Assembly (NCBI RefSeq): GCF_001613505.1
Contig: NZ_BDCM01000003.1
Coordinates: forward strand, 186,001-250,000
Origin: Nocardia mikamii NBRC 108933
GTDB taxonomy: Bacteria > Actinomycetota > Actinomycetes > Mycobacteriales > Mycobacteriaceae
Direction of reading: 5' to 3'
DNA: 64,000 nucleotides
The notes below the pieces were generated by a model. That model made no database searches. It was given only the letters and a program-made list of their open reading frames with translations, and had not been told where the DNA came from. A program made the translations under genes and the position numbers. This document shows positions 1-64,000 of this stretch, in pieces (within the stretch, counting starts at the first letter, position 1; each line of letters starts with the position of its first letter).

Positions 1-901
1 CAGGAGCAGCGGGAGCGACCGGTTCGGACGGCTCGGCCGGGACGGTGGGAGCCGCGGCGGCCGGCGCGGCCGGGAGCGCCGGGGTCGCGGGAGCCGCCGT
101 CGTCGTGCTCGGCGGATTCGCCGCCACGGTGCTCTTGGCGCTGACCGGAACCGCCGTGCCGCCCACGGCGGCCCGCTGCTCGAAGTACTCGTCGAAACCG
201 GCCTCGCCGGTCTCGGCCACCGCGGTGGTCTGAACGGGCCCGGCCGGCACCGGTTCCACCACCGGGGCGGGCTCGGGCGCCGGCTCCGGCAGGATGGTGG
301 CCAGTCCGCGCAGCGCGCGGCCGAAATCGGGATCGATCAGGTCGGAGGCCGGATCGTCGAGCGGCACCACCGAGCCGCCGTGCGCGTCCGGCTGGTAGCG
401 CCAGTGCGCGGCGATCACCGAACGGCCCGCCTGCCACTGCAATTGGGCCACCCAGTAGTTCTTCTCGTCCTTCCAGGCGTCCCATTCGGCGATATCGATA
501 TTGTGGCCGCGCTCGGCGAAGGCGGCCGAGACGATCTCGATCAGCGTTTCCACCGCGGGACCGTCCTTGCGCACCGGATGCGCCTTCTGCGCCAGCTCGG
601 CCGCGCGGGCACGCTCGAGCAGCACGGGATAGGCGAAACGCTCCACCCGGCTGGCCGGCATGCCGGACTCCTCGGTGACCTGCTCCACCGACGCACCGGC
701 ACGGATCCGAGCCTGGATATCGCGAGGACGCATGGTCGCCTCCGTTTCGATCTCGATCTGGCCGAATCGGGCAAGGTCTCCACGCGCGGCGGCACGCAGC
801 TTCTCGTCGGCGGCGAGCCGGTACTTCTGACCGGTCTCGGCATCGACGCACACGATGTGCGCGGAATCGGGCGTCAATCCGATCACTCGAAGTTCACGCA
901 C
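1..901 (-). CDS. sepH: Septation protein SepH, N-terminal part (cut by window edge)
   Basis: SepH (DUF3071; Rv0883c in M. tuberculosis) binds FtsZ and promotes Z-ring assembly during cell division. About 300 codons are present; the C-terminus lies beyond base 1. The protein begins VRELRVIGLTPDSAH, continues with the conserved N-terminal domain including a helix-turn-helix-like stretch (SVEQVTEESGMPASRVERF), and then enters a long Ala/Pro-rich low-complexity linker covering roughly bases 1-350. GTG at 901 is chosen because AAGGAGG lies 6-7 bases upstream on the minus strand. The neighbour serC is also beside sepH in M. tuberculosis. Family recognition is by sequence memory. Confidence 0.88.
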   Translation of the reverse strand, partial: MRELRVIGLTPDSAHIVCVDAETGQKYRLAADEKLRAAARGDLARFGQIEIETEATMRPRDIQARIRAGASVEQVTEESGMPASRVERFAYPVLLERARAAELAQKAHPVRKDGPAVETLIEIVSAAFAERGHNIDIAEWDAWKDEKNYWVAQLQWQAGRSVIAAHWRYQPDAHGGSVVPLDDPASDLIDPDFGRALRGLATILPEPAPEPAPVVEPVPAGPVQTTAVAETGEAGFDEYFEQRAAVGGTAVPVSAKSTVAANPPSTTTAAPATPALPAAPAAAAPTVPAEPSEPVAPAAP

Positions 902-1138
902 CGTTACCTCCTTATCGCTGCGCCGATCACAGCTGCGCCGAGCACCAACTAGCTCGCGACACCGCCCACGTTCTGGAACAGTAGTGCACTTCTGAGATTC
1001 GTGTGGCAAGACACGCGGCCTGAAATCTACCGCCGCGGTGCTGGCGACGACTAATCTGCTCTGTTTCCACGCTCACCGGCCCGCGCCCCGGCAAACTTCC
1101 GGCACGATTTCGGTTGGCGCACACCACAACAGCGTAAA

Positions 1139-1183
1139 CGCGAAAGCCGCGGATTTCGGTGACGAAATTCCGCGACTTTCGCG
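1139..1183 (-). terminator. Long hairpin terminator downstream of serC
   Basis: Bases 1139-1158 (CGCGAAAG followed by CCGCGGATTTCG) pair almost perfectly with 1163-1183, giving a stem of about 20 pairs with one mismatch and one bulge. It lies 25 bases past the serC stop. A short T-rich stretch follows on either strand (AGCTTTTAT on plus, CGTTTA on minus), so it may act in both directions. The rest of the 902-1208 gap should hold the sepH promoter, but I could not place it. Confidence 0.65.
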
Positions 1184-1208
1184 AGCTTTTATCCGAGCGC
1201 TGTGGCGA

Positions 1209-3290
<2,082 letters not shown>

Positions 3291-3319
3291 GGCGCGACTC
3301 GGGGCAGTTCGACCAAGAC

Positions 3320-4210
3320 TCAGGGCAGTTTGACGAATTCGAAACCGCGCGAACGCAATACCGGCAGGACCACCGACATTCCCTCGGCGGTACCGGATTT
3401 CGGGCGGTGCATATGGGCGATCGAGATCGCGCCCGGCTGCGCCGCCGACATCGCGGTGCGAACCTGCGCGGCCGAGAAGGTCGCGCCGGCGTCACCGTTG
3501 ATGCTGAAGCCGACCGGCGTCTCCCCCAGATCCCGCACGATGGCGACCGCCACATCGTCGTAATGCGCGGTGCCGGCACGGAAGAACCGCGGCGGATGCC
3601 CGAGCAGCCGGGTGAGCCGCTCGTGATTGCCCCACACCTCGTCGATCGCCTGCTGCGGGGACGCGGTGCCGGCGATGCCGTAGGCGGTGTGACCGGTGAC
3701 CGAGAGCGGACAGTGCCGGGTGCCGTGGTTGGCGAGTTCGAACAACGGGTTGGCGGCCAGCCGCTCGGCCCGGCCAGGATCGGCGTCGATCCAGCGCTTG
3801 TTGAGAAACAGCGTCGCCGGAATGTCGTGAGCGACGAGGTAATTCATCAGCTCGGTGTTGATCTCGTCGTTGTCCGGTCCGCCGCAGGCGTCGAAGGTCA
3901 ACGCCATCTGCTTACCCTGCGCCGGGATCGAGGTGATGATGCCGGGCAGGTCCATCCCCCATCCGGTGGGCTGCCGTCCGGCATAGCGCGCGGCCACGGC
4001 CACCGGATCGGGCTGTGCGGACAGCCCCGCCGTCACCGGACTCGCCGCCGACGGAACCGGGGGGTGCACCGGCGCGGGCGGCGCGGTGGAGATGATCGTC
4101 TTGACCGACGAATTCCCTTCGGCCGTAGCGCATCCCGCAGCGGCGAAACCCGCGGCTACCGCCGCGCCCGCTGCCAGAAGCCGACGTCGCGACAGTTCTG
4201 CACCACCCAC
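3320..4210 (-). CDS. Exported polysaccharide deacetylase (NodB fold), Tat lipoprotein
   Basis: The 296-residue protein carries a twin-arginine signal (SRRRLLAAG near residue 7) that ends in a lipobox-like AAGC (Cys27), so it is probably exported folded and lipid-anchored. A Pro/Ala linker follows, then a NodB-type domain. Motif 1 reads TFDACGG, where canonical family members have TFDDG; motif 2 is HGTRH, giving the two metal-ligand histidines; RFFRAGTAHYDD and SIAHMHRP correspond to later motifs. The likely substrate is a cell-wall or exopolysaccharide amino sugar, but this is inferred. GTG 4210 is the only reasonable in-frame start just before the Tat motif. The gene lies 80 bases downstream of citA on the same strand. 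Confidence 0.8.
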   Translation of the reverse strand: MGGAELSRRRLLAAGAAVAAGFAAAGCATAEGNSSVKTIISTAPPAPVHPPVPSAASPVTAGLSAQPDPVAVAARYAGRQPTGWGMDLPGIITSIPAQGKQMALTFDACGGPDNDEINTELMNYLVAHDIPATLFLNKRWIDADPGRAERLAANPLFELANHGTRHCPLSVTGHTAYGIAGTASPQQAIDEVWGNHERLTRLLGHPPRFFRAGTAHYDDVAVAIVRDLGETPVGFSINGDAGATFSAAQVRTAMSAAQPGAISIAHMHRPKSGTAEGMSVVLPVLRSRGFEFVKLP

Positions 4211-4290
4211 GCGAGCAGATGCTACGGCAGAGAAGCGACGAGCGCCTCCGCAGAAAGTGCGAAGGCGCTCGAACGGTGGCGGGCCCGGAA

Positions 4291-5433
4291 CTACCGGACG
4301 ATGGTGTCCCAACCGGGCACGGATTCCGCGGTGCGCGGCGCCGGTCCGGTGTAGATCGCGGCCGGGCGCACCAGCTTGCCCAGCTGCTTCTGCTCGAGGA
4401 TGTGCGCACACCAGCCCGCGGTGCGGCCACAGGTGAACATGGCCGGCATCATGTGCGCCGGCACCTCGGCGAAGTCCAGGATCACGGCGGCCCAGAACTC
4501 GACGTTGGTCTCGATGGCACGGTCGGGGCGACGTTCGCGCAGTTCGGCCAGCGCGGCCTGCTCGAGCGCGGCGGCGACCTCGTAGCGCGGGGCGTCCAGT
4601 CGCTTCGCGGTGGCGCGCAGCACCCGGGCGCGCGGGTCCTCGGCCCGGTAGACCCGGTGGCCGAAGCCCATGAGCTTCTCCTTGCGATCGAGGATGCCCT
4701 TCACCAGAGCGCGTGCGTCGCCGGTCTTTTCGACCTCTTCGATCATCGGCAGCACCCGCGCGGGGGCACCGCCGTGCAGCGGGCCGGACATGGCGCCGAT
4801 CGCGCCGGAGAGGCTGGCGGCCACATCGGCGCCGGTCGAGGCGATGACACGCGCGGTGAACGTGGAGGCGTTCATACCGTGTTCGGCTGCCGACACCCAG
4901 TAGGCGTCGATGGCCTCGACGTGGCGCGGATCCGGGTCGCCCTTCCACCGCTTCATGAAGCGTTCGGTGATCGTGCTCGCCTCGTCGATCTCCCTCTGCG
5001 GCACGGCCGGCTGGTAGATACCGCGCGCGGACTGCGCGACATAGGACAGGGCCATCACCGACGCGCGCGCGAGGTTCTCGCGGGCGGTGGCGTCGTCGAT
5101 GTCCAGCAGCGGCTGGTAGCCCCAGATCGGGGCGAGCATCGCCAGACCGGCCTGCACGTCGACGCGCACGTCGCCGGTGTGCACCGGCAGCGGGAACGGC
5201 TCGGCGGGCGGCAGTCCCTGCCCGAAGCGGCCGTCGACCAGCAGCGCCCAGACGTCACCGAAGGTGACGTGGTTACCGACGAGGTCCTCGATGTCGACCC
5301 CGCGGTAGCGCAGCGCGCCGCCGTCCTTGTCGGGCTCGGCGATATCGGTGGTGAACGCCACCACGCCTTCCAGGCCACTGACGAAATCGGGAGGTACGGC
5401 CGGACCAGTAGGAGCCGCAGCGCTGGTAGTCAT
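4291..5433 (-). CDS. citA: Citrate synthase 2 (CitA type)
   Basis: This 380-residue enzyme condenses acetyl-CoA (or possibly propionyl-CoA) with oxaloacetate and corresponds to Rv0889c by sequence pattern. It shows [15 protein letters not shown] with the catalytic His220, and MGFGHRVYR. Where most citrate synthases have the catalytic aspartate (NVDF), this protein has NVEFW, with Glu312; the second citrate synthase here, at 7971, keeps NVDF. ATG 5433 is preceded by AAGGAG at good spacing. The gene is divergent from pdxH across a 173-base region with a tandem repeat and a palindrome. Confidence 0.93.
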
Positions 5434-5485
5434 GTTGTGACTCTCCTTGCAAATCGGGCCGCACGATCTGTGGGCGGCCACGCGA

Positions 5486-5534
5486 TGGTGCTGTCCCGGC
5501 TCGGCCGGGGTGGTGCTGTCCCGGCTCGGCCGGG
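5486..5534. repeat. Tandem duplication of a 25-bp unit
   Basis: Bases 5486-5510 are repeated at 5511-5534 without mismatches over 24 bases; the core is GCTGTCCCGGCTCGGCCGGG. Each copy contains the CCGG-rich dyad CCCGGCTCGGCCGGG. The repeat lies in the citA 5' region, 53 bases above its start. Confidence 0.9.
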
Positions 5535-5577
5535 CGCGGCCGTATGCCACTCCGGCCGATCACCTGCAACCTTATCC

Positions 5578-5591
5578 CCCCAGTACTGGGG
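5578..5591. promoter_or_regulatory. Perfect 14-bp palindrome, candidate operator
   Basis: CCCCAGTACTGGGG is fully palindromic and sits two bases before the -10 of pdxH, between the divergent citA and pdxH genes. A bound repressor there would block the pdxH core promoter. The cognate regulator is unknown. Confidence 0.55.
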
Positions 5592-5593
5592 AG

Positions 5594-5606
5594 TAACGTT
5601 TGGACC
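5594..5606 (+). promoter_or_regulatory. Leaderless -10 element of pdxH
   Basis: TAACGT at 5594-5599 followed by seven bases and ATG 5607 predicts a leaderless pdxH mRNA. Confidence 0.55.
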
Positions 5607-6380
5607 ATGCGCGAGGAGCAGAATTCACCGGGCTCGGCGGGGGGCGAATCGGGTCTTCCGACCGCGAATTCATCGACTTTGCCGGACCGCTTCGGGGCCG
5701 TACCCCGCGTCGATGTCGACATCGCCGCGATGCGGGCCGAATACGGCGGTGATCCGGACCTGACCGAGAGCTGGCCGGCCGACGGGTGGGAACCGTTGCT
5801 GCGCAACTGGATCGAACTCGCCACCAACGCCGGTATCACCGAACCCAACGCCATGGTGCTGGCGACGGTCGAGCTCACCGACGCCGGCCCGCGCCCCGCC
5901 TCACGCACGGTCCTGTGCAAGGGAGTGTCCGCGGAGGGTGTGACTTTCTACACGAATTACGACTCCGCGAAGGGTGATCAACTCCACGCGGTGCCGTATG
6001 CGTCGGCCACCTTCGCCTGGCCCAAGGTCGGCCGGCAGGTGACGCTGCGAGGCCCGGTGGACCAGGTCTCCACGGAGGTGACCACGGCGTACTGGCGCTC
6101 ACGCCCGCGCAATTCGCAACTGGGCGCGTGGGCCTCGCACCAATCGCGCACGGTGGCCTCGCGGGAGGATCTGGATCGGGCATTGGCCGACGTCACGGCC
6201 CGTTTCGACGGCGTGGAACAGATTCCGGTTCCGGCCAATTGGGGCGGCTACATCCTGCGTCCGGAACAGATCGAATTCTGGCAGGGCCGGCGCAGCCGGC
6301 TGCACAACCGCATCCGGATGACGCTGCCGGACGGACCGACCGCGATCGGCTCCGCCCGCATCGAACGCCTGCAACCCTGA
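5607..6380 (+). CDS. pdxH: Pyridoxamine 5'-phosphate oxidase
   Basis: PdxH makes pyridoxal 5'-phosphate from PNP or PMP with FMN and oxygen. The 257-residue product begins with about 30 disordered residues, then [13 protein letters not shown], the FMN-binding SRTVLCKGV and [13 protein letters not shown] segments, and [17 protein letters not shown]-like core. [17 protein letters not shown] matches the family block, and the C-terminus contains the [13 protein letters not shown] signature of the C-terminal PNPOx domain. ATG 5607 is fixed by the leaderless -10. PLP is the cofactor of SerC and DapC, also in this window, but there is no operon link. Confidence 0.95.
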
Positions 6381-6438
6381 CCCGGAATCCCCGCCGCGAC
6401 GGGCGATATACCCGAGTAGCGGATCGGCCGGCACCGGC

Positions 6439-6450
6439 TATATTCATGGG
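6439..6450 (+). promoter_or_regulatory. -10 element driving a leaderless mini-ORF before the MFS gene
   Basis: TATATT at 6439-6444 is a near-consensus -10. Six bases later lies ATG 6451 of a 15-codon ORF, so the transcript would start at that ATG. Confidence 0.5.
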
Positions 6451-6498
6451 ATGATTTCTCGAAGACGCCGCGCCATGGTGAAAGTCCGGCCGTGGTGA
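6451..6498 (+). CDS. Putative leader peptide overlapping the MFS transporter start
   Basis: ATG 6451 opens a 15-residue ORF (MISRRRRAMVKVRPW) that ends in TGA at 6496-6498, overlapping the first codons of the transporter, which starts at GTG 6492. The leaderless -10 is placed exactly for this ATG and not for the transporter. The arrangement implies translational coupling or ribosome-dependent control of the pump. The Arg-rich run could be a stalling determinant. This is an inference from position only; no homologue is known to me. Confidence 0.4.
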   Translation: MISRRRRAMVKVRPW

Positions 6499-7787
6499 AG
6501 GTGCTCGCCGATGTCGCACCGCTGCGCGACATCGATTTCCGGCGCCTGTGGGTCACCAATATCGTCACCGTCATCGGAGCCCAGCTCTCGGTGGTCGCGG
6601 TCCCGCAGCAGATCTACCAAATCACCGGCAGCTCCGGATATGTCGGCCTGGCCGGGATCTTCGGCCTGGTGCCGCTGATCGTCTTCGGCCTGTGGGGCGG
6701 CGCGGTCGCCGATGTCATGGACCGGCGGACCCTGTTGCTCATCACCAGCACCGGCACCGGGCTGACCTCGGTGGCGTTCTGGCTGCAGGCCGCGGCCGGG
6801 GTGAACAACGTCTGGCTGGTCCTCGGACTCTTCGCGGTGCAACAGGCGTTCTTCGCGATGAATCAGCCGACCCGCGCTGCCATCATTCCGCGTCTGCTGC
6901 CGGGTGATCTGCTCCCGGCCGCCAACTCGCTGAACATGACCGTCATGCAGTTCGGCGCCATCGCCGGGCCCGTACTCGCGGGCGCGCTGATTCCGGTGAC
7001 CGGACTGTCGATGTTGTATCTGATCGACTCCATCGCCCTGCTGGCCACATTGTGGGCGGTGTGGCGGCTGCCCGCCGTCCCGCCGACCGGAGTGGCCCGC
7101 AAGGCCGGATTGAGCACGGTCGTCGAGGGTTTCAGCTATCTGTCCACCCAGCCCATCCTGCTGGCCTCCTTCGCCGTCGACATCATCGCGATGGTGTTCG
7201 GCATGCCGCGGGCGCTGTTCCCGCAGATGGCGCACGACACCTTCGGCGATCCGGTGACCGGCGGTGTGGCATTGGGCCTGCTCTTCGCCGCGATGTCGGC
7301 GGGTGCGGTCGCCGGCGGCGTGTTCTCGGGATGGCTCGGCCACGTGCGGCGCCAGGGCATGGCCGTGGTCGTGTGCATCGCGCTGTGGGGTGTGGCGATG
7401 ATCGGCTTCGGACTCGCCGTCGGCGCCACCGGCCATCAGCTGAGCGTCGGGGTCGGACTGTGGATCGCCCTGGCCTGCTTGGCCTTCGGCGGCGCGGTCG
7501 ACATGTTCTCCGCCGCGCTGCGAACCAGCATGTTGCAGGAGGTGGCGACCGACGAGATGCGCGGCCGGCTGCAGGGCGTGTTCACCGTGGTCGTCGCAGG
7601 CGGGCCCCGCATCGGTGATGTTGCCCACGGTTTCACCGCGGCGGCCATGGGTACCGCCGTGGCGGCGGCCGGTGGTGGGGTCCTGGTGGTGATCGGCGTG
7701 CTGATCGCCGCGGCCGTCTTCCCCGCCTTCGTCCGCTACCGCGTTCCCCGCGTCCACGCCGAGATTCCGGCCGATCAGCACTCGTGA
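6492..7787 (+). CDS. MFS transporter, DHA3 drug-efflux type
   Basis: The 431-residue protein has about 12 hydrophobic segments. It belongs to the MFS_3/DHA3 group (enterobactin exporter and macrolide-efflux relatives), judging by the N-terminal LRDIDFRRLWVTNIVTVIG, the loop motif GGAVADVMDRRTLL between TM2 and TM3, and RGRLQGVFTVVVAGGPRIGD in the C-terminal half. It is predicted to be a proton-driven exporter; the substrate is unknown. GTG 6492 is the likely start, with GTG 6495 or 6501 as alternatives; GGTGAAAG 10 bases upstream is a weak ribosome site inside the leader ORF. The next gene, gltA, begins 183 bases downstream. Confidence 0.85.
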   Translation: MVKVLADVAPLRDIDFRRLWVTNIVTVIGAQLSVVAVPQQIYQITGSSGYVGLAGIFGLVPLIVFGLWGGAVADVMDRRTLLLITSTGTGLTSVAFWLQAAAGVNNVWLVLGLFAVQQAFFAMNQPTRAAIIPRLLPGDLLPAANSLNMTVMQFGAIAGPVLAGALIPVTGLSMLYLIDSIALLATLWAVWRLPAVPPTGVARKAGLSTVVEGFSYLSTQPILLASFAVDIIAMVFGMPRALFPQMAHDTFGDPVTGGVALGLLFAAMSAGAVAGGVFSGWLGHVRRQGMAVVVCIALWGVAMIGFGLAVGATGHQLSVGVGLWIALACLAFGGAVDMFSAALRTSMLQEVATDEMRGRLQGVFTVVVAGGPRIGDVAHGFTAAAMGTAVAAAGGGVLVVIGVLIAAAVFPAFVRYRVPRVHAEIPADQHS

Positions 7788-7845
7788 GCACCCGCGCGGG
7801 CCATTAGCATGATCGGGCCCGCGAGCTCACATCGCACACATGTGA

Positions 7846-7875
7846 CCGTGAGGTAGCAGATGGCGACCCTCACGG
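7846..7875. repeat. Inverted repeat upstream of gltA
   Basis: CCGTGAGG at 7846-7853 and CCTCACGG at 7868-7875 form an 8-bp dyad with a 14-base spacer, about 95 bases before gltA. It could be an operator or an RNA stem. A partially overlapping CACATGTG palindrome lies just upstream. Confidence 0.4.
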
Positions 7876-7970
7876 ATCGGCGCTACCGGTGAGCGGCTAG
7901 CGTTGAGATAAGTGCGCCGGACGCCGACCGCGCCCGACGCCTACGGTTCTAGCCTGAGAGGGATCCTTCC

Positions 7971-9326
<1,356 letters not shown>

Positions 9327-9339
9327 ATCACCTGACCCG

Positions 9340-9369
9340 AAGCCCGCCTTCCATTCGGAAGGCGGGCTT
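9340..9369 (+). terminator. gltA transcription terminator
   Basis: AAGCCCGCCTT (9340-9350) pairs perfectly with AAGGCGGGCTT (9359-9369) around an 8-base loop, just after gltA. Confidence 0.8.
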
Positions 9370-9532
9370 CGCGCATGTCGAGGGTGATTGCCGCGCACGG
9401 CTTTTCACTGGTCCGCCTCGGTGGGCACTGCGCCGCAAGCGGATTCGCGCGAATGACAAGCGCACGTTAAGCGGCTCGCTGGCGCTGCCCGGCACCATCG
9501 TCGTCGCGGCCCGGAACCGACACCGGGGCGCC

Positions 9533-9573
9533 GGATCGGGGCCTGCCTCGGAGGGGACGGCAGGCCCCGATCC
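9533..9573 (+). promoter_or_regulatory. Perfect 15-bp stem-loop in the leader of the Eis-type gene
   Basis: GGATCGGGGCCTGCC (9533-9547) and GGCAGGCCCCGATCC (9559-9573) are exact inverted repeats around an 11-base loop containing GGAGGGG. It is separate from the gltA terminator and lies 86 bases before the acetyltransferase start. No T-run follows, so it is either an attenuator-like RNA element or a dyad operator. The whole 9327-9658 gap holds only this and the gltA terminator. Confidence 0.6.
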
Positions 9574-9658
9574 GTATCTTCGGCCTTCGCTCCGGCGGGT
9601 GCACTGCGCCAGGAAAATCCTGGTGCGCGGGATCGGGCCGGCGTGCGAAGGTCGAGGT

Positions 9659-10861
9659 ATGGCGATCGCATCGGAGGTCACGCTCAGGCCCGCGACCGAG
9701 GAGGACCTCCCCGGCATCGGGTTGCTGTTGTCGAACGCCTTCGGCGTCTCGCCCAGGGAGGATCCGGTCGTCACCGCGCAGCGGCTGAAGTTGTTCCCGC
9801 TCGACCGTGCGCTCGTCGCGGTGGACGAAGGCCGCGTCGTCGGACACACCCGGGACACCACGATGACGCTCACGGTGCCCGGCGCCCACCCCGTCGAGGT
9901 CTGCGGCGTGGCCGGTGTCGCGGTGGCGCCGACCCATCGCCGTCGCGGCATTCTGCGCGCGATGTACACCGAACTGCACGAGCGCACCGAGGCCGCGGGG
10001 CTGGCGCTGACCATCTTCACCGCCAGCCGGGCCACCATCTACGGACGGTTCGGATACGGGCCGTGTGTGGTGGAGAACCGCGTCACCATCGACCGGCGGT
10101 TCGCCGAATTCCTGCCCACCGCGCCGGATCCCGGCGGCGTCACATTGAGCTCCCTCGACGACGCGATCTCCGTGGCACCCGGCATCTACGACCGCTGGCG
10201 GCGACTGGTCCCCGGCGCCCAGGCCCGCCCGCATCCGGCGTGGTTGATCCAGTTGGTCGGCAGCGGCGGCCAGGCCGCCCTGTACGCCCTCACCCATCCC
10301 GACGGGTACGCGCTCTACCGCTACGACAACCCGGAGCCGCGCAAGCTCACCGCCGAGGTGGTGGAACTGCGCGCGGTCACCGCCGAGGCGCATGCGGCCC
10401 TGTGGCGTGCCCTGCTCGGGCTGGACCTGGTGGATACCGTCACCGCCACCATCGGTGACGACGACCCGCTGCCCCACCTGCTCACCGACTCTCGCCTGGT
10501 CCGCACCGTGAGCCGTCACGACGGGCTGTGGGCGCGGCCGATGGACGTCCCCGCCGCCCTGTCCGCGCGCGACTACGAGACGGATCTGGATGTCGTTGTC
10601 GCCGTGGACGATCCGTTCCGGCACGCCGGGGGTACCTTCGCCCTGCGCGTGCGCGACGGGCGAGCCGAATGCGAACCCACCACCCGCACCCCCGACCTCG
10701 AGCTCGGCATCGACGTGCTCGGAAGTCTGTACCTCGGCGCCCACTCCGCGCGCACCTTCGCCGCCGCGAACCGGGTGCGCGCGAAGAACGCGCGGGTGCT
10801 CGCGAAGGTGGACCGCGCCTTCCGGGCCGAACGCGAACCGGTCCTCGGCTGGTTCTTCTGA
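9659..10861 (+). CDS. Eis-family GNAT N-acetyltransferase
   Basis: The 400-residue product has the Eis layout: an N-terminal GNAT domain (residues 1-150, with VCGVAGVAVAPTHRRRGILR forming the acetyl-CoA pyrophosphate loop), a second degenerate GNAT domain, and a C-terminal SCP2-like domain ending in the free FF carboxylate. In Eis the C-terminal carboxylate acts as the general base. Family members acetylate aminoglycosides and other amines, and lysines. ATG 9659 follows GAAGGTCGAGG. It has its own 330-base upstream region with a strong stem-loop. Confidence 0.85.
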   Translation: MAIASEVTLRPATEEDLPGIGLLLSNAFGVSPREDPVVTAQRLKLFPLDRALVAVDEGRVVGHTRDTTMTLTVPGAHPVEVCGVAGVAVAPTHRRRGILRAMYTELHERTEAAGLALTIFTASRATIYGRFGYGPCVVENRVTIDRRFAEFLPTAPDPGGVTLSSLDDAISVAPGIYDRWRRLVPGAQARPHPAWLIQLVGSGGQAALYALTHPDGYALYRYDNPEPRKLTAEVVELRAVTAEAHAALWRALLGLDLVDTVTATIGDDDPLPHLLTDSRLVRTVSRHDGLWARPMDVPAALSARDYETDLDVVVAVDDPFRHAGGTFALRVRDGRAECEPTTRTPDLELGIDVLGSLYLGAHSARTFAAANRVRAKNARVLAKVDRAFRAEREPVLGWFF

Positions 10862-10915
10862 CCTGGAACCTTGTCGTCTCTGGTGAGTACGGCACCGCCC
10901 TGGCATGCTGGGGAG

Positions 10916-11314
10916 GTGACCCTCATCCGGTTCGTACTGAATGTGCTCTGGTTGATTTTCGCCGGGTTCTGGCTGGCGGTGGGTTACTTCCTGGCCGGAA
11001 TCCTCTGCTGCATCCTGATCATCACCATCCCGTTCGGGATCGCGTCGTTCCGGATCGGCGCCTATGTGCTGTGGCCGTTCGGCCGGGAAGTGGTGGCCAA
11101 GCCGGGTTCGGGGGCTCCCTCGCTGATCGGCAACATCATCTGGGTGATCTTCGCGGGATTCTGGCTGGCGATCGGGCACCTCGTCACCAGCATTCCGCTG
11201 TTCGTCTCGATCATCGGGATTCCGTTCGGCTGGGCGAACCTGAAACTCATCCCGGTCTCGCTGATGCCGCTGGGGCGTGAAATCGTCTCCAGCGACCACG
11301 CTTTCGTGGCCTGA
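10916..11314 (+). CDS. YccF-type small membrane protein
   Basis: The 132-residue hydrophobic protein consists of two repeats of the YccF domain: residues about 1-62 and 68-125. Each has a VLWLIFAGFWLAxG-like segment, an IPFG turn, and a PFGREVV or PLGREIV ending. Function is unknown. GTG 10916 directly follows GGGGAG, which is too close to be a good ribosome site; upstream GTG 10883 or TTG 10871 are alternatives, so the N-terminus is uncertain. It lies 54 bases after the Eis-type gene and may be cotranscribed. Confidence 0.75.
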   Translation: MTLIRFVLNVLWLIFAGFWLAVGYFLAGILCCILIITIPFGIASFRIGAYVLWPFGREVVAKPGSGAPSLIGNIIWVIFAGFWLAIGHLVTSIPLFVSIIGIPFGWANLKLIPVSLMPLGREIVSSDHAFVA

Positions 11315-11342
11315 GCGCCCGCATCGGGACGCCGGGCGGGCC

Positions 11343-11780
11343 CTACTCCGAGTCGGCGACCAGCTGCTTCATGATCGAGACCGCGTCGTCGAGCACCCGC
11401 AGCTGATCGGGGGTCAGACCGGACAGCTGAGCGAACATCCAGGCCTCGCGGGCGTTGTTCTCGTCCTGGATCAGCGCCTTGCCGGCGTCGGACAGCGACA
11501 CGATGACCTGGCGGCCGTCGGTGGGGTGCGGATCGCGCTTGACCAGTTGCAGTTCCGAGAGCGAGGCGATCACTCGCGTCATCGACGGAGGCTGTACCCG
11601 CTCCTTGGCGGCGAGCACACCGGGAGTCATCGCCCCGTCCCTGGCCAGGGTCGCCAGAGCCGACAGTTGGGTGAGCGAAATCTGCGCGTCGGCGCGACGG
11701 CCGCGCAGATGGCGCGTCAGCCGCACGACCGCCAGGGACAGTTCACCGGCGAGCGCGCGGATATCGGAAGGCGTGGTCAC
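11343..11780 (-). CDS. MarR-family regulator (Rv0880-like)
   Basis: The 145-residue winged-helix regulator shows LSLAVVRLTRHLRGRR (dimer helix), ISLTQLSALATLARDGAMTPG (recognition region) and VQPPSMTRVIASLSELQLVKRDPHPTDGRQV (helix 3 and wing). The pattern closely resembles Rv0880. GTG 11780 is preferred over ATG 11807: TATCGT lies 8 bases upstream on the minus strand, giving a leaderless start, and ATG 11807 would sit inside the operator palindrome. It is divergent from the DUF2530 gene and most likely autoregulated. Confidence 0.88.
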   Translation of the reverse strand: MTTPSDIRALAGELSLAVVRLTRHLRGRRADAQISLTQLSALATLARDGAMTPGVLAAKERVQPPSMTRVIASLSELQLVKRDPHPTDGRQVIVSLSDAGKALIQDENNAREAWMFAQLSGLTPDQLRVLDDAVSIMKQLVADSE

Positions 11781-11788
11781 AGTGGCAA

Positions 11789-11794
11789 ACGATA
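11789..11794 (-). promoter_or_regulatory. Leaderless -10 of marR
   Basis: TATCGT on the minus strand lies 8 bases before GTG 11780. Confidence 0.5.
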
Positions 11795-11801
11795 CGTGAC
11801 A

Positions 11802-11813
11802 CCACATATGTGG
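11802..11813. promoter_or_regulatory. Palindromic operator between marR and DUF2530 gene
   Basis: CCACATATGTGG is a perfect 12-bp palindrome, 8 bases behind the marR -10 and 18 bases ahead of the plus-strand -10. The position suggests MarR autoregulation that also controls the divergent gene. Confidence 0.6.
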
Positions 11814-11830
11814 TTCGCCGTTCCCGCCGC

Positions 11831-11836
11831 TATCGT
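11831..11836 (+). promoter_or_regulatory. Leaderless -10 of the DUF2530 gene
   Basis: TATCGT followed by seven bases and GTG 11844 supports that start. Confidence 0.5.
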
Positions 11837-11843
11837 GGACTTC

Positions 11844-12080
11844 GTGACCCCCGAGGTGCCCGAGATCCCGCCGCGGCTGACCGATCCACGTCCCGTTCTG
11901 GCCGTCGGCTCGCTGGTGTGGCTGGTGGCCACGGTGGTGGTCTGGTGCAACGACAGCTGGGCCGACGCGCGGCCGATCTGCCTGATGGGGCTCGGAGTGG
12001 GACTGCTCGGCTACAGCATTTTCGTGATTCAGCGCCGCGGCGCCCGCAGAGGTGACAAAGGCGCGCAGAAAGGGCTGTGA
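11844..12080 (+). CDS. DUF2530 small membrane protein (Rv0882-like)
   Basis: The 78-residue protein begins VTPEVPEIPPRLTDPRP and has two transmembrane segments (VLAVGSLVWLVATVVVW; PICLMGLGVGLLGYSIFVI) with a WCNDSW loop, ending in a basic tail. This is the DUF2530 pattern, whose function is unknown. GTG 11844 is chosen from the leaderless -10; GTG 11835 or ATG 11808 are possible. It is divergent from marR, sharing a palindrome. Confidence 0.78.
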   Translation: MTPEVPEIPPRLTDPRPVLAVGSLVWLVATVVVWCNDSWADARPICLMGLGVGLLGYSIFVIQRRGARRGDKGAQKGL

Positions 12081-12131
12081 CACCGGCCGACACGCGCCAC
12101 GCCCGAGCGCGCCGACTTTACAGTGTGCGAA

Positions 12132-12160
12132 TTGACTCATCGCGTCCTGGCGGCTTAACT
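12132..12160 (+). promoter_or_regulatory. Promoter of tetR (12168)
   Basis: TTGACT at 12132-12137, a 17-base spacer and TTAACT at 12155-12160 form a sigma70-type promoter. Seven bases follow before GTG 12168, so the mRNA would be leaderless. Confidence 0.6.
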
Positions 12161-12167
12161 CGCTTCC

Positions 12168-12794
12168 GTGTCCTCCCGATTGAGCGTCGAAGAACGACGA
12201 GCCCACCTCATCGAGGCTGCCATCGGCCTCGCGGAGAAAAAGGGCGTCGCCGGGGTAACTACGCGCGATGTCGCGCAGGCGGCCGGGGTATCGCTCGGTG
12301 TGGTGCATTACTGTTTCGAAAACAAAGATGCGCTGATGACCGAGCTGGTCAAAGCATTGTCGATGGAATTGCGCGATTCCGTCGAGACCAATGAAACGGT
12401 CTGGCAGGAAGTCGGAAGTGGAAAAGAATCCCTTCAAAATTTGGTGCGCGCCAGCCTGGAACTGCTCTGGCTGAACATCGAATCCACACCGCAACGACAA
12501 CTGCTCACCTACGAAACCACCACCTACGCTCTGCGTGAAAGTGAGCAGACCCCAGCGAAACTCGCGATCGCGCGCGAACAGTATCTGTTCAACGACGCCA
12601 CGGTCGCCGACGTTCTCGAGCACGGGCGCGTGGCCACCGGAACCGAATGGCGAATTCCGGTTCAGACGTTGAGCCGATTCACCCTGAATGTCATCGACGG
12701 AATCGTTTTGCGCTGGCTCGTCGACGACGACAGCGCGGCGGTGCGCACCCAGCTCGACGTGCTGGCGGAAATGATCACCACCTACGCGAAATAG
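12168..12794 (+). CDS. TetR-family regulator, BetI-like
   Basis: The 208-residue product has a typical N-terminal TetR helix-turn-helix (residues 10-55: GVTTRDVAQAAGVSLGVVHYCFENKDALM) and a C-terminal TetR_C/BetI-like ligand domain. Codon use is less GC-rich than the neighbours, with runs such as GAAAACAAAGAT and GGAAAAGAATCC, which may mark more recent acquisition. It starts at GTG 12168 directly after a leaderless promoter. It is convergent with the sacsin-like ATPase and its targets are not evident. Confidence 0.85.
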   Translation: MSSRLSVEERRAHLIEAAIGLAEKKGVAGVTTRDVAQAAGVSLGVVHYCFENKDALMTELVKALSMELRDSVETNETVWQEVGSGKESLQNLVRASLELLWLNIESTPQRQLLTYETTTYALRESEQTPAKLAIAREQYLFNDATVADVLEHGRVATGTEWRIPVQTLSRFTLNVIDGIVLRWLVDDDSAAVRTQLDVLAEMITTYAK

Positions 12795-12806
12795 CCGCGT
12801 CGCGTA

Positions 12807-15647
12807 TCACGAACTCGGTTGCCGCTGCACGTGGGTGGTGTCACCCGAACGCCACCACGGCACGGCCACGGTGGCCTCGTAGGCGCCCGTGAGCCGGACC
12901 TCCAGACGATCGTGCAGCACCAGCTCACCGGCCGGTGCCGGCAGTCCGAACTGCAATCGCAACAACACACCCAGCGGCTCGTCCGCCCAGGTCGTGCGTT
13001 TTCCGGCGCCGAGCACCTCGGCATGCACAGCCTCCGAGGCAGCGGCCACATCGAGCAGCGTGGCCAGCTCGCCCGCATGGTCGATATCGCCGGCGACCAG
13101 GCGATCCGGCGGCAGCGCCAGACCGAGCCAGGGGCGGTCCAGGACCAGCGCCCGATCGGGATCGATCACCGCCCCCGACAACGCACGCACCCGCTCCGGC
13201 ACCCCGATCTCGTCGAGATCCAGCCGCGGCACGGCCGCGGCGAGCCGGCGGTGGGTCTGCGAAACCGCTTCCGGGGTGGGCCTATTCGCCGGATCGGCCA
13301 GTGCCTCGAGCAGGGCCACGGCCAGGTCCGCGGTGATGTTCGCCGGGTCGGCGAGCACCGAGTCGAGGGCCGCCAGATCGGCCGCGGAAAAGCCCGGCAG
13401 CTGGGGCAGCAGATCGGCGAACACCGGATCCGATCCGGCCCGATGCACGCCGAGCGGACGGCCGTCGACCCGCGCGTGCCGACGCAACCACCACGCGGTG
13501 TAGCCGTCGCGGTCGGCGAGCAGCGCGCGGGTGGCCGGTTCGGACAGCAGCAGCCGCAGCGCCTGCGGCCACGCGTCGTCGGCGACCAGATCCAGATCCC
13601 GCACCGCCGCGAACTCCGGCGGATCTTCCGGCAACCCCTGCCACCAGCGGTCCTCGTCGTCGAGATCGTGGTCGGGACCGGTGGGATCGGTTTCGGTGAC
13701 GACGGTGAACCCCCAGCCGACGCCGATCGCACGCAACGCCGTGGCCGGATGGTGCTGCGCGACCTCCGGGTCGAGGGTGCCGAACGGGGATTCGCCGACC
13801 AGCACCTCGGCCAGGGGGGCGGCGGGGAGCAGCAGTTCGTCGGCGGGGCGCAATTCACCGGTGCTGTCGGGCAATTCGAGCGCGCCGAGCCACGTCGGCA
13901 ACGTGACGCCGGCCGGCAGGTGGGCGGCGAGACCGAGCACGGCCTCGCGCAGATCCTCGTCGTCGGGGCGGTGATCGAGTTCGGCGCGCAGGGCGGTGTC
14001 GATCAGCAGATCCTCCACACCGGCCTGTTGGGCGCCGAGGCGGCCGAGCAGCTCGTGCGCGGCCTCCGGGTGGACCAGCCGCGCCCACGGCACCGCCACC
14101 GCGTCCTCGAGCTGATCGTCGAGCACCACCGTGCGGGGGCCGGTGACCAGACGGCCGTCGGAGAGCGGCACGGCCAGCGCCCCCAACTCCTCGGCGGCGA
14201 GCGGGTCGGTGACGAACGGTTCCAGCGCGTCGTAGAGCGAATACCACCATTGCGGCGGGCGCTGCACACTTCCGGTCAGTTCGGCGACGCGGGCCAGGCC
14301 GATGCGGTGAACGTCCAGAACGCCGAGCAGTTCGGCGGTGCCGCGGCCCGACAACTCCGGAACCACCAGCGGCCCCAGCAGAGTCGCCAGCAGATCGGCG
14401 AGTTCGGTTGTGACGCCCAGAAATACACTCGCACGCGACGGCGCCGCATCGGTACGCACCGGGGCCGCCGCGTCGTCCGCGGACGTGCCGGCCGCGCCGC
14501 CGAAATCGGGCAGCGCGACATCGGCATCGGCCGAGTCGGCGCTCGCACCGGCAGCCGGGGCCAGCACCGGCAACCACGGATTTTCGCGCAGCTGCTTCAC
14601 CAATGCCTCGCGAAGCAGGCCGTCGGCCTCGCTGCGAGCGAAGCCGGGCGCCGGAACGAGCACCAGCCGGTCCCCCGGCGGCAGGGCGCGGGCGAAATCC
14701 GCATAGCCCTCGGCCAATTCGGCCACCCGGGCGCCGGGCATCAGCCGGCGCCGATCCGGTTGCAGGGCGATATCGGCGATCACCAGGGCGGGCAGGGACA
14801 ATTCCTCGTCGGTGCGGGTCGGCGCGCGCAGCACATCGGCGGGCGCCGCAACGGCCCGGCCGTCACGCATCGGGAGCAGCCAGCGCGCCCGCTCGGTGGT
14901 GTACTGCCACCACCGGAAGTCCTCGCCGGAGGGCGCGGTGATGCAGACCTGCTGCAGGCCGTTGCCGAGATCCTCCACCGCGCGCCAGGATTCGTCGTCC
15001 TCGATCCGGATCGTCTGCAGGCCCGGCAGTTCCAGCAGCAGATCCACCGCCTCGGCCCGCATGGCCGCGAGCAGGTCCGCGGCGTCGACGTCCTCGCGCA
15101 GCCACACCACGATCTCGCTGTCGAAACCGGTCTCCGGGGCGACGGCCACCGACCAGGCCAAACGCAGCACCGGGACGGCGGGGCCGTCCGCGCCGACGGG
15201 GATGTCGATACCGTTGTCGCGCAGTTCGGTCAGGGTCTGCGCCCGGGAGAATCGTAAAGATCCTGTGGTGGAACGAAATTCCACCTCGTCACCGGCGGAC
15301 AGGACCGCCGTGAACCCGACACCGAACCGGCCGACCGCCGTACCCGTCTTGCCCGACGCGCGCAACGCCGTCAGCGCGTGCACGCCGGAAAGATCCAGCG
15401 GGGCACCCGTATTGGCGATATGCAGAGCCCGGCCGCGCAGCCGCACCGAGACCCGGCCGGAGACCCCGGCCTTGGCCGCGGCGTCGGCGGCGTTCTGTGC
15501 CAGCTCGGTGAGCAACCGATCGCGATACCCGGCCCGGACCAGATCCGCCTCGGTGGCGGCGTCCTCACGCAGGCGAGTCGGCGAATTCCGCCACGCGGTG
15601 AGTACTCCCGCACGCAAGTCCGCGGTGCCGAACGGATCCTGTGTCAC
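12807..15647 (-). CDS. Sacsin/Hsp90-like ATPase domain protein
   Basis: This 946-residue protein begins with a GHKL ATPase domain like that of sacsin and Hsp90: RLLTELAQNAADAAAKA is the N-box with catalytic Glu and Asn, and GRFGVGFTAVLSAGDEV is the G2 box. The remaining 700 residues are rich in Ala, Asp and Leu without recognised motifs. It may be a chaperone-like or DNA-associated ATPase; its role is unknown. GTG 15647 is the first plausible start and lies 26 bases after the DUF3027 stop, so the two form an operon. Confidence 0.78.
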   Translation of the reverse strand: MTQDPFGTADLRAGVLTAWRNSPTRLREDAATEADLVRAGYRDRLLTELAQNAADAAAKAGVSGRVSVRLRGRALHIANTGAPLDLSGVHALTALRASGKTGTAVGRFGVGFTAVLSAGDEVEFRSTTGSLRFSRAQTLTELRDNGIDIPVGADGPAVPVLRLAWSVAVAPETGFDSEIVVWLREDVDAADLLAAMRAEAVDLLLELPGLQTIRIEDDESWRAVEDLGNGLQQVCITAPSGEDFRWWQYTTERARWLLPMRDGRAVAAPADVLRAPTRTDEELSLPALVIADIALQPDRRRLMPGARVAELAEGYADFARALPPGDRLVLVPAPGFARSEADGLLREALVKQLRENPWLPVLAPAAGASADSADADVALPDFGGAAGTSADDAAAPVRTDAAPSRASVFLGVTTELADLLATLLGPLVVPELSGRGTAELLGVLDVHRIGLARVAELTGSVQRPPQWWYSLYDALEPFVTDPLAAEELGALAVPLSDGRLVTGPRTVVLDDQLEDAVAVPWARLVHPEAAHELLGRLGAQQAGVEDLLIDTALRAELDHRPDDEDLREAVLGLAAHLPAGVTLPTWLGALELPDSTGELRPADELLLPAAPLAEVLVGESPFGTLDPEVAQHHPATALRAIGVGWGFTVVTETDPTGPDHDLDDEDRWWQGLPEDPPEFAAVRDLDLVADDAWPQALRLLLSEPATRALLADRDGYTAWWLRRHARVDGRPLGVHRAGSDPVFADLLPQLPGFSAADLAALDSVLADPANITADLAVALLEALADPANRPTPEAVSQTHRRLAAAVPRLDLDEIGVPERVRALSGAVIDPDRALVLDRPWLGLALPPDRLVAGDIDHAGELATLLDVAAASEAVHAEVLGAGKRTTWADEPLGVLLRLQFGLPAPAGELVLHDRLEVRLTGAYEATVAVPWWRSGDTTHVQRQPSS

Positions 15648-15673
15648 CCTTACGGCTCCCCCGCTCGCGCTCG

Positions 15674-17119
15674 TCAGTTCTCCTCCGCCGCCCCGGACTC
15701 ACCGGGCTGCACCCGCACCGCGGACACCGCCCAGGCATCGCTGTAGCGAACCGGTTCGGCGCCGGCCGCGCTCTCGGCGGTGGAGCGATCCGTCTCGGCC
15801 GCGGCGGGAGCGCCGGCCGCATCGGGCGCAGCGGACTCGGACTCCGACGCCGACTCGGCGTCCGTGTCGGCGGCATCTGCGGTCGCGGAATGGATTTCGG
15901 CATTCGCGGATCCATCGGCATCGCCACCGGTGGCCGCAGCGCCCGATTCCGCCCCTCCGGCCACCGAGGTCGCGGGGGTCGAGACGGTTTCGGCCGACGG
16001 TGCCGCTGCCAGGTGCGGGGAAGTAATCCCGGCGCTGTCCGCGGGCGCACCCTCAGCGGTACCGGGGTCGGCCGCAGCAGCGGAAGCGGACCCGGGCTCG
16101 GCTGGCTCGGAGGCGTCGCCGACAGCGCTCGAAAGTTCTTCGGTCGCAGGAGTTTCCGGAGCGGCATCGGCGGCACGCACCCGGGTCGCATCCACGTCGG
16201 CGGACGACACCTCGGCGGCGGTTTCGCCGGGGCTCGACGGCGATTCGCCCGCGGCGGCACCTTCATCGACCGATGCGTCCCGAACGGCCGCCTCCGACGC
16301 TGCGGGCGTGTCTGCGCCGGCGGGTGCGTCCGCTGTCGTCTCCGCTTCGCCGGCCCCGTCCCGCGCGGTCAATTCCTCGGCGGGGACGACCTCGATCGCC
16401 GCATCGTCGTAGGCCTCGTAGAGCGGGGAGCCGGCACCGGTGGGCATCTCGGTGTCGGAGTGGGCGCCGCAGCCGTATTCGACGTGGACCACCCGGCCGT
16501 CGGCGCCCATCGCGTTGGCGCAGACGCCGAAGGCGGCGCGCAGGGCGCCGGCGAGGGGCACGAAGAAGCCGCAGACTCCGCAGGTTCCAGGGGCCGAACG
16601 CGCCATCTCGGTGTCGGGACCGAATTCGGAGTACCAGCGCTCGGCGGCCTCCACTCGGCCCTCGCGGCTGAGGACCTGGCGGCGGCCGAGGCCGATCTCC
16701 TCACACACCTCGTCGACCACCGGGTCGCCGGTCTCCAGATATCCGGGCACCAGGCGCGGATCGTCGACGCGCGGGGCGAGCAGATCGCCGGGGGCCAGAT
16801 CCCCGGGGCGGATACGCTGATCCCACGGCACGAAGTCCGGCGCCACCAGGGCGTCGGGCCCGGGCAGCAGGGCGGACTCGCTGACCGTCGCGTACTCGGC
16901 ATCGGGCGCGGCCGCGACCACGACCTCCCACTGCCAGCCGCGGTACCCCGGCAGGGTCGCCGCGAAGTGATGGGTGGCCGCACACTCGTTCTCGCCGGTG
17001 ACGCCCAGATGTTCGCCCACACCCGTGGGCTGCAACTCCAGGAGCGCACGGCGAGCCAGGTCGACCGCCCCCGCCAGGATCGGTCGCACACCGGACTCCG
17101 AAACAGACACTGCGCTCAC
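15674..17119 (-). CDS. DUF3027 protein with a long acidic Ala-rich tail
   Basis: The first 250 residues match the DUF3027 pattern: GENECAATHHFAATLPGYRGW, GDLLAPRVDDPRLVPGYLE, and a cysteine cluster (CGVCGFFVP ... CANAMG ... VEYGCGAHS) that could bind zinc. From about residue 255 to the end the protein is low-complexity, dominated by Ala, Glu, Ser, Asp and Thr. GTG 17119 starts VSAVSVSESGVRPILAGAVDLAR. It is cotranscribed with the sacsin-like ATPase and divergent from the gene at 17137, with only 17 bases between them. Function unknown. Confidence 0.8.
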   Translation of the reverse strand: MSAVSVSESGVRPILAGAVDLARRALLELQPTGVGEHLGVTGENECAATHHFAATLPGYRGWQWEVVVAAAPDAEYATVSESALLPGPDALVAPDFVPWDQRIRPGDLAPGDLLAPRVDDPRLVPGYLETGDPVVDEVCEEIGLGRRQVLSREGRVEAAERWYSEFGPDTEMARSAPGTCGVCGFFVPLAGALRAAFGVCANAMGADGRVVHVEYGCGAHSDTEMPTGAGSPLYEAYDDAAIEVVPAEELTARDGAGEAETTADAPAGADTPAASEAAVRDASVDEGAAAGESPSSPGETAAEVSSADVDATRVRAADAAPETPATEELSSAVGDASEPAEPGSASAAAADPGTAEGAPADSAGITSPHLAAAPSAETVSTPATSVAGGAESGAAATGGDADGSANAEIHSATADAADTDAESASESESAAPDAAGAPAAAETDRSTAESAAGAEPVRYSDAWAVSAVRVQPGESGAAEEN

Positions 17120-17123
17120 GTCC

Positions 17124-17136
17124 TACATTTTGCCGT
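17124..17136 (+). promoter_or_regulatory. Leaderless -10 of the cyclotransferase gene
   Basis: TACATT at 17124-17129 followed by seven bases and ATG 17137. It overlaps the 5' end region of the divergent DUF3027 gene. Confidence 0.55.
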
Positions 17137-17916
17137 ATGAAACGCCAACGCCGTGCGGCGGCCGCAGCAGTGCTGATCGCGGCGGCCACAATGCTGTCCG
17201 CCACGGCCTGTGAGCGCGACGACAACACCGCGCGCCTGCGGGTCGAAGTGGTCGCCACCCGGCCGCACGACCGCGCCGCGTTCACCGAGGGACTCGAGGT
17301 CGACGGCCCGGTTCTCTACGAGAGCACCGGGATGGAAGGCGACTCCGGAGTGCGGGCCACCGATCTCGCCACCGGCGCGCCGATCGCCGCCGCGACGCTC
17401 TCCGACGACTACTTCGGCGAGGGCGTCACCCGCGCCGGGGACACCGTCTGGCAACTCACCTGGAAGGACGAGACCGCCTTCGCCCGCGATCCGCGCACAC
17501 TCGCCGAACGCCGCCGCGTCCACTACGACGGCGAAGGCTGGGGCCTGTGCACCCGCGGCGACCGCGTGGTGATGAGCAACGGCAGCGACACCCTCACCTT
17601 CCGCGACCCCGCCACCTTCGCGACGACCGGCACGATCCGGCTCACCAGCCATCACGACGCCCGGCTCAACGAACTCGATTGCGCCGCAGACGGTTCGATC
17701 TACGCCAACGTCTGGCCGACCGATCAGATCCTGCACATCGATCCCGTCAGCGGCGCGGTACTGGCCGAGATCGAGGCCGGCGGCCTGCTGCGCCCCACCG
17801 AGCGCACGGGAGCCGACGTCCTCAACGGCATCGCCCAGATCCCCGGCACCGACCGCTTCCTGATCACCGGAAAATACTGGCCCACCATGTTCGAGGTCCG
17901 ATTCGTCCCGATGTGA
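17137..17916 (+). CDS. Glutaminyl-peptide cyclotransferase, exported
   Basis: The 259-residue protein has a basic, hydrophobic signal peptide (MKRQRRAAAAAVLIAAATML) with a lipobox-like SATAC at Cys25. The body is the beta-propeller glutamine cyclotransferase family (Glu_cyclase_2): PHDRAAFTEGLEVDGPVLYESTG, WKDETAFARD, YDGEGWGLC, LNELDCADGS-type segment, YANVWPTDQILHIDP and VLNGIAQIP. It would form pyroglutamate at N-termini of secreted proteins, outside the membrane. ATG 17137 is fixed by the -10. Confidence 0.88.
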   Translation: MKRQRRAAAAAVLIAAATMLSATACERDDNTARLRVEVVATRPHDRAAFTEGLEVDGPVLYESTGMEGDSGVRATDLATGAPIAAATLSDDYFGEGVTRAGDTVWQLTWKDETAFARDPRTLAERRRVHYDGEGWGLCTRGDRVVMSNGSDTLTFRDPATFATTGTIRLTSHHDARLNELDCAADGSIYANVWPTDQILHIDPVSGAVLAEIEAGGLLRPTERTGADVLNGIAQIPGTDRFLITGKYWPTMFEVRFVPM

Positions 17917-18006
17917 GCGCGACGGTCGCCATGACGGCGACCGACACGCATCGGATCACAGCCCGGCCGATGTCCACGCGTCGGCCGAGTGCGAGAGAAT
18001 CGAATC

Positions 18007-19761
18007 GTGACTGCCTCCCGCGAACCCTCCGGCACCGAACCCGGTCCGCGGGACGGCGAGGAGTATCCCGCTACCCGGCGGCATCCCGGCTACGACCGGT
18101 ACCCGCCGCCGAACGCCCCGTCGTCCGCGCCGCTGCCTCCGCTACCTCGCCGCAATGGTGAACCGGACGTGCCCGAATTCGTGACCCGGCGCATGGCGTC
18201 GGGCGAACCGCCGCGGGCACTCCCCCCGCGCGGATCGCACGGCGACGACCGTTCCGGCGAGGCGGCCGAGGCCCCGGGCGCCGAGGCCCCGAGCGCGCCC
18301 GAGCGTCCCCGGCCCAAGGACGCGAAAATCGCCGAACGTCAACGTGTCCCTCGCAAGATGACGGTGACGCGGGTGATGGCGATGCGCACCAGGCACCTCA
18401 CCGAGAAGGGTTTCCACACCTTCCAGCGCGCGGCGCGGGCCGACGGCGCCGGCGAATCCGGGCTCACCGCACTCGTTTACGCGACGATGGCCAACTTCGC
18501 CCTCGACGCCGCGATCGCGGTGGCGCTGGCCAACACGCTGTTCTTCGCCAGTGCCACCGCCGAATCCAAGACCAAGGTGGCGCTGTATCTGCTGATCACC
18601 ATCGCGCCGTTCGCGGTCATCGCGCCGCTGATCGGCCCGCTGCTGGACCGGCTGCAACGCGGGCGCAGACTCGCACTGTCGGCCTCGTTCGCGATCCGGG
18701 TGGTCTTCGCGATCCTGCTGATCTTCAATTTCGACAGCTGGGCGCTGTACCCGCTGGCGCTGTGCATGATGATCTCGAGTAAATCGTTCGCGGTCCTCAA
18801 GAGCGCGGTGACGCCACGGGTGCTGCCGCCCGGTATCGATCTGGTCCGCACCAATTCCCGGCTCACCGTATTCGGCCTGGTCGGCGGGACGCTCGGCGCG
18901 GGCGCGGTGGCCGGAGCGGTCGCCGCGGTGGCCGGGTCCGTCGGCGCCCTGGTGTTCGCGGCGCTGATCGCGGCGGCCGGGGCCTATCTGAGCCTGCGCA
19001 TTCCGTCCTGGGTCGAGGTCACCGAGGGCGAGGTGCCGGCGACGCTGGGCTACCACAGCCGCGACGGCGGCACCGAAGTGCTGGACCGCGGCGAGAAATC
19101 GCCGGTGAAACCGAGCCGGCGCCGGCAGCCGCTGGGCCGGTCGGTGGTCACCGGCCTGTGGGGCAACAGCGCGATCCGGGTGCTGACCGGCTTCCTCACC
19201 TTCTATGTGGCCTTCGTCGCGAAATCGACCGAACACCGCCCGGTGCAGCAGGCCGCGATGCTCGGGCTGGTCGGCGCGGCCGCGGCGATCGGCAACTTCG
19301 CCGGCAACGCGACCGGCGCCCGGCTGAAACTGGGCCGGCCGTCACTGATCGTGGTGGAGTGCACCGCGGCGTGCACCGCCGTCGCCGTCGTCGCGATGCT
19401 GCTCGACAATCTGATCGGCGCCGCGGTCGCCGCGCTGGTGGCGGCCTGTGCCAGCGCACTGGCCAAGGTCTCGCTGGACGCCTCGATCCAGGACGATCTG
19501 CCGCCGGAATCGATCGCCTCCGGATTCGGGCGCTCGGAAACGGTGCTGCAGCTGTCCTGGGTGGTCGGTGGCGCCGGCGGCGTGCTGCTGCCGACCGTGT
19601 ACTGGGAGGGTTTCGCGGTGGTCACGGCGGTCCTGGCGTTCGGTTTGGCGCAAACCTTCGTGAGCTACCGTGGGCATTCGCTGCTCCCCGGATTGGGCGG
19701 TAACCGTCCGCAGCACGTCAAACAGGAAGTCCCCCTAGCGACAGGAAAACAGCCACAGTGA
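18007..19761 (+). CDS. MFS transporter (Rv0876c-like)
   Basis: The 584-residue protein has a 150-residue disordered, Pro/Arg-rich cytoplasmic N-terminus, then about 12 membrane segments starting near LTALVYATMANFALDAAIAV. PLLDRLQRGRRLAL resembles the MFS loop motif. SGFGRSETVLQLSWVVGGAGG lies near the C-terminus. The gene order to DUF2771 matches Rv0876c-Rv0875c. GTG 18007 is preceded by GAGAG at moderate distance. The substrate is unknown. Confidence 0.82.
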   Translation: MTASREPSGTEPGPRDGEEYPATRRHPGYDRYPPPNAPSSAPLPPLPRRNGEPDVPEFVTRRMASGEPPRALPPRGSHGDDRSGEAAEAPGAEAPSAPERPRPKDAKIAERQRVPRKMTVTRVMAMRTRHLTEKGFHTFQRAARADGAGESGLTALVYATMANFALDAAIAVALANTLFFASATAESKTKVALYLLITIAPFAVIAPLIGPLLDRLQRGRRLALSASFAIRVVFAILLIFNFDSWALYPLALCMMISSKSFAVLKSAVTPRVLPPGIDLVRTNSRLTVFGLVGGTLGAGAVAGAVAAVAGSVGALVFAALIAAAGAYLSLRIPSWVEVTEGEVPATLGYHSRDGGTEVLDRGEKSPVKPSRRRQPLGRSVVTGLWGNSAIRVLTGFLTFYVAFVAKSTEHRPVQQAAMLGLVGAAAAIGNFAGNATGARLKLGRPSLIVVECTAACTAVAVVAMLLDNLIGAAVAALVAACASALAKVSLDASIQDDLPPESIASGFGRSETVLQLSWVVGGAGGVLLPTVYWEGFAVVTAVLAFGLAQTFVSYRGHSLLPGLGGNRPQHVKQEVPLATGKQPQ

Positions 19762-20297
19762 CCAAGCCCAGCACCCGCACGATCCTCGCGCTGGCCCTGG
19801 CGGCAGTTCTGGTCGTCGCCGCGGCCGTCGCCGGCATCGTGGCGGTGGCGGTGCACAACGCGCACGAGGCCGATCCCACGGTCACCGCCTACGCGCACGG
19901 CAGAACCGTCACGGTTCCGCCCTATCTGTACTGCACGATCGGCGAACCGGATCCGCACGGCCGCGTCTCCCCCGACTGCAAGCGCACCGAGATCACCGCG
20001 GAACTGAATCCGCCGCTGGGCTACCCGGTGCAGCTGTCGCTACCGCGGCACATCGCCGACGCGCCCTGGGTGATGGTGCTGGAGTACCAGCAGATCGACA
20101 ATCCGGGCAAGACCGTGCAGCACCTGGCGTCGTACCGGGACTACCCGCAGGGCACCCTGGCCGTGACGGTGGACAGCCATCCCGAACCGAACCTGCGCCT
20201 GATCGGCGTCGAGGTGCAGTTGCTGCTGCTCGTGCGCGACGAGGCCGGCAACGAAGCCTTCTCGCCGTATCAGGCGTGGTCGATCAAGGCCGCGTGA
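19758..20297 (+). CDS. DUF2771 exported protein (Rv0875c-like)
   Basis: The 179-residue product has an N-terminal signal or anchor helix (TILALALAAVLVVAAAVAGIVAVAV) and an extracytoplasmic domain with two Cys (YLYCTIG; SPDCKRTE) that may form a disulfide. GTG 19758 overlaps the MFS stop by four bases (GTGA), which indicates translational coupling. The function of DUF2771 is unknown; the coupling suggests it works with the transporter. Confidence 0.82.
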   Translation: MTKPSTRTILALALAAVLVVAAAVAGIVAVAVHNAHEADPTVTAYAHGRTVTVPPYLYCTIGEPDPHGRVSPDCKRTEITAELNPPLGYPVQLSLPRHIADAPWVMVLEYQQIDNPGKTVQHLASYRDYPQGTLAVTVDSHPEPNLRLIGVEVQLLLLVRDEAGNEAFSPYQAWSIKAA

Positions 20298-20331
20298 CCG
20301 CGGTCCGCTCGCGAACGCGGTGCTCGCGAAC

Positions 20332-20769
20332 TCAGTGATCGAGTTCGCGGGCCACCCCGCGCACCACTTCGGCGATCCGCTGCGCGGTCTTGCGATCGGG
20401 GTACTTGCCCTTGCGGAGCTCCGGCTGCACCGTCGCCTCCAGCAGGGTGATCATGTCCTCGATCATGCCGTGCAGGTCGTCGGGCGCCTTGCGCGGATGG
20501 GCCGGAGCTTCCTTGCGGACGCGGTCGTTGCGACCCTGCGCGTTGCGTACCGAGGGCAGCGGGTCCAGCAGCTTCAGGCTCAGCGCCTGCGGGCCGCGGC
20601 GACCGGCGGCCATCCCGAACTCCACGCGCTGGCCGGGCTTGAGCGCGTCGACACCCTTGGGCAAGGCGGACGACCGAACGTAGACGTCCTCGCCCTCATC
20701 CTGGGAAAGGAAGCCGAAGCCCTTGTCGACGTCGTACCACTTCACCTTGCCGGTCGGCACTGCGCTCAC
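20332..20769 (-). CDS. cspB: Cold-shock domain protein CspB
   Basis: The 145-residue protein has an N-terminal cold-shock domain ([25 protein letters not shown], with RNP1 and RNP2) and the C-terminal extension [30 protein letters not shown] typical of the long mycobacterial CspB (Rv0871). It binds single-stranded nucleic acid. GTG 20769 begins VSAVPTGKV; the next GTG (VPTGKV) is an alternative and would match Rv0871 more closely. It is convergent with DUF2771. Confidence 0.92.
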
Positions 20770-20955
20770 CCGTTCGTCATCGTTGTCCGGTACGTCCGAA
20801 TCCGGCGGGACGGCGAACGACCCCGGACACGGACGTAGGTCCCGGCAGAACGCCGGAACCTATCTCTGTGCGAAAAGAACGCGCCCCACACAGCTGATGC
20901 AGGACGCGATTGGTTCGAGTCTACCCCGGTGGGGATAGGGCAAGCACATCCGTTT

Positions 20956-20967
20956 TACGGTGCACCC
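20956..20967 (+). promoter_or_regulatory. Leaderless -10 of the gene at 20968
   Basis: TACGGT at 20956-20961 followed by six bases and ATG 20968. Confidence 0.5.
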
Positions 20968-21201
20968 ATGCCGGACTCCTCCTCGCCCCGCTCGCCCCGG
21001 GGCTCCAGCGACGTGCTGTTGCGGGTGGCCGTGGGCCTGTTCGCGGTCGGCGTGCTCGCGATCGTCGCCATTTTCCTCACGCCGATCCTGACCGACGGGG
21101 ATCCGCCGCTGTGGCTGTATCTGGTGGCGATGGCGGCGACTCCGCTCGGCCTGCTGCTCGCGATCGCGTTCGCGCTCTGGTCGGGCCGGCGCGCTCGCTG
21201 A
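20968..21201 (+). CDS. Small two-helix membrane protein (Rv0870c-like)
   Basis: The 77-residue protein has a Ser/Pro-rich N-terminus (MPDSSSPRSPRGSS), then two membrane helices (VLLRVAVGLFAVGVLAIVAIF; LWLYLVAMAATPLGLLLAIAF) and a basic end (GRRAR). ATG 20968 is supported by the leaderless -10. Its position between cspB and rpfA matches Rv0870c. Function unknown. Confidence 0.78.
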   Translation: MPDSSSPRSPRGSSDVLLRVAVGLFAVGVLAIVAIFLTPILTDGDPPLWLYLVAMAATPLGLLLAIAFALWSGRRAR

Positions 21202-21232
21202 GCGTTTCCCCAACACGCCGGGCGATTACACA

Positions 21233-21248
21233 TGTGATCTTCGTCACA
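21233..21248. promoter_or_regulatory. CRP/GlxR-type binding site upstream of rpfA
   Basis: TGTGATCTTCGTCACA matches the CRP family consensus TGTGAnnTnnGTCACA at every specified base. M. tuberculosis CRP (Rv3676) is known to control rpfA, so a cAMP-responsive regulator acting on this rpfA is likely. No promoter hexamers were placed with confidence between here and the riboswitch. Confidence 0.75.
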
Positions 21249-21486
21249 TAACGACGCGATAACGCCACGGTCACGACCCGCACTCGAAGGTGACACGCCG
21301 CACTCACCTGCACAGACGCGGATTCGGAAGGTCTTGCGGCACAGTACGACCGGCCATACACGCCGGTTACCAAATAGTGATTTTTCAGCCGGATCGTCGT
21401 ACCGTCTATCGCAGCCGGGACATCCCGGCACCACCGGCCCGCCGCACCGAGCCTCGCCCCGCGGGTACGGACCCCGACGGAACCAG

Positions 21487-22326
<840 letters not shown>

Positions 22327-22351
22327 ACCACTCACATCGTTTCCCCCTGCA

Positions 22352-22386
22352 AGAGAAGCCCGCATCTCGCGATGCGGGCCTTCTCT
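22352..22386 (+). terminator. rpfA terminator
   Basis: AGAGAAGCCCGCATC pairs with GATGCGGGCCTTCTCT around a 4-base loop, with a single bulge, 26 bases past the rpfA stop. Confidence 0.78.
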
Positions 22387-22432
22387 GCGTAACGAGGCGG
22401 CGAACTCCGCGCGCCCGAGGAGACCTCGGATA

Positions 22433-22474
22433 CGAAGAAGGCCCGCACTCCTACCGGAACGCGGGCCTTCTTCG
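22433..22474 (-). terminator. Terminator of the small gene at 22483
   Basis: CGAAGAAGGCCCGC and GCGGGCCTTCTTCG are perfect 14-bp inverted repeats around a 14-base loop, 9 bases past the stop of the minus-strand gene. It could also back up rpfA termination. Confidence 0.7.
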
Positions 22475-22482
22475 TGTTCGCG

Positions 22483-22668
22483 TCAGCGGTTGACCACCGT
22501 GTGCGGATGCACGTAGGGCAGGGTGTCAGCCGGCACCGGGAACTCGGTGTCCTCGCCGTAGGGCGACAGTCCACCGGAACGGGTCGACGACAATTCGGTG
22601 ACCGCGTGGTCACCGTGGTCCACCTGGGGCCAGCCGTTGTCGACGTAGGGTTTCTTCGATTTGTTCAC
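22483..22668 (-). CDS. Small conserved hypothetical protein (Rv0863-like position)
   Basis: The 61-residue product begins [23 protein letters not shown] and ends [10 protein letters not shown]. It has no membrane segment; it is hydrophilic, with many His, Pro and Asp. GTG 22668 is preferred over GTG 22671 because GAGG sits five bases upstream. It is divergent from the XPB-partner gene and has its own terminator. Function unknown. Confidence 0.6.
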
Positions 22669-22699
22669 CACGGCCTCATTCTGGCATGTTCGCTCGCCG

Positions 22700-22712
22700 T
22701 AGTCTGGATTGG
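22700..22712 (+). promoter_or_regulatory. Leaderless -10 of the gene at 22713
   Basis: TAGTCT at 22700-22705 followed by seven bases and ATG 22713. Confidence 0.5.
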
Positions 22713-25067
22713 ATGACCACGACCGATGCCCGAGCCTCCGACGACGGCGCCGGGACGCATTCCGGGGCCGACGCCGGACCCGCCGAGCTCGGCACACTCA
22801 CCGACTGGCTGAGCTCCCGCGACGACGACGATCTCGTCCGGCTGCTGGGTTTGCGCCCCGATCTCGCCGTGCCGTTGCCCGGTTCGATGACCGTATTGGC
22901 CGCCCGCGCGGAACAGCGGGCGTCGGTACTGCGCGCCGCCGACGATCTGAACACACTCGAGTTCGCCGTGATCGAAACCCTCGCCGCGCACAACGCATTC
23001 GGCGGCGGCCGCCAGGAGCGACCGCTGCCTCGCGGGCGCCTGCACGAACTGCTCGCCGATCGGGTCCCCGCCGCGGCCGTCGACACCGCGCTCGCGCGCC
23101 TGATCGAGCGCGCGCTGGTGTGGGGCACCGACGATCTGTTCGTCGTCGCCGCCGCGCCCGAGGCACTGCCGTGGCAGATGGGCGCCACCACGGAACTCCC
23201 CGACGCACTGACCGAACCCGAGATCGAGGCGGCGCTGCGCGAGATCGGCGGCGCGGAACGCGCTCTGCTCGACAAGCTGGCGGCCACCGGCCCCCGCGGC
23301 CGCACCCGCGACGCCGCGCCCGGCACCGATCCGGAGCGGCCCATCCCACGGCTGCTGGCCCGCCGGCTCCTGATCTGGATCGACGACGAGACGGTCGAGC
23401 TCCCGTCGGCTGTCGGCCAGGTGCTGCGGCGCGAGCCGGTCACCGATCCCCATGTCCTCACACCGCCGCAGCCGCAGACCCGCGAGCACTCCGTCGCCGA
23501 TGTGAACGCCGCGGCCGCCGGTGAGGTCGGCGAGTTGCTGCGCCACGCCGGCGACATCCTCGAGGTTCTCTCCCAGTTGCCGGCGCCGGTGCTGCGGGCG
23601 GGCGGCCTGGGTGTGCGGGAACTGCGGCGCATCGCCAAACAGACCGGACTCGACGAGACCCGGGTAGGGCTGCTCGTGGAGGTGCTGGCGGCAGCCCGGC
23701 TGCTGGACAAGGGAATTCCCGAGCCCGCACCGGACAACGACGCCGGAGAGGACTACTGGGCGCCCACCATCGCCTCGGACGGCTGGCTGGAGGGCCCCGC
23801 GGCGCGCCGATGGGCGGTGCTCGCGCATGCCTGGCTGGAGTTGGACCGATTCCCCTGGATGATCGGCCTGCGCGATGTGAACGACAAACCGCTGGCCGCC
23901 CTCTCGGCCGAGCTGCGCACGGCACACGCGGTCCCCGATCGGCGCGCGATTCTGTCGGTGACCGCGGAGTTCCCGCCGGGTACGGCGATCACGGCCGCCG
24001 ATGTGGCGCGCGTGCTCAGTTGGCGAATGCCGCGGCGGCGCAGACATTTCCGCATCGAGGCGGTCGAGCGCACGCTGTCGGAGGCGGCGGCGCTGGGCAT
24101 CGTCGGCCGCGGCGCGCTGACCTCCGCGGGCCGGGCGCTGCTGCACGGTACCGTCGCCGACGCCGAGGCCGAAATGGACGCGGCGCTGCCCGAGCCGGTC
24201 GATCACGTGCTCGTCCAAGCCGATCTGACCGTGGTCGCCCCGGGACCGCTCGTGCCGGACCTGCGGGAGCGCATCGCCCTGGTCGCCGATATCGAATCCG
24301 CGGGCGCGGCCACCGTCTACCGCATCGGCGAAGGATCGGTGCGGCGCGCGCTCGACGCCGGCATGACCGCCGCCGAACTGCATCAGCTGTTCACCGCCCA
24401 TTCGCGGACTCCGGTCCCGCAATCGCTGACGTACCTGATCGACGATGTGGCACGCCGGCACGGACGCTTGCGTGCCGGGATGGCGCAATCGTTCGTGCGC
24501 AGTGACGATCCGGCGCTGCTGGCCGAGGTGCTGGCCGCACCCGTGGCAGCAGAGCTGGCGCTGCGGGCCGTCGCACCGACGGTGGCGATCTCGCAGGCGC
24601 CGCTGGGCGAGGTGCTGGAGCGGCTGCGCGCGGCGGGTTTCAGCCCGGCCGGCGAGGATTCGTCGGGGGCGCTCGTGGATCTGCGCCCGCGCGGGGCGCG
24701 GCTGTCCACCCGTCCGAACGAACGCCACGCCTGGCGGCCCACTCCGCCCAGTGCCGAACAGTTGCGGCTGCTGGTGGGCGAACTACGCGCCGGGGAGAAG
24801 GCCGCCCGCAGCCGGTCCGGCCAGCGCGTACGCAGCGACGGCACCCGCACGAGTACCGCGGCCGCGCTGGCGCTGCTGCAACTGGCGGTGCGGGTGCGCC
24901 GCCCGGTGCACATCGGTTATGTCGACGCCCAGGGCGTGGCCACCCAGCGCATCGTGGAACCGGTGCGGGTGGCCGGCGGTCAGCTGGATGCGACCGATCC
25001 GGACACCGGCGCGATCCGGCACTTCACCTTGCACCGGATCGCGTCGGTGGCGCTGGTCGAGTCGTGA
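22713..25067 (+). CDS. Helicase-associated XPB/Ssl2-like protein (Rv0862c-like)
   Basis: The 784-residue protein has an N-terminal segment ([26 protein letters not shown]) followed by winged-helix-like repeats and a helicase XPB/Ssl2 N-terminal-like domain (Helicase_C_3) around [22 protein letters not shown]. The C-terminus ([13 protein letters not shown] ... [10 protein letters not shown] ... [12 protein letters not shown]) is a WYL-type domain. It probably partners the XPB helicase encoded at 28972-30630 in DNA repair or remodelling, as Rv0862c and Rv0861c are near each other in M. tuberculosis. ATG 22713 is fixed by the leaderless -10. Confidence 0.85.
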
Positions 25068-25106
25068 CCCGCGGCTGAAAGCGGGCCCGAACTCCGACAG
25101 CGGGGG

Positions 25107-25625
25107 TCAACTCTTGGGGTTGGCCAGACAGAACGTGGTCTTCGGCTCCGAGAGCGTCAGGAAGGTCGAATTCGCGTCGCACAGGAATTCGTCGTTCTGA
25201 CCGTCGACCCGCTTCACGACCTTGACCGTCGCCTCCGCCGAGTCGCACTCGGCGTAGGAGTATCCGGTCGTCTTGTCCTCGTGATAGCAGCTGCCCTGTT
25301 TGAGATTGGGCGCCAGGCACAGGAACGCGGTGGTACCGCCGTTGAAGGTCTCCTCGTACGAGGAGTATTCGGTCCCGCAGTCCTGCTTCTTGTCGGAGGT
25401 CGATTTCACCGTGTAGACGGCCTTGGCCGAGGAGCAGTCCACCGGCTCGGTCTCGGAATCTGCGGGCGATCCCTCCAGCACATTGATGCAGTCACCGACC
25501 TTCGCGCGGGCGGTATCGGATTTTGCCGCATCGGAAAACATCGAACAGCCGGTCACAGTCAGGGCGGCGACCGCCATGAGCGCCAGCACGAGACCCTTGA
25601 CCGGTCTCGGTCCTGCGAACTTCAC
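25107..25625 (-). CDS. Cys-rich lipoprotein (LppU-like)
   Basis: The 172-residue product has a signal peptide ending in the lipobox VTGC (Cys27). The extracytoplasmic domain contains about seven further cysteines (GDCINV, PVDCSS, QDCGTEY, FLCLAP, GSCYHED, AECDSA, FLCDANS, TFCLANP) that are probably disulfide-paired. The GDCINVL opening resembles LppU-type and septum-associated actinobacterial domains. GTG 25625 starts the basic n-region MKFAGPRPVKG. Function unknown. Confidence 0.78.
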   Translation of the reverse strand: MKFAGPRPVKGLVLALMAVAALTVTGCSMFSDAAKSDTARAKVGDCINVLEGSPADSETEPVDCSSAKAVYTVKSTSDKKQDCGTEYSSYEETFNGGTTAFLCLAPNLKQGSCYHEDKTTGYSYAECDSAEATVKVVKRVDGQNDEFLCDANSTFLTLSEPKTTFCLANPKS

Positions 25626-25681
25626 CTACGAAAACCTTTCTCGCCGAGCCGCTCACCTATGGCGAACGTGGTGGGGAGGAT

Positions 25682-25705
25682 ACCCGCCCGCCCTGCCGGG
25701 CGGGT
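25682..25705 (-). terminator. GC hairpin after the small ORF at 25712
   Basis: ACCCGCCCG and CGGGCGGGT form a perfect 9-bp stem around a 6-base loop between the mini-gene stop and the lipoprotein start. No U-run follows, so termination is uncertain. Confidence 0.4.
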
Positions 25706-25711
25706 CCTGCC

Positions 25712-25810
25712 TCACATGTGCAGCGAGTGCAGGCCGTACAGACCCATCAGCGAATAGTCCACGATGCTGGGCAGCAGGTGGTTGAGTAGCAGGAGCCCGA
25801 AATAATTCAC
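25712..25810 (-). CDS. Hydrophobic 32-residue peptide
   Basis: GTG 25810 opens VNYFGLLLLNHLLPSIVDYS and the ORF ends LYGLHSLHM before TGA. GAAAGG lies 11 bases upstream. The peptide is a single amphipathic or membrane helix of low complexity (Leu, Tyr, His). The surrounding DNA is less GC-rich than usual. GTG 25822 would add four residues. There is no recognisable family; it could be a membrane-active small protein, a leader peptide, or chance. The codon positions and the ribosome site make it worth listing. Confidence 0.35.
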   Translation of the reverse strand: MNYFGLLLLNHLLPSIVDYSLMGLYGLHSLHM

Positions 25811-25888
25811 GATCCGATACACCTTTCGACAATCCGCGAGTGCAGCCGCACACGCGTGATCTGTAGTCGATATCCTCGCCCGAATCGT

Positions 25889-25901
25889 TACGCTCTGCAG
25901 C
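25889..25901 (+). promoter_or_regulatory. Leaderless -10 of the gene at 25902
   Basis: TACGCT at 25889-25894 followed by seven bases and ATG 25902. Confidence 0.5.
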
Positions 25902-26690
25902 ATGAAGCTCGAGCAGAAAACCGCAGAGCTCTATGCCCTCGACCCCGGCGAATTCGTGGCCGCCCGTGACGAAGCGGCCCGCACCGCGCGCGCGAACGGC
26001 GATAAACAGCTGGCCACGGCGATATCGCGGCTGCGGCGCCCGACCGTCGCGGCGTGGGCGGTGAATCTGCTGGCGCACAAGGCAACCCAGGAATTGGGGG
26101 CACTGCTGGATCTCGGCGAGGCGTTGCGCGAAGCGCAACGGACACTGTCGGCCGATCGGATGCGCGCCCTGGCCGACCAACGCCGCAAGGCGGTGAACGC
26201 GTTGACGGACAAGGCCGCTCGCCTCGCCTCCGACGCCGGGAAGAATCTCACCGAACCGGTGTTGCGCGCGGTCGCGCAGACTCTCAATGCGGCACTGGCG
26301 GATCCGGAGGTCACCGACCAGGTCCGTGCCGGCGTGCTGGCCGCCGCGGTCGACTACGCCGGTTTCGGCCCGGCCGGGCCCGCCTTGGCTGCTGTCCCGG
26401 ACGAGGAGGCCGAGGAACCTGCCGACACCGGCGCCGATGCGGCTGCTGCCGCCCGGGAAGCTCTGGAAGACGCTCGCGCAGAACGAGATTCGACGGCTGC
26501 CGACCTCGAGCGGCAACGCTCCGACGTGGCCGCCCTGGACGAGCGGATCACCGCGCTGCGCGACGAACTCGCGCGGACCGAGGAATCCCGCCGATTCGCC
26601 GCCGCGGGGGTGGAATCCGCGGAAGCGGCGTTGCGACGAGCCGACGCGGACCTCGAGCAGGCGCGGCGACGCGTGGACGAGGTGCGCTGA
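25902..26690 (+). CDS. Coiled-coil hypothetical protein
   Basis: The 262-residue protein starts MKLEQKTAELYALDPGEFVAARDE, with a conserved block ISRLRRPTVAAWAVNLLAH near residue 45 seen in many actinobacterial hypothetical proteins. Residues about 185-260 form a strong coiled coil rich in Ala, Glu and Arg (ERDSTAADLERQRSDVAALDE). It is soluble. Function unknown. ATG 25902 is supported by the leaderless -10. It is convergent with the M1 peptidase gene. Confidence 0.78.
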   Translation: MKLEQKTAELYALDPGEFVAARDEAARTARANGDKQLATAISRLRRPTVAAWAVNLLAHKATQELGALLDLGEALREAQRTLSADRMRALADQRRKAVNALTDKAARLASDAGKNLTEPVLRAVAQTLNAALADPEVTDQVRAGVLAAAVDYAGFGPAGPALAAVPDEEAEEPADTGADAAAAAREALEDARAERDSTAADLERQRSDVAALDERITALRDELARTEESRRFAAAGVESAEAALRRADADLEQARRRVDEVR

Positions 26691-26721
26691 GAGCCGCGAA
26701 AACCCTTGCCGCCGAGAATGT

Positions 26722-28152
26722 TCAGCCGCGCAGCGAACCCGGGTACAGGTACTGGTCCGGCGGCGGCGCGGTGGTATCGAGCCAGGCGGTGAAGAATCCG
26801 CTCAGATCCGTCGCGGTCTTCGTTTGGATGAAGCTACGGAATTCCGGCATGGACGCGTTGCCGTAGGCATGTGACCGCACGAATTGCGCCACGGCGGGAA
26901 AGAACACGTCGTCACCGAGTTCGTGGCGCAGGGCGTGCAGAAACAGCGGGCCCCGTGAATACACCGTGGTGAATTCGTTTCCGGCCCCGGGGTTTTGCAG
27001 CGGAATCTCCCAGTACCCCGGATTGTCGAGGGTTTTGGCGATGGTGCGGCGATAGAGGGTGTCCACATCCTTGCCCTCTTTCCGCTCCGGCCACAGATAA
27101 TCGGCGGTATAGCTGGCGAAGCATTCGTTCAGGCAGATATCCGACCAGTTCCGCACCGACATCGAATCGCCCCACCACTGATGGGTGTTCTCGTGGACGA
27201 CGGTGTCGAGATCGGTCCACGGCGCGTAGATGGGCCGGGTCTGGGTCTCCAGCGAGAAGTGCAGATCGGTGTCGACGTAGATACCGCCGCCGCTCTCGAA
27301 CGGATAGGGGCCGTACAGGGATTCGAGGAAATCGAGCACCTCCGGCAGCCGCTGCTCGAGCGTCCTGCCCCTGTCCGCCCCCGGCGCGAAGGCGCTGATC
27401 AGCGGAGTGCCGTTCGCGCGGCGTTGTTCGAGGAAATCGAAGTGGTCGATCGCGACCGTGGTGAGATAGCCGATCGACGGATGGCTCGAACTCCACTGCA
27501 CCGTGCGCTTGTCCCCGGCGACGGTATCGCTGATCCGCAGGCCGTTCGACACCGCTTGCCATTCCTGCGGAATAGTCACCTGTAGATCGAAGGTCGCCTT
27601 GTCCACCGGGGTGTCGTTGAGCGGGTACCAGGTGGTCGCCGAATGCGGTTCACCGGCGGCGAAGGCGCCGCCGCTCGGCGAGATCGTCCAGCCGGAATCG
27701 GGATCGTCGGATTCGGTGCCCGCGTAGTCGACGGTCACCGTGAACGGCAGCCCGGGCAACACCGGCAGCGCCGGGGTGACGGTCAGTTCGTGTTCACCAC
27801 CGGTGGTGAAGCCCGCCGGCAGATTGTTCACCGACACCTTCGCGACCGCGGGTCCGGCGTAGTCGAGGTTGAACGCGCGCAGCGGCTGGGTCGCCACCGC
27901 GTCGATCCGCGCCTTGCCGGTGAGATGCCTGCTCGGTGGGTCGTAATCGATGGCGACGTCGTAGTGCTGCACGTCGTAGCCGCCGTTGCCGTCATCGGGA
28001 TAGTAGGGGTCGCCGAGGCCGGACGATCCGGTGAACGGATCGGCGGCGGGCTGGGCCTGCGCCGGCACCGGCTGCACCTGGGCCGGGAGCACCAGCGCCA
28101 CCCCGCACAACGCTCCCGCCGTGAGACACCGTGCCCAGGCATGCGACTTCAT
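26722..28152 (-). CDS. Secreted M1-family zinc metallopeptidase
   Basis: The 476-residue protein has a signal peptide (MKSHAWARCLTAGALCGVALV, cleavage near AQAQPA), an N-terminal beta domain (DVQHYDVAIDYDPPSRHLTGKA), and a gluzincin domain with HENTH at residues 320-324 followed by the third zinc ligand in NECFASY. The exopeptidase GAMEN motif is replaced by LETQTRP, as in other short bacterial members. TVYSRGPLFLHALR provides the catalytic Tyr region. It lacks the large C-terminal domain of aminopeptidase N. GGAGG precedes ATG 28152. Confidence 0.9.
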   Translation of the reverse strand: MKSHAWARCLTAGALCGVALVLPAQVQPVPAQAQPAADPFTGSSGLGDPYYPDDGNGGYDVQHYDVAIDYDPPSRHLTGKARIDAVATQPLRAFNLDYAGPAVAKVSVNNLPAGFTTGGEHELTVTPALPVLPGLPFTVTVDYAGTESDDPDSGWTISPSGGAFAAGEPHSATTWYPLNDTPVDKATFDLQVTIPQEWQAVSNGLRISDTVAGDKRTVQWSSSHPSIGYLTTVAIDHFDFLEQRRANGTPLISAFAPGADRGRTLEQRLPEVLDFLESLYGPYPFESGGGIYVDTDLHFSLETQTRPIYAPWTDLDTVVHENTHQWWGDSMSVRNWSDICLNECFASYTADYLWPERKEGKDVDTLYRRTIAKTLDNPGYWEIPLQNPGAGNEFTTVYSRGPLFLHALRHELGDDVFFPAVAQFVRSHAYGNASMPEFRSFIQTKTATDLSGFFTAWLDTTAPPPDQYLYPGSLRG

Positions 28153-28238
28153 CGACCCTCCACCCCTTTCGCGGCACGGCGTGCCGACCAACCGACGATG
28201 CTAGTCGGCCCCGCTGCACACCGGAGCCGCCACACGCG

Positions 28239-28904
28239 TCAACCGCGCAGTTCCTCGGGCAGCTGTTGCGGATCCAGCAGCAGCCGCCGGGAGTCGACCC
28301 GTCCCACCTTCTCGGCGAGGCCGAGATTGTCGGCCAGCAATTTCCACTCCACATCGCTGATCGCGGCGCGGGCGCGCTCGATCACGCCGATGTCGCGGGT
28401 GCCCCACGCGATGGGCATGGCGCTCACCGGCTGGCGCAGATCGCCGACCGAGCGCGGCGCCCGATCGGCTCGCACGGTCACCGCCGGTACCTGTTCCCCG
28501 GCGTCGGTCTCGTGCCCCGGCAGCGCGCGCACCACGCGGGTGATCAGCGCGTAGCGGGGCACGGCCCCGGGCTTGGCGAGGTTCACCAGCGCGAGCAGGG
28601 TGATCCCTTTCGGGTGCCGCCCCGAGACGACGGCCGGAACCAGCTCGCCCTCGGCGTACAACTTCTCGATGCGCGAGCGGTACGGCGTCCACAGCGCGAC
28701 GAACAGCGCGGTGATGGTCGCCAACGCGAAGGCCACCGCCAGCAGGAACGAGTACGGGTGATTCAGCCAGATCAGCCCAGCGGTGCCGAGACCGAGCACG
28801 ATGGCCGCGGTGAAGGCCAGTATCCGCAGCCGCCGGATATCGCGGACGACTTCGTTCACCGCCCGGGCATGTTCGCGGTCGACCGCGAATTCGAAGCGTC
28901 GCAC
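28239..28904 (-). CDS. DUF3239-type membrane protein
   Basis: The 221-residue protein has two adjacent membrane helices (ILAFTAAIVLGLGTAGLIWL; SFLLAVAFALATITALFVALW) at about residues 28-72 and a cytosolic C-terminal domain (GELVPAVVSGRHPKGITLLALVNLA). This looks like the actinobacterial DUF3239 family, whose role is unknown. GTG 28904 is preceded by AAGGA eight bases upstream. It lies between the XPB and M1 peptidase genes on the same strand, with gaps of about 70-90 bases. Confidence 0.7.
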   Translation of the reverse strand: MRRFEFAVDREHARAVNEVVRDIRRLRILAFTAAIVLGLGTAGLIWLNHPYSFLLAVAFALATITALFVALWTPYRSRIEKLYAEGELVPAVVSGRHPKGITLLALVNLAKPGAVPRYALITRVVRALPGHETDAGEQVPAVTVRADRAPRSVGDLRQPVSAMPIAWGTRDIGVIERARAAISDVEWKLLADNLGLAEKVGRVDSRRLLLDPQQLPEELRG

Positions 28905-28971
28905 GTCTCAAATCCTTACATCTGTCCGGCAGCGGTAACCCAGCGGCGCCACCACGGCCGACCGGCCGCGC

Positions 28972-30630
28972 CTACCCGATCGCCGGGCCCAGCAGGTCGT
29001 CCGCATCGGTGATGCGATAGGCATACCCCTGTTCGGCAAGGAAACGCTGGCGGTGGGCCGCGTATTCGGCATCCAGCGTGTCACGTGCCACCACCGAGTA
29101 GAAGTGCGCCTGACCGCCGTCGGATTTCGGGCGCAGCAACCGGCCCAGGCGCTGGGCCTCCTCCTGACGGGAACCGAAAGTGCCCGAAACCTGAACGGCC
29201 ACGGACGCTTCCGGCAGATCGATGGAGAAGTTCGCCACCTTGCTGACCACGAGAACCGGAATTTCGCCGTTGCGGAACGCGTCGAACAGCGCCTCGCGCT
29301 CCTTGGTCCGTGTCGAGCCCTGGATGACCGGAGCGTTGAGATGTTCGCCGAGTTCGTCGAGCTGGTCGAGATAGGCCCCGATCACCAGGCTGGGCGCATC
29401 GCGGTGCCGGGCCAGGATGGATTCGACGACGGGGAGCTTCGTGCGCGCGGTGGAGCAGAGCTTGTAGCGCTCCTCCGGTTCGGCGGTGGCGTAGGCCATG
29501 CGTTCGGCTTCGGTGAGCGTGACCCGCACCTCGATGCAGTCGGCCGGCGCGATCCAGCCCTGCGCCTCGATGTCCTTCCACGGCGCGTCGTAGCGTTTCG
29601 GGCCGATCAGCGAGAACACGTCACCCTCGCGGCCGTCCTCGCGCACCAGCGTCGCGGTGAGCCCGAGCCGGCGCCGGGACTGCAGATCCGCGGTCATCCG
29701 GAACACGGGGGCGGGCAGCAGGTGGACCTCGTCGTAGATGACCAGGCCCCAGTCGCGGCTGTCGAACAGTTCCAGGTGTTTGTATTCGCCCTTGGTCTTG
29801 CGGGTGATCACCTGATAGGTGGCGATGGTGACCGGGCGGATCTCCTTGCGCTCGCCGGAGTACTCCCCGATCTCGTCCTCGGTCAGCGAGGTGCGCGCGA
29901 GCAGTTCCCGCTTCCACTGCCTACCGGCCACGGTGTTGGTGACCAGGATCAGCGTCGTCGCCTGGGCCTTGGCCATCGCGGCGGCGCCGACCATCGTCTT
30001 GCCCGCGCCGCAGGGCAGCACCACCACACCGGAACCGCCGGCCCAGAACGAATCGGCGGCCAGCTCCTGATAGTCGCGCAGATGCCATTCGTGGGTGCCG
30101 AAGTCCAGATCGATGCGATGGGCCTCGCCGTCGACGTATCCGGCGAGGTCCTCGGCCGGCCACCCGACCTTCAGCAGCATCTGTTTGATCCGACCGCGCT
30201 CGGAGGGGTGCACGACGACCGTGTCGTCGTCGATGCGGGCGCCGAGCATCGGCTGAATCTTCTTGTGCCGCAACACCTCTTCCAGCACAGCACGATCCAG
30301 GCTGACCAGCACCAGCCCATGCGCGGGATGTTTGACCAGTTGCAATCGCCCGTAGCGGGCCATGGTCTCGACGACGTCGACCAGCAGCGGCTGCGGCACC
30401 GCGTAGCGCGAATAGTTGACCAGCGCGTCGACGACCTGTTCGGCGTCGTGCCCCGCCGCCCGCGCGTTCCACAGCGCCAGCGGTGTCACCCGGTAGGTGT
30501 GCACGTGCTCGGGTGCGCGTTCGAGTTCGGCGAACGGCGCGATCGCCTGCCGGGCCGCATCGGCCTGCTCGTGATCCACCTCGAGCAGCAGGGTTTTGTC
30601 GCTCTGCACGATGAGCGGTCCGTCCGTCAC
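28972..30630 (-). CDS. XPB/ERCC3-type DNA helicase
   Basis: The 552-residue superfamily 2 helicase corresponds to Rv0861c (Ercc3). An N-terminal damage-recognition-like domain (residues 1-130) precedes the two RecA-like domains. Walker A is PCGAGKT at 206-212; motif II is DEVH (LVIYDEVHLLPAP); motif III region is LGLTATLVREDGRE with the RED-like motif; motif VI is QEEAQRLGRLLRPK. It unwinds DNA 3' to 5' in repair. GGAGG sits four bases before GTG 30630. Its probable partner is encoded at 22713. Confidence 0.95.
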   Translation of the reverse strand: MTDGPLIVQSDKTLLLEVDHEQADAARQAIAPFAELERAPEHVHTYRVTPLALWNARAAGHDAEQVVDALVNYSRYAVPQPLLVDVVETMARYGRLQLVKHPAHGLVLVSLDRAVLEEVLRHKKIQPMLGARIDDDTVVVHPSERGRIKQMLLKVGWPAEDLAGYVDGEAHRIDLDFGTHEWHLRDYQELAADSFWAGGSGVVVLPCGAGKTMVGAAAMAKAQATTLILVTNTVAGRQWKRELLARTSLTEDEIGEYSGERKEIRPVTIATYQVITRKTKGEYKHLELFDSRDWGLVIYDEVHLLPAPVFRMTADLQSRRRLGLTATLVREDGREGDVFSLIGPKRYDAPWKDIEAQGWIAPADCIEVRVTLTEAERMAYATAEPEERYKLCSTARTKLPVVESILARHRDAPSLVIGAYLDQLDELGEHLNAPVIQGSTRTKEREALFDAFRNGEIPVLVVSKVANFSIDLPEASVAVQVSGTFGSRQEEAQRLGRLLRPKSDGGQAHFYSVVARDTLDAEYAAHRQRFLAEQGYAYRITDADDLLGPAIG

Positions 30631-30774
30631 GGCACCTCCTCCAGATTCTCGGGTCGGCCCCCTGCGCTCGGGGAATACGTCCCACATTGTTGCCGGACCC
30701 CCCGACAAACCTTCATCAACCCTACGCGAGCTGGGCAGATGTTCGCTGTGAGCGCACTCGCACCCGGAAGCGGC

Positions 30775-31365
30775 TCAGCGTGCCGATCCGGGCCCGCGCA
30801 GGGGCGGCCAGTCGGTGGCCGGCCGCGGCGGATCACCGGCCAGCCGCCCGGCGATCCAGGAATCCCTGCGCACGCCGCGCTGCACGCCGGCCCCGCGTAG
30901 CAGACCTTCGTAATGGAAGCCGGTCCGCCGCACCACCGCGGCGGAGGCGAGGTTGCCGACGAACGCCCGCCACTCGATGCGGCTCAGGCCGAGCCCGTCG
31001 GCGGCGAAACCGAAATCACAGACCAGCCCGACGCTGCGGGTCATCAACCCGCGCCCGCGCACCTCGGCGCTGAGCCAGAAGCCGATCTCGGCGGCCCCGG
31101 GCTGCGAGCCGGCTTCCAGGCCGACCATGCCGGCCACCGGCCCGTCCGCCGCCGTGCGCACGGCCCAGACCGGACTGTGGGCCGCCCACCCGGGCGCGAC
31201 GATATCGGTCAGGAATCCCACGGCGTCGGCCCGCCGATACGGCACCGGCACCGTCGTCCACTCCGGAATCGACGGCTGCCGGCAGCAGGCGACGATCGCG
31301 TCGATATCGGCCTCGCGCGGGCGCGACAACCACACCGTCTCGTCGGTCAGTACACAGTCCTCCAC
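30775..31365 (-). CDS. GNAT acetyltransferase (RimJ/RimL type)
   Basis: The roughly 196-residue protein has the GNAT fold: WLSRPREADIDAIVACCRQPSI at the start, EIGFWLSAEVRGRGLMTRSVGL as the acetyl-CoA loop (motif A), and RIEWRAFVGNLASAAVVRRTGFHYEGLLRG as motif B, characteristic of the RimJ/RimL group. The start is uncertain: GTG 31365 lacks a ribosome site, while GGAGG lies eight bases before an in-frame CTG (LTDETVW), so CTG may be used. It is divergent from the sigma factor. Confidence 0.8.
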   Translation of the reverse strand: MEDCVLTDETVWLSRPREADIDAIVACCRQPSIPEWTTVPVPYRRADAVGFLTDIVAPGWAAHSPVWAVRTAADGPVAGMVGLEAGSQPGAAEIGFWLSAEVRGRGLMTRSVGLVCDFGFAADGLGLSRIEWRAFVGNLASAAVVRRTGFHYEGLLRGAGVQRGVRRDSWIAGRLAGDPPRPATDWPPLRGPGSAR

Positions 31366-31418
31366 CGCTTCATGCTGGCACGCAACCCTGCGGTGGCCCA
31401 GCGGATTTCCGGCGACCG

Positions 31419-31431
31419 TAGAATCGGGCCA
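31419..31431 (+). promoter_or_regulatory. Leaderless -10 of the sigma-factor gene
   Basis: TAGAAT at 31419-31424 followed by seven bases and ATG 31432. No ECF41-type TGTCACA/CGTC promoter is present here, so the gene does not look autoregulated. Confidence 0.5.
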
Positions 31432-32373
31432 ATGGTTGCCGCGTTGCTCGCCGATCTGTTCGAATCCCATCGGCCGCATCTGCTGTCGGTGGGTTACCGG
31501 CTGACCGGCAGCGTGGCCGACGCCGAGGACGCGGTGCAGGAGAGCTGGCTGCGACTGGCCACCGCCCACCAGTCCGAGATCGAGGACCTGCGCGCCTGGC
31601 TGACGACCGTGGTCAGCCGGATCTGCCTGGATCGGCTGCGCAGCGCCGCTGTCCGGCGGGAAAGCTATGTGGGGCAATGGCTTCCGGAGCCGATCGTCAC
31701 CGCAGTGACGCCGTCGAATCTGCCGGATCCGCTGGAAACGGTGGTGCGCAAACAGGATTGCCGTTTCGCCGCGCTGGTGGTCCTCGACGCGCTGACGCCG
31801 CCGCAGCGAGTGGCCTTCGTCCTGCACGACGGGTTCTCGGTGCCGTTCGACGAGATCGCCCAACTGCTCGAGGTGACGCCGGAGGCGGCGCGGCAACTCG
31901 CGGTCCGGGCCCGGAAATCGCTGGCCGCGGCCCCGGAACCGGTGTCGGACACCGAACATCTCGCTGCCGTGCAGCGACTGCTCGAGGCGCTGTATTCCGG
32001 CGATGTGGACGCGGTCGTCGCGGCCCTGCATCCGGATTCCGTCTTCATCGGCGATACCGGCGGCACCGCGAAGACGGCCGCGCGGACGATCGTCGGCGCG
32101 GACAAGATCGCGCGGTTCGTCCTCGGGCTCATCCGGATGTATCAGGTGGACCGGGCCGAACTCTCGCCCACCGATTCCGATCGATTCGAATTCGTCGGCG
32201 TCAACGGGCAACTCGGGTTGCTGCTGCACGAGCGCGCCCCGCGCGACGGCGCGCCGGGATCACCACCGCGCGTGGTCGGCTTCACCGTCCGCGACGGATT
32301 GATCTGGGGCACTTACGATATCGCCAATCCCGCGAAGCTCGGTGGCATTCGCCTGCCCCGGGATCCGGCGTAG
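31432..32373 (+). CDS. ECF41-group sigma factor with fused C-terminal regulatory domain
   Basis: The 313-residue protein has sigma2 at residues 5-72 (DAEDAVQESWLRLAT), then YVGQWLPEP at 79-87, the hallmark linker of ECF41, then sigma4 (LTPPQRVAFVLHDGFSVPFDEIA). A SnoaL-like domain follows, carrying degenerate forms of the two ECF41 motifs: GDTGGTAK for DGGGK and NPAKL for NPDKL. ECF41 factors lack an anti-sigma factor and are controlled by this C-terminal domain. Their usual partner is a carboxymuconolactone decarboxylase, oxidoreductase or epimerase gene; one lies at 35515 with a matching promoter. M. tuberculosis SigJ is a relative. Confidence 0.9.
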   Translation: MVAALLADLFESHRPHLLSVGYRLTGSVADAEDAVQESWLRLATAHQSEIEDLRAWLTTVVSRICLDRLRSAAVRRESYVGQWLPEPIVTAVTPSNLPDPLETVVRKQDCRFAALVVLDALTPPQRVAFVLHDGFSVPFDEIAQLLEVTPEAARQLAVRARKSLAAAPEPVSDTEHLAAVQRLLEALYSGDVDAVVAALHPDSVFIGDTGGTAKTAARTIVGADKIARFVLGLIRMYQVDRAELSPTDSDRFEFVGVNGQLGLLLHERAPRDGAPGSPPRVVGFTVRDGLIWGTYDIANPAKLGGIRLPRDPA

Positions 32374-32403
32374 CCGCCGGAACGCATCGAGCGTCCCGGC
32401 GGC
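32373..32403. terminator. Bidirectional terminator-like hairpin
   Basis: GCCGCCGGAACGC and GCGTCCCGGCGGC pair with one mismatch around a 5-base loop, starting in the sigma-factor stop codon. It separates this gene from the convergent small gene at 32468. Confidence 0.6.
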
Positions 32404-32467
32404 TCGACCTCTTCTCTCCCCTGAGGGACCCACACCACGACAAGGTCGTCACTGCTGTATCGACGGA

Positions 32468-32668
32468 CTACGGAGTGGACGAACCGGTCCACATGTCCGG
32501 GGTGCTCGAACCGAGTCCCCAGTTGCCCGTGGACGATCCGGTACCCCAGTTCGGCGTCGAGGAACCCCAGCCCCAATCGTTGCTGAAGATGTTGTGCAGG
32601 GTGTCGTTGATGTATCCGAGGACCGTTCCCGCCGCCGGATGCAGCAGAAGGTCGAGATAGGAGGCCAT
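32468..32668 (-). CDS. Small protein with WGxGSSTP repeats
   Basis: ATG 32668 follows a good ribosome site (AAAGGGG, 6-7 bases). The 66-residue product starts MASYLDLLLHPAAGTVLGYI, a likely membrane-seeking helix continuing to about residue 30, then carries four short repeats: WGWGSSTP, WGTGSSTG, WGLGSSTP and MWTGSSTP at residues 32-66. There is no classical signal peptide. I recognise no family. Codons fit the genome pattern and the RBS is good, so it is probably real. The gene stands alone, 230 bases before divergent dapC. Confidence 0.6.
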   Translation of the reverse strand: MASYLDLLLHPAAGTVLGYINDTLHNIFSNDWGWGSSTPNWGTGSSTGNWGLGSSTPDMWTGSSTP

Positions 32669-32885
32669 ACATCGCCCCTTTCGAGCCACCACCGAAGTGG
32701 TTGTGAGATAGAACACGGGGAGGCTAGCCGCCATCGGGAAACCACACAACAACGCAGGTCAAACGCACGAATGAAATGTGAAACATACCCTTTCGCTATC
32801 GCGTCGCAACCCTGGCGAACGCACGGCAAGCATCGACCCGGTCCCCGGGCCGGGGTGCGCGCCGCGGCCACGGGGGCGATATCGC

Positions 32886-32897
32886 TACGTTGGGACC
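32886..32897 (+). promoter_or_regulatory. Leaderless -10 of dapC
   Basis: TACGTT at 32886-32891 followed by six bases and ATG 32898. Confidence 0.5.
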
Positions 32898-34067
32898 ATG
32901 TCAGCCATCCCCACCGTCGCCCGCCTGCGCCCGTTCCGCGCCACGATCTTCGCGGAGATGACCGAACTGGCCGTGCGCCACGACGCGGTCAACCTCGGTC
33001 AGGGATTCCCCGATACGGACGGCCCGGCCGCGATGCTGGAGGTGGCCCGCACCGCCATCGCCGACGGGCTGAATCAGTACCCGCCGGGGCGCGGCATGCC
33101 GGTTCTGCGCCGGGCGATCGCGGCGGACCGGAAACGACGCTACGGCGTGGACTACCACGTCGACTCGCAGGTGGTGGTCACCGTCGGCGCCACGGAGGCG
33201 ATCGCGGCGGCGGTGCTCGGCCTGGTGGAGGCCGACGAGGAAGTGGTGCTGATCGAGCCGTACTACGACTCCTACGCCGCGGTGGTCGCCCTGGCGGGCG
33301 CCACCCGCCGCACCGCGCGGCTGGTGCCCGACGGCAACGGATTCGTCCTCGACCTGGACAGCCTGCGCGCGGCGATCACCCCGAAAACCCGTATGCTGCT
33401 GCTGAATTCGCCGCACAACCCCACCGGGGCGATCCTGTCCCGGGCCGACCTCGAGGCGATCGCGGAACTGGCCCGCGAGCACGATCTGATCGTGGTCTCC
33501 GACGAGGTGTACGAACATCTCGTCTACGACGGCAACACCCATATCAGCATCTCGACGCTGCCCGGCATGTTCGAGCGCACGGTCGTGATCTCCAGTGCCG
33601 CGAAGACATTCAGCGTCACCGGCTGGAAGATCGGGTGGGCGTGCGGCCCGGCACCGCTGATCGACGGATTGCTGGCCGCCAAGCAGTTCATGAGCTTCGT
33701 CGGCGGCGGGCCGTTCCAACCGGCGGTCGCCTACGCCCTCGAGAACGAGCAGCAGTGGGTAGCCGACCTTCGTAACAGCTTGTCCGACAAACGCATTCGC
33801 CTGTCGGAAGCACTGGCCGACGCCGGATTCCTGGTCAAGCGCAGCGATGCGACGTATTTCGTCTGCGCCGACATCAGCCCGCTGAGCTCTGCCGACGCGC
33901 TGGTCTTCTGCCGGGAGCTGCCGCAGCGGCTCGGCGTCGTCGCGGTCCCGATCGAAGTCTTCGCCGACGACCGCGACTCGTGGAATCGCTTGGTGCGCTT
34001 CGCGTTCTGCAAGCGGGACGACACACTCGACGAGGCGGTCCGCCGTCTGCACGCGGCCCACGTGTGA
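32898..34067 (+). CDS. dapC: N-succinyldiaminopimelate aminotransferase (DapC, Rv0858c-like)
   Basis: The 389-residue class I PLP aminotransferase closely follows the Rv0858c pattern: FAEMTELAVRHDAVNLGQGFPDTDGP, NQYPPGRGMPVLRRAIA, NSPHNPTGAIL, DEVYEHLVYDG and SSAAKTFSVTGWKIGWACG with the PLP lysine (AAK). It ends RLVRFAFCKRDDTLDEAVRRL. The role is the succinyl branch of lysine/diaminopimelate synthesis; annotation as a kynurenine or methionine aminotransferase is the usual alternative for this subfamily. ATG 32898 is fixed by the leaderless -10. It is convergent with the DAHP synthase gene. Confidence 0.88.
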   Translation: MSAIPTVARLRPFRATIFAEMTELAVRHDAVNLGQGFPDTDGPAAMLEVARTAIADGLNQYPPGRGMPVLRRAIAADRKRRYGVDYHVDSQVVVTVGATEAIAAAVLGLVEADEEVVLIEPYYDSYAAVVALAGATRRTARLVPDGNGFVLDLDSLRAAITPKTRMLLLNSPHNPTGAILSRADLEAIAELAREHDLIVVSDEVYEHLVYDGNTHISISTLPGMFERTVVISSAAKTFSVTGWKIGWACGPAPLIDGLLAAKQFMSFVGGGPFQPAVAYALENEQQWVADLRNSLSDKRIRLSEALADAGFLVKRSDATYFVCADISPLSSADALVFCRELPQRLGVVAVPIEVFADDRDSWNRLVRFAFCKRDDTLDEAVRRLHAAHV

Positions 34068-34137
34068 TCGCCGGTGGCGCACGATCGCGCGGTCACCAAC
34101 GCCGCGAGCCGCGAGCGAAGGTGACCGCCACCATGTC

Positions 34138-35226
34138 TCAGCCCCGGCGCCGGGCCACCGCGTCGGCGAGGCGGTCCAGCTGCGCCGCCGTGGTCTCCCA
34201 GTCCAGGCAGGCGTCGGTGATGGACCGGCCGTAGGTCAGTTCGTCGGCGTGGCCGAGGGTGAGGTCCTGACGGCCGGCGACCAGGAAACTCTCCATCATC
34301 ACACCCACCACCGCGCGGTCGCCGGCGGCGATCCGCTCGGCGATATCGGTGACCACGTCGACCTGCTTGTTGTGGTCCTTGTTGCTGTTGCCGTGGCTGG
34401 CATCGACGACCACCCGCTGCGGCAGTCCCGACTTCTCCAGGCGCAGGCAGGCCTCGGCGACGGAGGCGGCGTCGTAGTTCGTGCCGGCACTACCGCCACG
34501 CAGGATCACGTGGCAGTCGGGGTTGCCGCTGGTGCGGATGAGCGCCGAGCGGCCGTCGAGATCGGTGCCGGGGAAGACGTGGCTGGCCCCGGCCGCGCGC
34601 ACCCCGTCCACGGCCACCTGCACATCGCCGTCGGTGCCGTTCTTGATCCCGACCGGCATCGACAGCGCACTGGAGAGCTGCCGGTGCACCTGGCTGGCCG
34701 CCGTGCGCGCGCCGATCGCGCCGTAGGACACCAGATCCGCGATGTACTGCGGGGTGATCGGATCGAGGAATTCGCAGGCCACGGGCAGGCCGAGACCCGT
34801 GATGTCGACCAGCAGCCGCCGCCCCAGTCCGAGACCGGTGTTGACGTCGAACGAACCGTCCAGATGCGGATCGTTGATCAGGCCCTTCCACCCGAGGGTG
34901 GTGCGCGGCTTCTCGAAGTAGACGCGCATCACGACGTGCAGCCGGTCGGAGAGTTCGGCGCTCTTGGCGGCCAGGCGGCGCGCGTAGTCGAGGGCAGCCT
35001 CGGGGTCGTGCACCGAACACGGGCCGACGACGACCATCAGGCGGTCGTCGGCGCCGTCGAGGACTTCGACGGTGGCGGCGCGACCGGCCCGCACGGTATC
35101 GGCGAGCGCATCGTCGATCGGATGCTCGCGGCGAACCTCGGCGGGCGAGAGGAGAGGGCTGATACTCAGCGTGCGCTGATCGTCGAGGTCACTGTGTGCG
35201 GCGTCGACATCGGCTGCGGTGGTCAT
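34138..35226 (-). CDS. DAHP synthase, type I (AroG/AroF family)
   Basis: This 362-residue enzyme condenses phosphoenolpyruvate and erythrose 4-phosphate, the first step of the shikimate pathway. Family marks: VVGPCSVHDPEAALDYARRL, RVYFEKPRTTLGWKGLINDP, ARTAASQVHRQ, IKNGTDGD, LRGG and VVDASHGNSNKDHNKQ. It is the E. coli-like type, distinct from the plant-like type II enzyme that actinobacteria usually also have. AAAAGGAAC precedes ATG 35226. A leader peptide with clustered aromatic residues and competing RNA stems lie in the 150 bases upstream, implying attenuation by aromatic amino acids. Confidence 0.95.
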   Translation of the reverse strand: MTTAADVDAAHSDLDDQRTLSISPLLSPAEVRREHPIDDALADTVRAGRAATVEVLDGADDRLMVVVGPCSVHDPEAALDYARRLAAKSAELSDRLHVVMRVYFEKPRTTLGWKGLINDPHLDGSFDVNTGLGLGRRLLVDITGLGLPVACEFLDPITPQYIADLVSYGAIGARTAASQVHRQLSSALSMPVGIKNGTDGDVQVAVDGVRAAGASHVFPGTDLDGRSALIRTSGNPDCHVILRGGSAGTNYDAASVAEACLRLEKSGLPQRVVVDASHGNSNKDHNKQVDVVTDIAERIAAGDRAVVGVMMESFLVAGRQDLTLGHADELTYGRSITDACLDWETTAAQLDRLADAVARRRG

Positions 35227-35247
35227 GACGGGTTCCTTTTCTCAGGC

Positions 35248-35335
35248 CGACCCACCGAGCGAAATCCCGTGGAGCCGGTCTGCAGTCCGGCTCGGGGTGG
35301 GAGAAGGTCAGCGCGGGTCACCGACCGACCCACCC
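35248..35335 (-). promoter_or_regulatory. Attenuator-like competing stems before DAHP synthase
   Basis: Three minus-strand segments can pair in alternative ways. Segment 1 (35321-35335) contains GGGTGGGTCGG and overlaps the 3' end of the leader ORF. Segment 2 (35290-35301) reads CCCACCCCGAGC. Segment 3 (35248-35260) reads GCTCGGTGGGTCG. Segment 2 can pair with either 1 (GGGTGGG) or 3 (GCTCGGTGGG, with a 2-base bulge). A third stem, GAGCCGG/CCGGCTC, lies between segments 2 and 3. No folding was computed. Confidence 0.5.
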
Positions 35336-35373
35336 GGGGCCGGCTTGGTAAACCAGAAATACGCGCGCTGCAC
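35308..35373 (-). CDS. Aromatic leader peptide for DAHP synthase
   Basis: GTG 35373 opens a 21-codon ORF beginning V-Q-R-A-Y-F-W-F-T-K, with four consecutive aromatic codons (Tyr-Phe-Trp-Phe), ending TGA at 35308, 82 bases before the DAHP synthase start. A -10 (TACAGT) lies exactly seven bases upstream, so the leader would be translated from a leaderless mRNA. All three aromatic end products of the pathway are represented. This is the classical architecture of transcription attenuation. Confidence 0.72.
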   Translation of the reverse strand: MQRAYFWFTKPAPGGSVGDPR

Positions 35374-35380
35374 GAGGGCG

Positions 35381-35386
35381 ACTGTA
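35381..35386 (-). promoter_or_regulatory. -10 element of the DAHP synthase leader transcript
   Basis: TACAGT on the minus strand, seven bases before leader start GTG 35373. No convincing -35 was found. Confidence 0.55.
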
Positions 35387-35514
35387 CCAGGGGCGCGGTG
35401 CGGGCGGGTCCGGTCGGGTGGGCGGACGTGACGGTCCCCACAGCCGCCGTGGATGCGACGGGGCCCGGCCGGGATCGAACGATCCTGTGCCGGGCCCGAA
35501 TTCGCGTGCGGCAA

Positions 35515-35985
35515 TCAGAACATGCCGGGCTCGTAGGTGCCGGCCGGGGTGCCGGCGATGACGTTGAGCCGGTTGTAGGCGTTGATCAGCGCGATGAGCG
35601 AGATCAGAGCGCCGATCTGCTCGTCGTCGTAGTGCTTGCGCACCTGCTCCCAGGTCTGCTCGCTGATGCCGCGGTGGACATCGGCGATGCGGGTGCCTTC
35701 CTCGGTCAGCGCGAGCGCGGCCCGCTCGGCCTCGGTGAAGACGATCGCCTCGCGCCACGCGGCGACCAGGTTGAGCCGCACCGAGGTCTCCCCCGCGGCG
35801 GCCGCGTCCTTGGAATGCATATCGGTGCAGAAGCCGCACCCGTTGATCTGGCTGGCGCGCAGCTTGACCAACTCCTGCGTGGCCTTGGGCAGCGGCGAGT
35901 TGTCCACGACCTGGCCGGCGTTACCGATCCGCTTGACGAACTTGGCGGCGATCTCGTTGGCGAAGAGAGCGAAACGGGGTTCCAT
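35515..35985 (-). CDS. Carboxymuconolactone decarboxylase/AhpD-family protein
   Basis: The 156-residue all-helical protein has the AhpD-type redox motif in LRASQINGCGFCTDMHSKDA (CxxC followed by H four residues later), plus RLNLVAAWREAIVFTEAERAAL, typical of the CMD/alkylhydroperoxidase AhpD superfamily. It may act in peroxide or electrophile defence. ATG 35985 is preferred to ATG 35991: AGGAGG lies six bases before the former but abuts the latter. An ECF41-type promoter sits 55-80 bases upstream. Genes of this family are the standard targets of ECF41 sigma factors. Confidence 0.88.
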   Translation of the reverse strand: MEPRFALFANEIAAKFVKRIGNAGQVVDNSPLPKATQELVKLRASQINGCGFCTDMHSKDAAAAGETSVRLNLVAAWREAIVFTEAERAALALTEEGTRIADVHRGISEQTWEQVRKHYDDEQIGALISLIALINAYNRLNVIAGTPAGTYEPGMF

Positions 35986-36039
35986 GACCATCCTCCTGTG
36001 GAAAGTGAGCCGCGCGGCGCGGCGTCGCTACACAGAGAT

Positions 36040-36067
36040 GACGGAAGAGCACCCACGGGGTGTGACA
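36040..36067 (-). promoter_or_regulatory. ECF41-type promoter of the CMD gene
   Basis: On the minus strand TGTCACA (36061-36067) is followed after 17 bases by CGTC (36040-36043). From memory the published ECF41 promoter consensus is TGTCACA, a spacer of about 16, and CGTC. It lies between the SDR stop and the CMD start, so the CMD gene has its own promoter. Confidence 0.75.
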
Positions 36068-36107
36068 TCACCGGAAGTGATGCCGGTCACGTGGAAGGGG
36101 GATCGAC

Positions 36108-36989
36108 TCACCGGCGGGCGAACGAGTAGGTGACGTCGGTGAGTTGTTCGGACAGGTCCCAGAGGCGGCGGGCGGTGACCTCGTCGCGGGAGGCGGCCGA
36201 GGAGCCGCAGCGCTCGGGGTAGCCGCGCAGGCCGCCGAGGTGGGTCGGGCCGTAGAACGCGCCGGGTTCGACCTTCGCGGTGGCGGCGTAAAGGCTTGGC
36301 AGCGCGCCCATTTCGGCCGACTGGGCGAGAATCCGGTTGCCCAGGGCCATGATCGCGTCCAGGAACGACTCGGTGTGCGACTGCAGTTCGGTGCTGGCGT
36401 AGCCGGGGTGGGCCGCCACCGACACCTTCGGCGAACCGGCCGCGGTGAGGCGGCGCTGGAGTTCGTAGGCGAACATCAGATTCGCCAGTTTCGACTGCCC
36501 GTAGGCGCGCCAGCGCTCATAGCGCCGGTGCTGGTAGTTCGGATCGGCGAGGTCGATGCGGCCGATCATATGGGCGCCGCTGGACACCGTGACGACGCGA
36601 TCGGAGATCTTGTCGAGCAGCAGGCCGGTCAGCGCGAAATGGCCGAGATGGTTGGTCCCGAACTGCATTTCGAAGCCGTCGGCGGTGCGGCGCAGCGGCA
36701 GGGCCATCACCCCGGCGTTGTTGATCAGCACGTCGGCGCCATCGATCGTGCGCGCGAATTCGCGGATCGAGGACAGGTCGGCCAGGTCGAGCCGGCGCAC
36801 CTGCACCCGTTCACCGATGGTGTCGGCGACCGCGCGGGCCTTCACCTCGTCGCGGCAGGCCATGATCACCTGCGCACCGGCCTGCGCCAAGGCCCGGGTG
36901 GTGGCCGCGCCCAGTCCGCTGTTCGCGCCGGTCACGATGATCGTGCGCCCACTCTGGTCCGGAATATCGGAGATGTTCCAACCGCTCAC
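36108..36989 (-). CDS. Short-chain dehydrogenase/reductase
   Basis: The 293-residue SDR has the TGANSGLG cofactor loop, NNAGVM, and the catalytic YGQSK, in the arrangement of retinol-dehydrogenase/WW-domain-oxidoreductase-like bacterial SDRs (FGTNHLGHFALTGLLLD, VSVAAHPGYASTELQ). The Arg in MACRDEVKARAVAD suggests NADP(H). GTG 36989 is supported by TAGACT seven bases upstream (leaderless). Substrate unknown. It is divergent from the iron-regulated salicylate ligase, 165 bases away. Confidence 0.85.
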   Translation of the reverse strand: MSGWNISDIPDQSGRTIIVTGANSGLGAATTRALAQAGAQVIMACRDEVKARAVADTIGERVQVRRLDLADLSSIREFARTIDGADVLINNAGVMALPLRRTADGFEMQFGTNHLGHFALTGLLLDKISDRVVTVSSGAHMIGRIDLADPNYQHRRYERWRAYGQSKLANLMFAYELQRRLTAAGSPKVSVAAHPGYASTELQSHTESFLDAIMALGNRILAQSAEMGALPSLYAATAKVEPGAFYGPTHLGGLRGYPERCGSSAASRDEVTARRLWDLSEQLTDVTYSFARR

Positions 36990-36996
36990 CCGCACG

Positions 36997-37002
36997 AGTC
37001 TA
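36997..37002 (-). promoter_or_regulatory. Leaderless -10 of the SDR gene
   Basis: TAGACT on the minus strand, seven bases before GTG 36989. Confidence 0.5.
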
Positions 37003-37088
37003 GGCGGGCACGGGCGGGTGCGCGCTCTTGTCGCGGAGCCGGGCCGCGGCGTTTCGGACCACCCGGACATGTCACCACTACTTCTAAT

Positions 37089-37107
37089 ATAGGGTTGCCT
37101 AACCTAT
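37089..37107 (+). promoter_or_regulatory. Iron box (IdeR/DmdR type) of the salicylate-AMP ligase gene
   Basis: The reverse complement reads ATAGGTTAGGCAACCCTAT, matching 15 of 19 positions of the TTAGGTTAGGCTAACCTAA consensus. It overlaps the -10 candidate TAATAT at 37085-37090 and lies 48 bases before the start codon, a position suited to Fe2+-dependent repression. Confidence 0.85.
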
Positions 37108-37154
37108 CTAAGGCAGCTTCGATACTGCGCAGCTCGACCCGTGAGGCGATACCC

Positions 37155-38801
37155 GTGACTTCGATATCCCCCGCCCAGCAGGACCTGCTCGACGGTTTCG
37201 TACCGTTTCCGGCCGAACTCGCCGAGAGCTACCGAGCCGCGGGCTACTGGCGCGGCGAACCGCTGGGCGACTTGCTGCGCGACGCCGCCCGCACCCGGCC
37301 TCGGCGAACCGCCCTGCACACCGACGCCGGACCGATCGACTATGCCGAACTCGATCGCCGCGCCGACCGCACGGCCCACGGGTTGCTCGCCTCCGGACTC
37401 GAGCCCGGCGACCGGGTCGTGGTCCAACTGCCCAACGTGATCGAATTCGTGGAGGTGCTGTTCGGGCTCCTGCGCGCCGCGATCGTGCCGGTACTGGCCC
37501 TGCCGGCCCATCGGCAGGCCGAGATCGAACATCTGACCCGGCTCTCCGGCGCCGCCGGCTACATCGTGGCCGACAAGGTCGGCGACTTCGATTACCGCGA
37601 GCTGGCGGCCGCGGTGGCCGAGCGGGTGCCGTCGCTGCGCACGATCTTCGTCCTCGGTGATCCCGGCGCGTACGTCGATCTGAGAACCATTGCGCGCGAT
37701 GGCGATTCGCTGCCGGACGTCGACGCGTCCGGTATCGCGGTGATGCTCGTCTCCGGCGGCACCACCGGCCTGCCGAAGCTCATCGCCCGCACCCACGACG
37801 ACTACCACTACAACGCCCGCGCCAGCGCCGAGGTCTGCGGGCTGACCTCCGACGACGTGTACATGGCGGCACTGCCGGCCGCGCACAACTTCCCGCTGTC
37901 GTGCCCGGGCATTCTGGGCACGGTCGCGGCGGGCGCGTCGATCGTCATGCTGGCCGACCCGAGTCCGGAGAACGCGTTCGCGACCATCGAACGCCACGGC
38001 GTCACCGTGACGGCGGTGGTACCGCCGCTGGCTCAATTGTGGTGTGCGGCAGTGGAATGGGAGGAGGCCGATCTGTCGAGCCTGCGGCTGCTGCAGGTCG
38101 GCGGCGCGAAATTGGCCGAGGTCAACGCTCGCGAGGTGACTCCGGCGCTGGGCGCGACACTGCAGCAGGTGTTCGGCATGGCCGAGGGGCTGATCAACTA
38201 CACCCGCCTCGACGACCCCGAGGAAACGATCGTGGTCTCCCAAGGTCGCCCGCTCTCCCCCGCCGACGAGGTCCGCGTGGTCGATGGCGAAGGCAACGAC
38301 GTCCCACCCGGCGAGGAGGGCGAACTCCTCACCCGCGGCCCCTACACCATCCGCGGCTATTACCGCGCCCCGGAACATAATTCCCGCGCCGTCACCCCCG
38401 ACGGCTACTACCGCAGCGGTGATCTGGTGCGGCAACTACCGAGCGGGCATCTGATCGTCTCCGGCCGGATCAAGGATGTGATCAATCGCGGCGGCGAGAA
38501 CATCTCCTGCGACGAACTCGAGGAACACCTGATGGCCCACCCCGCGGTCCGTCATGCGGCCGCGGTCGGTCTGCCCGACGCGGCCCTCGGCGAAAAGGTC
38601 TGTGCCGTCCTGGTGATCGACGGCGAGATGCCGAGCCTGGTCGAGGTCAAGGAATTCCTCACCGCTCGCGGCCTGGCGACCTACAAACTGCCCGACATCC
38701 TCGAGCAGGCCGACGCGCTGCCGTTCACGGCCGTCGGCAAGATCGACAAGAAGGTCCTGCGCGCCCGCTACGACACGGAGTCCGCGACCGCACAGCGCTG
38801 A
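37155..38801 (+). CDS. nbtT: Salicylate-AMP ligase for siderophore synthesis (NbtT/MbtA-like)
   Basis: The 548-residue adenylating enzyme belongs to the EntE/DhbE/MbtA group (LPAHRQAEIEHL; SGGTTGLPKLIARTHDDY; AHNFPLSCPG; QQVFGMAEGL; INRGGENI). It activates an aryl acid and loads it on an aryl carrier protein. In DhbE, Ser240 and Val337 mark 2,3-dihydroxybenzoate; here the corresponding residues are Cys250 and Ile347. Cys at the first site is the salicylate signature. This fits the convergent salicylate synthase and the nocobactin starter unit. GAGG precedes GTG 37155. The symbol follows N. farcinica usage from memory. Confidence 0.88.
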   Translation: MTSISPAQQDLLDGFVPFPAELAESYRAAGYWRGEPLGDLLRDAARTRPRRTALHTDAGPIDYAELDRRADRTAHGLLASGLEPGDRVVVQLPNVIEFVEVLFGLLRAAIVPVLALPAHRQAEIEHLTRLSGAAGYIVADKVGDFDYRELAAAVAERVPSLRTIFVLGDPGAYVDLRTIARDGDSLPDVDASGIAVMLVSGGTTGLPKLIARTHDDYHYNARASAEVCGLTSDDVYMAALPAAHNFPLSCPGILGTVAAGASIVMLADPSPENAFATIERHGVTVTAVVPPLAQLWCAAVEWEEADLSSLRLLQVGGAKLAEVNAREVTPALGATLQQVFGMAEGLINYTRLDDPEETIVVSQGRPLSPADEVRVVDGEGNDVPPGEEGELLTRGPYTIRGYYRAPEHNSRAVTPDGYYRSGDLVRQLPSGHLIVSGRIKDVINRGGENISCDELEEHLMAHPAVRHAAAVGLPDAALGEKVCAVLVIDGEMPSLVEVKEFLTARGLATYKLPDILEQADALPFTAVGKIDKKVLRARYDTESATAQR

Positions 38802-38876
38802 GCCTCGCCGACGAACAGCCGCCGCCGAACAGCCGTGCCGCCGAACAGGATTCGGCTCAAGCGCCCGGTACGAAGA

Positions 38877-38902
38877 AGCCCGGCGGGAACCCCCGCCGGG
38901 CT
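38877..38902. terminator. Shared terminator of nbtT and nbtS
   Basis: AGCCCGGCGGG and CCCGCCGGGCT form a perfect 11-bp stem with a 4-base loop between the two convergent stops. Confidence 0.78.
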
Positions 38903-38921
38903 CGGTCCGTGTTCCGCTCCG

Positions 38922-40298
38922 TCAGGCTTCGACGACGTACGGCGCTACGCTGCCCAGCTTTTCGCAGGTCTCGGTGAATTCGCGTTCCGGGCGCGACTGG
39001 GAGACGATGCCGGCCCCGGCGCGCAGCCAGGCGCCCTCCGTGGTCTGGTAGATCGCCCGCAGCACCAGCGTGGCCTCCAGCGCGCCGCCAGGCGAAACGG
39101 TCACCACCGCACCGGAATACAGGCCGCGAGCGTCGTGGTCGAGGCGGAACACCGCGTCCACGCCGGTGCGCTTGGGGATGCCGGAGGCGGTCACCGAGGG
39201 GAACAGCATTTCCAGCGCGTCCCAGGCACTCTTGTCCTCGGCGAGGGTGCCCCGCACGGTGGAGGCCAGATGTTGCACGCTGCCGCGTTCACGCACCGCC
39301 ATGAAATCGGAGACGGCGGTGCTGCCCGGCTCGGCCACCGCGGCGATCTCGCCGAACGAGGTCTGCACCGAGATGGCGTGCTCGACGATCTCCTTCGGAT
39401 CACCGACCAGCTCCTCGCGGGCGGCGGCGTCGGCCGTCTCACCGCGGCCGAAGGCGCGGGTGCCGGCCAGCGGCTCGGTCGTCACCACCCGGTGCCGGTC
39501 GACCGAGGCCACCAGTTCGGGACTGAATCCGGCCGCCTCCAGGCCGCCCAGCCGCAACAGGAACGAGCGGGCGGGCGTGTTGTTGGCGCGCCCGAGCCGA
39601 TAGGTCTGCGGAACGTCCACGGGGAAGGGCAGATCCACCTTCCGCGACAGGATCACCTTCTGATACCGCCCGGCCCGGATCTCGTCGACCGCCTCGGCGA
39701 CCCGGCCTCGGTAGTCGGTCGGGTCGATGGTGACATCCACCGGCCGCGGCCGGGCCGGAGGTTGCGCATTCGCCTGGGCGATCAGTTCGTGGATCTCCGC
39801 GGTCTCGCGGGGCGTCGCACCGGACACCCGCACACCGGAGGCGTCGATGCGCACCTCGATGCGCGGAATCATCAGATGCGCCAGGGTGGTTCGGGCCGGT
39901 ACGTGCGCATCGGCGCCCAGCGCCCAAGCGCAGAATTCGAATCCGATCCAGCCGTAGGCGTTGCGCCCCTGCAGCGGGAGCGCGGCCAGCGCCGCGTCGA
40001 CGACCGCGGCCGGACGGCCCTGCCACGGCTCGACGGTGGTCCGGCCCTCCCACTCGACACGCAGTTCGCCGGAATCCAATTCGATGCTGCCGATCGGATC
40101 GGCGGCGAACACCCAGCCGTCGGGACCCTCGTAGCCGACGTACTCGCCGAAGCGGTCGGCCGCGGCGAGCGCCGCCACGGCGTCGGCGGGTGCGATCGCC
40201 GGCGCCGTGCCCGTCACCTCCGTCCCCGTTGCCAGCTGCCCCGTCGCCCCCGGACCGTCCCCGTAACCGTTTCGCACCCGCTCGTCCGTGGTCGACAC
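38922..40298 (-). CDS. nbtS: Salicylate synthase (MbtI/NbtS/Irp9 family)
   Basis: The 458-residue chorismate-utilising enzyme makes salicylate from chorismate through isochorismate. It has the chorismate-binding C-terminal domain: DVTIDPTDYRGRVAEAVDEIRAGRYQKVILSRK with the catalytic Lys, ELVASV, TEPLAGTRAFGRG, VSDFMAVRERGSVQHLASTV with the catalytic His, and SPGGALEATLVLRAIYQ. GGAGG lies five bases before GTG 40298. Two iron boxes lie directly upstream. With nbtT it supplies activated salicylate; the peptide synthetases must be elsewhere in the genome. Confidence 0.93.
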   Translation of the reverse strand: MSTTDERVRNGYGDGPGATGQLATGTEVTGTAPAIAPADAVAALAAADRFGEYVGYEGPDGWVFAADPIGSIELDSGELRVEWEGRTTVEPWQGRPAAVVDAALAALPLQGRNAYGWIGFEFCAWALGADAHVPARTTLAHLMIPRIEVRIDASGVRVSGATPRETAEIHELIAQANAQPPARPRPVDVTIDPTDYRGRVAEAVDEIRAGRYQKVILSRKVDLPFPVDVPQTYRLGRANNTPARSFLLRLGGLEAAGFSPELVASVDRHRVVTTEPLAGTRAFGRGETADAAAREELVGDPKEIVEHAISVQTSFGEIAAVAEPGSTAVSDFMAVRERGSVQHLASTVRGTLAEDKSAWDALEMLFPSVTASGIPKRTGVDAVFRLDHDARGLYSGAVVTVSPGGALEATLVLRAIYQTTEGAWLRAGAGIVSQSRPEREFTETCEKLGSVAPYVVEA

Positions 40299-40306
40299 CG
40301 TTCCTC

Positions 40307-40325
40307 CAAGGTTATGCTTACCTAA
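40307..40325 (-). promoter_or_regulatory. Iron box 1, nbtS promoter
   Basis: TTAGGTAAGCATAACCTTG on the minus strand matches about 14 of 19 positions of the IdeR/DmdR consensus. It lies 9 bases before GTG 40298, over the expected nbtS transcription start. Confidence 0.8.
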
Positions 40326-40335
40326 CTACCAGAGG

Positions 40336-40354
40336 TGAGGTTAGCATTACCTGT
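40336..40354 (+). promoter_or_regulatory. Iron box 2, between nbtS and plsB2
   Basis: TGAGGTTAGCATTACCTGT matches about 13 of 19 consensus positions. It lies near the expected -35 of nbtS and also 20 bases before TATTGT (40374-40379), a -10 candidate for plsB2, so it could affect both directions. Confidence 0.65.
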
Positions 40355-40475
40355 GCTTGCGGGTATTGTGCCGGAGCACACATCGGACTCGCTTTGCGAG
40401 CGTCGTGGCCAACTTCCTGCGCGAATCCGCTTCCGCGAGCTTGAATGGTGGAGCGCCGTCGAGGAGGGGCCCGCC

Positions 40476-42839
40476 ATGATCGATCACGCCGCCGGCAATC
40501 CGGCTCCGAGTACCGCGAAGGATCTGCCGCGCTCGGCGGTGGCCCTGGTCGACGCGGTGTCGCCGGTGGAACGCGAATTGATCGGCGGCTGGCTCGCCGA
40601 GGGCGGGATCGCCGCCGAACTCGGCATCGACGCTCCCGTCACCCAGATCGACCTGGACGCCGCGGCCATCGCCGCCCGGCTCGTCGGCCGCCGCGACGAC
40701 CCGCTGGTGATCCCGATCCGGGTGCTGTGGCTCCCGCCGGAACGAGACGGCGTGCGGCGCACCACCTTCGCCGACCTGGCGCTGTTGAGCGATCCGCGCC
40801 GGCCACACCGGTTGCTCCAGCGCCGGCTGGTGAACAAGGCGCCCGACCGCCATCTCATCCTCACCGGACAGCCCGCGCGGCTCAGCGATCTGCGCGCGAA
40901 CAACCCCGGGGCCGCGGACAGTTCGGAACCGTTCGCGCGGGCGATCGTCCGCGCGGGCACGGTGGCGCTCGAACGCGCCGAACGATCGGTGATCGGCGAC
41001 CGCTACAAGGTCCCCCGGATGGTGGTCGAGGAGATTCTCGACTCCCCCGACTTCCTGCGCCGCCTCGACGCCATCGCCACCGAGACCGGAACGCAACCCC
41101 GCGAGGTGTACCGCCGGGCCGAGAAGGCACTGCGGGAACTCGTGGCCGCGCAGAGCCGGCTGATCTCGGATCTGTTCACCCAGGCGATGCGGCCGGTGCA
41201 CGCCTCGGCCTGGAAGATCGACTGCGACCGGTCCGGACTGGCCGCGCTGCGGCGGCTCAATCGCAACTATCCGCTGGTGTTCCTGCCCTCGCACCGCTCC
41301 TACGTGGACGCATTCGTCCTCGGCGACGCGTTGGCGCGCAACGACTTTCCACCCAACCACGTGATCGGCGGCGCCAATCTCAGCTTCTGGCCGATGGGGC
41401 CGATCGCGCGCCGCACCGGCACCGTCTTCATCCGCCGCAGCTTCGGCGACGACGAGATCTACAAGGCCGTGGTCGAGGAGTACTTCGCCTATCTGCTCGC
41501 CAAACGCTTCAATCTGGAGTGGTATTTCGAGGGTGGGCGCACCCGTACCGGGAAGTTGCGCCCGCCCCGGTTCGGACTGCTGAACTATCTGGCCTCGGCC
41601 ATCCGTTCGCGGCGCATCGACGATGTCATGCTGGTGCCGGTGTCGATCACCTACGAGCGGCTCAACGAACTGGGATCCATTGCCACCGAACAGGTCGGCG
41701 GCACCAAGAAGCCCGAGGGGCTGACCTGGCTGGCCCGCTACATCCGCAGCCAGCAGCATTCCGCGGGGCGGGTCTACGTCCGCTTCGGCGCCCCACTGTC
41801 GGCCCGCGACCGGCTGGCCGCACACGGTGATCCGGAATCGCCGGCCCCGGACAGCGAGGAAGCGACGGACCGGCAGCGTAAGGCCGTGCAGCGCTTGGCC
41901 TTCGAGGTGGCGGTCGGTATCAACGCGGTCACGCCGGTCACGGTCAACGCACTGGTGACGCTGGCCCTGCTGGGTGTGCACGAGCGCGCGCTCACTCTCG
42001 GCGAGGTACGTCAGACGCTGGAGCCGGTCCGCGGATACATCGAGCGGCGCGCCCTTCCGACCGGCGAGCTGGATACGCTGCGCGACGATCAGGGCCTGGC
42101 GGTGGTGCTGGAACAGCTGTCGCTGGCCAAGGTGGTGACGGTCTACCGCGGTGGGCTGGAACCGGTGTATTCGATCGAAGCGGGCGCCCATCTGGAGGCG
42201 GCGTTCTACCGCAACAGCGCGGTGCACTGGTTCGTGGACCGCGCGATCCTGGAATTGGCGATCCTCGAGGTGGCCGACGAACAAGCCGGCGCCGCTCCCG
42301 GTATCGAAGTGATCTGGGATGCGGCCTACCGGCTGCGCGATCTACTGAAGTTCGAATTCTTCTTTCCCGACCGGGTCGAATTCGCGGCGGCGATGAACGC
42401 CGAGTTGCTACTGCTGGATCCGCACTGGGAGCAGCGCGCCAGCGCCGCGGAATTGGTCTGCGCACTGGCGGATTCGGGTTTCATCATGGCGCACCGCGTC
42501 GTGCGGTCGTTCTTCGACGCCCAGCTGGTGGTGGCCGAGCGCCTGGCCGCCGCCGATCCGGCCGCGCCGCTGGACCGCAAACAGTTCGTCGACGAATGCC
42601 TGGCCGTGGGACGCCAGATGCTGCTGCAGCAACGGCTGCACAGCACCGAGTCGGTGTCCTCCGAATTGTTCTCCAGCGCGATGAAACTCGCGGAAAATCA
42701 CGGTCTGCTCGATCCCGACACCCCGGATCTCGCGCGGCGTCGGCGAGAACTCGCCGACGAACTGCGCACCATCGGTATCCGCATTTCCCGTGCGGCCGCC
42801 CTCGACCCGTCCAATCGCGCACCGCAGGGGACAGTGTGA
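40476..42839 (+). CDS. plsB2: Glycerol-3-phosphate acyltransferase PlsB2
   Basis: The 787-residue membrane-associated enzyme acylates sn-glycerol 3-phosphate, the first step of phospholipid synthesis; M. tuberculosis PlsB2 has 789 residues. Motifs: FLPSHRSYVDAF (HxxxxD catalytic pair), GGANLSFWPMGPIARRTGTVFIRR (motif II), WYFEGGRTRTGKLRPP (EGxRxR motif III) and MLVPVSITYERL (motif IV). The RBS GGAGGGG precedes ATG 40476. It overlaps plsC by four bases. An iron box 120 bases upstream is unexpected for a lipid-synthesis gene. Confidence 0.95.
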   Translation: MIDHAAGNPAPSTAKDLPRSAVALVDAVSPVERELIGGWLAEGGIAAELGIDAPVTQIDLDAAAIAARLVGRRDDPLVIPIRVLWLPPERDGVRRTTFADLALLSDPRRPHRLLQRRLVNKAPDRHLILTGQPARLSDLRANNPGAADSSEPFARAIVRAGTVALERAERSVIGDRYKVPRMVVEEILDSPDFLRRLDAIATETGTQPREVYRRAEKALRELVAAQSRLISDLFTQAMRPVHASAWKIDCDRSGLAALRRLNRNYPLVFLPSHRSYVDAFVLGDALARNDFPPNHVIGGANLSFWPMGPIARRTGTVFIRRSFGDDEIYKAVVEEYFAYLLAKRFNLEWYFEGGRTRTGKLRPPRFGLLNYLASAIRSRRIDDVMLVPVSITYERLNELGSIATEQVGGTKKPEGLTWLARYIRSQQHSAGRVYVRFGAPLSARDRLAAHGDPESPAPDSEEATDRQRKAVQRLAFEVAVGINAVTPVTVNALVTLALLGVHERALTLGEVRQTLEPVRGYIERRALPTGELDTLRDDQGLAVVLEQLSLAKVVTVYRGGLEPVYSIEAGAHLEAAFYRNSAVHWFVDRAILELAILEVADEQAGAAPGIEVIWDAAYRLRDLLKFEFFFPDRVEFAAAMNAELLLLDPHWEQRASAAELVCALADSGFIMAHRVVRSFFDAQLVVAERLAAADPAAPLDRKQFVDECLAVGRQMLLQQRLHSTESVSSELFSSAMKLAENHGLLDPDTPDLARRRRELADELRTIGIRISRAAALDPSNRAPQGTV

Positions 42840-44284
42840 ACCTTTCCGAAGCGATTTCCGCCATCCGGACCGGGCCGCAGGGCCCGCGCGTGGCGGCCGT
42901 CTTCGACTTCGGCGGAACGGTGGTCGCGGGCTTCGCGCCCGCCGCCGCGCCGCTGCGCCTGCTACGCGGGCGCGACTCGCGCCGGGCGCTGACCGACACG
43001 ATGCTCTACAGCATTCGCGGTTCGCGGACCGAGGGCGAATACGAGCGGTTCCTGCAGCGCGTCGCCCGGGTATGGGTGGGCCGTTCCGAACAGGAGCTGA
43101 CCGAACTCGGCGAACAGCTCTTCCGCAGTACCGTGCACGGGCACGTGTATCCCGAAGCGTGGCAACTGATCCGGGAGCACGAGGCGGCCGGGCATACGGT
43201 GGTGATCGTCACCAGCCTCACCCGTTTCCAGGTGCTGCCGGTGGCCCGGGAACTGGGCGTGGACCATGTGCTCTACACCGCGATGGCCACCGCCGACGGT
43301 GTGCTCACCGGCTTCACCGAGGGAAAACCGCTGTGGCGCACCGAGAAGGCCGCGGCGGTGCGCCGCTTCGCCGCCGAAAACGATATCGATCCCGCCGGCA
43401 GTTACGCCTATGCCGATGCGGCCCCGGACGTTCCGCTGCTGGAAACGGTCGGCCATCCGGTCGCGGTGAATCCGGGTCCGCGGATGTCGATGACCGCCGG
43501 TGAACGCGACTGGCCGACCCTGACCTTCAAGCCGCGGGACCCGGCGGGTGTCACCGACTTCGCCCGTACCGCGGTAGGTTTCACCGGATTGCTGAGCGGC
43601 GCGGCCTTCGGGGTCGTCTCCCGCGCGGCCACCCGCCGCCACCGCGCGATGGCCGACGCCATGATCGCCACCGCCGCCGACGCGACGCTGCGGACCACCG
43701 GCGTGCGGGTGCGGGTGGTGGGCGCCGAGCACGCCCGGCAGCCCCGTCCGGCGGTCTTCCTGTTCAATCACCAGAGCCAGTTCGACATGGTGGTGTTGGC
43801 CGCGGTGCTGCGCTCGGGATTCACCGCGGTGGTGAAGAAGGAGGTCACCACCAATCCGGTCTTCGGCCCGCTGCTGCGGTTCGCCGAGGCGACCTTCATC
43901 GATCGCTCCGACACCACCGGCGCGAAGGCGGCGCTGGAACCGGTCGTCGACACCCTGCGCGGCGGACTCTCGCTCGTGGTGGCGCCGGAGGGCACGCGCT
44001 CGATGACGCCACGCATCGGCCCGTTCAAGAAGGGCGCCTTCCACATCGCGATCGAAGCCGGAGTGCCGATCATTCCGCTCGTCATCCGCAACGCGGGCGA
44101 AATCGCCTGGCGGAACTCGGCAATCGTGCGCAAGGGCACGGTGGACGTGGCGGTGCTGGCACCGATCGATGTGAGCGGCTGGGATCCCCAGCACATGGAC
44201 GACGACATCGCGCGGGTGCGGCAACTGTTCGTCGATACGCTGCGGGACTGGCCGGTCGACGCGGCGGTGGTGGCGGTGCCCTGA
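42836..44284 (+). CDS. plsC: 1-acyl-glycerol-3-phosphate acyltransferase with HAD-like N-terminal domain
   Basis: The 482-residue protein joins a HAD-IB-like domain (residues 18-245) to a PlsC acyltransferase domain (about 290-450), the layout of Rv2483c. In the HAD half, motif I is DFGGT (residues 24-28): the nucleophile Asp24 is present but the acid-base Asp two residues on is Gly26. Other HAD features remain (IVTSLTR; YAYADAAPDVPLL). The acyltransferase has NHQSQFD (311-317) and PEGTRS (384-389). It produces phosphatidic acid from the PlsB2 product. GTG 42836 overlaps plsB2 (GTGA), so translation is coupled. Confidence 0.92.
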   Translation: MNLSEAISAIRTGPQGPRVAAVFDFGGTVVAGFAPAAAPLRLLRGRDSRRALTDTMLYSIRGSRTEGEYERFLQRVARVWVGRSEQELTELGEQLFRSTVHGHVYPEAWQLIREHEAAGHTVVIVTSLTRFQVLPVARELGVDHVLYTAMATADGVLTGFTEGKPLWRTEKAAAVRRFAAENDIDPAGSYAYADAAPDVPLLETVGHPVAVNPGPRMSMTAGERDWPTLTFKPRDPAGVTDFARTAVGFTGLLSGAAFGVVSRAATRRHRAMADAMIATAADATLRTTGVRVRVVGAEHARQPRPAVFLFNHQSQFDMVVLAAVLRSGFTAVVKKEVTTNPVFGPLLRFAEATFIDRSDTTGAKAALEPVVDTLRGGLSLVVAPEGTRSMTPRIGPFKKGAFHIAIEAGVPIIPLVIRNAGEIAWRNSAIVRKGTVDVAVLAPIDVSGWDPQHMDDDIARVRQLFVDTLRDWPVDAAVVAVP

Positions 44285-44303
44285 CCTCCGGACGCTCCAG
44301 TCG

Positions 44304-45023
44304 CTAGACGCGGCGGCCGAACAACAGCTTCCACGGCATCAGCGCCGATTCCAGCTGCACCTTGAGGCTCATCTTCGACGCGCCCTTGGTGCGCTCCTCG
44401 AAGCGGATCGGCACCTCGGCGATCGAGATGCCCTGCTTGATCGTGCGGTAGTTCATCTCGACCTGGAACGAGTAGCCGTTGCTGTGGATGGACGCCACAT
44501 CGATGGCGCGCAGCGTGTCCGCCTTCCACGCCTTGAATCCCGCGGTCGCGTCCCTGACACCGAGCCGCAGGATCGCGTTGACGTAGAAGTTCGCCCACGC
44601 CGACAGCGCCTTGCGGTACCACTTCCACTCCGCCGCGGTGGAGCCGCCCTCGACGTAGCGGGATCCCAGGACCACACCGGCATCGGAGGTCTCGAGCTTC
44701 TCCAGCATGGCCGGAATCACCTCGGCCGGGTGGGAGAGGTCGGCGTCCATCTGGATCACCACGTCGGCGCCCTGGTCGAGGGCCGCGGTGATGCCGGCGA
44801 TGTAGGCGCGGCCGAGGCCGTCCTTCTCGGTGCGGTGCAGCACACCCACCACCGAGGGCAGGTCGGCGGCCAGTTTGTCGGCGACCTCGCCGGTGCCGTC
44901 CGGGGAGTTGTCGTCGACCACCAGAACATGCAGATCGGCGACCGGTAGTGCGGTCAGCCGCTCCACCGCCACCGGCAGGTTCTCCCGCTCGTTGTAGGTC
45001 GGCACCACCACGGTCACCTTCAC
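44304..45023 (-). CDS. ppm: Polyprenol-phosphate mannose synthase
   Basis: The 239-residue GT2 glycosyltransferase transfers mannose from GDP-mannose to polyprenol phosphate at the membrane, feeding lipomannan, lipoarabinomannan and protein mannosylation. Visible: VVVPTYNERENLP, VVDDNSPDGTGE, DADLSHP (DxD), GSRYVEGGST and the conserved YRKALSAWANFYVN and FKAWK blocks. It is the single-domain form; in M. tuberculosis Ppm1 the same catalytic domain is fused to an Lnt-like membrane domain, which is not adjacent here. GGAGGG precedes GTG 45023. Confidence 0.93.
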   Translation of the reverse strand: MKVTVVVPTYNERENLPVAVERLTALPVADLHVLVVDDNSPDGTGEVADKLAADLPSVVGVLHRTEKDGLGRAYIAGITAALDQGADVVIQMDADLSHPAEVIPAMLEKLETSDAGVVLGSRYVEGGSTAAEWKWYRKALSAWANFYVNAILRLGVRDATAGFKAWKADTLRAIDVASIHSNGYSFQVEMNYRTIKQGISIAEVPIRFEERTKGASKMSLKVQLESALMPWKLLFGRRV

Positions 45024-45125
45024 AAGTCGCCCTCCACTCGATTCGACCTGACTGCGCGTGCCCGGATCCGGGCACGACGTGCTCTGGAGAACCGTAGCCC
45101 ACCCACCTGAGAGGGCACGAGCGGC

Positions 45126-45305
45126 TCAGTCTCTCCCGTCGCGGGCATCCTCGCGGGCATTGCGTTCGCGCACGATCTCGAGCGCCCGCTCGGCGGTGGC
45201 GCGGTCCGGATACGGCCCCATCCGATCGGCGAACCAGCACCGCTTGCCCTGTTCGGCGCGGTGATGTTTGAGGCAGTAGTACCACTGATCGTCGGAATCG
45301 CCCAT
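45126..45305 (-). CDS. Small conserved protein (Rv2049c-like)
   Basis: The 59-residue protein contains WYYCLKHHRAEQGKRCW (two Cys and two His, a possible zinc site) followed by FADRMGPYPDRATAERALE, the actinobacterial pattern of Rv2049c. It ends in an Arg/Glu/Asp-rich helix. ATG 45305 (MGDSDD) is preferred; ATG 45314 would add three residues. It lies 102 bases upstream of ppm on the same strand. Function unknown. Confidence 0.75.
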   Translation of the reverse strand: MGDSDDQWYYCLKHHRAEQGKRCWFADRMGPYPDRATAERALEIVRERNAREDARDGRD

Positions 45306-45402
45306 GCCGATCATCGTCGCATCCGGCGCCCGGCCTGTCAGGAAACCGGCGAATCCGCACGTCGGACTGCCTCGGGCCGGGGCCGAGCGGCGACTGTGGT
45401 CC

Positions 45403-45437
45403 TTGACACACATATGCGTTGAATGTACGTTCATTCA
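45403..45437 (+). promoter_or_regulatory. TetR-controlled promoter of the acyl-CoA operon
   Basis: TTGACA (45403-45408), a 17-base spacer and TACGTT (45426-45431) form a strong sigma70-type promoter. The imperfect palindrome TTGAATGTACGTTCATTCA (45419-45437) covers the -10. Its CGTTCATTC core recurs at the tetR gene at 51105, pointing to direct repression by that TetR. Confidence 0.75.
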
Positions 45438-45506
45438 CAACAAATACCAATTCACTCATCGCGGCGGCGATCCGCTCGCCGGTTCGTCGGAGCAGAAGGA
45501 AGTGCC

Positions 45507-46319
45507 ATGGATTTCTCGACCTATTCCCAGCTCACGTTCAAACGCCCGGACGACGGTGTCCTGCTGATCACCATCGACCGACCGGAGAAATACAACGCCG
45601 CCGACGAGCAGATGCACGCCGAGCTGGCCCGGGTCTGGACGGATGTCTCCGCCGATCCCGAGACCCGGGTCGCGGTGATCACCGGCGCCGGGAAGGCGTT
45701 CTCCGCCGGCGGTGACCTGGCGATGGTCGAGCGCATGGCCGGCAACCACGAGCGGGTGGCCAACATGCTGCAGGAGATGAGCGACTTGGTCTACAACATG
45801 ATCAATTGCGAGAAGCCGGTCGTCGCCGCGATCAACGGCGTCGCGGTCGGCGCGGGGCTCGTCGTGGCCCTGCTCTCGGATATCTCGATCTGCGCCGAGG
45901 ACGCCGAACTGGGCGACGGGCATGTGAAGCTCGGCGTGGCCGCCGGCGATCACGCGGCGATCCTCTGGCCGCTGCTGTCCGGTATGGCCAAGGCCAAGTA
46001 CTACCTGCTGACCGGCGAGATGGTCGGCGGCGCCGAGGCCGAGCGCATCGGCATGGTCACCAGCGCGGTGCCGCGCGACCGGGTACTCGACGACGCGCTG
46101 GCGGTCGCGAACAAGCTGGCCGGCGGTTCGCAGCTGGCCATCCGGTGGACGAAGAAGGCGCTCAACAACTGGCTCAAGCAGGCTGGTCCGATCTTCGACC
46201 AGTCCGCCGCCTACGAAATGCTCTGCTTCATGGGCCCGGATGTCACCGAGGGCTATACCGCCCTGCGCGAGAAGCGTGCCCCCGACTTCCCCTCCGCCCG
46301 CGCGGTCACCGGCAACTGA
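45507..46319 (+). CDS. Crotonase-fold enzyme lacking both hydratase glutamates
   Basis: The 270-residue protein has crotonase features: FSAGGDLAMVERMAG (oxyanion hole), INGVAVGAGLVVAL, and the C-terminal EGYTALREKRAPDF. By alignment to rat enoyl-CoA hydratase, catalytic Glu144 is Val119 and Glu164 is His139 (GDGHVKLGV), so ordinary hydration is unlikely. Isomerase, ring-opening hydrolase or lyase activity is possible. It is the first gene of a five-gene operon; GAAGGAAG precedes ATG 45507. Confidence 0.85.
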   Translation: MDFSTYSQLTFKRPDDGVLLITIDRPEKYNAADEQMHAELARVWTDVSADPETRVAVITGAGKAFSAGGDLAMVERMAGNHERVANMLQEMSDLVYNMINCEKPVVAAINGVAVGAGLVVALLSDISICAEDAELGDGHVKLGVAAGDHAAILWPLLSGMAKAKYYLLTGEMVGGAEAERIGMVTSAVPRDRVLDDALAVANKLAGGSQLAIRWTKKALNNWLKQAGPIFDQSAAYEMLCFMGPDVTEGYTALREKRAPDFPSARAVTGN

Positions 46320-46332
46320 GGAGCCGGACATC

Positions 46333-47067
46333 ATGAGCGACAACACCATTGCGGTGGTCACCGGAGCGGGATCGGGCATCGGCCGGGCGATCACCCTGGC
46401 CCTGGCCGCCCGCGGCGACCGGGTCGTGGCCGCCGACCTGGACCTCGACGCCGCCGAGCGCACCGCCGAACAGCAGTCCGACCGCATCGTCGCGATGAAG
46501 GTCGACATCGCCGACGCCGCCCAGGTGCAGGCCCTGCGTGATCAGGTGCACGCCGAGGTCGGCGTGCCGAACATCCTGGTCAATGCCGCCGGCTGGGATC
46601 GCACCGACAAATTCCTCAACGCCACACCGGAATTCGCGCAGAAGGTGGTGGCGATCAACTACCTGGGACCGGTGCATATGTGCGGCGCGTTCCTGCCGGG
46701 CATGGTGGAGGCAGGCGGCGGGCGGGTGATCAACCTGGCCAGCGACGCCGGACGCGTCGGCAGCTCGGGAGAAACCATCTACGCCGGCGCCAAGGGCGGC
46801 GTGATCGCCCTGACCAAATCCCTGGCGCGCGAGATGGCCCGCTATTCGATCACTGTCAACTGCGTCTGCCCCGGCCCGACCGACACCCCGCTGTTCCAGG
46901 CCCAGGACGAGAAGTTGAAACAGGCTCTGATCAAGGCGATTCCGTTCCGCCGCCTCGCCCGGCCGGAAGAGGTCGCCGCCCCGGCCCTGTTCTTCGCCTC
47001 CCCCGACGCCTCGTTCATCACCGGTCAGGTGCTCAGCGTCAGCGGTGGACTCACCATGGCCGGCTGA
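46333..47067 (+). CDS. SDR, BadH-like 2-hydroxycyclohexanecarboxyl-CoA dehydrogenase
   Basis: The 244-residue SDR has TGAGSGIGRA, NAAGWDRTDKFLNA, the active site YAGAKGG, and the block LASDAGRVGSSGETIYAGAK, which strongly resembles BadH of Rhodopseudomonas (alicyclic acid degradation). It ends FITGQVLSVSGGLTMAG, also BadH-like. It would oxidise a beta-hydroxyacyl-CoA, perhaps of a ring acid. The Asp after the second strand (AADLDLDAAE) indicates NAD. The gap to the crotonase is 13 bases and GAGGAG precedes ATG 46333. Confidence 0.85.
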   Translation: MSDNTIAVVTGAGSGIGRAITLALAARGDRVVAADLDLDAAERTAEQQSDRIVAMKVDIADAAQVQALRDQVHAEVGVPNILVNAAGWDRTDKFLNATPEFAQKVVAINYLGPVHMCGAFLPGMVEAGGGRVINLASDAGRVGSSGETIYAGAKGGVIALTKSLAREMARYSITVNCVCPGPTDTPLFQAQDEKLKQALIKAIPFRRLARPEEVAAPALFFASPDASFITGQVLSVSGGLTMAG

Positions 47068-47093
47068 GCGCCGAGCCGACTTCGGAGGACCAG

Positions 47094-48734
47094 ATGTACG
47101 ACGCCCACGCCTACCGGCAGTACTTCGAACACGATTTCACCTATCTCAACGGTTTCCGGCGCAACGTCCACCGCTACGCCCGGCACCCGGCGATCGAGGA
47201 TCCGGCGACCGGGACCGTCACCTACGCCGACCTGGGCGACCGTGTCGACCGGTTGGCCACCGGCCTTGCCGACGTCGGTGTCGAGCCGGGTGACGTCGTG
47301 GCATATCAGCTGTTCAACGGGGTCGAGTTCGCCGAGCTGTATCTGGCGACGCAGGCCGCCGGTGCCGTCGGCTCGCCGATGAACTTCCGGCTCGCCGCCG
47401 GTGAGACGTCCTACATCCTCGCGTCGAGCCGCCCCCGAGTGTTCGTCTACGACACCGAACTCACGCCTATGGTGCGAGAGGCCCTGGAGCGCAGCGCCTT
47501 CCGTCCCGAACTGCTGGTGGCTTCGGGTCCGGGCGAACCGCTCCCGGGCGCGGTCCGCTTCGACGAGTTGTTCGCGACGACGGCGCGGCCGCTCGACACG
47601 CAGCGCACGGTGTGGGACGAGACCACCCGCCTCTACACCTCCGGCACCACCGGGATGCCGAAGGGAGTACCGCTCAACAGCCTGGTGGAGATCTTCAGCG
47701 CGCACGACGTCGTCATGCATTTCCCGTTGTCGCCCGAGGACAAGACGCTGAACATGACCCCGTGGTTCCACCGCGGCGGATTGTATTGCGCGGGACCGAA
47801 TCCCACGTTCTACCTGGGCTCGTCGCTGGTGCCGATGCGCGCCTTCGACGCCGGCACCACCCTGGACCACGTGCAGCGCTACGGCCTGACCTTCCTCATC
47901 GGCGCGCCGACCAATCTGGCCATGCTCGCCCACGCGCAGGAGACCAGGCGGCGCGATCTGTCGAGCCTGCGCGGCATCGTGACGATGGGCGCTCCGCTGG
48001 AACGCGAGGCCGCGCTGCGGTATCAGAAGGTGTTGAATCCCAACATCTTCAACGGTTACGGCAGCACCGAAGGTTTCTGGAACACCTTTCTGCGGCCGAC
48101 CGATCTGCCGGCCATGGCCGGAACCGCCGGGCGCGCGTGTATCGACGACGACGTGGCGGTGGTGCGGGTATTCGACGACCGGCCGGCCGAGCCCGAGGAG
48201 ACCGTCGCCAAGGACGGCACGGAGGTGGGCGAGATCATCGTCCGATCCCCGAAGGGCGCCAATGCCTATGTCGACTCGCCCGACCAGGAGGCCCGCAAGT
48301 TCCATCGCGGCTGGTTGTATATCGGTGACCTCGCCACCTGGGACGAGCAGGAATTCGTCACCATCGTCGGACGTAAGGACGACATGCTGCTGTCCGGCGG
48401 CGAGAACGTCCATCCCGTCCAGGTCGAGGAGGCGCTCAACGAACATCCCGGCGTAGACGACTGCCTGGTGGTGGGCATTCCCGACGAGCGCTGGGGGCAG
48501 GTGGTGGTGGCCTACGTGGTCGCCGCAGAGCCCGGCGTCGGCGTGGCCGAGCTGGACCGGCACTGCCGCACCCATCCCATGCTCTCGGCGTTCAAACGCC
48601 CACGCGCCTACCGCTTCGTCGATTCGCTGCCGGTGTCGGCCACCGGCAAGAAATTGCACTACAAACTCACCGAACAGGCCCGCGACGACGCCGCGGCCGG
48701 CCTGTTCACCTATCCGGACAAGGAAAACCCATGA
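47094..48734 (+). CDS. Acyl-CoA ligase (AliA-like)
   Basis: The 546-residue ANL enzyme has TRLYTSGTTGMPKGVPL (P-loop), FNGYGSTEGFWNTF, YIGDLATWDEQEFVTIVGRKDDMLLSGGENVHP and the catalytic Lys in ATGKKLHYKL. It activates a carboxylic acid with ATP and CoA. In context it is a candidate cyclohexanecarboxylate- or related acid-CoA ligase. CGGAGG precedes ATG 47094; the next gene overlaps its stop by four bases. Confidence 0.88.
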   Translation: MYDAHAYRQYFEHDFTYLNGFRRNVHRYARHPAIEDPATGTVTYADLGDRVDRLATGLADVGVEPGDVVAYQLFNGVEFAELYLATQAAGAVGSPMNFRLAAGETSYILASSRPRVFVYDTELTPMVREALERSAFRPELLVASGPGEPLPGAVRFDELFATTARPLDTQRTVWDETTRLYTSGTTGMPKGVPLNSLVEIFSAHDVVMHFPLSPEDKTLNMTPWFHRGGLYCAGPNPTFYLGSSLVPMRAFDAGTTLDHVQRYGLTFLIGAPTNLAMLAHAQETRRRDLSSLRGIVTMGAPLEREAALRYQKVLNPNIFNGYGSTEGFWNTFLRPTDLPAMAGTAGRACIDDDVAVVRVFDDRPAEPEETVAKDGTEVGEIIVRSPKGANAYVDSPDQEARKFHRGWLYIGDLATWDEQEFVTIVGRKDDMLLSGGENVHPVQVEEALNEHPGVDDCLVVGIPDERWGQVVVAYVVAAEPGVGVAELDRHCRTHPMLSAFKRPRAYRFVDSLPVSATGKKLHYKLTEQARDDAAAGLFTYPDKENP

Positions 48735-49918
48735 GCGCGAAACGTCCCCCCGCATTCGACGCACTCGACCCGCTGGCCATCGATTCGCTGCTGACCGAGG
48801 ACGAGCGGGCCGTCCGCGACAGTGTGCGCGGCTTCTGCGCCGAAAACATCACCCCCCATATCGCCGACTGGTTCGAAGCCGGCGACCTGCCCGGCGCTCG
48901 CGATCTGGCCCGCGAATTCGGCAGACTCGGTGTGCTCGGCATGCACCTCGAGGGATACGGATGCGGTGGCGCCTCGGCCGTGCACTACGGCTTGGCCTGT
49001 CTCGAACTCGAAGCCTGCGATTCCGGTATCCGGTCCCTGGTCTCGGTCCAGGGCTCACTGGCCATGTTCTCCATCTGGAACAACGGTTCGGAGGAACAGA
49101 AGCAGCGGTGGCTGCCGGGTATGGCCGCGGGCGAGATCATCGGCTGCTTCGGCCTCACCGAACCGGATGTCGGATCCGATCCGGGGGCCATGCGGACCCG
49201 CGCCAAGCGAGACGGTGACGACTGGATCCTCAACGGGCGCAAGATGTGGATCACCAACGGCTCGATCGCCGATGTCGCGGTGGTGTGGGCCGATACCGAC
49301 GAGGGCATCCGCGGGTTCATCGTGCCCACCGACACCCGGGGATTCAGCGCGCACACCATCAAGCACAAGTTGTCGCTGCGCGCCTCGATCACCAGCGAAC
49401 TGGTCCTCGACGACGTGCGCCTGCCCGCCGAGGCGATGATGCCCGAGGGCCGGGGTGTGAAGGCGCCGCTGTCGAGTCTGTCCGAGGCGCGCTACGGCAT
49501 CATCTGGGGTTCGATGGGCGCCGCCCGCACGGCCTGGCAGGCGGCCCGCGATTATTCGATGCAGCGCAACCAGTTCGGCCGCCCGATCGCCGGATTCCAG
49601 CTGACCCAGGCGAAACTCACCGATATGGCCGTCGAACTGCACAAGGGCCAGCTGCTTTCACTGCATCTGGGCCGGCTCAAGGATTCGGTGGGACTGCGCC
49701 CCGAACAGGTGAGTTTCGGCAAACTCAACAACACCCGCGAGGCGATCGAGATCTGCCGCACCGCGCGAACCATCCTCGGCGGCAACGGTATTTCGCTCGA
49801 ATATCCGGTCATCCGGCACATGGTGAACCTCGAATCCGTGCTCACCTACGAGGGGACGCCGGAGATGCACCAACTCGTGCTCGGCCAGGCCTTCACCGGC
49901 CAGAACGCCTTCCGCTGA
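48731..49918 (+). CDS. Acyl-CoA dehydrogenase, glutaryl-CoA dehydrogenase type
   Basis: The 395-residue flavoprotein follows human GCDH closely: ELEACDSGIRSLVSVQGSLA, GCFGLTEPDVGSDPGAM, KHKLSLRASITSELVLDDV and TYEGTPEMHQLVLGQAFTG. Residues that bind the distal carboxylate and tune decarboxylation in GCDH (Glu87, Arg94, Ser98) are conserved as Glu94, Arg101 and Ser105; the catalytic base is Glu374. The substrate is therefore probably a dicarboxylyl-CoA such as glutaryl- or pimelyl-CoA. ATG 48731 overlaps the ligase stop (ATGA). Confidence 0.9.
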   Translation: MSAKRPPAFDALDPLAIDSLLTEDERAVRDSVRGFCAENITPHIADWFEAGDLPGARDLAREFGRLGVLGMHLEGYGCGGASAVHYGLACLELEACDSGIRSLVSVQGSLAMFSIWNNGSEEQKQRWLPGMAAGEIIGCFGLTEPDVGSDPGAMRTRAKRDGDDWILNGRKMWITNGSIADVAVVWADTDEGIRGFIVPTDTRGFSAHTIKHKLSLRASITSELVLDDVRLPAEAMMPEGRGVKAPLSSLSEARYGIIWGSMGAARTAWQAARDYSMQRNQFGRPIAGFQLTQAKLTDMAVELHKGQLLSLHLGRLKDSVGLRPEQVSFGKLNNTREAIEICRTARTILGGNGISLEYPVIRHMVNLESVLTYEGTPEMHQLVLGQAFTGQNAFR

Positions 49919-49929
49919 CAAGAGGTCTC

Positions 49930-51078
49930 ATGAACGCACGACTGGAGTACGACTCCGAACACCGCCAATTCCGTTCCGTGGTGCGCGATTTCGTCCGGCA
50001 GGGGGTCGCACCGGTCCACGAGGACTGGGAACGGGCCGGCTGCCTGGACCGATCGTTGTTCACCGAGGCCGGCAAGCTGGGACTGCTCGGCTTCCCGGTC
50101 CCGGAGCGTTTCGGCGGTCCGGGGGTGGAGGATTTCCGCTACCACGCCATCGTGATCGAGGAGATCACGCGGGCGGGTGCGGCCGCGGCGGGTATCGCGT
50201 TCTCCCTGCAGAACGATGTGGTGCTGCCCTATCTGACCGATCTCACCGACGAGGAGCAGAAGGCCCGCTGGCTGCCCGGCGTCGTCACCGGCGAGACCGT
50301 CCTGGGAATCGCCATGACCGAACCGGGTACCGGTAGCAACCTCACCGGCATTCGCACCACCGCCGTCCGCGACGGCGAGCATTACGTGGTCGACGGCAGT
50401 AAGACCTTCATCTCGAACGGGCAGAACGGTGACCTGTTCGTGGTCGCGGTCCGCACCGGCGAGGACAAGCACAGGGGGCTGACGCTGCTGGTCGTCGAGG
50501 CCGGCACACCGGGATTCGGCCGCGGCCGCAACCTGGAGAAGATCGGCCTGCACGCCCAGGACACCAGCGAACTGAGCTTCACCGAGATGCGGGTGCCGGT
50601 GGCGAACCGGCTCGGCGCGGAGGGCGAGGGCTTCTATCAGCTGGTGCGGAACCTGCCGCAGGAGCGGCTGTCGCTGTCGGTCGGCGCGGTCGCGGCGGCC
50701 GAGGGCGTACTCGCGCAGACCCTGGACTACGTGCGTGAACGCAAGGCCTTCGGCACCTCGGTCGCGAGTTTTCAGAACACGCAATTCGTGCTCGCGGAGT
50801 TGGCGACCGAACTCGATATCGCGCGGACCTTCCTCTACGACTGCCTCGCCGAACACATCGCCGGCGGCCTCACCGCGGCCCGCGCCGCCCGGCTGAAATG
50901 GTGGACCACCGAACTGCAGATGCGGGTGGCCGACCGCTGTCTGCAATTGCACGGCGGCTACGGCTATATGCGCGAATACGCGGTGTCTCGGGCGTTCGTC
51001 GACGCGCGTATTCAGAGCATCTACGGCGGCACCACCGAGATCATGAAGACGATCATCGCGAAGGAGCTGGGCATCTGA
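49930..51078 (+). CDS. Acyl-CoA dehydrogenase
   Basis: The 382-residue FAD enzyme has GIAMTEPGTGSNLTGIRT, FISNGQNGDLFVVAVRT, ERLSLSVGAVAAAEGVL, LQLHGGYGYMREY and IYGGTTEIMKTIIAKELG with the catalytic Glu in GGTTEI. It lacks the GCDH carboxylate-binding set and so is a monocarboxylyl-CoA dehydrogenase, fitting the first oxidation of a ring or branched acyl-CoA. It is the last gene of the operon; tetR follows 73 bases later with its own operator. Confidence 0.9.
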   Translation: MNARLEYDSEHRQFRSVVRDFVRQGVAPVHEDWERAGCLDRSLFTEAGKLGLLGFPVPERFGGPGVEDFRYHAIVIEEITRAGAAAAGIAFSLQNDVVLPYLTDLTDEEQKARWLPGVVTGETVLGIAMTEPGTGSNLTGIRTTAVRDGEHYVVDGSKTFISNGQNGDLFVVAVRTGEDKHRGLTLLVVEAGTPGFGRGRNLEKIGLHAQDTSELSFTEMRVPVANRLGAEGEGFYQLVRNLPQERLSLSVGAVAAAEGVLAQTLDYVRERKAFGTSVASFQNTQFVLAELATELDIARTFLYDCLAEHIAGGLTAARAARLKWWTTELQMRVADRCLQLHGGYGYMREYAVSRAFVDARIQSIYGGTTEIMKTIIAKELGI

Positions 51079-51104
51079 TTCTCGGTGGACCACTCTAGAG
51101 TTGA

Positions 51105-51123
51105 GTGAACCGTCGTTCATTCG
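51105..51123 (+). promoter_or_regulatory. Operator upstream of tetR (51152)
   Basis: GTGAACCGTCGTTCATTCG shares TGAA, a gap, and CGTTCATTC with the operon operator at 45419-45437. It follows a -10 candidate TAGAGT (51096-51101), suggesting autoregulation. Confidence 0.65.
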
Positions 51124-51151
51124 ACTGCGCAGATACGGAAAGGTATGCCCG

Positions 51152-51814
51152 ATGGCGAAGCGATCCGCACCGATGGAACTCGAGGAGGCGGTGCGTGCGG
51201 TGCGAACCAGTTCGCGCCGGCGCCAACTCCTCAACGCGGCCGTCGCCGTCATGCAGACCACCGGCTTTCATCAGATGTCGATGCAGGCGCTCGCGGATCA
51301 GGCCGATGTGAGCGTCGGGCTCATCTACAAGTATTTCGGCGGTAAGGAAGACCTGCTGCTCGCGGCCATCGTCGACATCCTCGACGCCTTCCGGGACGAA
51401 TTGGATCCGGCCATGGACGCGGTCGGCGACGATCCGGTGGAGCGGCTCGTCGCCGGTTTCCGCCACTACGTGGAAATCGTCGACGAGAACCTCGACGCCG
51501 TGGTCCTGACCTATCGGGAGAGCCGGACCCTCGATCCGGAGGGCCGGGAACGGATCAAGGAACTCGAGGTCGAAACCTCGGCCCCGCTGCGGGCCGCCGT
51601 CGAAGCGGGAATCGCGGCCGGGCTGATGAACGACCTGGATCCGGATCTCGTCGTCTTCAACCTGATGATGCTCGCCCACGCCTGGGCCCTCAAACAGTGG
51701 CATTTCGCGCCGCGCTACACCGTCGAGCAATACATCCGGGCACAGGTGCGTTTCGTGCTTCCCACTCTGCTCACCCCCGGCGCCGCGGACGAATATCGAC
51801 ATCTCATGGAGTGA
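51152..51814 (+). CDS. TetR-family regulator of the acyl-CoA operon
   Basis: The 220-residue TetR has its helix-turn-helix at residues 20-65 (RRQLLNAAVAVMQTTGFHQMSMQALADQADVSVG with IYKYFGGKEDLL), written here in two parts. The C-terminal domain resembles acyl-CoA-responsive TetR regulators (FNLMMLAHAWALKQWHF). GGAAAGG precedes ATG 51152. Its own promoter and that of the operon at 45507 carry the same operator core, so it is the likely repressor of both, relieved by a pathway CoA ester. Confidence 0.88.
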   Translation: MAKRSAPMELEEAVRAVRTSSRRRQLLNAAVAVMQTTGFHQMSMQALADQADVSVGLIYKYFGGKEDLLLAAIVDILDAFRDELDPAMDAVGDDPVERLVAGFRHYVEIVDENLDAVVLTYRESRTLDPEGRERIKELEVETSAPLRAAVEAGIAAGLMNDLDPDLVVFNLMMLAHAWALKQWHFAPRYTVEQYIRAQVRFVLPTLLTPGAADEYRHLME

Positions 51815-51906
51815 ATCAACGTGTCGGTCACGCTGTCTCGTACCGGCGCTTTGCACGATCAGCACGGTCTTGCCCGAATCCCGCGTCGCTCCGCATGCAT
51901 GGTGCA

Positions 51907-51918
51907 TAGAGTGCGCTC
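51907..51918 (+). promoter_or_regulatory. Leaderless -10 of the DUF1295 gene
   Basis: TAGAGT at 51907-51912 followed by six bases and ATG 51919. Confidence 0.5.
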
Positions 51919-52797
51919 ATGAGCAGAGCGGACTCCCTGGTTCGAGTCACGGCCGCCTATGTGGTAGCCGTCGGGGTGGCACTGGTGTGGCTGCTGTGGG
52001 GTCCGGACACCGGACTGCTGTGGCTGGACGGCCTGATCGCCGATCTGATCGCGACGATCGTGGTCTTCGTATTCAGCCGGATCTACAAGAATTCCAGTTT
52101 CTACGACCCGTACTGGAGCGTGATCCCGCCACTGCTGGCCTTCTACTGGTGGATCCGCAGCGGCGAGCCGTCCGAACCCGCGCGCTGGTGGCTGATGATC
52201 GCCGTCATGCTGGTGTGGGCGGTGCGGCTCACCGCCAACTGGGTGACCACATTTCCCGGGATGCACCACGAGGATTGGCGCTATCCGATGGTGCGGGAGC
52301 GAGCGGGCAGATTCGCCTTCGCCGCGGATCTGTTCGGGATCCACGTCTTTCCCACGCTGCAGGTGTTCGCCGGCATGATTCCGGTGTACGTGGTCGCGAC
52401 GCGCGCCGGCGCACCGTTCGGCGTGCTCGACGTCGTCGCCTTCGTGATCGGTGCGGGCGCGGTGGCCCTGGAAGCCGTCGCCGACCTGCAGATACATCGC
52501 TTCACCGCCACCGAGAACCCCGGCCAGGTCATGGACCGAGGGGTGTGGGCGTGGTCGCGGCATCCGAACTATTTCGGGGAGTGCGGCGTCTGGCTCTCGT
52601 TCGGCCTGTTCGGTCTGGCCGCCGCCCCGGGCAGCTGGTGGGTTCTCGCGGGCGTGGTGGCGATGGTCGCGATGTTCGTCGGTGTGAGCATTCCGATGAT
52701 GGAACAGCGCAGCCTCCAGCGACGGCCCGCGTATCGCGATGTGGTGCACCGGGTTTCGGCATTCGTGCCGCTGCCACCACGGAAACGAGCGGTATGA
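51919..52797 (+). CDS. DUF1295 membrane protein (steroid 5-alpha-reductase-like)
   Basis: The 292-residue protein has about seven membrane helices and the DUF1295/steroid reductase C-terminal motif: GVWAWSRHPNYFGECGVWLSFGLF, plus SFYDPYWSVIPPLLAFYW and MEQRSLQRRPAYRDV. It probably reduces or modifies a lipid substrate with NADPH. ATG 51919 is supported by the leaderless -10. It overlaps the next gene by four bases (ATGA), so the two are coupled. Confidence 0.85.
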   Translation: MSRADSLVRVTAAYVVAVGVALVWLLWGPDTGLLWLDGLIADLIATIVVFVFSRIYKNSSFYDPYWSVIPPLLAFYWWIRSGEPSEPARWWLMIAVMLVWAVRLTANWVTTFPGMHHEDWRYPMVRERAGRFAFAADLFGIHVFPTLQVFAGMIPVYVVATRAGAPFGVLDVVAFVIGAGAVALEAVADLQIHRFTATENPGQVMDRGVWAWSRHPNYFGECGVWLSFGLFGLAAAPGSWWVLAGVVAMVAMFVGVSIPMMEQRSLQRRPAYRDVVHRVSAFVPLPPRKRAV

Positions 52798-53924
52798 CCG
52801 CACCTCGGGTCGTCATCGTCGGACTGGGCGATACCGGTGTCCTGACCGGAACCCGGCTCGGCCGGTACGCCGACCTCGTGGGCATCACGACCAAGCCCGG
52901 CTTCGTCAGCGGCCAGGAACTCGGCCTGCGACTGGCCCGCCCGCAGGAGTGGATGCGCGACTATCGCATTGCCTACGACCGATTTCGTGGTCTCGACCGG
53001 ATGCGCATCGTGCACGGCAGCGCCACCGCACTCGACACCGCGCACCGGACCGTCCGGGTGCGGCGTGTCGACGGATCCTCGAGCGACGAGCCGTACGACC
53101 TCCTGGTGATCGCCACCGGGGTGACCAACGGCTTCTGGCGGCACCCCACCCTGCAAGACCGTGCCGACGTCGACGCCGACCTCGCCTCGTCCCATCGGCG
53201 CATCGCCGACGCGGGCACGGTAGCGGTCGTCGGCGGGGGCGCGGCGGCGGTGAGCTGTGCGGCGCAGATCGCCGAACGCTGGCCGGCCAAAGACGTCCAT
53301 CTCTACTTCCCGGGGCAGCGGGCCCTCCCCGAACACCACCACCGGGTGTGGACGCGGGTCGAATCCCGGCTCGGCGCACTCGGAGTCGTGATCCACCCCG
53401 GCCGTCGCGCGATACCGCCGCCCGCCCCGGATCTCACCTCCGGGCCGGTGAAGTGGTCCACCGGCCAGCCGCCGACGTCCGCCGATGTGGTCGTCTGGGC
53501 GATCGGGCGGATCCGGCCGAACACCGCGTGGCTTCCGGCCGACATGCTCGACGAGCGCGGATTCGTCCGGGTGCTGCCCACCCTGCGCGTCGCCGGTTAC
53601 GACGATGTCTTCGCGGTGGGCGACGTCGCGGCCACCGATCGGTTGCGCTCCTCGGCGCGCAATCAGGGCCACAAAGTGGTGGCACACAACATCCGTGCGC
53701 ACACGAACGGCACCGCCCTTCGTGGGTACCGGCCGCCGAAGCGCCGGTGGGGTTCGGTGCTCGGCGTCCAGCGCGACGGCCTGACGGTGTTCGCACCGAA
53801 CGGGCGCAGCTTCCGTTTCCCGCTCCGGACCACCGATGCGCTCCAGCGATTCGTCGTCCGGCGCGGCATCTACGGTGGCGTCCGCGAGGCCGAAGCGAAC
53901 TCCGGCTCCGGCGAGCACCGGTAG
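52794..53924 (+). CDS. NAD(P)H-dependent FAD oxidoreductase (FSP1/AIFM2-like)
   Basis: The 376-residue pyridine nucleotide-disulfide oxidoreductase-like protein has VVIVGLGDTGVLTGTRL (FAD, with an unusual GLGDTG), ATGVTNGFWRH, a second dinucleotide fold VAVVGGGAAAVSCAAQI (NAD(P)H), and the FAD motif YDDVFAVGDVAATD. No redox-active CxxC is present, as in FSP1/AIFM2 and NDH-2-like quinone reductases. A quinone or lipid-linked acceptor is possible. Translationally coupled to the DUF1295 gene. Confidence 0.82.
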   Translation: MTAPRVVIVGLGDTGVLTGTRLGRYADLVGITTKPGFVSGQELGLRLARPQEWMRDYRIAYDRFRGLDRMRIVHGSATALDTAHRTVRVRRVDGSSSDEPYDLLVIATGVTNGFWRHPTLQDRADVDADLASSHRRIADAGTVAVVGGGAAAVSCAAQIAERWPAKDVHLYFPGQRALPEHHHRVWTRVESRLGALGVVIHPGRRAIPPPAPDLTSGPVKWSTGQPPTSADVVVWAIGRIRPNTAWLPADMLDERGFVRVLPTLRVAGYDDVFAVGDVAATDRLRSSARNQGHKVVAHNIRAHTNGTALRGYRPPKRRWGSVLGVQRDGLTVFAPNGRSFRFPLRTTDALQRFVVRRGIYGGVREAEANSGSGEHR

Positions 53925-53968
53925 CGTGCCGTGCTGCCGATAGACACGGAGCGGGCAATACTGCACGG

Positions 53969-54655
53969 GTGAGCGGTTCCGAGAACGACACCGACGACGT
54001 TCCGGCGTGGGCGCGCCGCACGACCGGCGAATCGCGGTGGGCGGCGACGGCGGCGATGGTGGGCATCATCGTCCTGCAGCTGCTGCTACCCGATCACTTC
54101 CAACTCCGGCCGATCTGGCTGCTGCCGACGTTGGAGACGGTGCTGCTGATCGTGCTGGTGGTGAGCAGTCCCGTTCGGCTCGACCGGGAGGAGACCTGGC
54201 TGCGCTCGTGCAGCCTGGGGTTGTCCGCGCTGCTGGGCATCGCCACCGCCTGGTCGGTGTTCCGGCTGGTGGCCGGACTGATCAACGGCACCCTCAGCGA
54301 CGATCCCCCGGTGTTGCTCGGTTCGGGCGCGGCGATCTGGCTGACCAATGTCACCGTATTCGCGCTCTGGTTCTGGGAATTCGATCGCGGCGGCCCCGCC
54401 GCACGGGCTCATGCCCGCAAACCGCTTCCGGATTTCCTGTTCGTCCAGATGCAGAATCCCGACCTCTCCCCCGCCGACTGGGAGCCGGAATTCGTGGATT
54501 ATCTCTACCTTTCGTTCACCAACGCCACCGCCTTCAGCCCCACGGACGTGATGCCGATGACGCGCTGGGCCAAGACGCTGATGATGGCCGAATCGGCATT
54601 GTCGCTGATCACCGCGGGCCTGGTCATCGCGCGGGCGGTCAACGTCTTGAAGTGA
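53969..54655 (+). CDS. DUF1345-like membrane protein
   Basis: The 228-residue protein has five to six membrane helices (AATAAMVGIIVLQLLL; IWLLPTLETVLLIVLVV; a helix around LGLSALLGIATAW; IWLTNVTVFALWFWEFDRGG) and the conserved segments FLFVQMQNPDL and YLYLSFTNATAFSPTDVMPMTRWAK. The STAFSPTD-like stretch near the C-terminus resembles an ion-channel pore-loop region of DUF1345-type proteins. GTG 53969 has no strong ribosome site, so the start is uncertain. Function unknown. Confidence 0.72.
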   Translation: MSGSENDTDDVPAWARRTTGESRWAATAAMVGIIVLQLLLPDHFQLRPIWLLPTLETVLLIVLVVSSPVRLDREETWLRSCSLGLSALLGIATAWSVFRLVAGLINGTLSDDPPVLLGSGAAIWLTNVTVFALWFWEFDRGGPAARAHARKPLPDFLFVQMQNPDLSPADWEPEFVDYLYLSFTNATAFSPTDVMPMTRWAKTLMMAESALSLITAGLVIARAVNVLK

Positions 54656-54708
54656 AGACGACGCGGGGCTTTCTCCGAGCCGATCTCCGTCTCGCCGCCC
54701 CGAATCGT

Positions 54709-56127
54709 CTACCGGTCCACCACTTCGGCCACCGCGAGCCGGGCGGCATTGGCGCCACACATGCCGTGAGCGCCCGGCCCGGGCGGGGTCGCGGCCGAGC
54801 AGATGTACATGCCGCGAACGCCGAGACTGTAGGGGGACAACGTGGTTCGCGGTCCGAACATCAGCTGGCGAATGTCCTTGGCGCCGGTCATGATGTCGCC
54901 GCCGACATAGTTCGGGTTGTAGACGTCCATCTCCGTGGTCGAGCGAACCGCCTGTCCCACAATGCGTTCCCGGAACCCGGGAGCGAACCGCTCGATCTGC
55001 GCGACGATCGCCTCGGTCGCGTCGCCCGAATACCCGTTGGGCACATGGGCGTAACTCCACACCGGGTGAATGTCACCCGCCGAACGCTGCGGATCGGCCA
55101 GATACTGCTGTCCGACCAGCACGAAGGGCCGCTCGGGCATCCGGCCCGCGTGGATCTCGCGTTCACCGGCGGCCAGCTCCGCGTAGGTCCCACCGAGGTG
55201 GACCGTCCCGGCCCGGTGCGCGTGCGGAGCCGTCCACGGCACCCCACCGGCGACCGCGAAGTCGACCTTGTAGGCCCCGGGCCCGCGCCGGAAACGGGCG
55301 AACGCGTGCCGAACTCGCCGCGGTAACCGATCGCCGAGAATGCGAGCGACGGCATCGGGCGCCAGATCGAACATGGTGATGTCGGCCGGTGGCAACTGGG
55401 CCGCCGACTCGACCCGCACCCCGGTCTCGATCTTTCCGCCCAGCTCCGCCAGCAGTGCCGCCAGCGCATTCGCGATCGACTGTGATCCGCCCTCGGCCAC
55501 CGCCCAGCCGTACCGATGGCCGGCGGTGAGGATGCCCAGGCCGACGGCCGAACTGAGCGGATGGTGCAGCGGCCGGAAGGCATGGGTCGCGACGCCTCCG
55601 AACAGTGCGCGTGCCTGCTCGGTCCGGAACACCCGGGCGACGGCCGAACCGGGCAGCAGTGTCGGCAACCCGAACCGAGCCAACGTCAGCGGGTGATGCG
55701 GTACGCGCAGCAGCGGCCGCATGATGTCCTCGCTCAACGCGTCGTAGCGGCGCACCGGGCGGTCGAACATCAGCCGCCAACGCGATTCGTCACGTCCGAG
55801 TCCGGCCGCGGTCCGCTCCACCGAGCGATACAGCACGCCGGCGGTGCCGTCGTCGAGCGGATGCACGCAGTCGATCTCCGGCAGTCGCCAGGTGAGCCCG
55901 TAACGATCCAGGCCGAGACCCGCGAGGAACGGCGAACCGACGGCCATCGGGTGGATGGCCGAGCAGTGGTCGTGCAGCAGGCCGGGGACGATGGCCTCGC
56001 TGCTGCGCGTGCCGCCGCCGATCTGCTCGGCCGCCTCGAGCACGGTGACCTCGACCCCTTCGGAGGCGAGGGCGACGGCGGCGGCGAGTCCGTTGGGCCC
56101 GCCGCCGACCACCAGAGCTGTTGTCAC
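54709..56127 (-). CDS. Phytoene-desaturase-like flavoprotein
   Basis: The 472-residue FAD protein begins VTTALVVGGGPNGLAAAVALAS (Rossmann GxGxxG) and has GGGTRSSEAIVPGLLHDHCSAIHPM, PLHHPLSSAVGLGI, the segment WAVAEGGSQSIANALAALL and a C-terminal MYICSAATPPGPGAHGMCGANAARLA. This is the NAD(P)/FAD-dependent amine oxidase/phytoene desaturase (CrtI-like) group common in actinobacteria. The substrate is unknown, probably a lipid or isoprenoid. GTG 56127 overlaps the DUF3556 stop by four bases, and the two belong to the PucR-linked operon. Confidence 0.85.
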   Translation of the reverse strand: MTTALVVGGGPNGLAAAVALASEGVEVTVLEAAEQIGGGTRSSEAIVPGLLHDHCSAIHPMAVGSPFLAGLGLDRYGLTWRLPEIDCVHPLDDGTAGVLYRSVERTAAGLGRDESRWRLMFDRPVRRYDALSEDIMRPLLRVPHHPLTLARFGLPTLLPGSAVARVFRTEQARALFGGVATHAFRPLHHPLSSAVGLGILTAGHRYGWAVAEGGSQSIANALAALLAELGGKIETGVRVESAAQLPPADITMFDLAPDAVARILGDRLPRRVRHAFARFRRGPGAYKVDFAVAGGVPWTAPHAHRAGTVHLGGTYAELAAGEREIHAGRMPERPFVLVGQQYLADPQRSAGDIHPVWSYAHVPNGYSGDATEAIVAQIERFAPGFRERIVGQAVRSTTEMDVYNPNYVGGDIMTGAKDIRQLMFGPRTTLSPYSLGVRGMYICSAATPPGPGAHGMCGANAARLAVAEVVDR

Positions 56128-57926
56128 GCCACCACTCCGAAATCGTCCGGCGTCGGCTCGGCGCTCACCGAAGCGGAGCGAACCCAGGTGGGCCGCAACG
56201 GAATCGGGCCGTTCGGCAACCACGGCTGCTCGGCGACCGCGTCCGCGACCCGCCAGGTGCCGCGTTCGACCACGCCCAGTGCGGCGTCGATCAGCTTGTA
56301 GTGCTGCACGCCGCTGCCGAACGCCTCCGATTCCACCCAGGCGACCACACATTCGCCGGGTTCGAAGCGAGCCTCGTCCTGCACCGCGCGGATCATCTCC
56401 TCGTCGTGGAAGTGGCCGTCACCGAAATTGAACCCCACGATCGAGTTGCAGAGGAACTCCCCCTCCCGGACCGTGCGCGAATCGATATCCGGCAGCCGCG
56501 CGATCAGCAGCGAGAACAGGCCGCGGCCCTGGCTGTGCAGGGTGCGCCAGGCGATCGTCTTCTGCAGGGTGATCTCCGCCCACTGCGGTTCGTAACCGAA
56601 TTCGATGAACTGGTCGATCTGATTGCTGGCCGAGCGGGTCACCCGGTTCAACTTCTCCTCGGTGCCCGGAGCGAACGTCCACACCGCCGAGGCCCAGTTG
56701 CCCGCGTACTGCCGCATCGACGGCAGGAACGAGACCTTGTCGGGCCGCAGATTGCCGAGCACCGGGAAGAACAGCAGCGCGGCGACCACCGGGACGACCA
56801 GCCACACCGGCGACATGTCCCACACGGCGTACCCGTTCCAGGCCGGGAATCCGAGGAAAAGGAAGACGGTGGCGTAGGCGAACAGCACGTTCCATTCCAG
56901 CGGCACGGCCAGCGGGAAGGTGGACACGATGAACAGGTGGAAGATCACCATGATCAGCACCGCGATCAGCGTCACCCACTTGTTCGTGGAGAACAGCAGC
57001 ACCAGCGGAACCAGCATCTCCACACAGGTGCCGTTGACGTGGGCCATGAAATGCGCGACGCCGGAGGGACGCATATCGCGTGGGAAGTCCTTGTAGTGCG
57101 CGCGTTTGACCGACTTGAACGGCACCGACGGGCTGTTGGACACCATCGGCGGCACCACGTTGGAGAAATGCTTGCCGAGTTTGGAGAATCCGGCACCCAC
57201 CCAGACGACCACGATCAGCAGTTTCAACGCGACGATCATGTCGACGAACGGGAACACCGTGAACGCGATCAGCGCCGGCAGATACTGCTCGCCGCGGGCA
57301 CCGAGGAAGATGACCTTGTCGCGCAGGCCGTTGAGAATCAGCAGCACGATCGGCGCCAGCAGCGCGGCGGGAGCGATGAGCCCGGACGCGTTGTCCGGCA
57401 GTGCCGCCGCGAGCGAATCACTGTGCGCGCCGGGCAGAGCCAGCGCGATCACCAGACTCGCCAGGAGGGCCAGATAGAGGGTGACGTCGAACCAGGTGCG
57501 GCGATCACCGCCGGTGCCGGGGACCCACGCCCACGGGCGTTGCCGGATGGTGCCGGGCCGAGCCCAGAAGAGGATGCCACCGGTCATCGGTTTCACCTTG
57601 CCGGCCAACGGCCCCCACGAACCGGCGAGACCGACGACTTCCAGCAGCACCGTCCAGACGACCGCCTTCTGATAGACGATCGGCTGATTCCACCATTCGG
57701 CCACATGCCAGAACGCCGGGAGCCCGGAAGTCAGTGTGGCCACCGTGATTCCGCCGATCGCGTAGAGCACGACCAGCTTGAGGATGTAGACGCAGTGCAC
57801 CATCTTCGGTGAGCCGAAGCCGTTTTCGGCCCAATCCGCGCCGAGGATGCGCATTCGCTCCATCAGCGGTTTCTGCAGGAACGTGTCCGGATCGACTGCC
57901 GGCAGATCCGGCTTGGTGAATCCCAT
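56124..57926 (-). CDS. DUF3556 multi-pass membrane protein
   Basis: The 600-residue protein starts MGFTKPDLPAVDPDTFLQKP and has about eight to nine membrane helices over residues 50-400 in an HTTM/DoxX-like layout, with GHxF-type HFMAHVNGTCVEMLVPLVLLF and LPSMRQYAGNWASAVWTF, then a 200-residue cytosolic C-terminal part (EEMIRAVQDEARFEPGECVV). The family is mycobacterial/nocardial and uncharacterised. AAGGAG precedes ATG 57926. It lies between the acyl ligase and the flavoprotein with a 27-base gap and an overlap, respectively. Confidence 0.82.
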   Translation of the reverse strand: MGFTKPDLPAVDPDTFLQKPLMERMRILGADWAENGFGSPKMVHCVYILKLVVLYAIGGITVATLTSGLPAFWHVAEWWNQPIVYQKAVVWTVLLEVVGLAGSWGPLAGKVKPMTGGILFWARPGTIRQRPWAWVPGTGGDRRTWFDVTLYLALLASLVIALALPGAHSDSLAAALPDNASGLIAPAALLAPIVLLILNGLRDKVIFLGARGEQYLPALIAFTVFPFVDMIVALKLLIVVVWVGAGFSKLGKHFSNVVPPMVSNSPSVPFKSVKRAHYKDFPRDMRPSGVAHFMAHVNGTCVEMLVPLVLLFSTNKWVTLIAVLIMVIFHLFIVSTFPLAVPLEWNVLFAYATVFLFLGFPAWNGYAVWDMSPVWLVVPVVAALLFFPVLGNLRPDKVSFLPSMRQYAGNWASAVWTFAPGTEEKLNRVTRSASNQIDQFIEFGYEPQWAEITLQKTIAWRTLHSQGRGLFSLLIARLPDIDSRTVREGEFLCNSIVGFNFGDGHFHDEEMIRAVQDEARFEPGECVVAWVESEAFGSGVQHYKLIDAALGVVERGTWRVADAVAEQPWLPNGPIPLRPTWVRSASVSAEPTPDDFGVVA

Positions 57927-57953
57927 CGGAATATCTCCTTCTCGTGGGGCGGA

Positions 57954-59399
57954 TCAGGCGGTAGGCGCGCGGCGCAGCGACGGTTTGTCGAGTTTGCCGA
58001 CGGCGTTCTTGGGCAGATCGTCGAGGAATGTGATCGCCACCGGCAGTTTGTATTTCGACAAATTCCGCCGGGTATGGGCGAGCACCTGTTCGGCGGTGAG
58101 GGTGGCGCCGGAGTTCAGTGCGAGGAACAGCACGGGCTCCTCGCCGTAGAGCTCGCTGGCCCGGCCGACCACCGCGGCCTCGGCGACCTCGGGCAGCTGG
58201 TAGACGACGCTCTCGATCTCCTTGGGATAGATGTTCTCGCCGCCGCGGATGATCATGTCCTTGGCGCGGTCCACCAGGACGAGGTAGCCGTCCTCGTCGA
58301 TGCGGCCGATATCGCCGGTGTGCAGCCAGCCGTCGATGATCGTGCGGGCCGTGTCCTCCGGCCGGTTCAGATAGCCGCGCATGACATTCGGGCCCTGGAT
58401 CAGCACCTCACCCGTGACACCGTCGGCGACCGGATTGCCGTCGGGGTCGGCGATGCGGATCGTCTGGCCGGGCAGCGGGAGACCGACCGTGCCCGGCTTG
58501 CGGCTGCCGCGCAGCGGATTGACGACGCTCGCGCAGGTGCCCTCGGACAGCCCGTAGCCCTCGATGATCGGTATGCCGTAACGATTTTCGAACTTGCGCA
58601 GCAGTTCGGCACTGGCGGGGGCGGCGCCGCAGACCGCGAATCGCACCGCCGAGGTATCGGGGGTGGTGTCCGGCGGCAGATCGGCCAGCATCGTGTAGAT
58701 GGTCGGCACCGCGGAAAAGTAGGTGGCGCGGCTACGTTCGAGCCGGTCGAAGAACGCGTTCGGGCTGAACCGTCCCGCGATCGTGGTGCGCCCGCCGGCG
58801 AGCAGCGGGGAGAGAGTACTCACCACGATGCCGTTGACATGGAACAGCGGCAACACCAGCAGACTGTGGTCTGCGGCGGTGAGTTCGAAGGCACCGATCA
58901 CCATGGCGCACATGGCGTTCAGGTTCGCGTGATCGAGCATGACGCCCTTGGGCCGCCCGGTGGTCCCGCTGGTGTAGACGAGCAGGGCCAGCGCGTCGTC
59001 GCGAGTTTCGGGGGCGACAGCGGCGGGCGGTCGCGCGGTGAGCGCGGCAGGGGTGAGGACCGTGACCCCGATATCCATCGGCCGATCGGTGACCAGCACC
59101 TCGGCCCCGGCATCGGCGACCTGATAGCCGGCCTCGGCCGGGACCAGCGACGGATTGATCGGCGTCACCGCGGCGCCCAGACGCCATGCGGCGAACAGGG
59201 ACACCACCAGTGCCACAGTGTTGGGCAACATCACCGCGACGACATCGCCGGAGGAAACTCCGTGCGCGGCAAGGGCACTGGCCGCGCGCCGTACCGCATC
59301 GGCGAACTCGGCGTTGGTCAACTCGACTTGATCGTCGGCCACACAGGGTCCGGCGGGGTCGTGCCGGCCGCGAAGGTCGGGTAACTCGGAAAGGTGCAT
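57954..59399 (-). CDS. Acyl-CoA/acyl-AMP ligase (class I ANL)
   Basis: The 481-residue enzyme has LLVYTSGTTGRPKGVMLDHAN, EGYGLSEGT, WLHTGDIGRIDEDGYLVLVDRAKDMIIRGGENIYPKEIE (given in part) and the C-terminal catalytic Lys in KNAVGKLDKPSLRR. It activates an unidentified, probably medium or long-chain or aryl acid. ATG 59399 has GAGG 13 bases upstream and a TTGACG element at about 59441-59446 (minus strand). A PucR-type dyad lies 100 bases upstream. It heads the ligase-DUF3556-flavoprotein operon. Confidence 0.85.
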   Translation of the reverse strand: MHLSELPDLRGRHDPAGPCVADDQVELTNAEFADAVRRAASALAAHGVSSGDVVAVMLPNTVALVVSLFAAWRLGAAVTPINPSLVPAEAGYQVADAGAEVLVTDRPMDIGVTVLTPAALTARPPAAVAPETRDDALALLVYTSGTTGRPKGVMLDHANLNAMCAMVIGAFELTAADHSLLVLPLFHVNGIVVSTLSPLLAGGRTTIAGRFSPNAFFDRLERSRATYFSAVPTIYTMLADLPPDTTPDTSAVRFAVCGAAPASAELLRKFENRYGIPIIEGYGLSEGTCASVVNPLRGSRKPGTVGLPLPGQTIRIADPDGNPVADGVTGEVLIQGPNVMRGYLNRPEDTARTIIDGWLHTGDIGRIDEDGYLVLVDRAKDMIIRGGENIYPKEIESVVYQLPEVAEAAVVGRASELYGEEPVLFLALNSGATLTAEQVLAHTRRNLSKYKLPVAITFLDDLPKNAVGKLDKPSLRRAPTA

Positions 59400-59498
59400 G
59401 ACGGTCCTGAATCCTCGGTCTCGAACGGACACGTCAACGGTAGAAATTAGTGAGCTGGACCACACCGTCGTATGTGGACGAATTACTCCGGAAGTGTC

Positions 59499-59511
59499 GT
59501 CTTCGCGAGAC
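59499..59511 (-). promoter_or_regulatory. Candidate PucR operator upstream of the ligase operon
   Basis: GTCTTCGCGAGAC is an inverted repeat with one mismatch. Together with flanking TCGT and AAA it matches the dyad upstream of pucR at 60937 in 17 of about 20 positions. Confidence 0.65.
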
Positions 59512-59610
59512 AAAGAATCTGCGCCCCCGCCGGGTTCCGTCCACGGTGCCGTCCACCCGGCCCTCAGCGTTGGGCCGCGCCCGTGCATGTATCGGCGCGC
59601 GGTCGCGGGC

Positions 59611-60882
59611 TCAGCGCATGAGGACCGATTTGCCGTACCAATGGCAGACGAGCAGCGCGATCTCCACATCGAGCCGGTCGGCGGCGATCGGTCGCCCGCG
59701 CCGGGACACCGCCCGGCTCACCCGGTACTTCACCGAGTTGTAGTGCAGATCCAGTTCCTGCGCCGCGGCCTTGTAGCTGGATCCGGCGCGGAGGAACACC
59801 CGCAGGGTGTCGCGCAGCCGGGCGTCGCCGGCGGTGTCGGTCGCCAGCGGGCCGAGGACGTCGGCGACCCAGTCCCGGACGGCCGCCGGGTTCTCGCCGA
59901 GCAGTGCGGCCGCGGTCAAGCCCGGATCGGTGGCCGCCACGACCTTGTCCGCCGCCCCACTCCGGGCCGCCACCGTGCGGGCCCGCTGGGCTTGGCGATG
60001 CGAGCGGCGGAACCCCTCGACTCCCACCCCCGCGGCGCCGATCGCGATATGAGGTGCGTCCGGGCGGGCGGCGGCGAACCGGCGGATCCGCGCGGCCGGC
60101 TCACCGGGATCCGAGGTGTACGGCAGCCAGACCCATCCGCTGGTGCGGTCGGCCGCGGCGAACAGCGGGGCGGCAGCCACATCGACCGCGCCGGCGAGTT
60201 CCCGGACGAACCGCTGCAACCGCGCCAGGTCGTCGCTGTCGGAGTCGGCGTCCGGATACCAGAGCACCATCGCCACGTGGTGCCGGCGCAGCGGATATCG
60301 GATCGCGGCGGTGGCATCATCGACGTCGACCGTGGTGTCCTCGGCCAGTACCTCCCGAACGCGCATGGCGCGCACACTGTTCCGATTCTCCAGCCAGCGG
60401 TCGCGCTCCTCCTCGTAGACCGCGACCACCTGCTGCGAGATCCAGTCGATGTAGGCGAACAGCACGTCGGTGATCTCCTCGATCACCGCGATCCGCGTCG
60501 TCGGCTCCATATCGATGGAGTGCAGTTCCGCGAACACCAGCTCGGTCAACCGCCGCTGACCCAGCCGGTACGCCCGCACCAGCGCATTCACCGGCACCCC
60601 GTGCTGCGCGAGCCGCCGCGCGTATTCGAGCGCGGCGGTCGGCGCGGTGATCCGTTCCACCGCGATCCCGTGCCGCAGCGCATGCAGAATCGTGTCGACA
60701 TTCCCCTCGACACTCGCCCCCAGCAACTCCACCGTCCGCGCATCCCCCCGCAACTCCGGAATGAGCTGCTCGAGCGCATCCTTGATCAGCGAGCTGACCC
60801 CGGTCACCTGCTCGTTCATCCGCGCGGCGATCCGAGCGACATACTCGCCCGACCCGAGGTCACCATTCCGCGCCTTCACCAC
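59611..60882 (-). CDS. PucR/CdaR-family transcriptional regulator
   Basis: The 423-residue regulator has an N-terminal sensory RsbRD-like helical region (RMNEQVTGVSSLIKDAL), a central GGDEF-like CdaR domain (residues about 175-300), and the C-terminal PucR helix-turn-helix LRDTLRVFLRAGSSYKAAAQ followed by LDLHYNSVKYRV. GTG 60882 is supported by TACCGT seven bases upstream (leaderless). It precedes the ligase operon by 211 bases on the same strand. A shared dyad suggests it activates that operon and controls itself. Confidence 0.88.
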   Translation of the reverse strand: MVKARNGDLGSGEYVARIAARMNEQVTGVSSLIKDALEQLIPELRGDARTVELLGASVEGNVDTILHALRHGIAVERITAPTAALEYARRLAQHGVPVNALVRAYRLGQRRLTELVFAELHSIDMEPTTRIAVIEEITDVLFAYIDWISQQVVAVYEEERDRWLENRNSVRAMRVREVLAEDTTVDVDDATAAIRYPLRRHHVAMVLWYPDADSDSDDLARLQRFVRELAGAVDVAAAPLFAAADRTSGWVWLPYTSDPGEPAARIRRFAAARPDAPHIAIGAAGVGVEGFRRSHRQAQRARTVAARSGAADKVVAATDPGLTAAALLGENPAAVRDWVADVLGPLATDTAGDARLRDTLRVFLRAGSSYKAAAQELDLHYNSVKYRVSRAVSRRGRPIAADRLDVEIALLVCHWYGKSVLMR

Positions 60883-60889
60883 ACCACGG

Positions 60890-60895
60890 ACGGTA
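60890..60895 (-). promoter_or_regulatory. Leaderless -10 of pucR
   Basis: TACCGT on the minus strand, seven bases before GTG 60882. Confidence 0.5.
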
Positions 60896-60936
60896 GGCCC
60901 CCAACCCCGCCCCGACCGCCGTTCCGCGCAGATTTC

Positions 60937-60949
60937 GTCTCCCCGAGAC
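60937..60949 (-). promoter_or_regulatory. Candidate PucR operator at its own gene
   Basis: GTCTCCCCGAGAC is a perfect inverted repeat (GTCTC/GAGAC, 3-base centre) 55 bases before the pucR start, matching the site at 59499-59511. Confidence 0.65.
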
Positions 60950-60989
60950 AAACGAGCGATTCATATCTGTCCCTGGCAACCCGGACACG

Positions 60990-61022
60990 AAAAAATCCCC
61001 CCGACCGCAGGTCGAGGGGATT
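60990..61022 (-). terminator. Terminator of the tRNA operon
   Basis: AATCCCC...CGACC pairs with GGTCG.GGGGATT (one mismatch, 3-base loop) and is followed on the minus strand by TTTTTT, a textbook intrinsic terminator just after tRNA-Phe. Confidence 0.85.
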
Positions 61023-61026
61023 GAAG

Positions 61027-61100
61027 TGGCCAAGGCCGGGATCGAACCGGCGACCTTCCGCTTTTCAGGCGGACGCTCGTACCAACTGAGCTACCTGGCC
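61027..61100 (-). tRNA. tRNA-Phe (GAA)
   Basis: Minus-strand cloverleaf: GGCCAGG acceptor, D-arm GCTCAGTTGGTACGAGC, anticodon loop CTGAAAA with GAA, T-arm GCCGGTTCGATCCCGGC, and discriminator A. CCA is not encoded. Confidence 0.97.
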
Positions 61101-61132
61101 GGGGCACCCGAACCGAATGCCGTACAACAAAG

Positions 61133-61206
61133 CGACCCTGACGGGACTCGAACCCGCGACCTCCGCCGTGACAGGGCGGCGCGCTAACCAACTGCGCCAC
61201 AGGGCC
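61133..61206 (-). tRNA. tRNA-Asp (GTC)
   Basis: Minus-strand cloverleaf: GGCCCTG acceptor, GCGCAGTTGGTTAGCGC D-arm, anticodon GTC in CTGTCAC, GTTCGAG T-loop, discriminator G. It is 32 bases upstream of tRNA-Phe. Confidence 0.97.
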
Positions 61207-61234
61207 TTGCATGCTCTCAACGGTGTTGCCACCG

Positions 61235-61307
61235 TACCCCCTACGGGATTCGAACCCGCGCTACCGCCTTGAAAGGGCGGCGTCCTAGGCCGCTAGACGA
61301 AGGGGGC
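61235..61307 (-). tRNA. tRNA-Glu (TTC)
   Basis: Minus-strand cloverleaf: GCCCCCT acceptor with a G-T closing pair, GTCTAGCGGCCTAGGAC D-arm, anticodon TTC in CTTTCAA, TTCGAAT T-loop, discriminator A. First gene of the Glu-Asp-Phe operon. Confidence 0.97.
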
Positions 61308-61398
61308 CCGCCGGATCTCTCCGGTCCGTACCTCAACGGCTTCCGTTGGGAGCTCGCATAGCTTATGACAGGCTTTGCGCTATTCCCAAATCGGCTGG

Positions 61399-62064
61399 TC
61401 AGAGGCCCAGATTCAGATCTTCCAGGCGTGCCGAGGCCTTCCAGCCGTGCCGGCGGAACTCCTCGAGCCAATCCTGAGTCGCCATCGCCTCGATGATCAC
61501 CTCAAGCGCCTCGGTGAATCGGGTGCGCAGATCGACCCCGCCACCGAGCAGATCGATGATGTAGCGCTGTCCGGCCAGCGCGGCGGCCAGGGTGCGGGTG
61601 AAGCGGTCCGGGTCGGTGTCCAGGCGCAGCTGCTTGCGGTCGACGGCGCGCACCGCGAGCAGCCGCGCCGACCGGCTGACGATGCGACTGCCGCCGGCCC
61701 GCGCGTCCTGATAGAACTCCGGTTCGATCACGAGCCGGAACTCCGCCTGGGCGATGATGTCGTTCTCCAAGCGCAGCGCGACCTCGTCGATCATCCCGTG
61801 CATGATGTCCAGCGGCTCGAGATCCGTTCTGGCCAGCCACCTTTCGGTGGTCGCCCGATATCGTTCGACGGCAGCGTCCAGCACCGCCCGGGCCAGATCC
61901 TCCTTGGAGTCGAAATGGAAGTACATCGCGCCCTTGGTCGCGCGCGATCCCTCCAATATGCGATTCAGCGATGCCGCGGCATAGCCGCTCTTCCCGAATT
62001 CAACGGCGGCGGACCTGATGATCGCCGCCCGTGTCCGGCGGGCCCGCTCTTGCTGCCGTGCCAT
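61399..62064 (-). CDS. TetR regulator resembling gamma-butyrolactone receptors (ScbR/ArpA type)
   Basis: The 221-residue protein opens MARQQERARRTRAAIIRSAA and has VEFGKSGYAAASLNRILEGS with RATKGAMYFHFDSKEDLARAV, which is the diagnostic N-terminus of the ScbR/ArpA autoregulator receptors of Streptomyces. GGAGG precedes ATG 62064 by 11 bases. No AfsA-type butyrolactone synthase is in the window. An AT-rich dyad 64-87 bases upstream is a candidate operator. Confidence 0.85.
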   Translation of the reverse strand: MARQQERARRTRAAIIRSAAVEFGKSGYAAASLNRILEGSRATKGAMYFHFDSKEDLARAVLDAAVERYRATTERWLARTDLEPLDIMHGMIDEVALRLENDIIAQAEFRLVIEPEFYQDARAGGSRIVSRSARLLAVRAVDRKQLRLDTDPDRFTRTLAAALAGQRYIIDLLGGGVDLRTRFTEALEVIIEAMATQDWLEEFRRHGWKASARLEDLNLGL

Positions 62065-62127
62065 GCTCGAAACGCCTCCGAAGCTGCTTGCCGCCGGAGG
62101 AACCGATAGGGGACGGTCCTCGACGAG

Positions 62128-62151
62128 AAGTTATTAGATTTTCAAATACTT
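62128..62151. promoter_or_regulatory. AT-rich imperfect dyad upstream of the ScbR-like gene
   Basis: AAGTTATT at 62128-62135 mirrors AAATACTT at 62144-62151 with two mismatches, within a 30-base AT-rich island in otherwise 70% GC DNA. It could be the autoregulatory operator or an UP-type element. Confidence 0.4.
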
Positions 62152-62225
62152 AATTCCGGGCTAACGCCCGGCTTTCAGACTTTTGGTACGAAAATTCGCA
62201 GGGATACCTGAAACACACCAGCTGG

Positions 62226-62276
62226 TATAGTTTCGACGTCCGGGTGCGCCGCAGGGGGTGCGCACCCGGGCGTTTT
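62226..62276 (+). ncRNA. Candidate tiny RNA: promoter directly before an intrinsic terminator
   Basis: TATAGT (62226-62231) is a good -10. Six bases later begins a 13-bp stem, CGTCCGGGTGCGC (62237-62249) with GCGCACCCGGGCG (62260-62272), followed by TTTT. If the -10 is used, the product is a hairpin RNA of about 40 nt. Without an upstream gene on plus, this terminator otherwise has nothing to terminate. Weak -35. Confidence 0.35.
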
Positions 62277-62983
62277 GTTCGTCTCGGATCCGCCTCCTGC
62301 GACGTCGCCTCCTCCGACCTCGTGACCGGCCCGGCCGGTCGCGAGATGTGCCGGCACCACAATCTTCGGCCGAATCCCAACGGCCGGAAGATCTCCCGGA
62401 TTCGCCGGAATTCACCAAGCGATCACCGTACCCCGAATCCCGGGACGACGCGCCACGTACCGGGGAGTCACTTCACCGGGAACCGGAACCGGTTGTGGCA
62501 AATGCCCGGTTAGCGCCCGGGTATGCGAATTCCGGCGCGCCCCAGCAATGTTCACCACCACCGGCCGGCGCCGTGGATACCCGGGACTCATCCCGGCCGC
62601 TGCGGTCGCCACCGGGCGGATCCACCGACACGATCACCTCCCGTACCAAATATGTTGTCACGCACTACGTTTGGACAATGTTTCCACACTTCCGCGCTGA
62701 AACAAATTGCTGAGCAAGGCGATTGCCCGGCAATCGGCCGGGTATACGGGACGCCGCGGCGCTCCGGAACCGGCGGGCCCGGTGTCCGGATCCCTCGGGC
62801 CGTCGAGGCGGGCGCCGCCCGGCGTTGCGGGGGGCGCCCGGATATCACCGACGGCGATCCCGCTCGCGGGAGCGGTCACCCCGCCGTCGAACGCCGCGCG
62901 ACCAGGGCAGATACCCACCGCCACACCGTCACACGGATACCGGTTACCACTTCCGCGCGCGAAACATTAGACTTGCGGACCGC
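62277..62983. other. Gene-poor stretch before tRNA-Lys
   Basis: About 700 bases with no ORF that has both a ribosome site and normal codon use; short ORFs in all frames look like chance products of GC-rich sequence. I see no repeat or mobile-element remnant. A possible -35 (TTGTCA) lies near 62654. The tRNA-Lys promoter should lie just before 62984 but was not identified. Confidence 0.6.
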
Positions 62984-63056
62984 GCCCCTATAGCTCAGTT
63001 GGTAGAGCTACGGACTTTTAATCCGCAGGTCCCAGGTTCGAGCCCTGGTGGGGGCA
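62984..63056 (+). tRNA. tRNA-Lys (TTT)
   Basis: Cloverleaf: GCCCCTA acceptor, GCTCAGTTGGTAGAGC D-arm, anticodon TTT in ACTTTTAAT, CCAGGTTCGAGCCCTGG T-arm, discriminator A. CCA is not encoded. Confidence 0.97.
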
Positions 63057-63060
63057 CACC

Positions 63061-63090
63061 GATGGGCCGGAGTGAAAGCTCCGGCCCATC
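63061..63090 (+). terminator. Terminator of tRNA-Lys
   Basis: GATGGGCCGGAG and CTCCGGCCCATC are perfect 12-bp inverted repeats around a 6-base loop, 4 bases after the tRNA. Confidence 0.75.
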
Positions 63091-63240
63091 GCCGTCTCCG
63101 GCGTCGTCCCGCGGCCCGGGTGCCCCGGACCTGTGCAATCCGATACTCGGCTAACGTTCGGGCCTCCCAGCCGATACACCGTTGGGGCACAGGTCTCCCC
63201 CCTACACTCGCAACCGGTTGGGGCATGTGCCGAACACCCA

Positions 63241-63273
63241 TATGAGTTCTGTCACCGACGCTGTGAACTCATA
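63241..63273. repeat. Perfect 9-bp inverted repeat upstream of desA
   Basis: TATGAGTTC (63241-63249) and GAACTCATA (63265-63273) are exact inverted repeats with a 15-base spacer, 110-140 bases before desA. The centre-to-centre spacing of about 24 bases fits a dimeric regulator or two half sites. Confidence 0.55.
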
Positions 63274-63295
63274 CAGGTGCGCTTCGTATCACACC

Positions 63296-63307
63296 TACGG
63301 TGCCGTA
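63296..63307. promoter_or_regulatory. Palindromic operator candidate at the desA promoter
   Basis: TACGGTGCCGTA is palindromic (TACGG/CCGTA with a 2-base centre), extended by flanking CC and AGG. It lies about 75 bases before desA, next to a TAAGGT -10 candidate (63306-63311). Mycobacterial desA1 is controlled by the TetR-type repressor MadR at a palindrome of this kind, so a similar regulator is plausible. Confidence 0.5.
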
Positions 63308-63382
63308 AGGTATGGGCGGCTGCGGCACGGCCAGCAGGGGGGCGACCAGCAATATCGCAGGACAACACCGAAGGGCGTATGT

Positions 63383-64000
63383 ATGGCAAGGGATCTGACT
63401 CAACTCGAGCTGCTGACGGAGTTGGAGCCGGTTGCCGAAGAAAACGTCAACCGGCACCTTTCGATGGCCAAGGAATGGCACCCGCACGATTACGTGCCGT
63501 GGGACGAGGGCCGCAACTTCGCCGCGCTGGGCGGTGTCGACTGGGATCCGGAGCAGTCGAAGCTCAGTGAAGTGGCGAAGGCCGCGATGATCACCAACCT
63601 CCTCACCGAGGACAACCTGCCCTCCTACCACCGCGAAATCGCCGAGAACTTCTCCCAGGACGGCGCCTGGGGCACCTGGGTCGGACGCTGGACCGCCGAG
63701 GAGAACCGCCACGGCATCGTGATGCGCGACTACCTCGTGGTCACCCGCGGCGTGGACCCGGTGGCGCTGGAACAGGCCCGCATGGTCCACATGACCAACG
63801 GCTTCGCCTCCCCCGCCGAGGCCGACGCCGGCTTCCTGCACTCGGTCGCCTACGTGACCTTCCAGGAGCTGGCCACCCGCGTCAGCCACCGCAACACCGG
63901 CAAGGTGTGCGACGACGCGATCGCCGACCGCATGCTGCAGCGTGTCGCCGCCGACGAGAACCTGCACATGATCTTCTACCGCAACATGTGCGGTGCGGCG
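63383..64000 (+). CDS. desA: Acyl-ACP desaturase DesA, N-terminal part (cut by window edge)
   Basis: 206 codons are present; the C-terminus lies beyond the window. The soluble di-iron desaturase (DesA1-like) has TEDNLPSYHREI, TAEENRHGIVMRDYL (EExxH-type ligand motif) and VAADENLHMIFYRN (second DExxH ligand motif). It introduces a double bond into ACP-bound acyl chains, in mycolate synthesis in relatives. ATG 63383 follows GAAGGGCG. Two inverted repeats lie upstream. Confidence 0.92.
   Translation, partial: MARDLTQLELLTELEPVAEENVNRHLSMAKEWHPHDYVPWDEGRNFAALGGVDWDPEQSKLSEVAKAAMITNLLTEDNLPSYHREIAENFSQDGAWGTWVGRWTAEENRHGIVMRDYLVVTRGVDPVALEQARMVHMTNGFASPAEADAGFLHSVAYVTFQELATRVSHRNTGKVCDDAIADRMLQRVAADENLHMIFYRNMCGAA

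Follow-up and report, generated by a model that had tools for sequence, protein, structure and literature searches.

A leaderless mini-ORF probably hands ribosomes over to an MFS transporter gene in the Nocardia nova complex

How are ribosomes brought to a gene whose start codon overlaps the stop of a very short upstream ORF and is preceded by no strong ribosome binding site? This question is raised by an MFS transporter gene in a member of the N. nova complex, with N. cerradoensis as the nearest named relative. The first-pass annotation had proposed a translated leader that couples or gates the synthesis of an efflux pump, in the manner of antibiotic-inducible resistance genes. Comparing the locus across the genus Nocardia, we consider it likely that a leaderless mini-ORF delivers ribosomes to the transporter by termination-reinitiation and that this arrangement arose once by promoter relocation.

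Gene order and start codon of the transporter

The window, i.e., the whole stretch of 64,000 nucleotides that was analysed, contains in this order pdxH, a gap of 70 nt, the mini-ORF, the transporter gene and a citrate synthase gene (Table 1). Direct reading and translation confirmed the mini-ORF of 15 codons, from ATG 6451-6453 to TGA 6496-6498, as well as the annotated TATATT (6439-6444) six bases ahead of its ATG. The start of pdxH is also of the leaderless type (TAACGT, N7, ATG 5607; window 5594-5609). Two citrate synthase family genes, at 4291-5550 on the minus strand and at 7971-9326 on the plus strand, flank the pdxH-transporter pair; one of them is an NCBIfam citrate synthase equivalog, the other belongs to the PRK12350 subfamily.

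Table 1. Features of the pdxH-transporter locus, in positions of the window
Feature	Position	Strand	Basis or remark
pdxH (pyridoxamine 5'-phosphate oxidase)	5607..6380	+	NCBIfam pdxH above cut-off; upstream neighbour
Predicted -10 element TATATT	6439..6444	+	6 nt before ATG 6451; invariant in 13/13 nova-complex loci
Imperfectly palindromic element TCATGGGATGA	6444..6454	+	includes the mini-ORF ATG; comparison across Nocardia loci
Leaderless mini-ORF, MISRRRRAMVKVRPW and stop	6451..6498	+	translation; transcription likewise predicted to start at A 6451
Start module repeated imperfectly in tandem, ATGGTGAAAGTCCGGCC followed by GTGGTGAAGGTGCTCGC	6475..6508	+	direct reading and nova-group sequences
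AAGTCC, 7 nt before GTG 6495	6482..6487	+	site of the transporter's own TANNNT -10 in other Nocardia; lost here
GTGA junction, transporter start GTG over mini-ORF stop TGA	6495..6498	+	GTG in all nova-complex loci
MFS transporter (PF05977/PF07690; distant EntS-like)	6495..7787	+	Pfam, NCBIfam, conserved start codon

The transporter had been read from GTG 6492, which gave a 7-base overlap with the mini-ORF. Among the Nocardia loci compared, codon 6492 is GTC, ATC or ATG in the relatives, and GTG 6495 is common to the whole nova complex and to nearly all Nocardia. Because GTG 6495 is the sole start codon present in all relatives, the overlap is the 4-base GTGA and not a 7-base one, and the start of the transporter has likely to be revised from 6492 to 6495. 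The mini-ORF was also considered as an N-terminal extension of the transporter, and this was rejected, as it lies in a different frame in every member.

Pfam placed the protein in the MFS (PF05977 and PF07690, E-values of 4.8e-31 and 5.3e-29). The best NCBIfam match was EntS with 193.8 bits, below the cut-off of 324 bits. Compared with the curated NCBIfam models of antibiotic efflux MFS pumps (Mef, Tap, Tet(V)), the transporter scored far under all cut-offs (50.8 against 675 for Mef(A), 32 against 625 for Tap). Judged from these matches, it is a distant EntS/MFS_3-type protein.

An invariant predicted -10 element and ATG in the N. nova complex

The arrangement TATATT-N6-ATG was present in 13 of 13 nova-complex loci and nowhere else in the genus. 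The 15-mer TATATTCATGGGATG occurred in exactly one copy per genome in 12 of the 150 genomes searched within the genus and was absent from the other 138; the 12 genomes are those whose transporters are at least 92% identical. All 15 bases of this anchor are invariant among six architectures that otherwise have little in common here. Within the window, to which this count applies, only 1 of 40 gene-like ORFs, the transporter, is preceded by a TANNNT-N6/7-RTG mini-ORF ending at its start. By these comparisons the arrangement is more than chance, and the hexamer ending exactly 6 nt before the ATG in the 13 loci was taken as a proxy for a leaderless start. A sigma-70 consensus scan of the sequence found no -35 consensus upstream, and it reports no promoter because it demands a -35.

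Probable relocation of the promoter within the genus

Of 69 distinct loci from other Nocardia, 66 have a TANNNT hexamer (e.g., TACGCT, TAATGT, TACCCT, TACTGT) that ends exactly 6 or 7 nt before the GTG of the transporter, compared with a control rate of 0.0017 at shifted positions. As a 5'-terminal ATG or GTG was reported to be sufficient for translation in mycobacteria (PMC4633059), a leaderless transporter gene is predicted for these other Nocardia. The proximal -10 was found in none of the 13 nova-complex loci. Two of them have kept the 56-nt spacing between the upstream ATG and the GTG, and there the proximal hexamer reads CCGGTC or CCGCTC, which by its position is a decayed former -10.

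The upstream site behaves in the opposite way. Among 24 other Nocardia loci with the same spacing, the upstream hexamer is TGTAAT, TGCAAT or TGTATT in 14, and a TANNNT with a spacing of N5-8 occurs in none. TGTATT, one G-to-A change away from TATATT, occurs in the sister clade (L019, L027). In the transporter tree all nova-complex rows form one clade (support 100/100) nested among Nocardia with a proximal promoter, and therefore one promoter relocation suffices. Assuming that both hexamers, the proximal and the upstream one, act as promoters, as we infer, the promoter of the N. nova group seems to have shifted upstream by about 50 bases compared to the rest of the genus. Promoter use aside, the comparison shows a single origin: in the ancestor shared by the nova-complex loci, a latent upstream TGTAWT became a good -10, TATATT, and the transporter's own -10 decayed.

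The block around the mini-ORF ATG may be older than the upstream -10. In the 24 other Nocardia loci lacking the upstream -10, GGGATG precedes the transporter GTG by exactly 56 nt, so that the TCATGGGATGA element, the extended motif of which is present in a single copy in this genome, may be an older site at the DNA level; the block may also still serve that older purpose. Taken further, TCATGGGATGA could be the binding site of a regulator with the ATG and TATATT as by-products, the transporter being read through from pdxH or transcribed from an unrecognised promoter. The conserved GGGATG fits this explanation, and so does the overlap of the transporter with the pdxH stop in many Rhodococcus. 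However, it leaves unexplained why TATATT appears exactly where the proximal -10 vanishes, and with exactly the spacing of leaderless starts, and we regard it as very improbable.

Translation from the ATG at -56 was also considered for the other Nocardia. Frames from it are open to the GTGA in 22 of 24 loci, which carries no weight as evidence for translation, because the distance is fixed, the loci come from related species and a frame would be open by chance with a probability of about 0.8. Other palindromes were seen upstream of the transporter GTG in two clades. In the N. wallacei/transvalensis clade (L040, L041, L042, L016) a perfect inverted repeat, TCACCGA-AAA-TCGGTGA, follows ATGGGATGA and looks operator-like; in the N. 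abscessus/beijingensis clade (L044, L050, L058, L060, L062 and relatives) a different conserved palindrome, GTGAGAATTCTCGCG, occupies the corresponding place. A third arrangement of the gene pair was observed in many Rhodococcus and Prescottella, where the transporter begins on the stop codon of pdxH or directly next to it, as GTGA or TGATG (L070, L074, L081, L083, L084, L091, L076, L078, L093).

The stop-start junction and the mini-ORF frame

The mini-ORF has 15 codons in the window, cerradoensis, aobensis, kruczakiae and BSTN01 types, 19 in two further species, 21 in the veterana type and 42 in the vermiculata type. It stops on the GTGA of the transporter in 9 of the 13 nova-complex loci. 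The ATG-to-GTG distances in these loci are 44, 56, 62 and 125 nt, each of which leaves a remainder of 2 when divided by 3. Measured against the 56-nt spacing shared with the outgroup, they show net changes in length of -12, +6 and +69, every one a multiple of three. Since these represent about three independent changes, with a chance of about 1/27 of preserving the frame (openness not counted), the preserved frame is only suggestive evidence for coupling. Openness by chance is 0.56-0.81 per ORF, and about 0.56 for the 42-codon version, which stays open.

The remaining four loci, all of the N. nova group, break the exact GTGA overlap. Their ATG-to-GTG distance is 76 nt, within which the stop-start module ATGGTGA has been duplicated (17 nt); the mini-ORF stops at the first of the two copies, which leaves 13 nt to the transporter start. 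The window group keeps a diverged form of this duplication and, compared with the nova group, a 32-nt deletion puts its mini-ORF frame onto the second copy of the module.

In agreement with the annotated lack of a strong ribosome site, the best anti-Shine-Dalgarno duplex at the transporter start involves a distant GGUG and reaches -5.8 kcal/mol; three related lineages have little or no Shine-Dalgarno sequence (0.1 to -2.9 kcal/mol). Given this weak match and practically none in the three relatives, ribosomes would most simply reach the transporter by way of the mini-ORF. The promoter could also be real and the mini-ORF incidental, with a 44-nt 5' UTR and direct initiation at GTG 6495. A weak GGUGAAAG upstream in the cerradoensis and nova groups would allow this, and the peptide shows no purifying selection (see below). 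Nevertheless, the three lineages practically without a Shine-Dalgarno sequence retain both the ATG and the open frame to the GTGA, and given the sufficiency of a 5'-terminal ATG reported for mycobacteria the ORF would be translated anyway. An incidental mini-ORF is accordingly judged unlikely.

The peptide and the leader RNA

As to the conservation of the mini-ORF, its ATG was found in all 13 loci, whereas its peptide is not conserved. Within the two closest groups 7 codons vary, all of them nonsynonymously and none synonymously; between two further species six codons change the residue and four are silent. A coding signature in the GC content of the mini-ORF codon positions was absent (0.65/0.81/0.67). 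Most members have an arginine-rich stretch following codon 3 (MISRRR, MIPRRR, MIDRRR, MIHRRR); it is interrupted in some (R4G, R6H and others; SRGR in the vermiculata-like type) and overlaps DNA that is conserved in any case. The peptide is, as far as these sequence comparisons reach, under no visible constraint, and a conserved stalling peptide was not found among the nova-complex members.

Compared with shuffled sequences, folding of the leader and intergenic RNA was not unusual (z of -1.04 to -0.18, about -1 for the leader), and nothing in it was conserved. Occlusion of the transporter start by RNA beyond that of the shuffles was not seen, its accessibility being near the shuffle mean in most members, and the members share no fold that could provide alternative structures masking this start. 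Only the cerradoensis and nova groups have the window hairpin, in which the duplicated CCATGG modules pair. An Rfam search of the leader returned no family, only a chance match well below the gathering score.

Antibiotic-sensing uORFs such as the erm-type leaders place a short ORF ahead of the regulated gene. Applied to this locus, ribosome stalling on the RRRR run, with its rare-looking codons CGA AGA, would alter access to the transporter start in response to an antibiotic or an amino acid. The arginine-rich stretch recurring after codon 3 and the exporter-like MFS protein encoded downstream are what such a leader would lead one to expect. Against it stand the drifting peptide with its broken arginine run, the lack of alternative or conserved structures, the small space that a 44-nt leader leaves for an attenuator, and a transporter matching no antibiotic-efflux equivalog. 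We give a responsive leader hardly any credence; the antibiotic-inducible part of the first-pass annotation found no support. Of the alternatives "couples or gates", coupling is favoured by the invariant -10 and ATG, the lost proximal -10 and the kept junction, and gating found no support in the peptide or in RNA structure.

Proposed hand-over and its relation to known systems

The mini-ORF probably hands the ribosome over to the transporter as follows. RNA polymerase would take TATATT as the -10 and start at A 6451, so that the mRNA opens with AUG. A 70S ribosome would load on this 5'-terminal AUG without a Shine-Dalgarno sequence, read 15 codons and terminate at UGA 6496-6498. The terminating ribosome, or its 30S subunit, would then reinitiate at the overlapping GUG 6495 and make the transporter, the peptide being a disposable device for ribosome delivery.

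Coupled leaderless small ORFs have been documented experimentally in M. smegmatis and M. tuberculosis (Shell et al., 2015; PMC4633059). RTGA linkage is over-represented there, and conservation concerns this linkage and not the peptide. The Nocardia locus resembles them in its predicted ATG-initial transcript, in a short out-of-frame ORF, in the RTGA overlap, found in the window and in 9 of 13 loci, and in the conservation of architecture over peptide (lengths of 15-42 codons around an invariant promoter-ATG unit). It differs in genus and gene, in the four members with a 13-nt gap, and in that the start is predicted here. In M. tuberculosis, translation of PPE2 depends on termination-reinitiation at AUGA after uPPE2 (PMC11260477). 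Both systems share an out-of-frame upstream ORF, an NUGA overlap and a downstream gene without a Shine-Dalgarno sequence; uPPE2 has a Shine-Dalgarno sequence of its own and a B12 riboswitch above it, whereas the Nocardia mini-ORF has neither riboswitch nor structured leader. The antibiotic-sensing uORF of TopAI-YjhQ in E. coli (PMC12121999) is likewise a short ORF before a regulated gene, and is set apart from the Nocardia mini-ORF, which lacks a conserved stalling peptide and alternative structures. Short ORFs that only deliver ribosomes have been discussed as a possibly widespread mechanism (PMC12548453). The locus appears to be a clear new case of an arrangement known from actinobacteria and not an antibiotic switch; on the evidence at hand it would be a mistake to annotate 6451-6498 as a functional peptide or as a drug-sensing leader.

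More tentatively, and with some doubt on our side, a relocation of the promoter by nearly a single base change may have turned a leaderless gene into one coupled to a leaderless uORF, with selection keeping the hand-over through indels while the peptide drifted freely. If true, this would be the birth of a coupled uORF to which a date can be given. Mycobacteria commonly have leaderless coupled uORFs, but the origin of these is seldom visible; here the outgroup state of a leaderless transporter is preserved in relatives, so that the origin can be dated to one clade. The orthologous transporter is found in three states within one bacterial family: starting at the pdxH stop in many Rhodococcus, with its own leaderless promoter in most Nocardia, and behind a mini-ORF with GTGA in the N. 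nova complex. This series could be used to measure what coupling costs or gains in expression.
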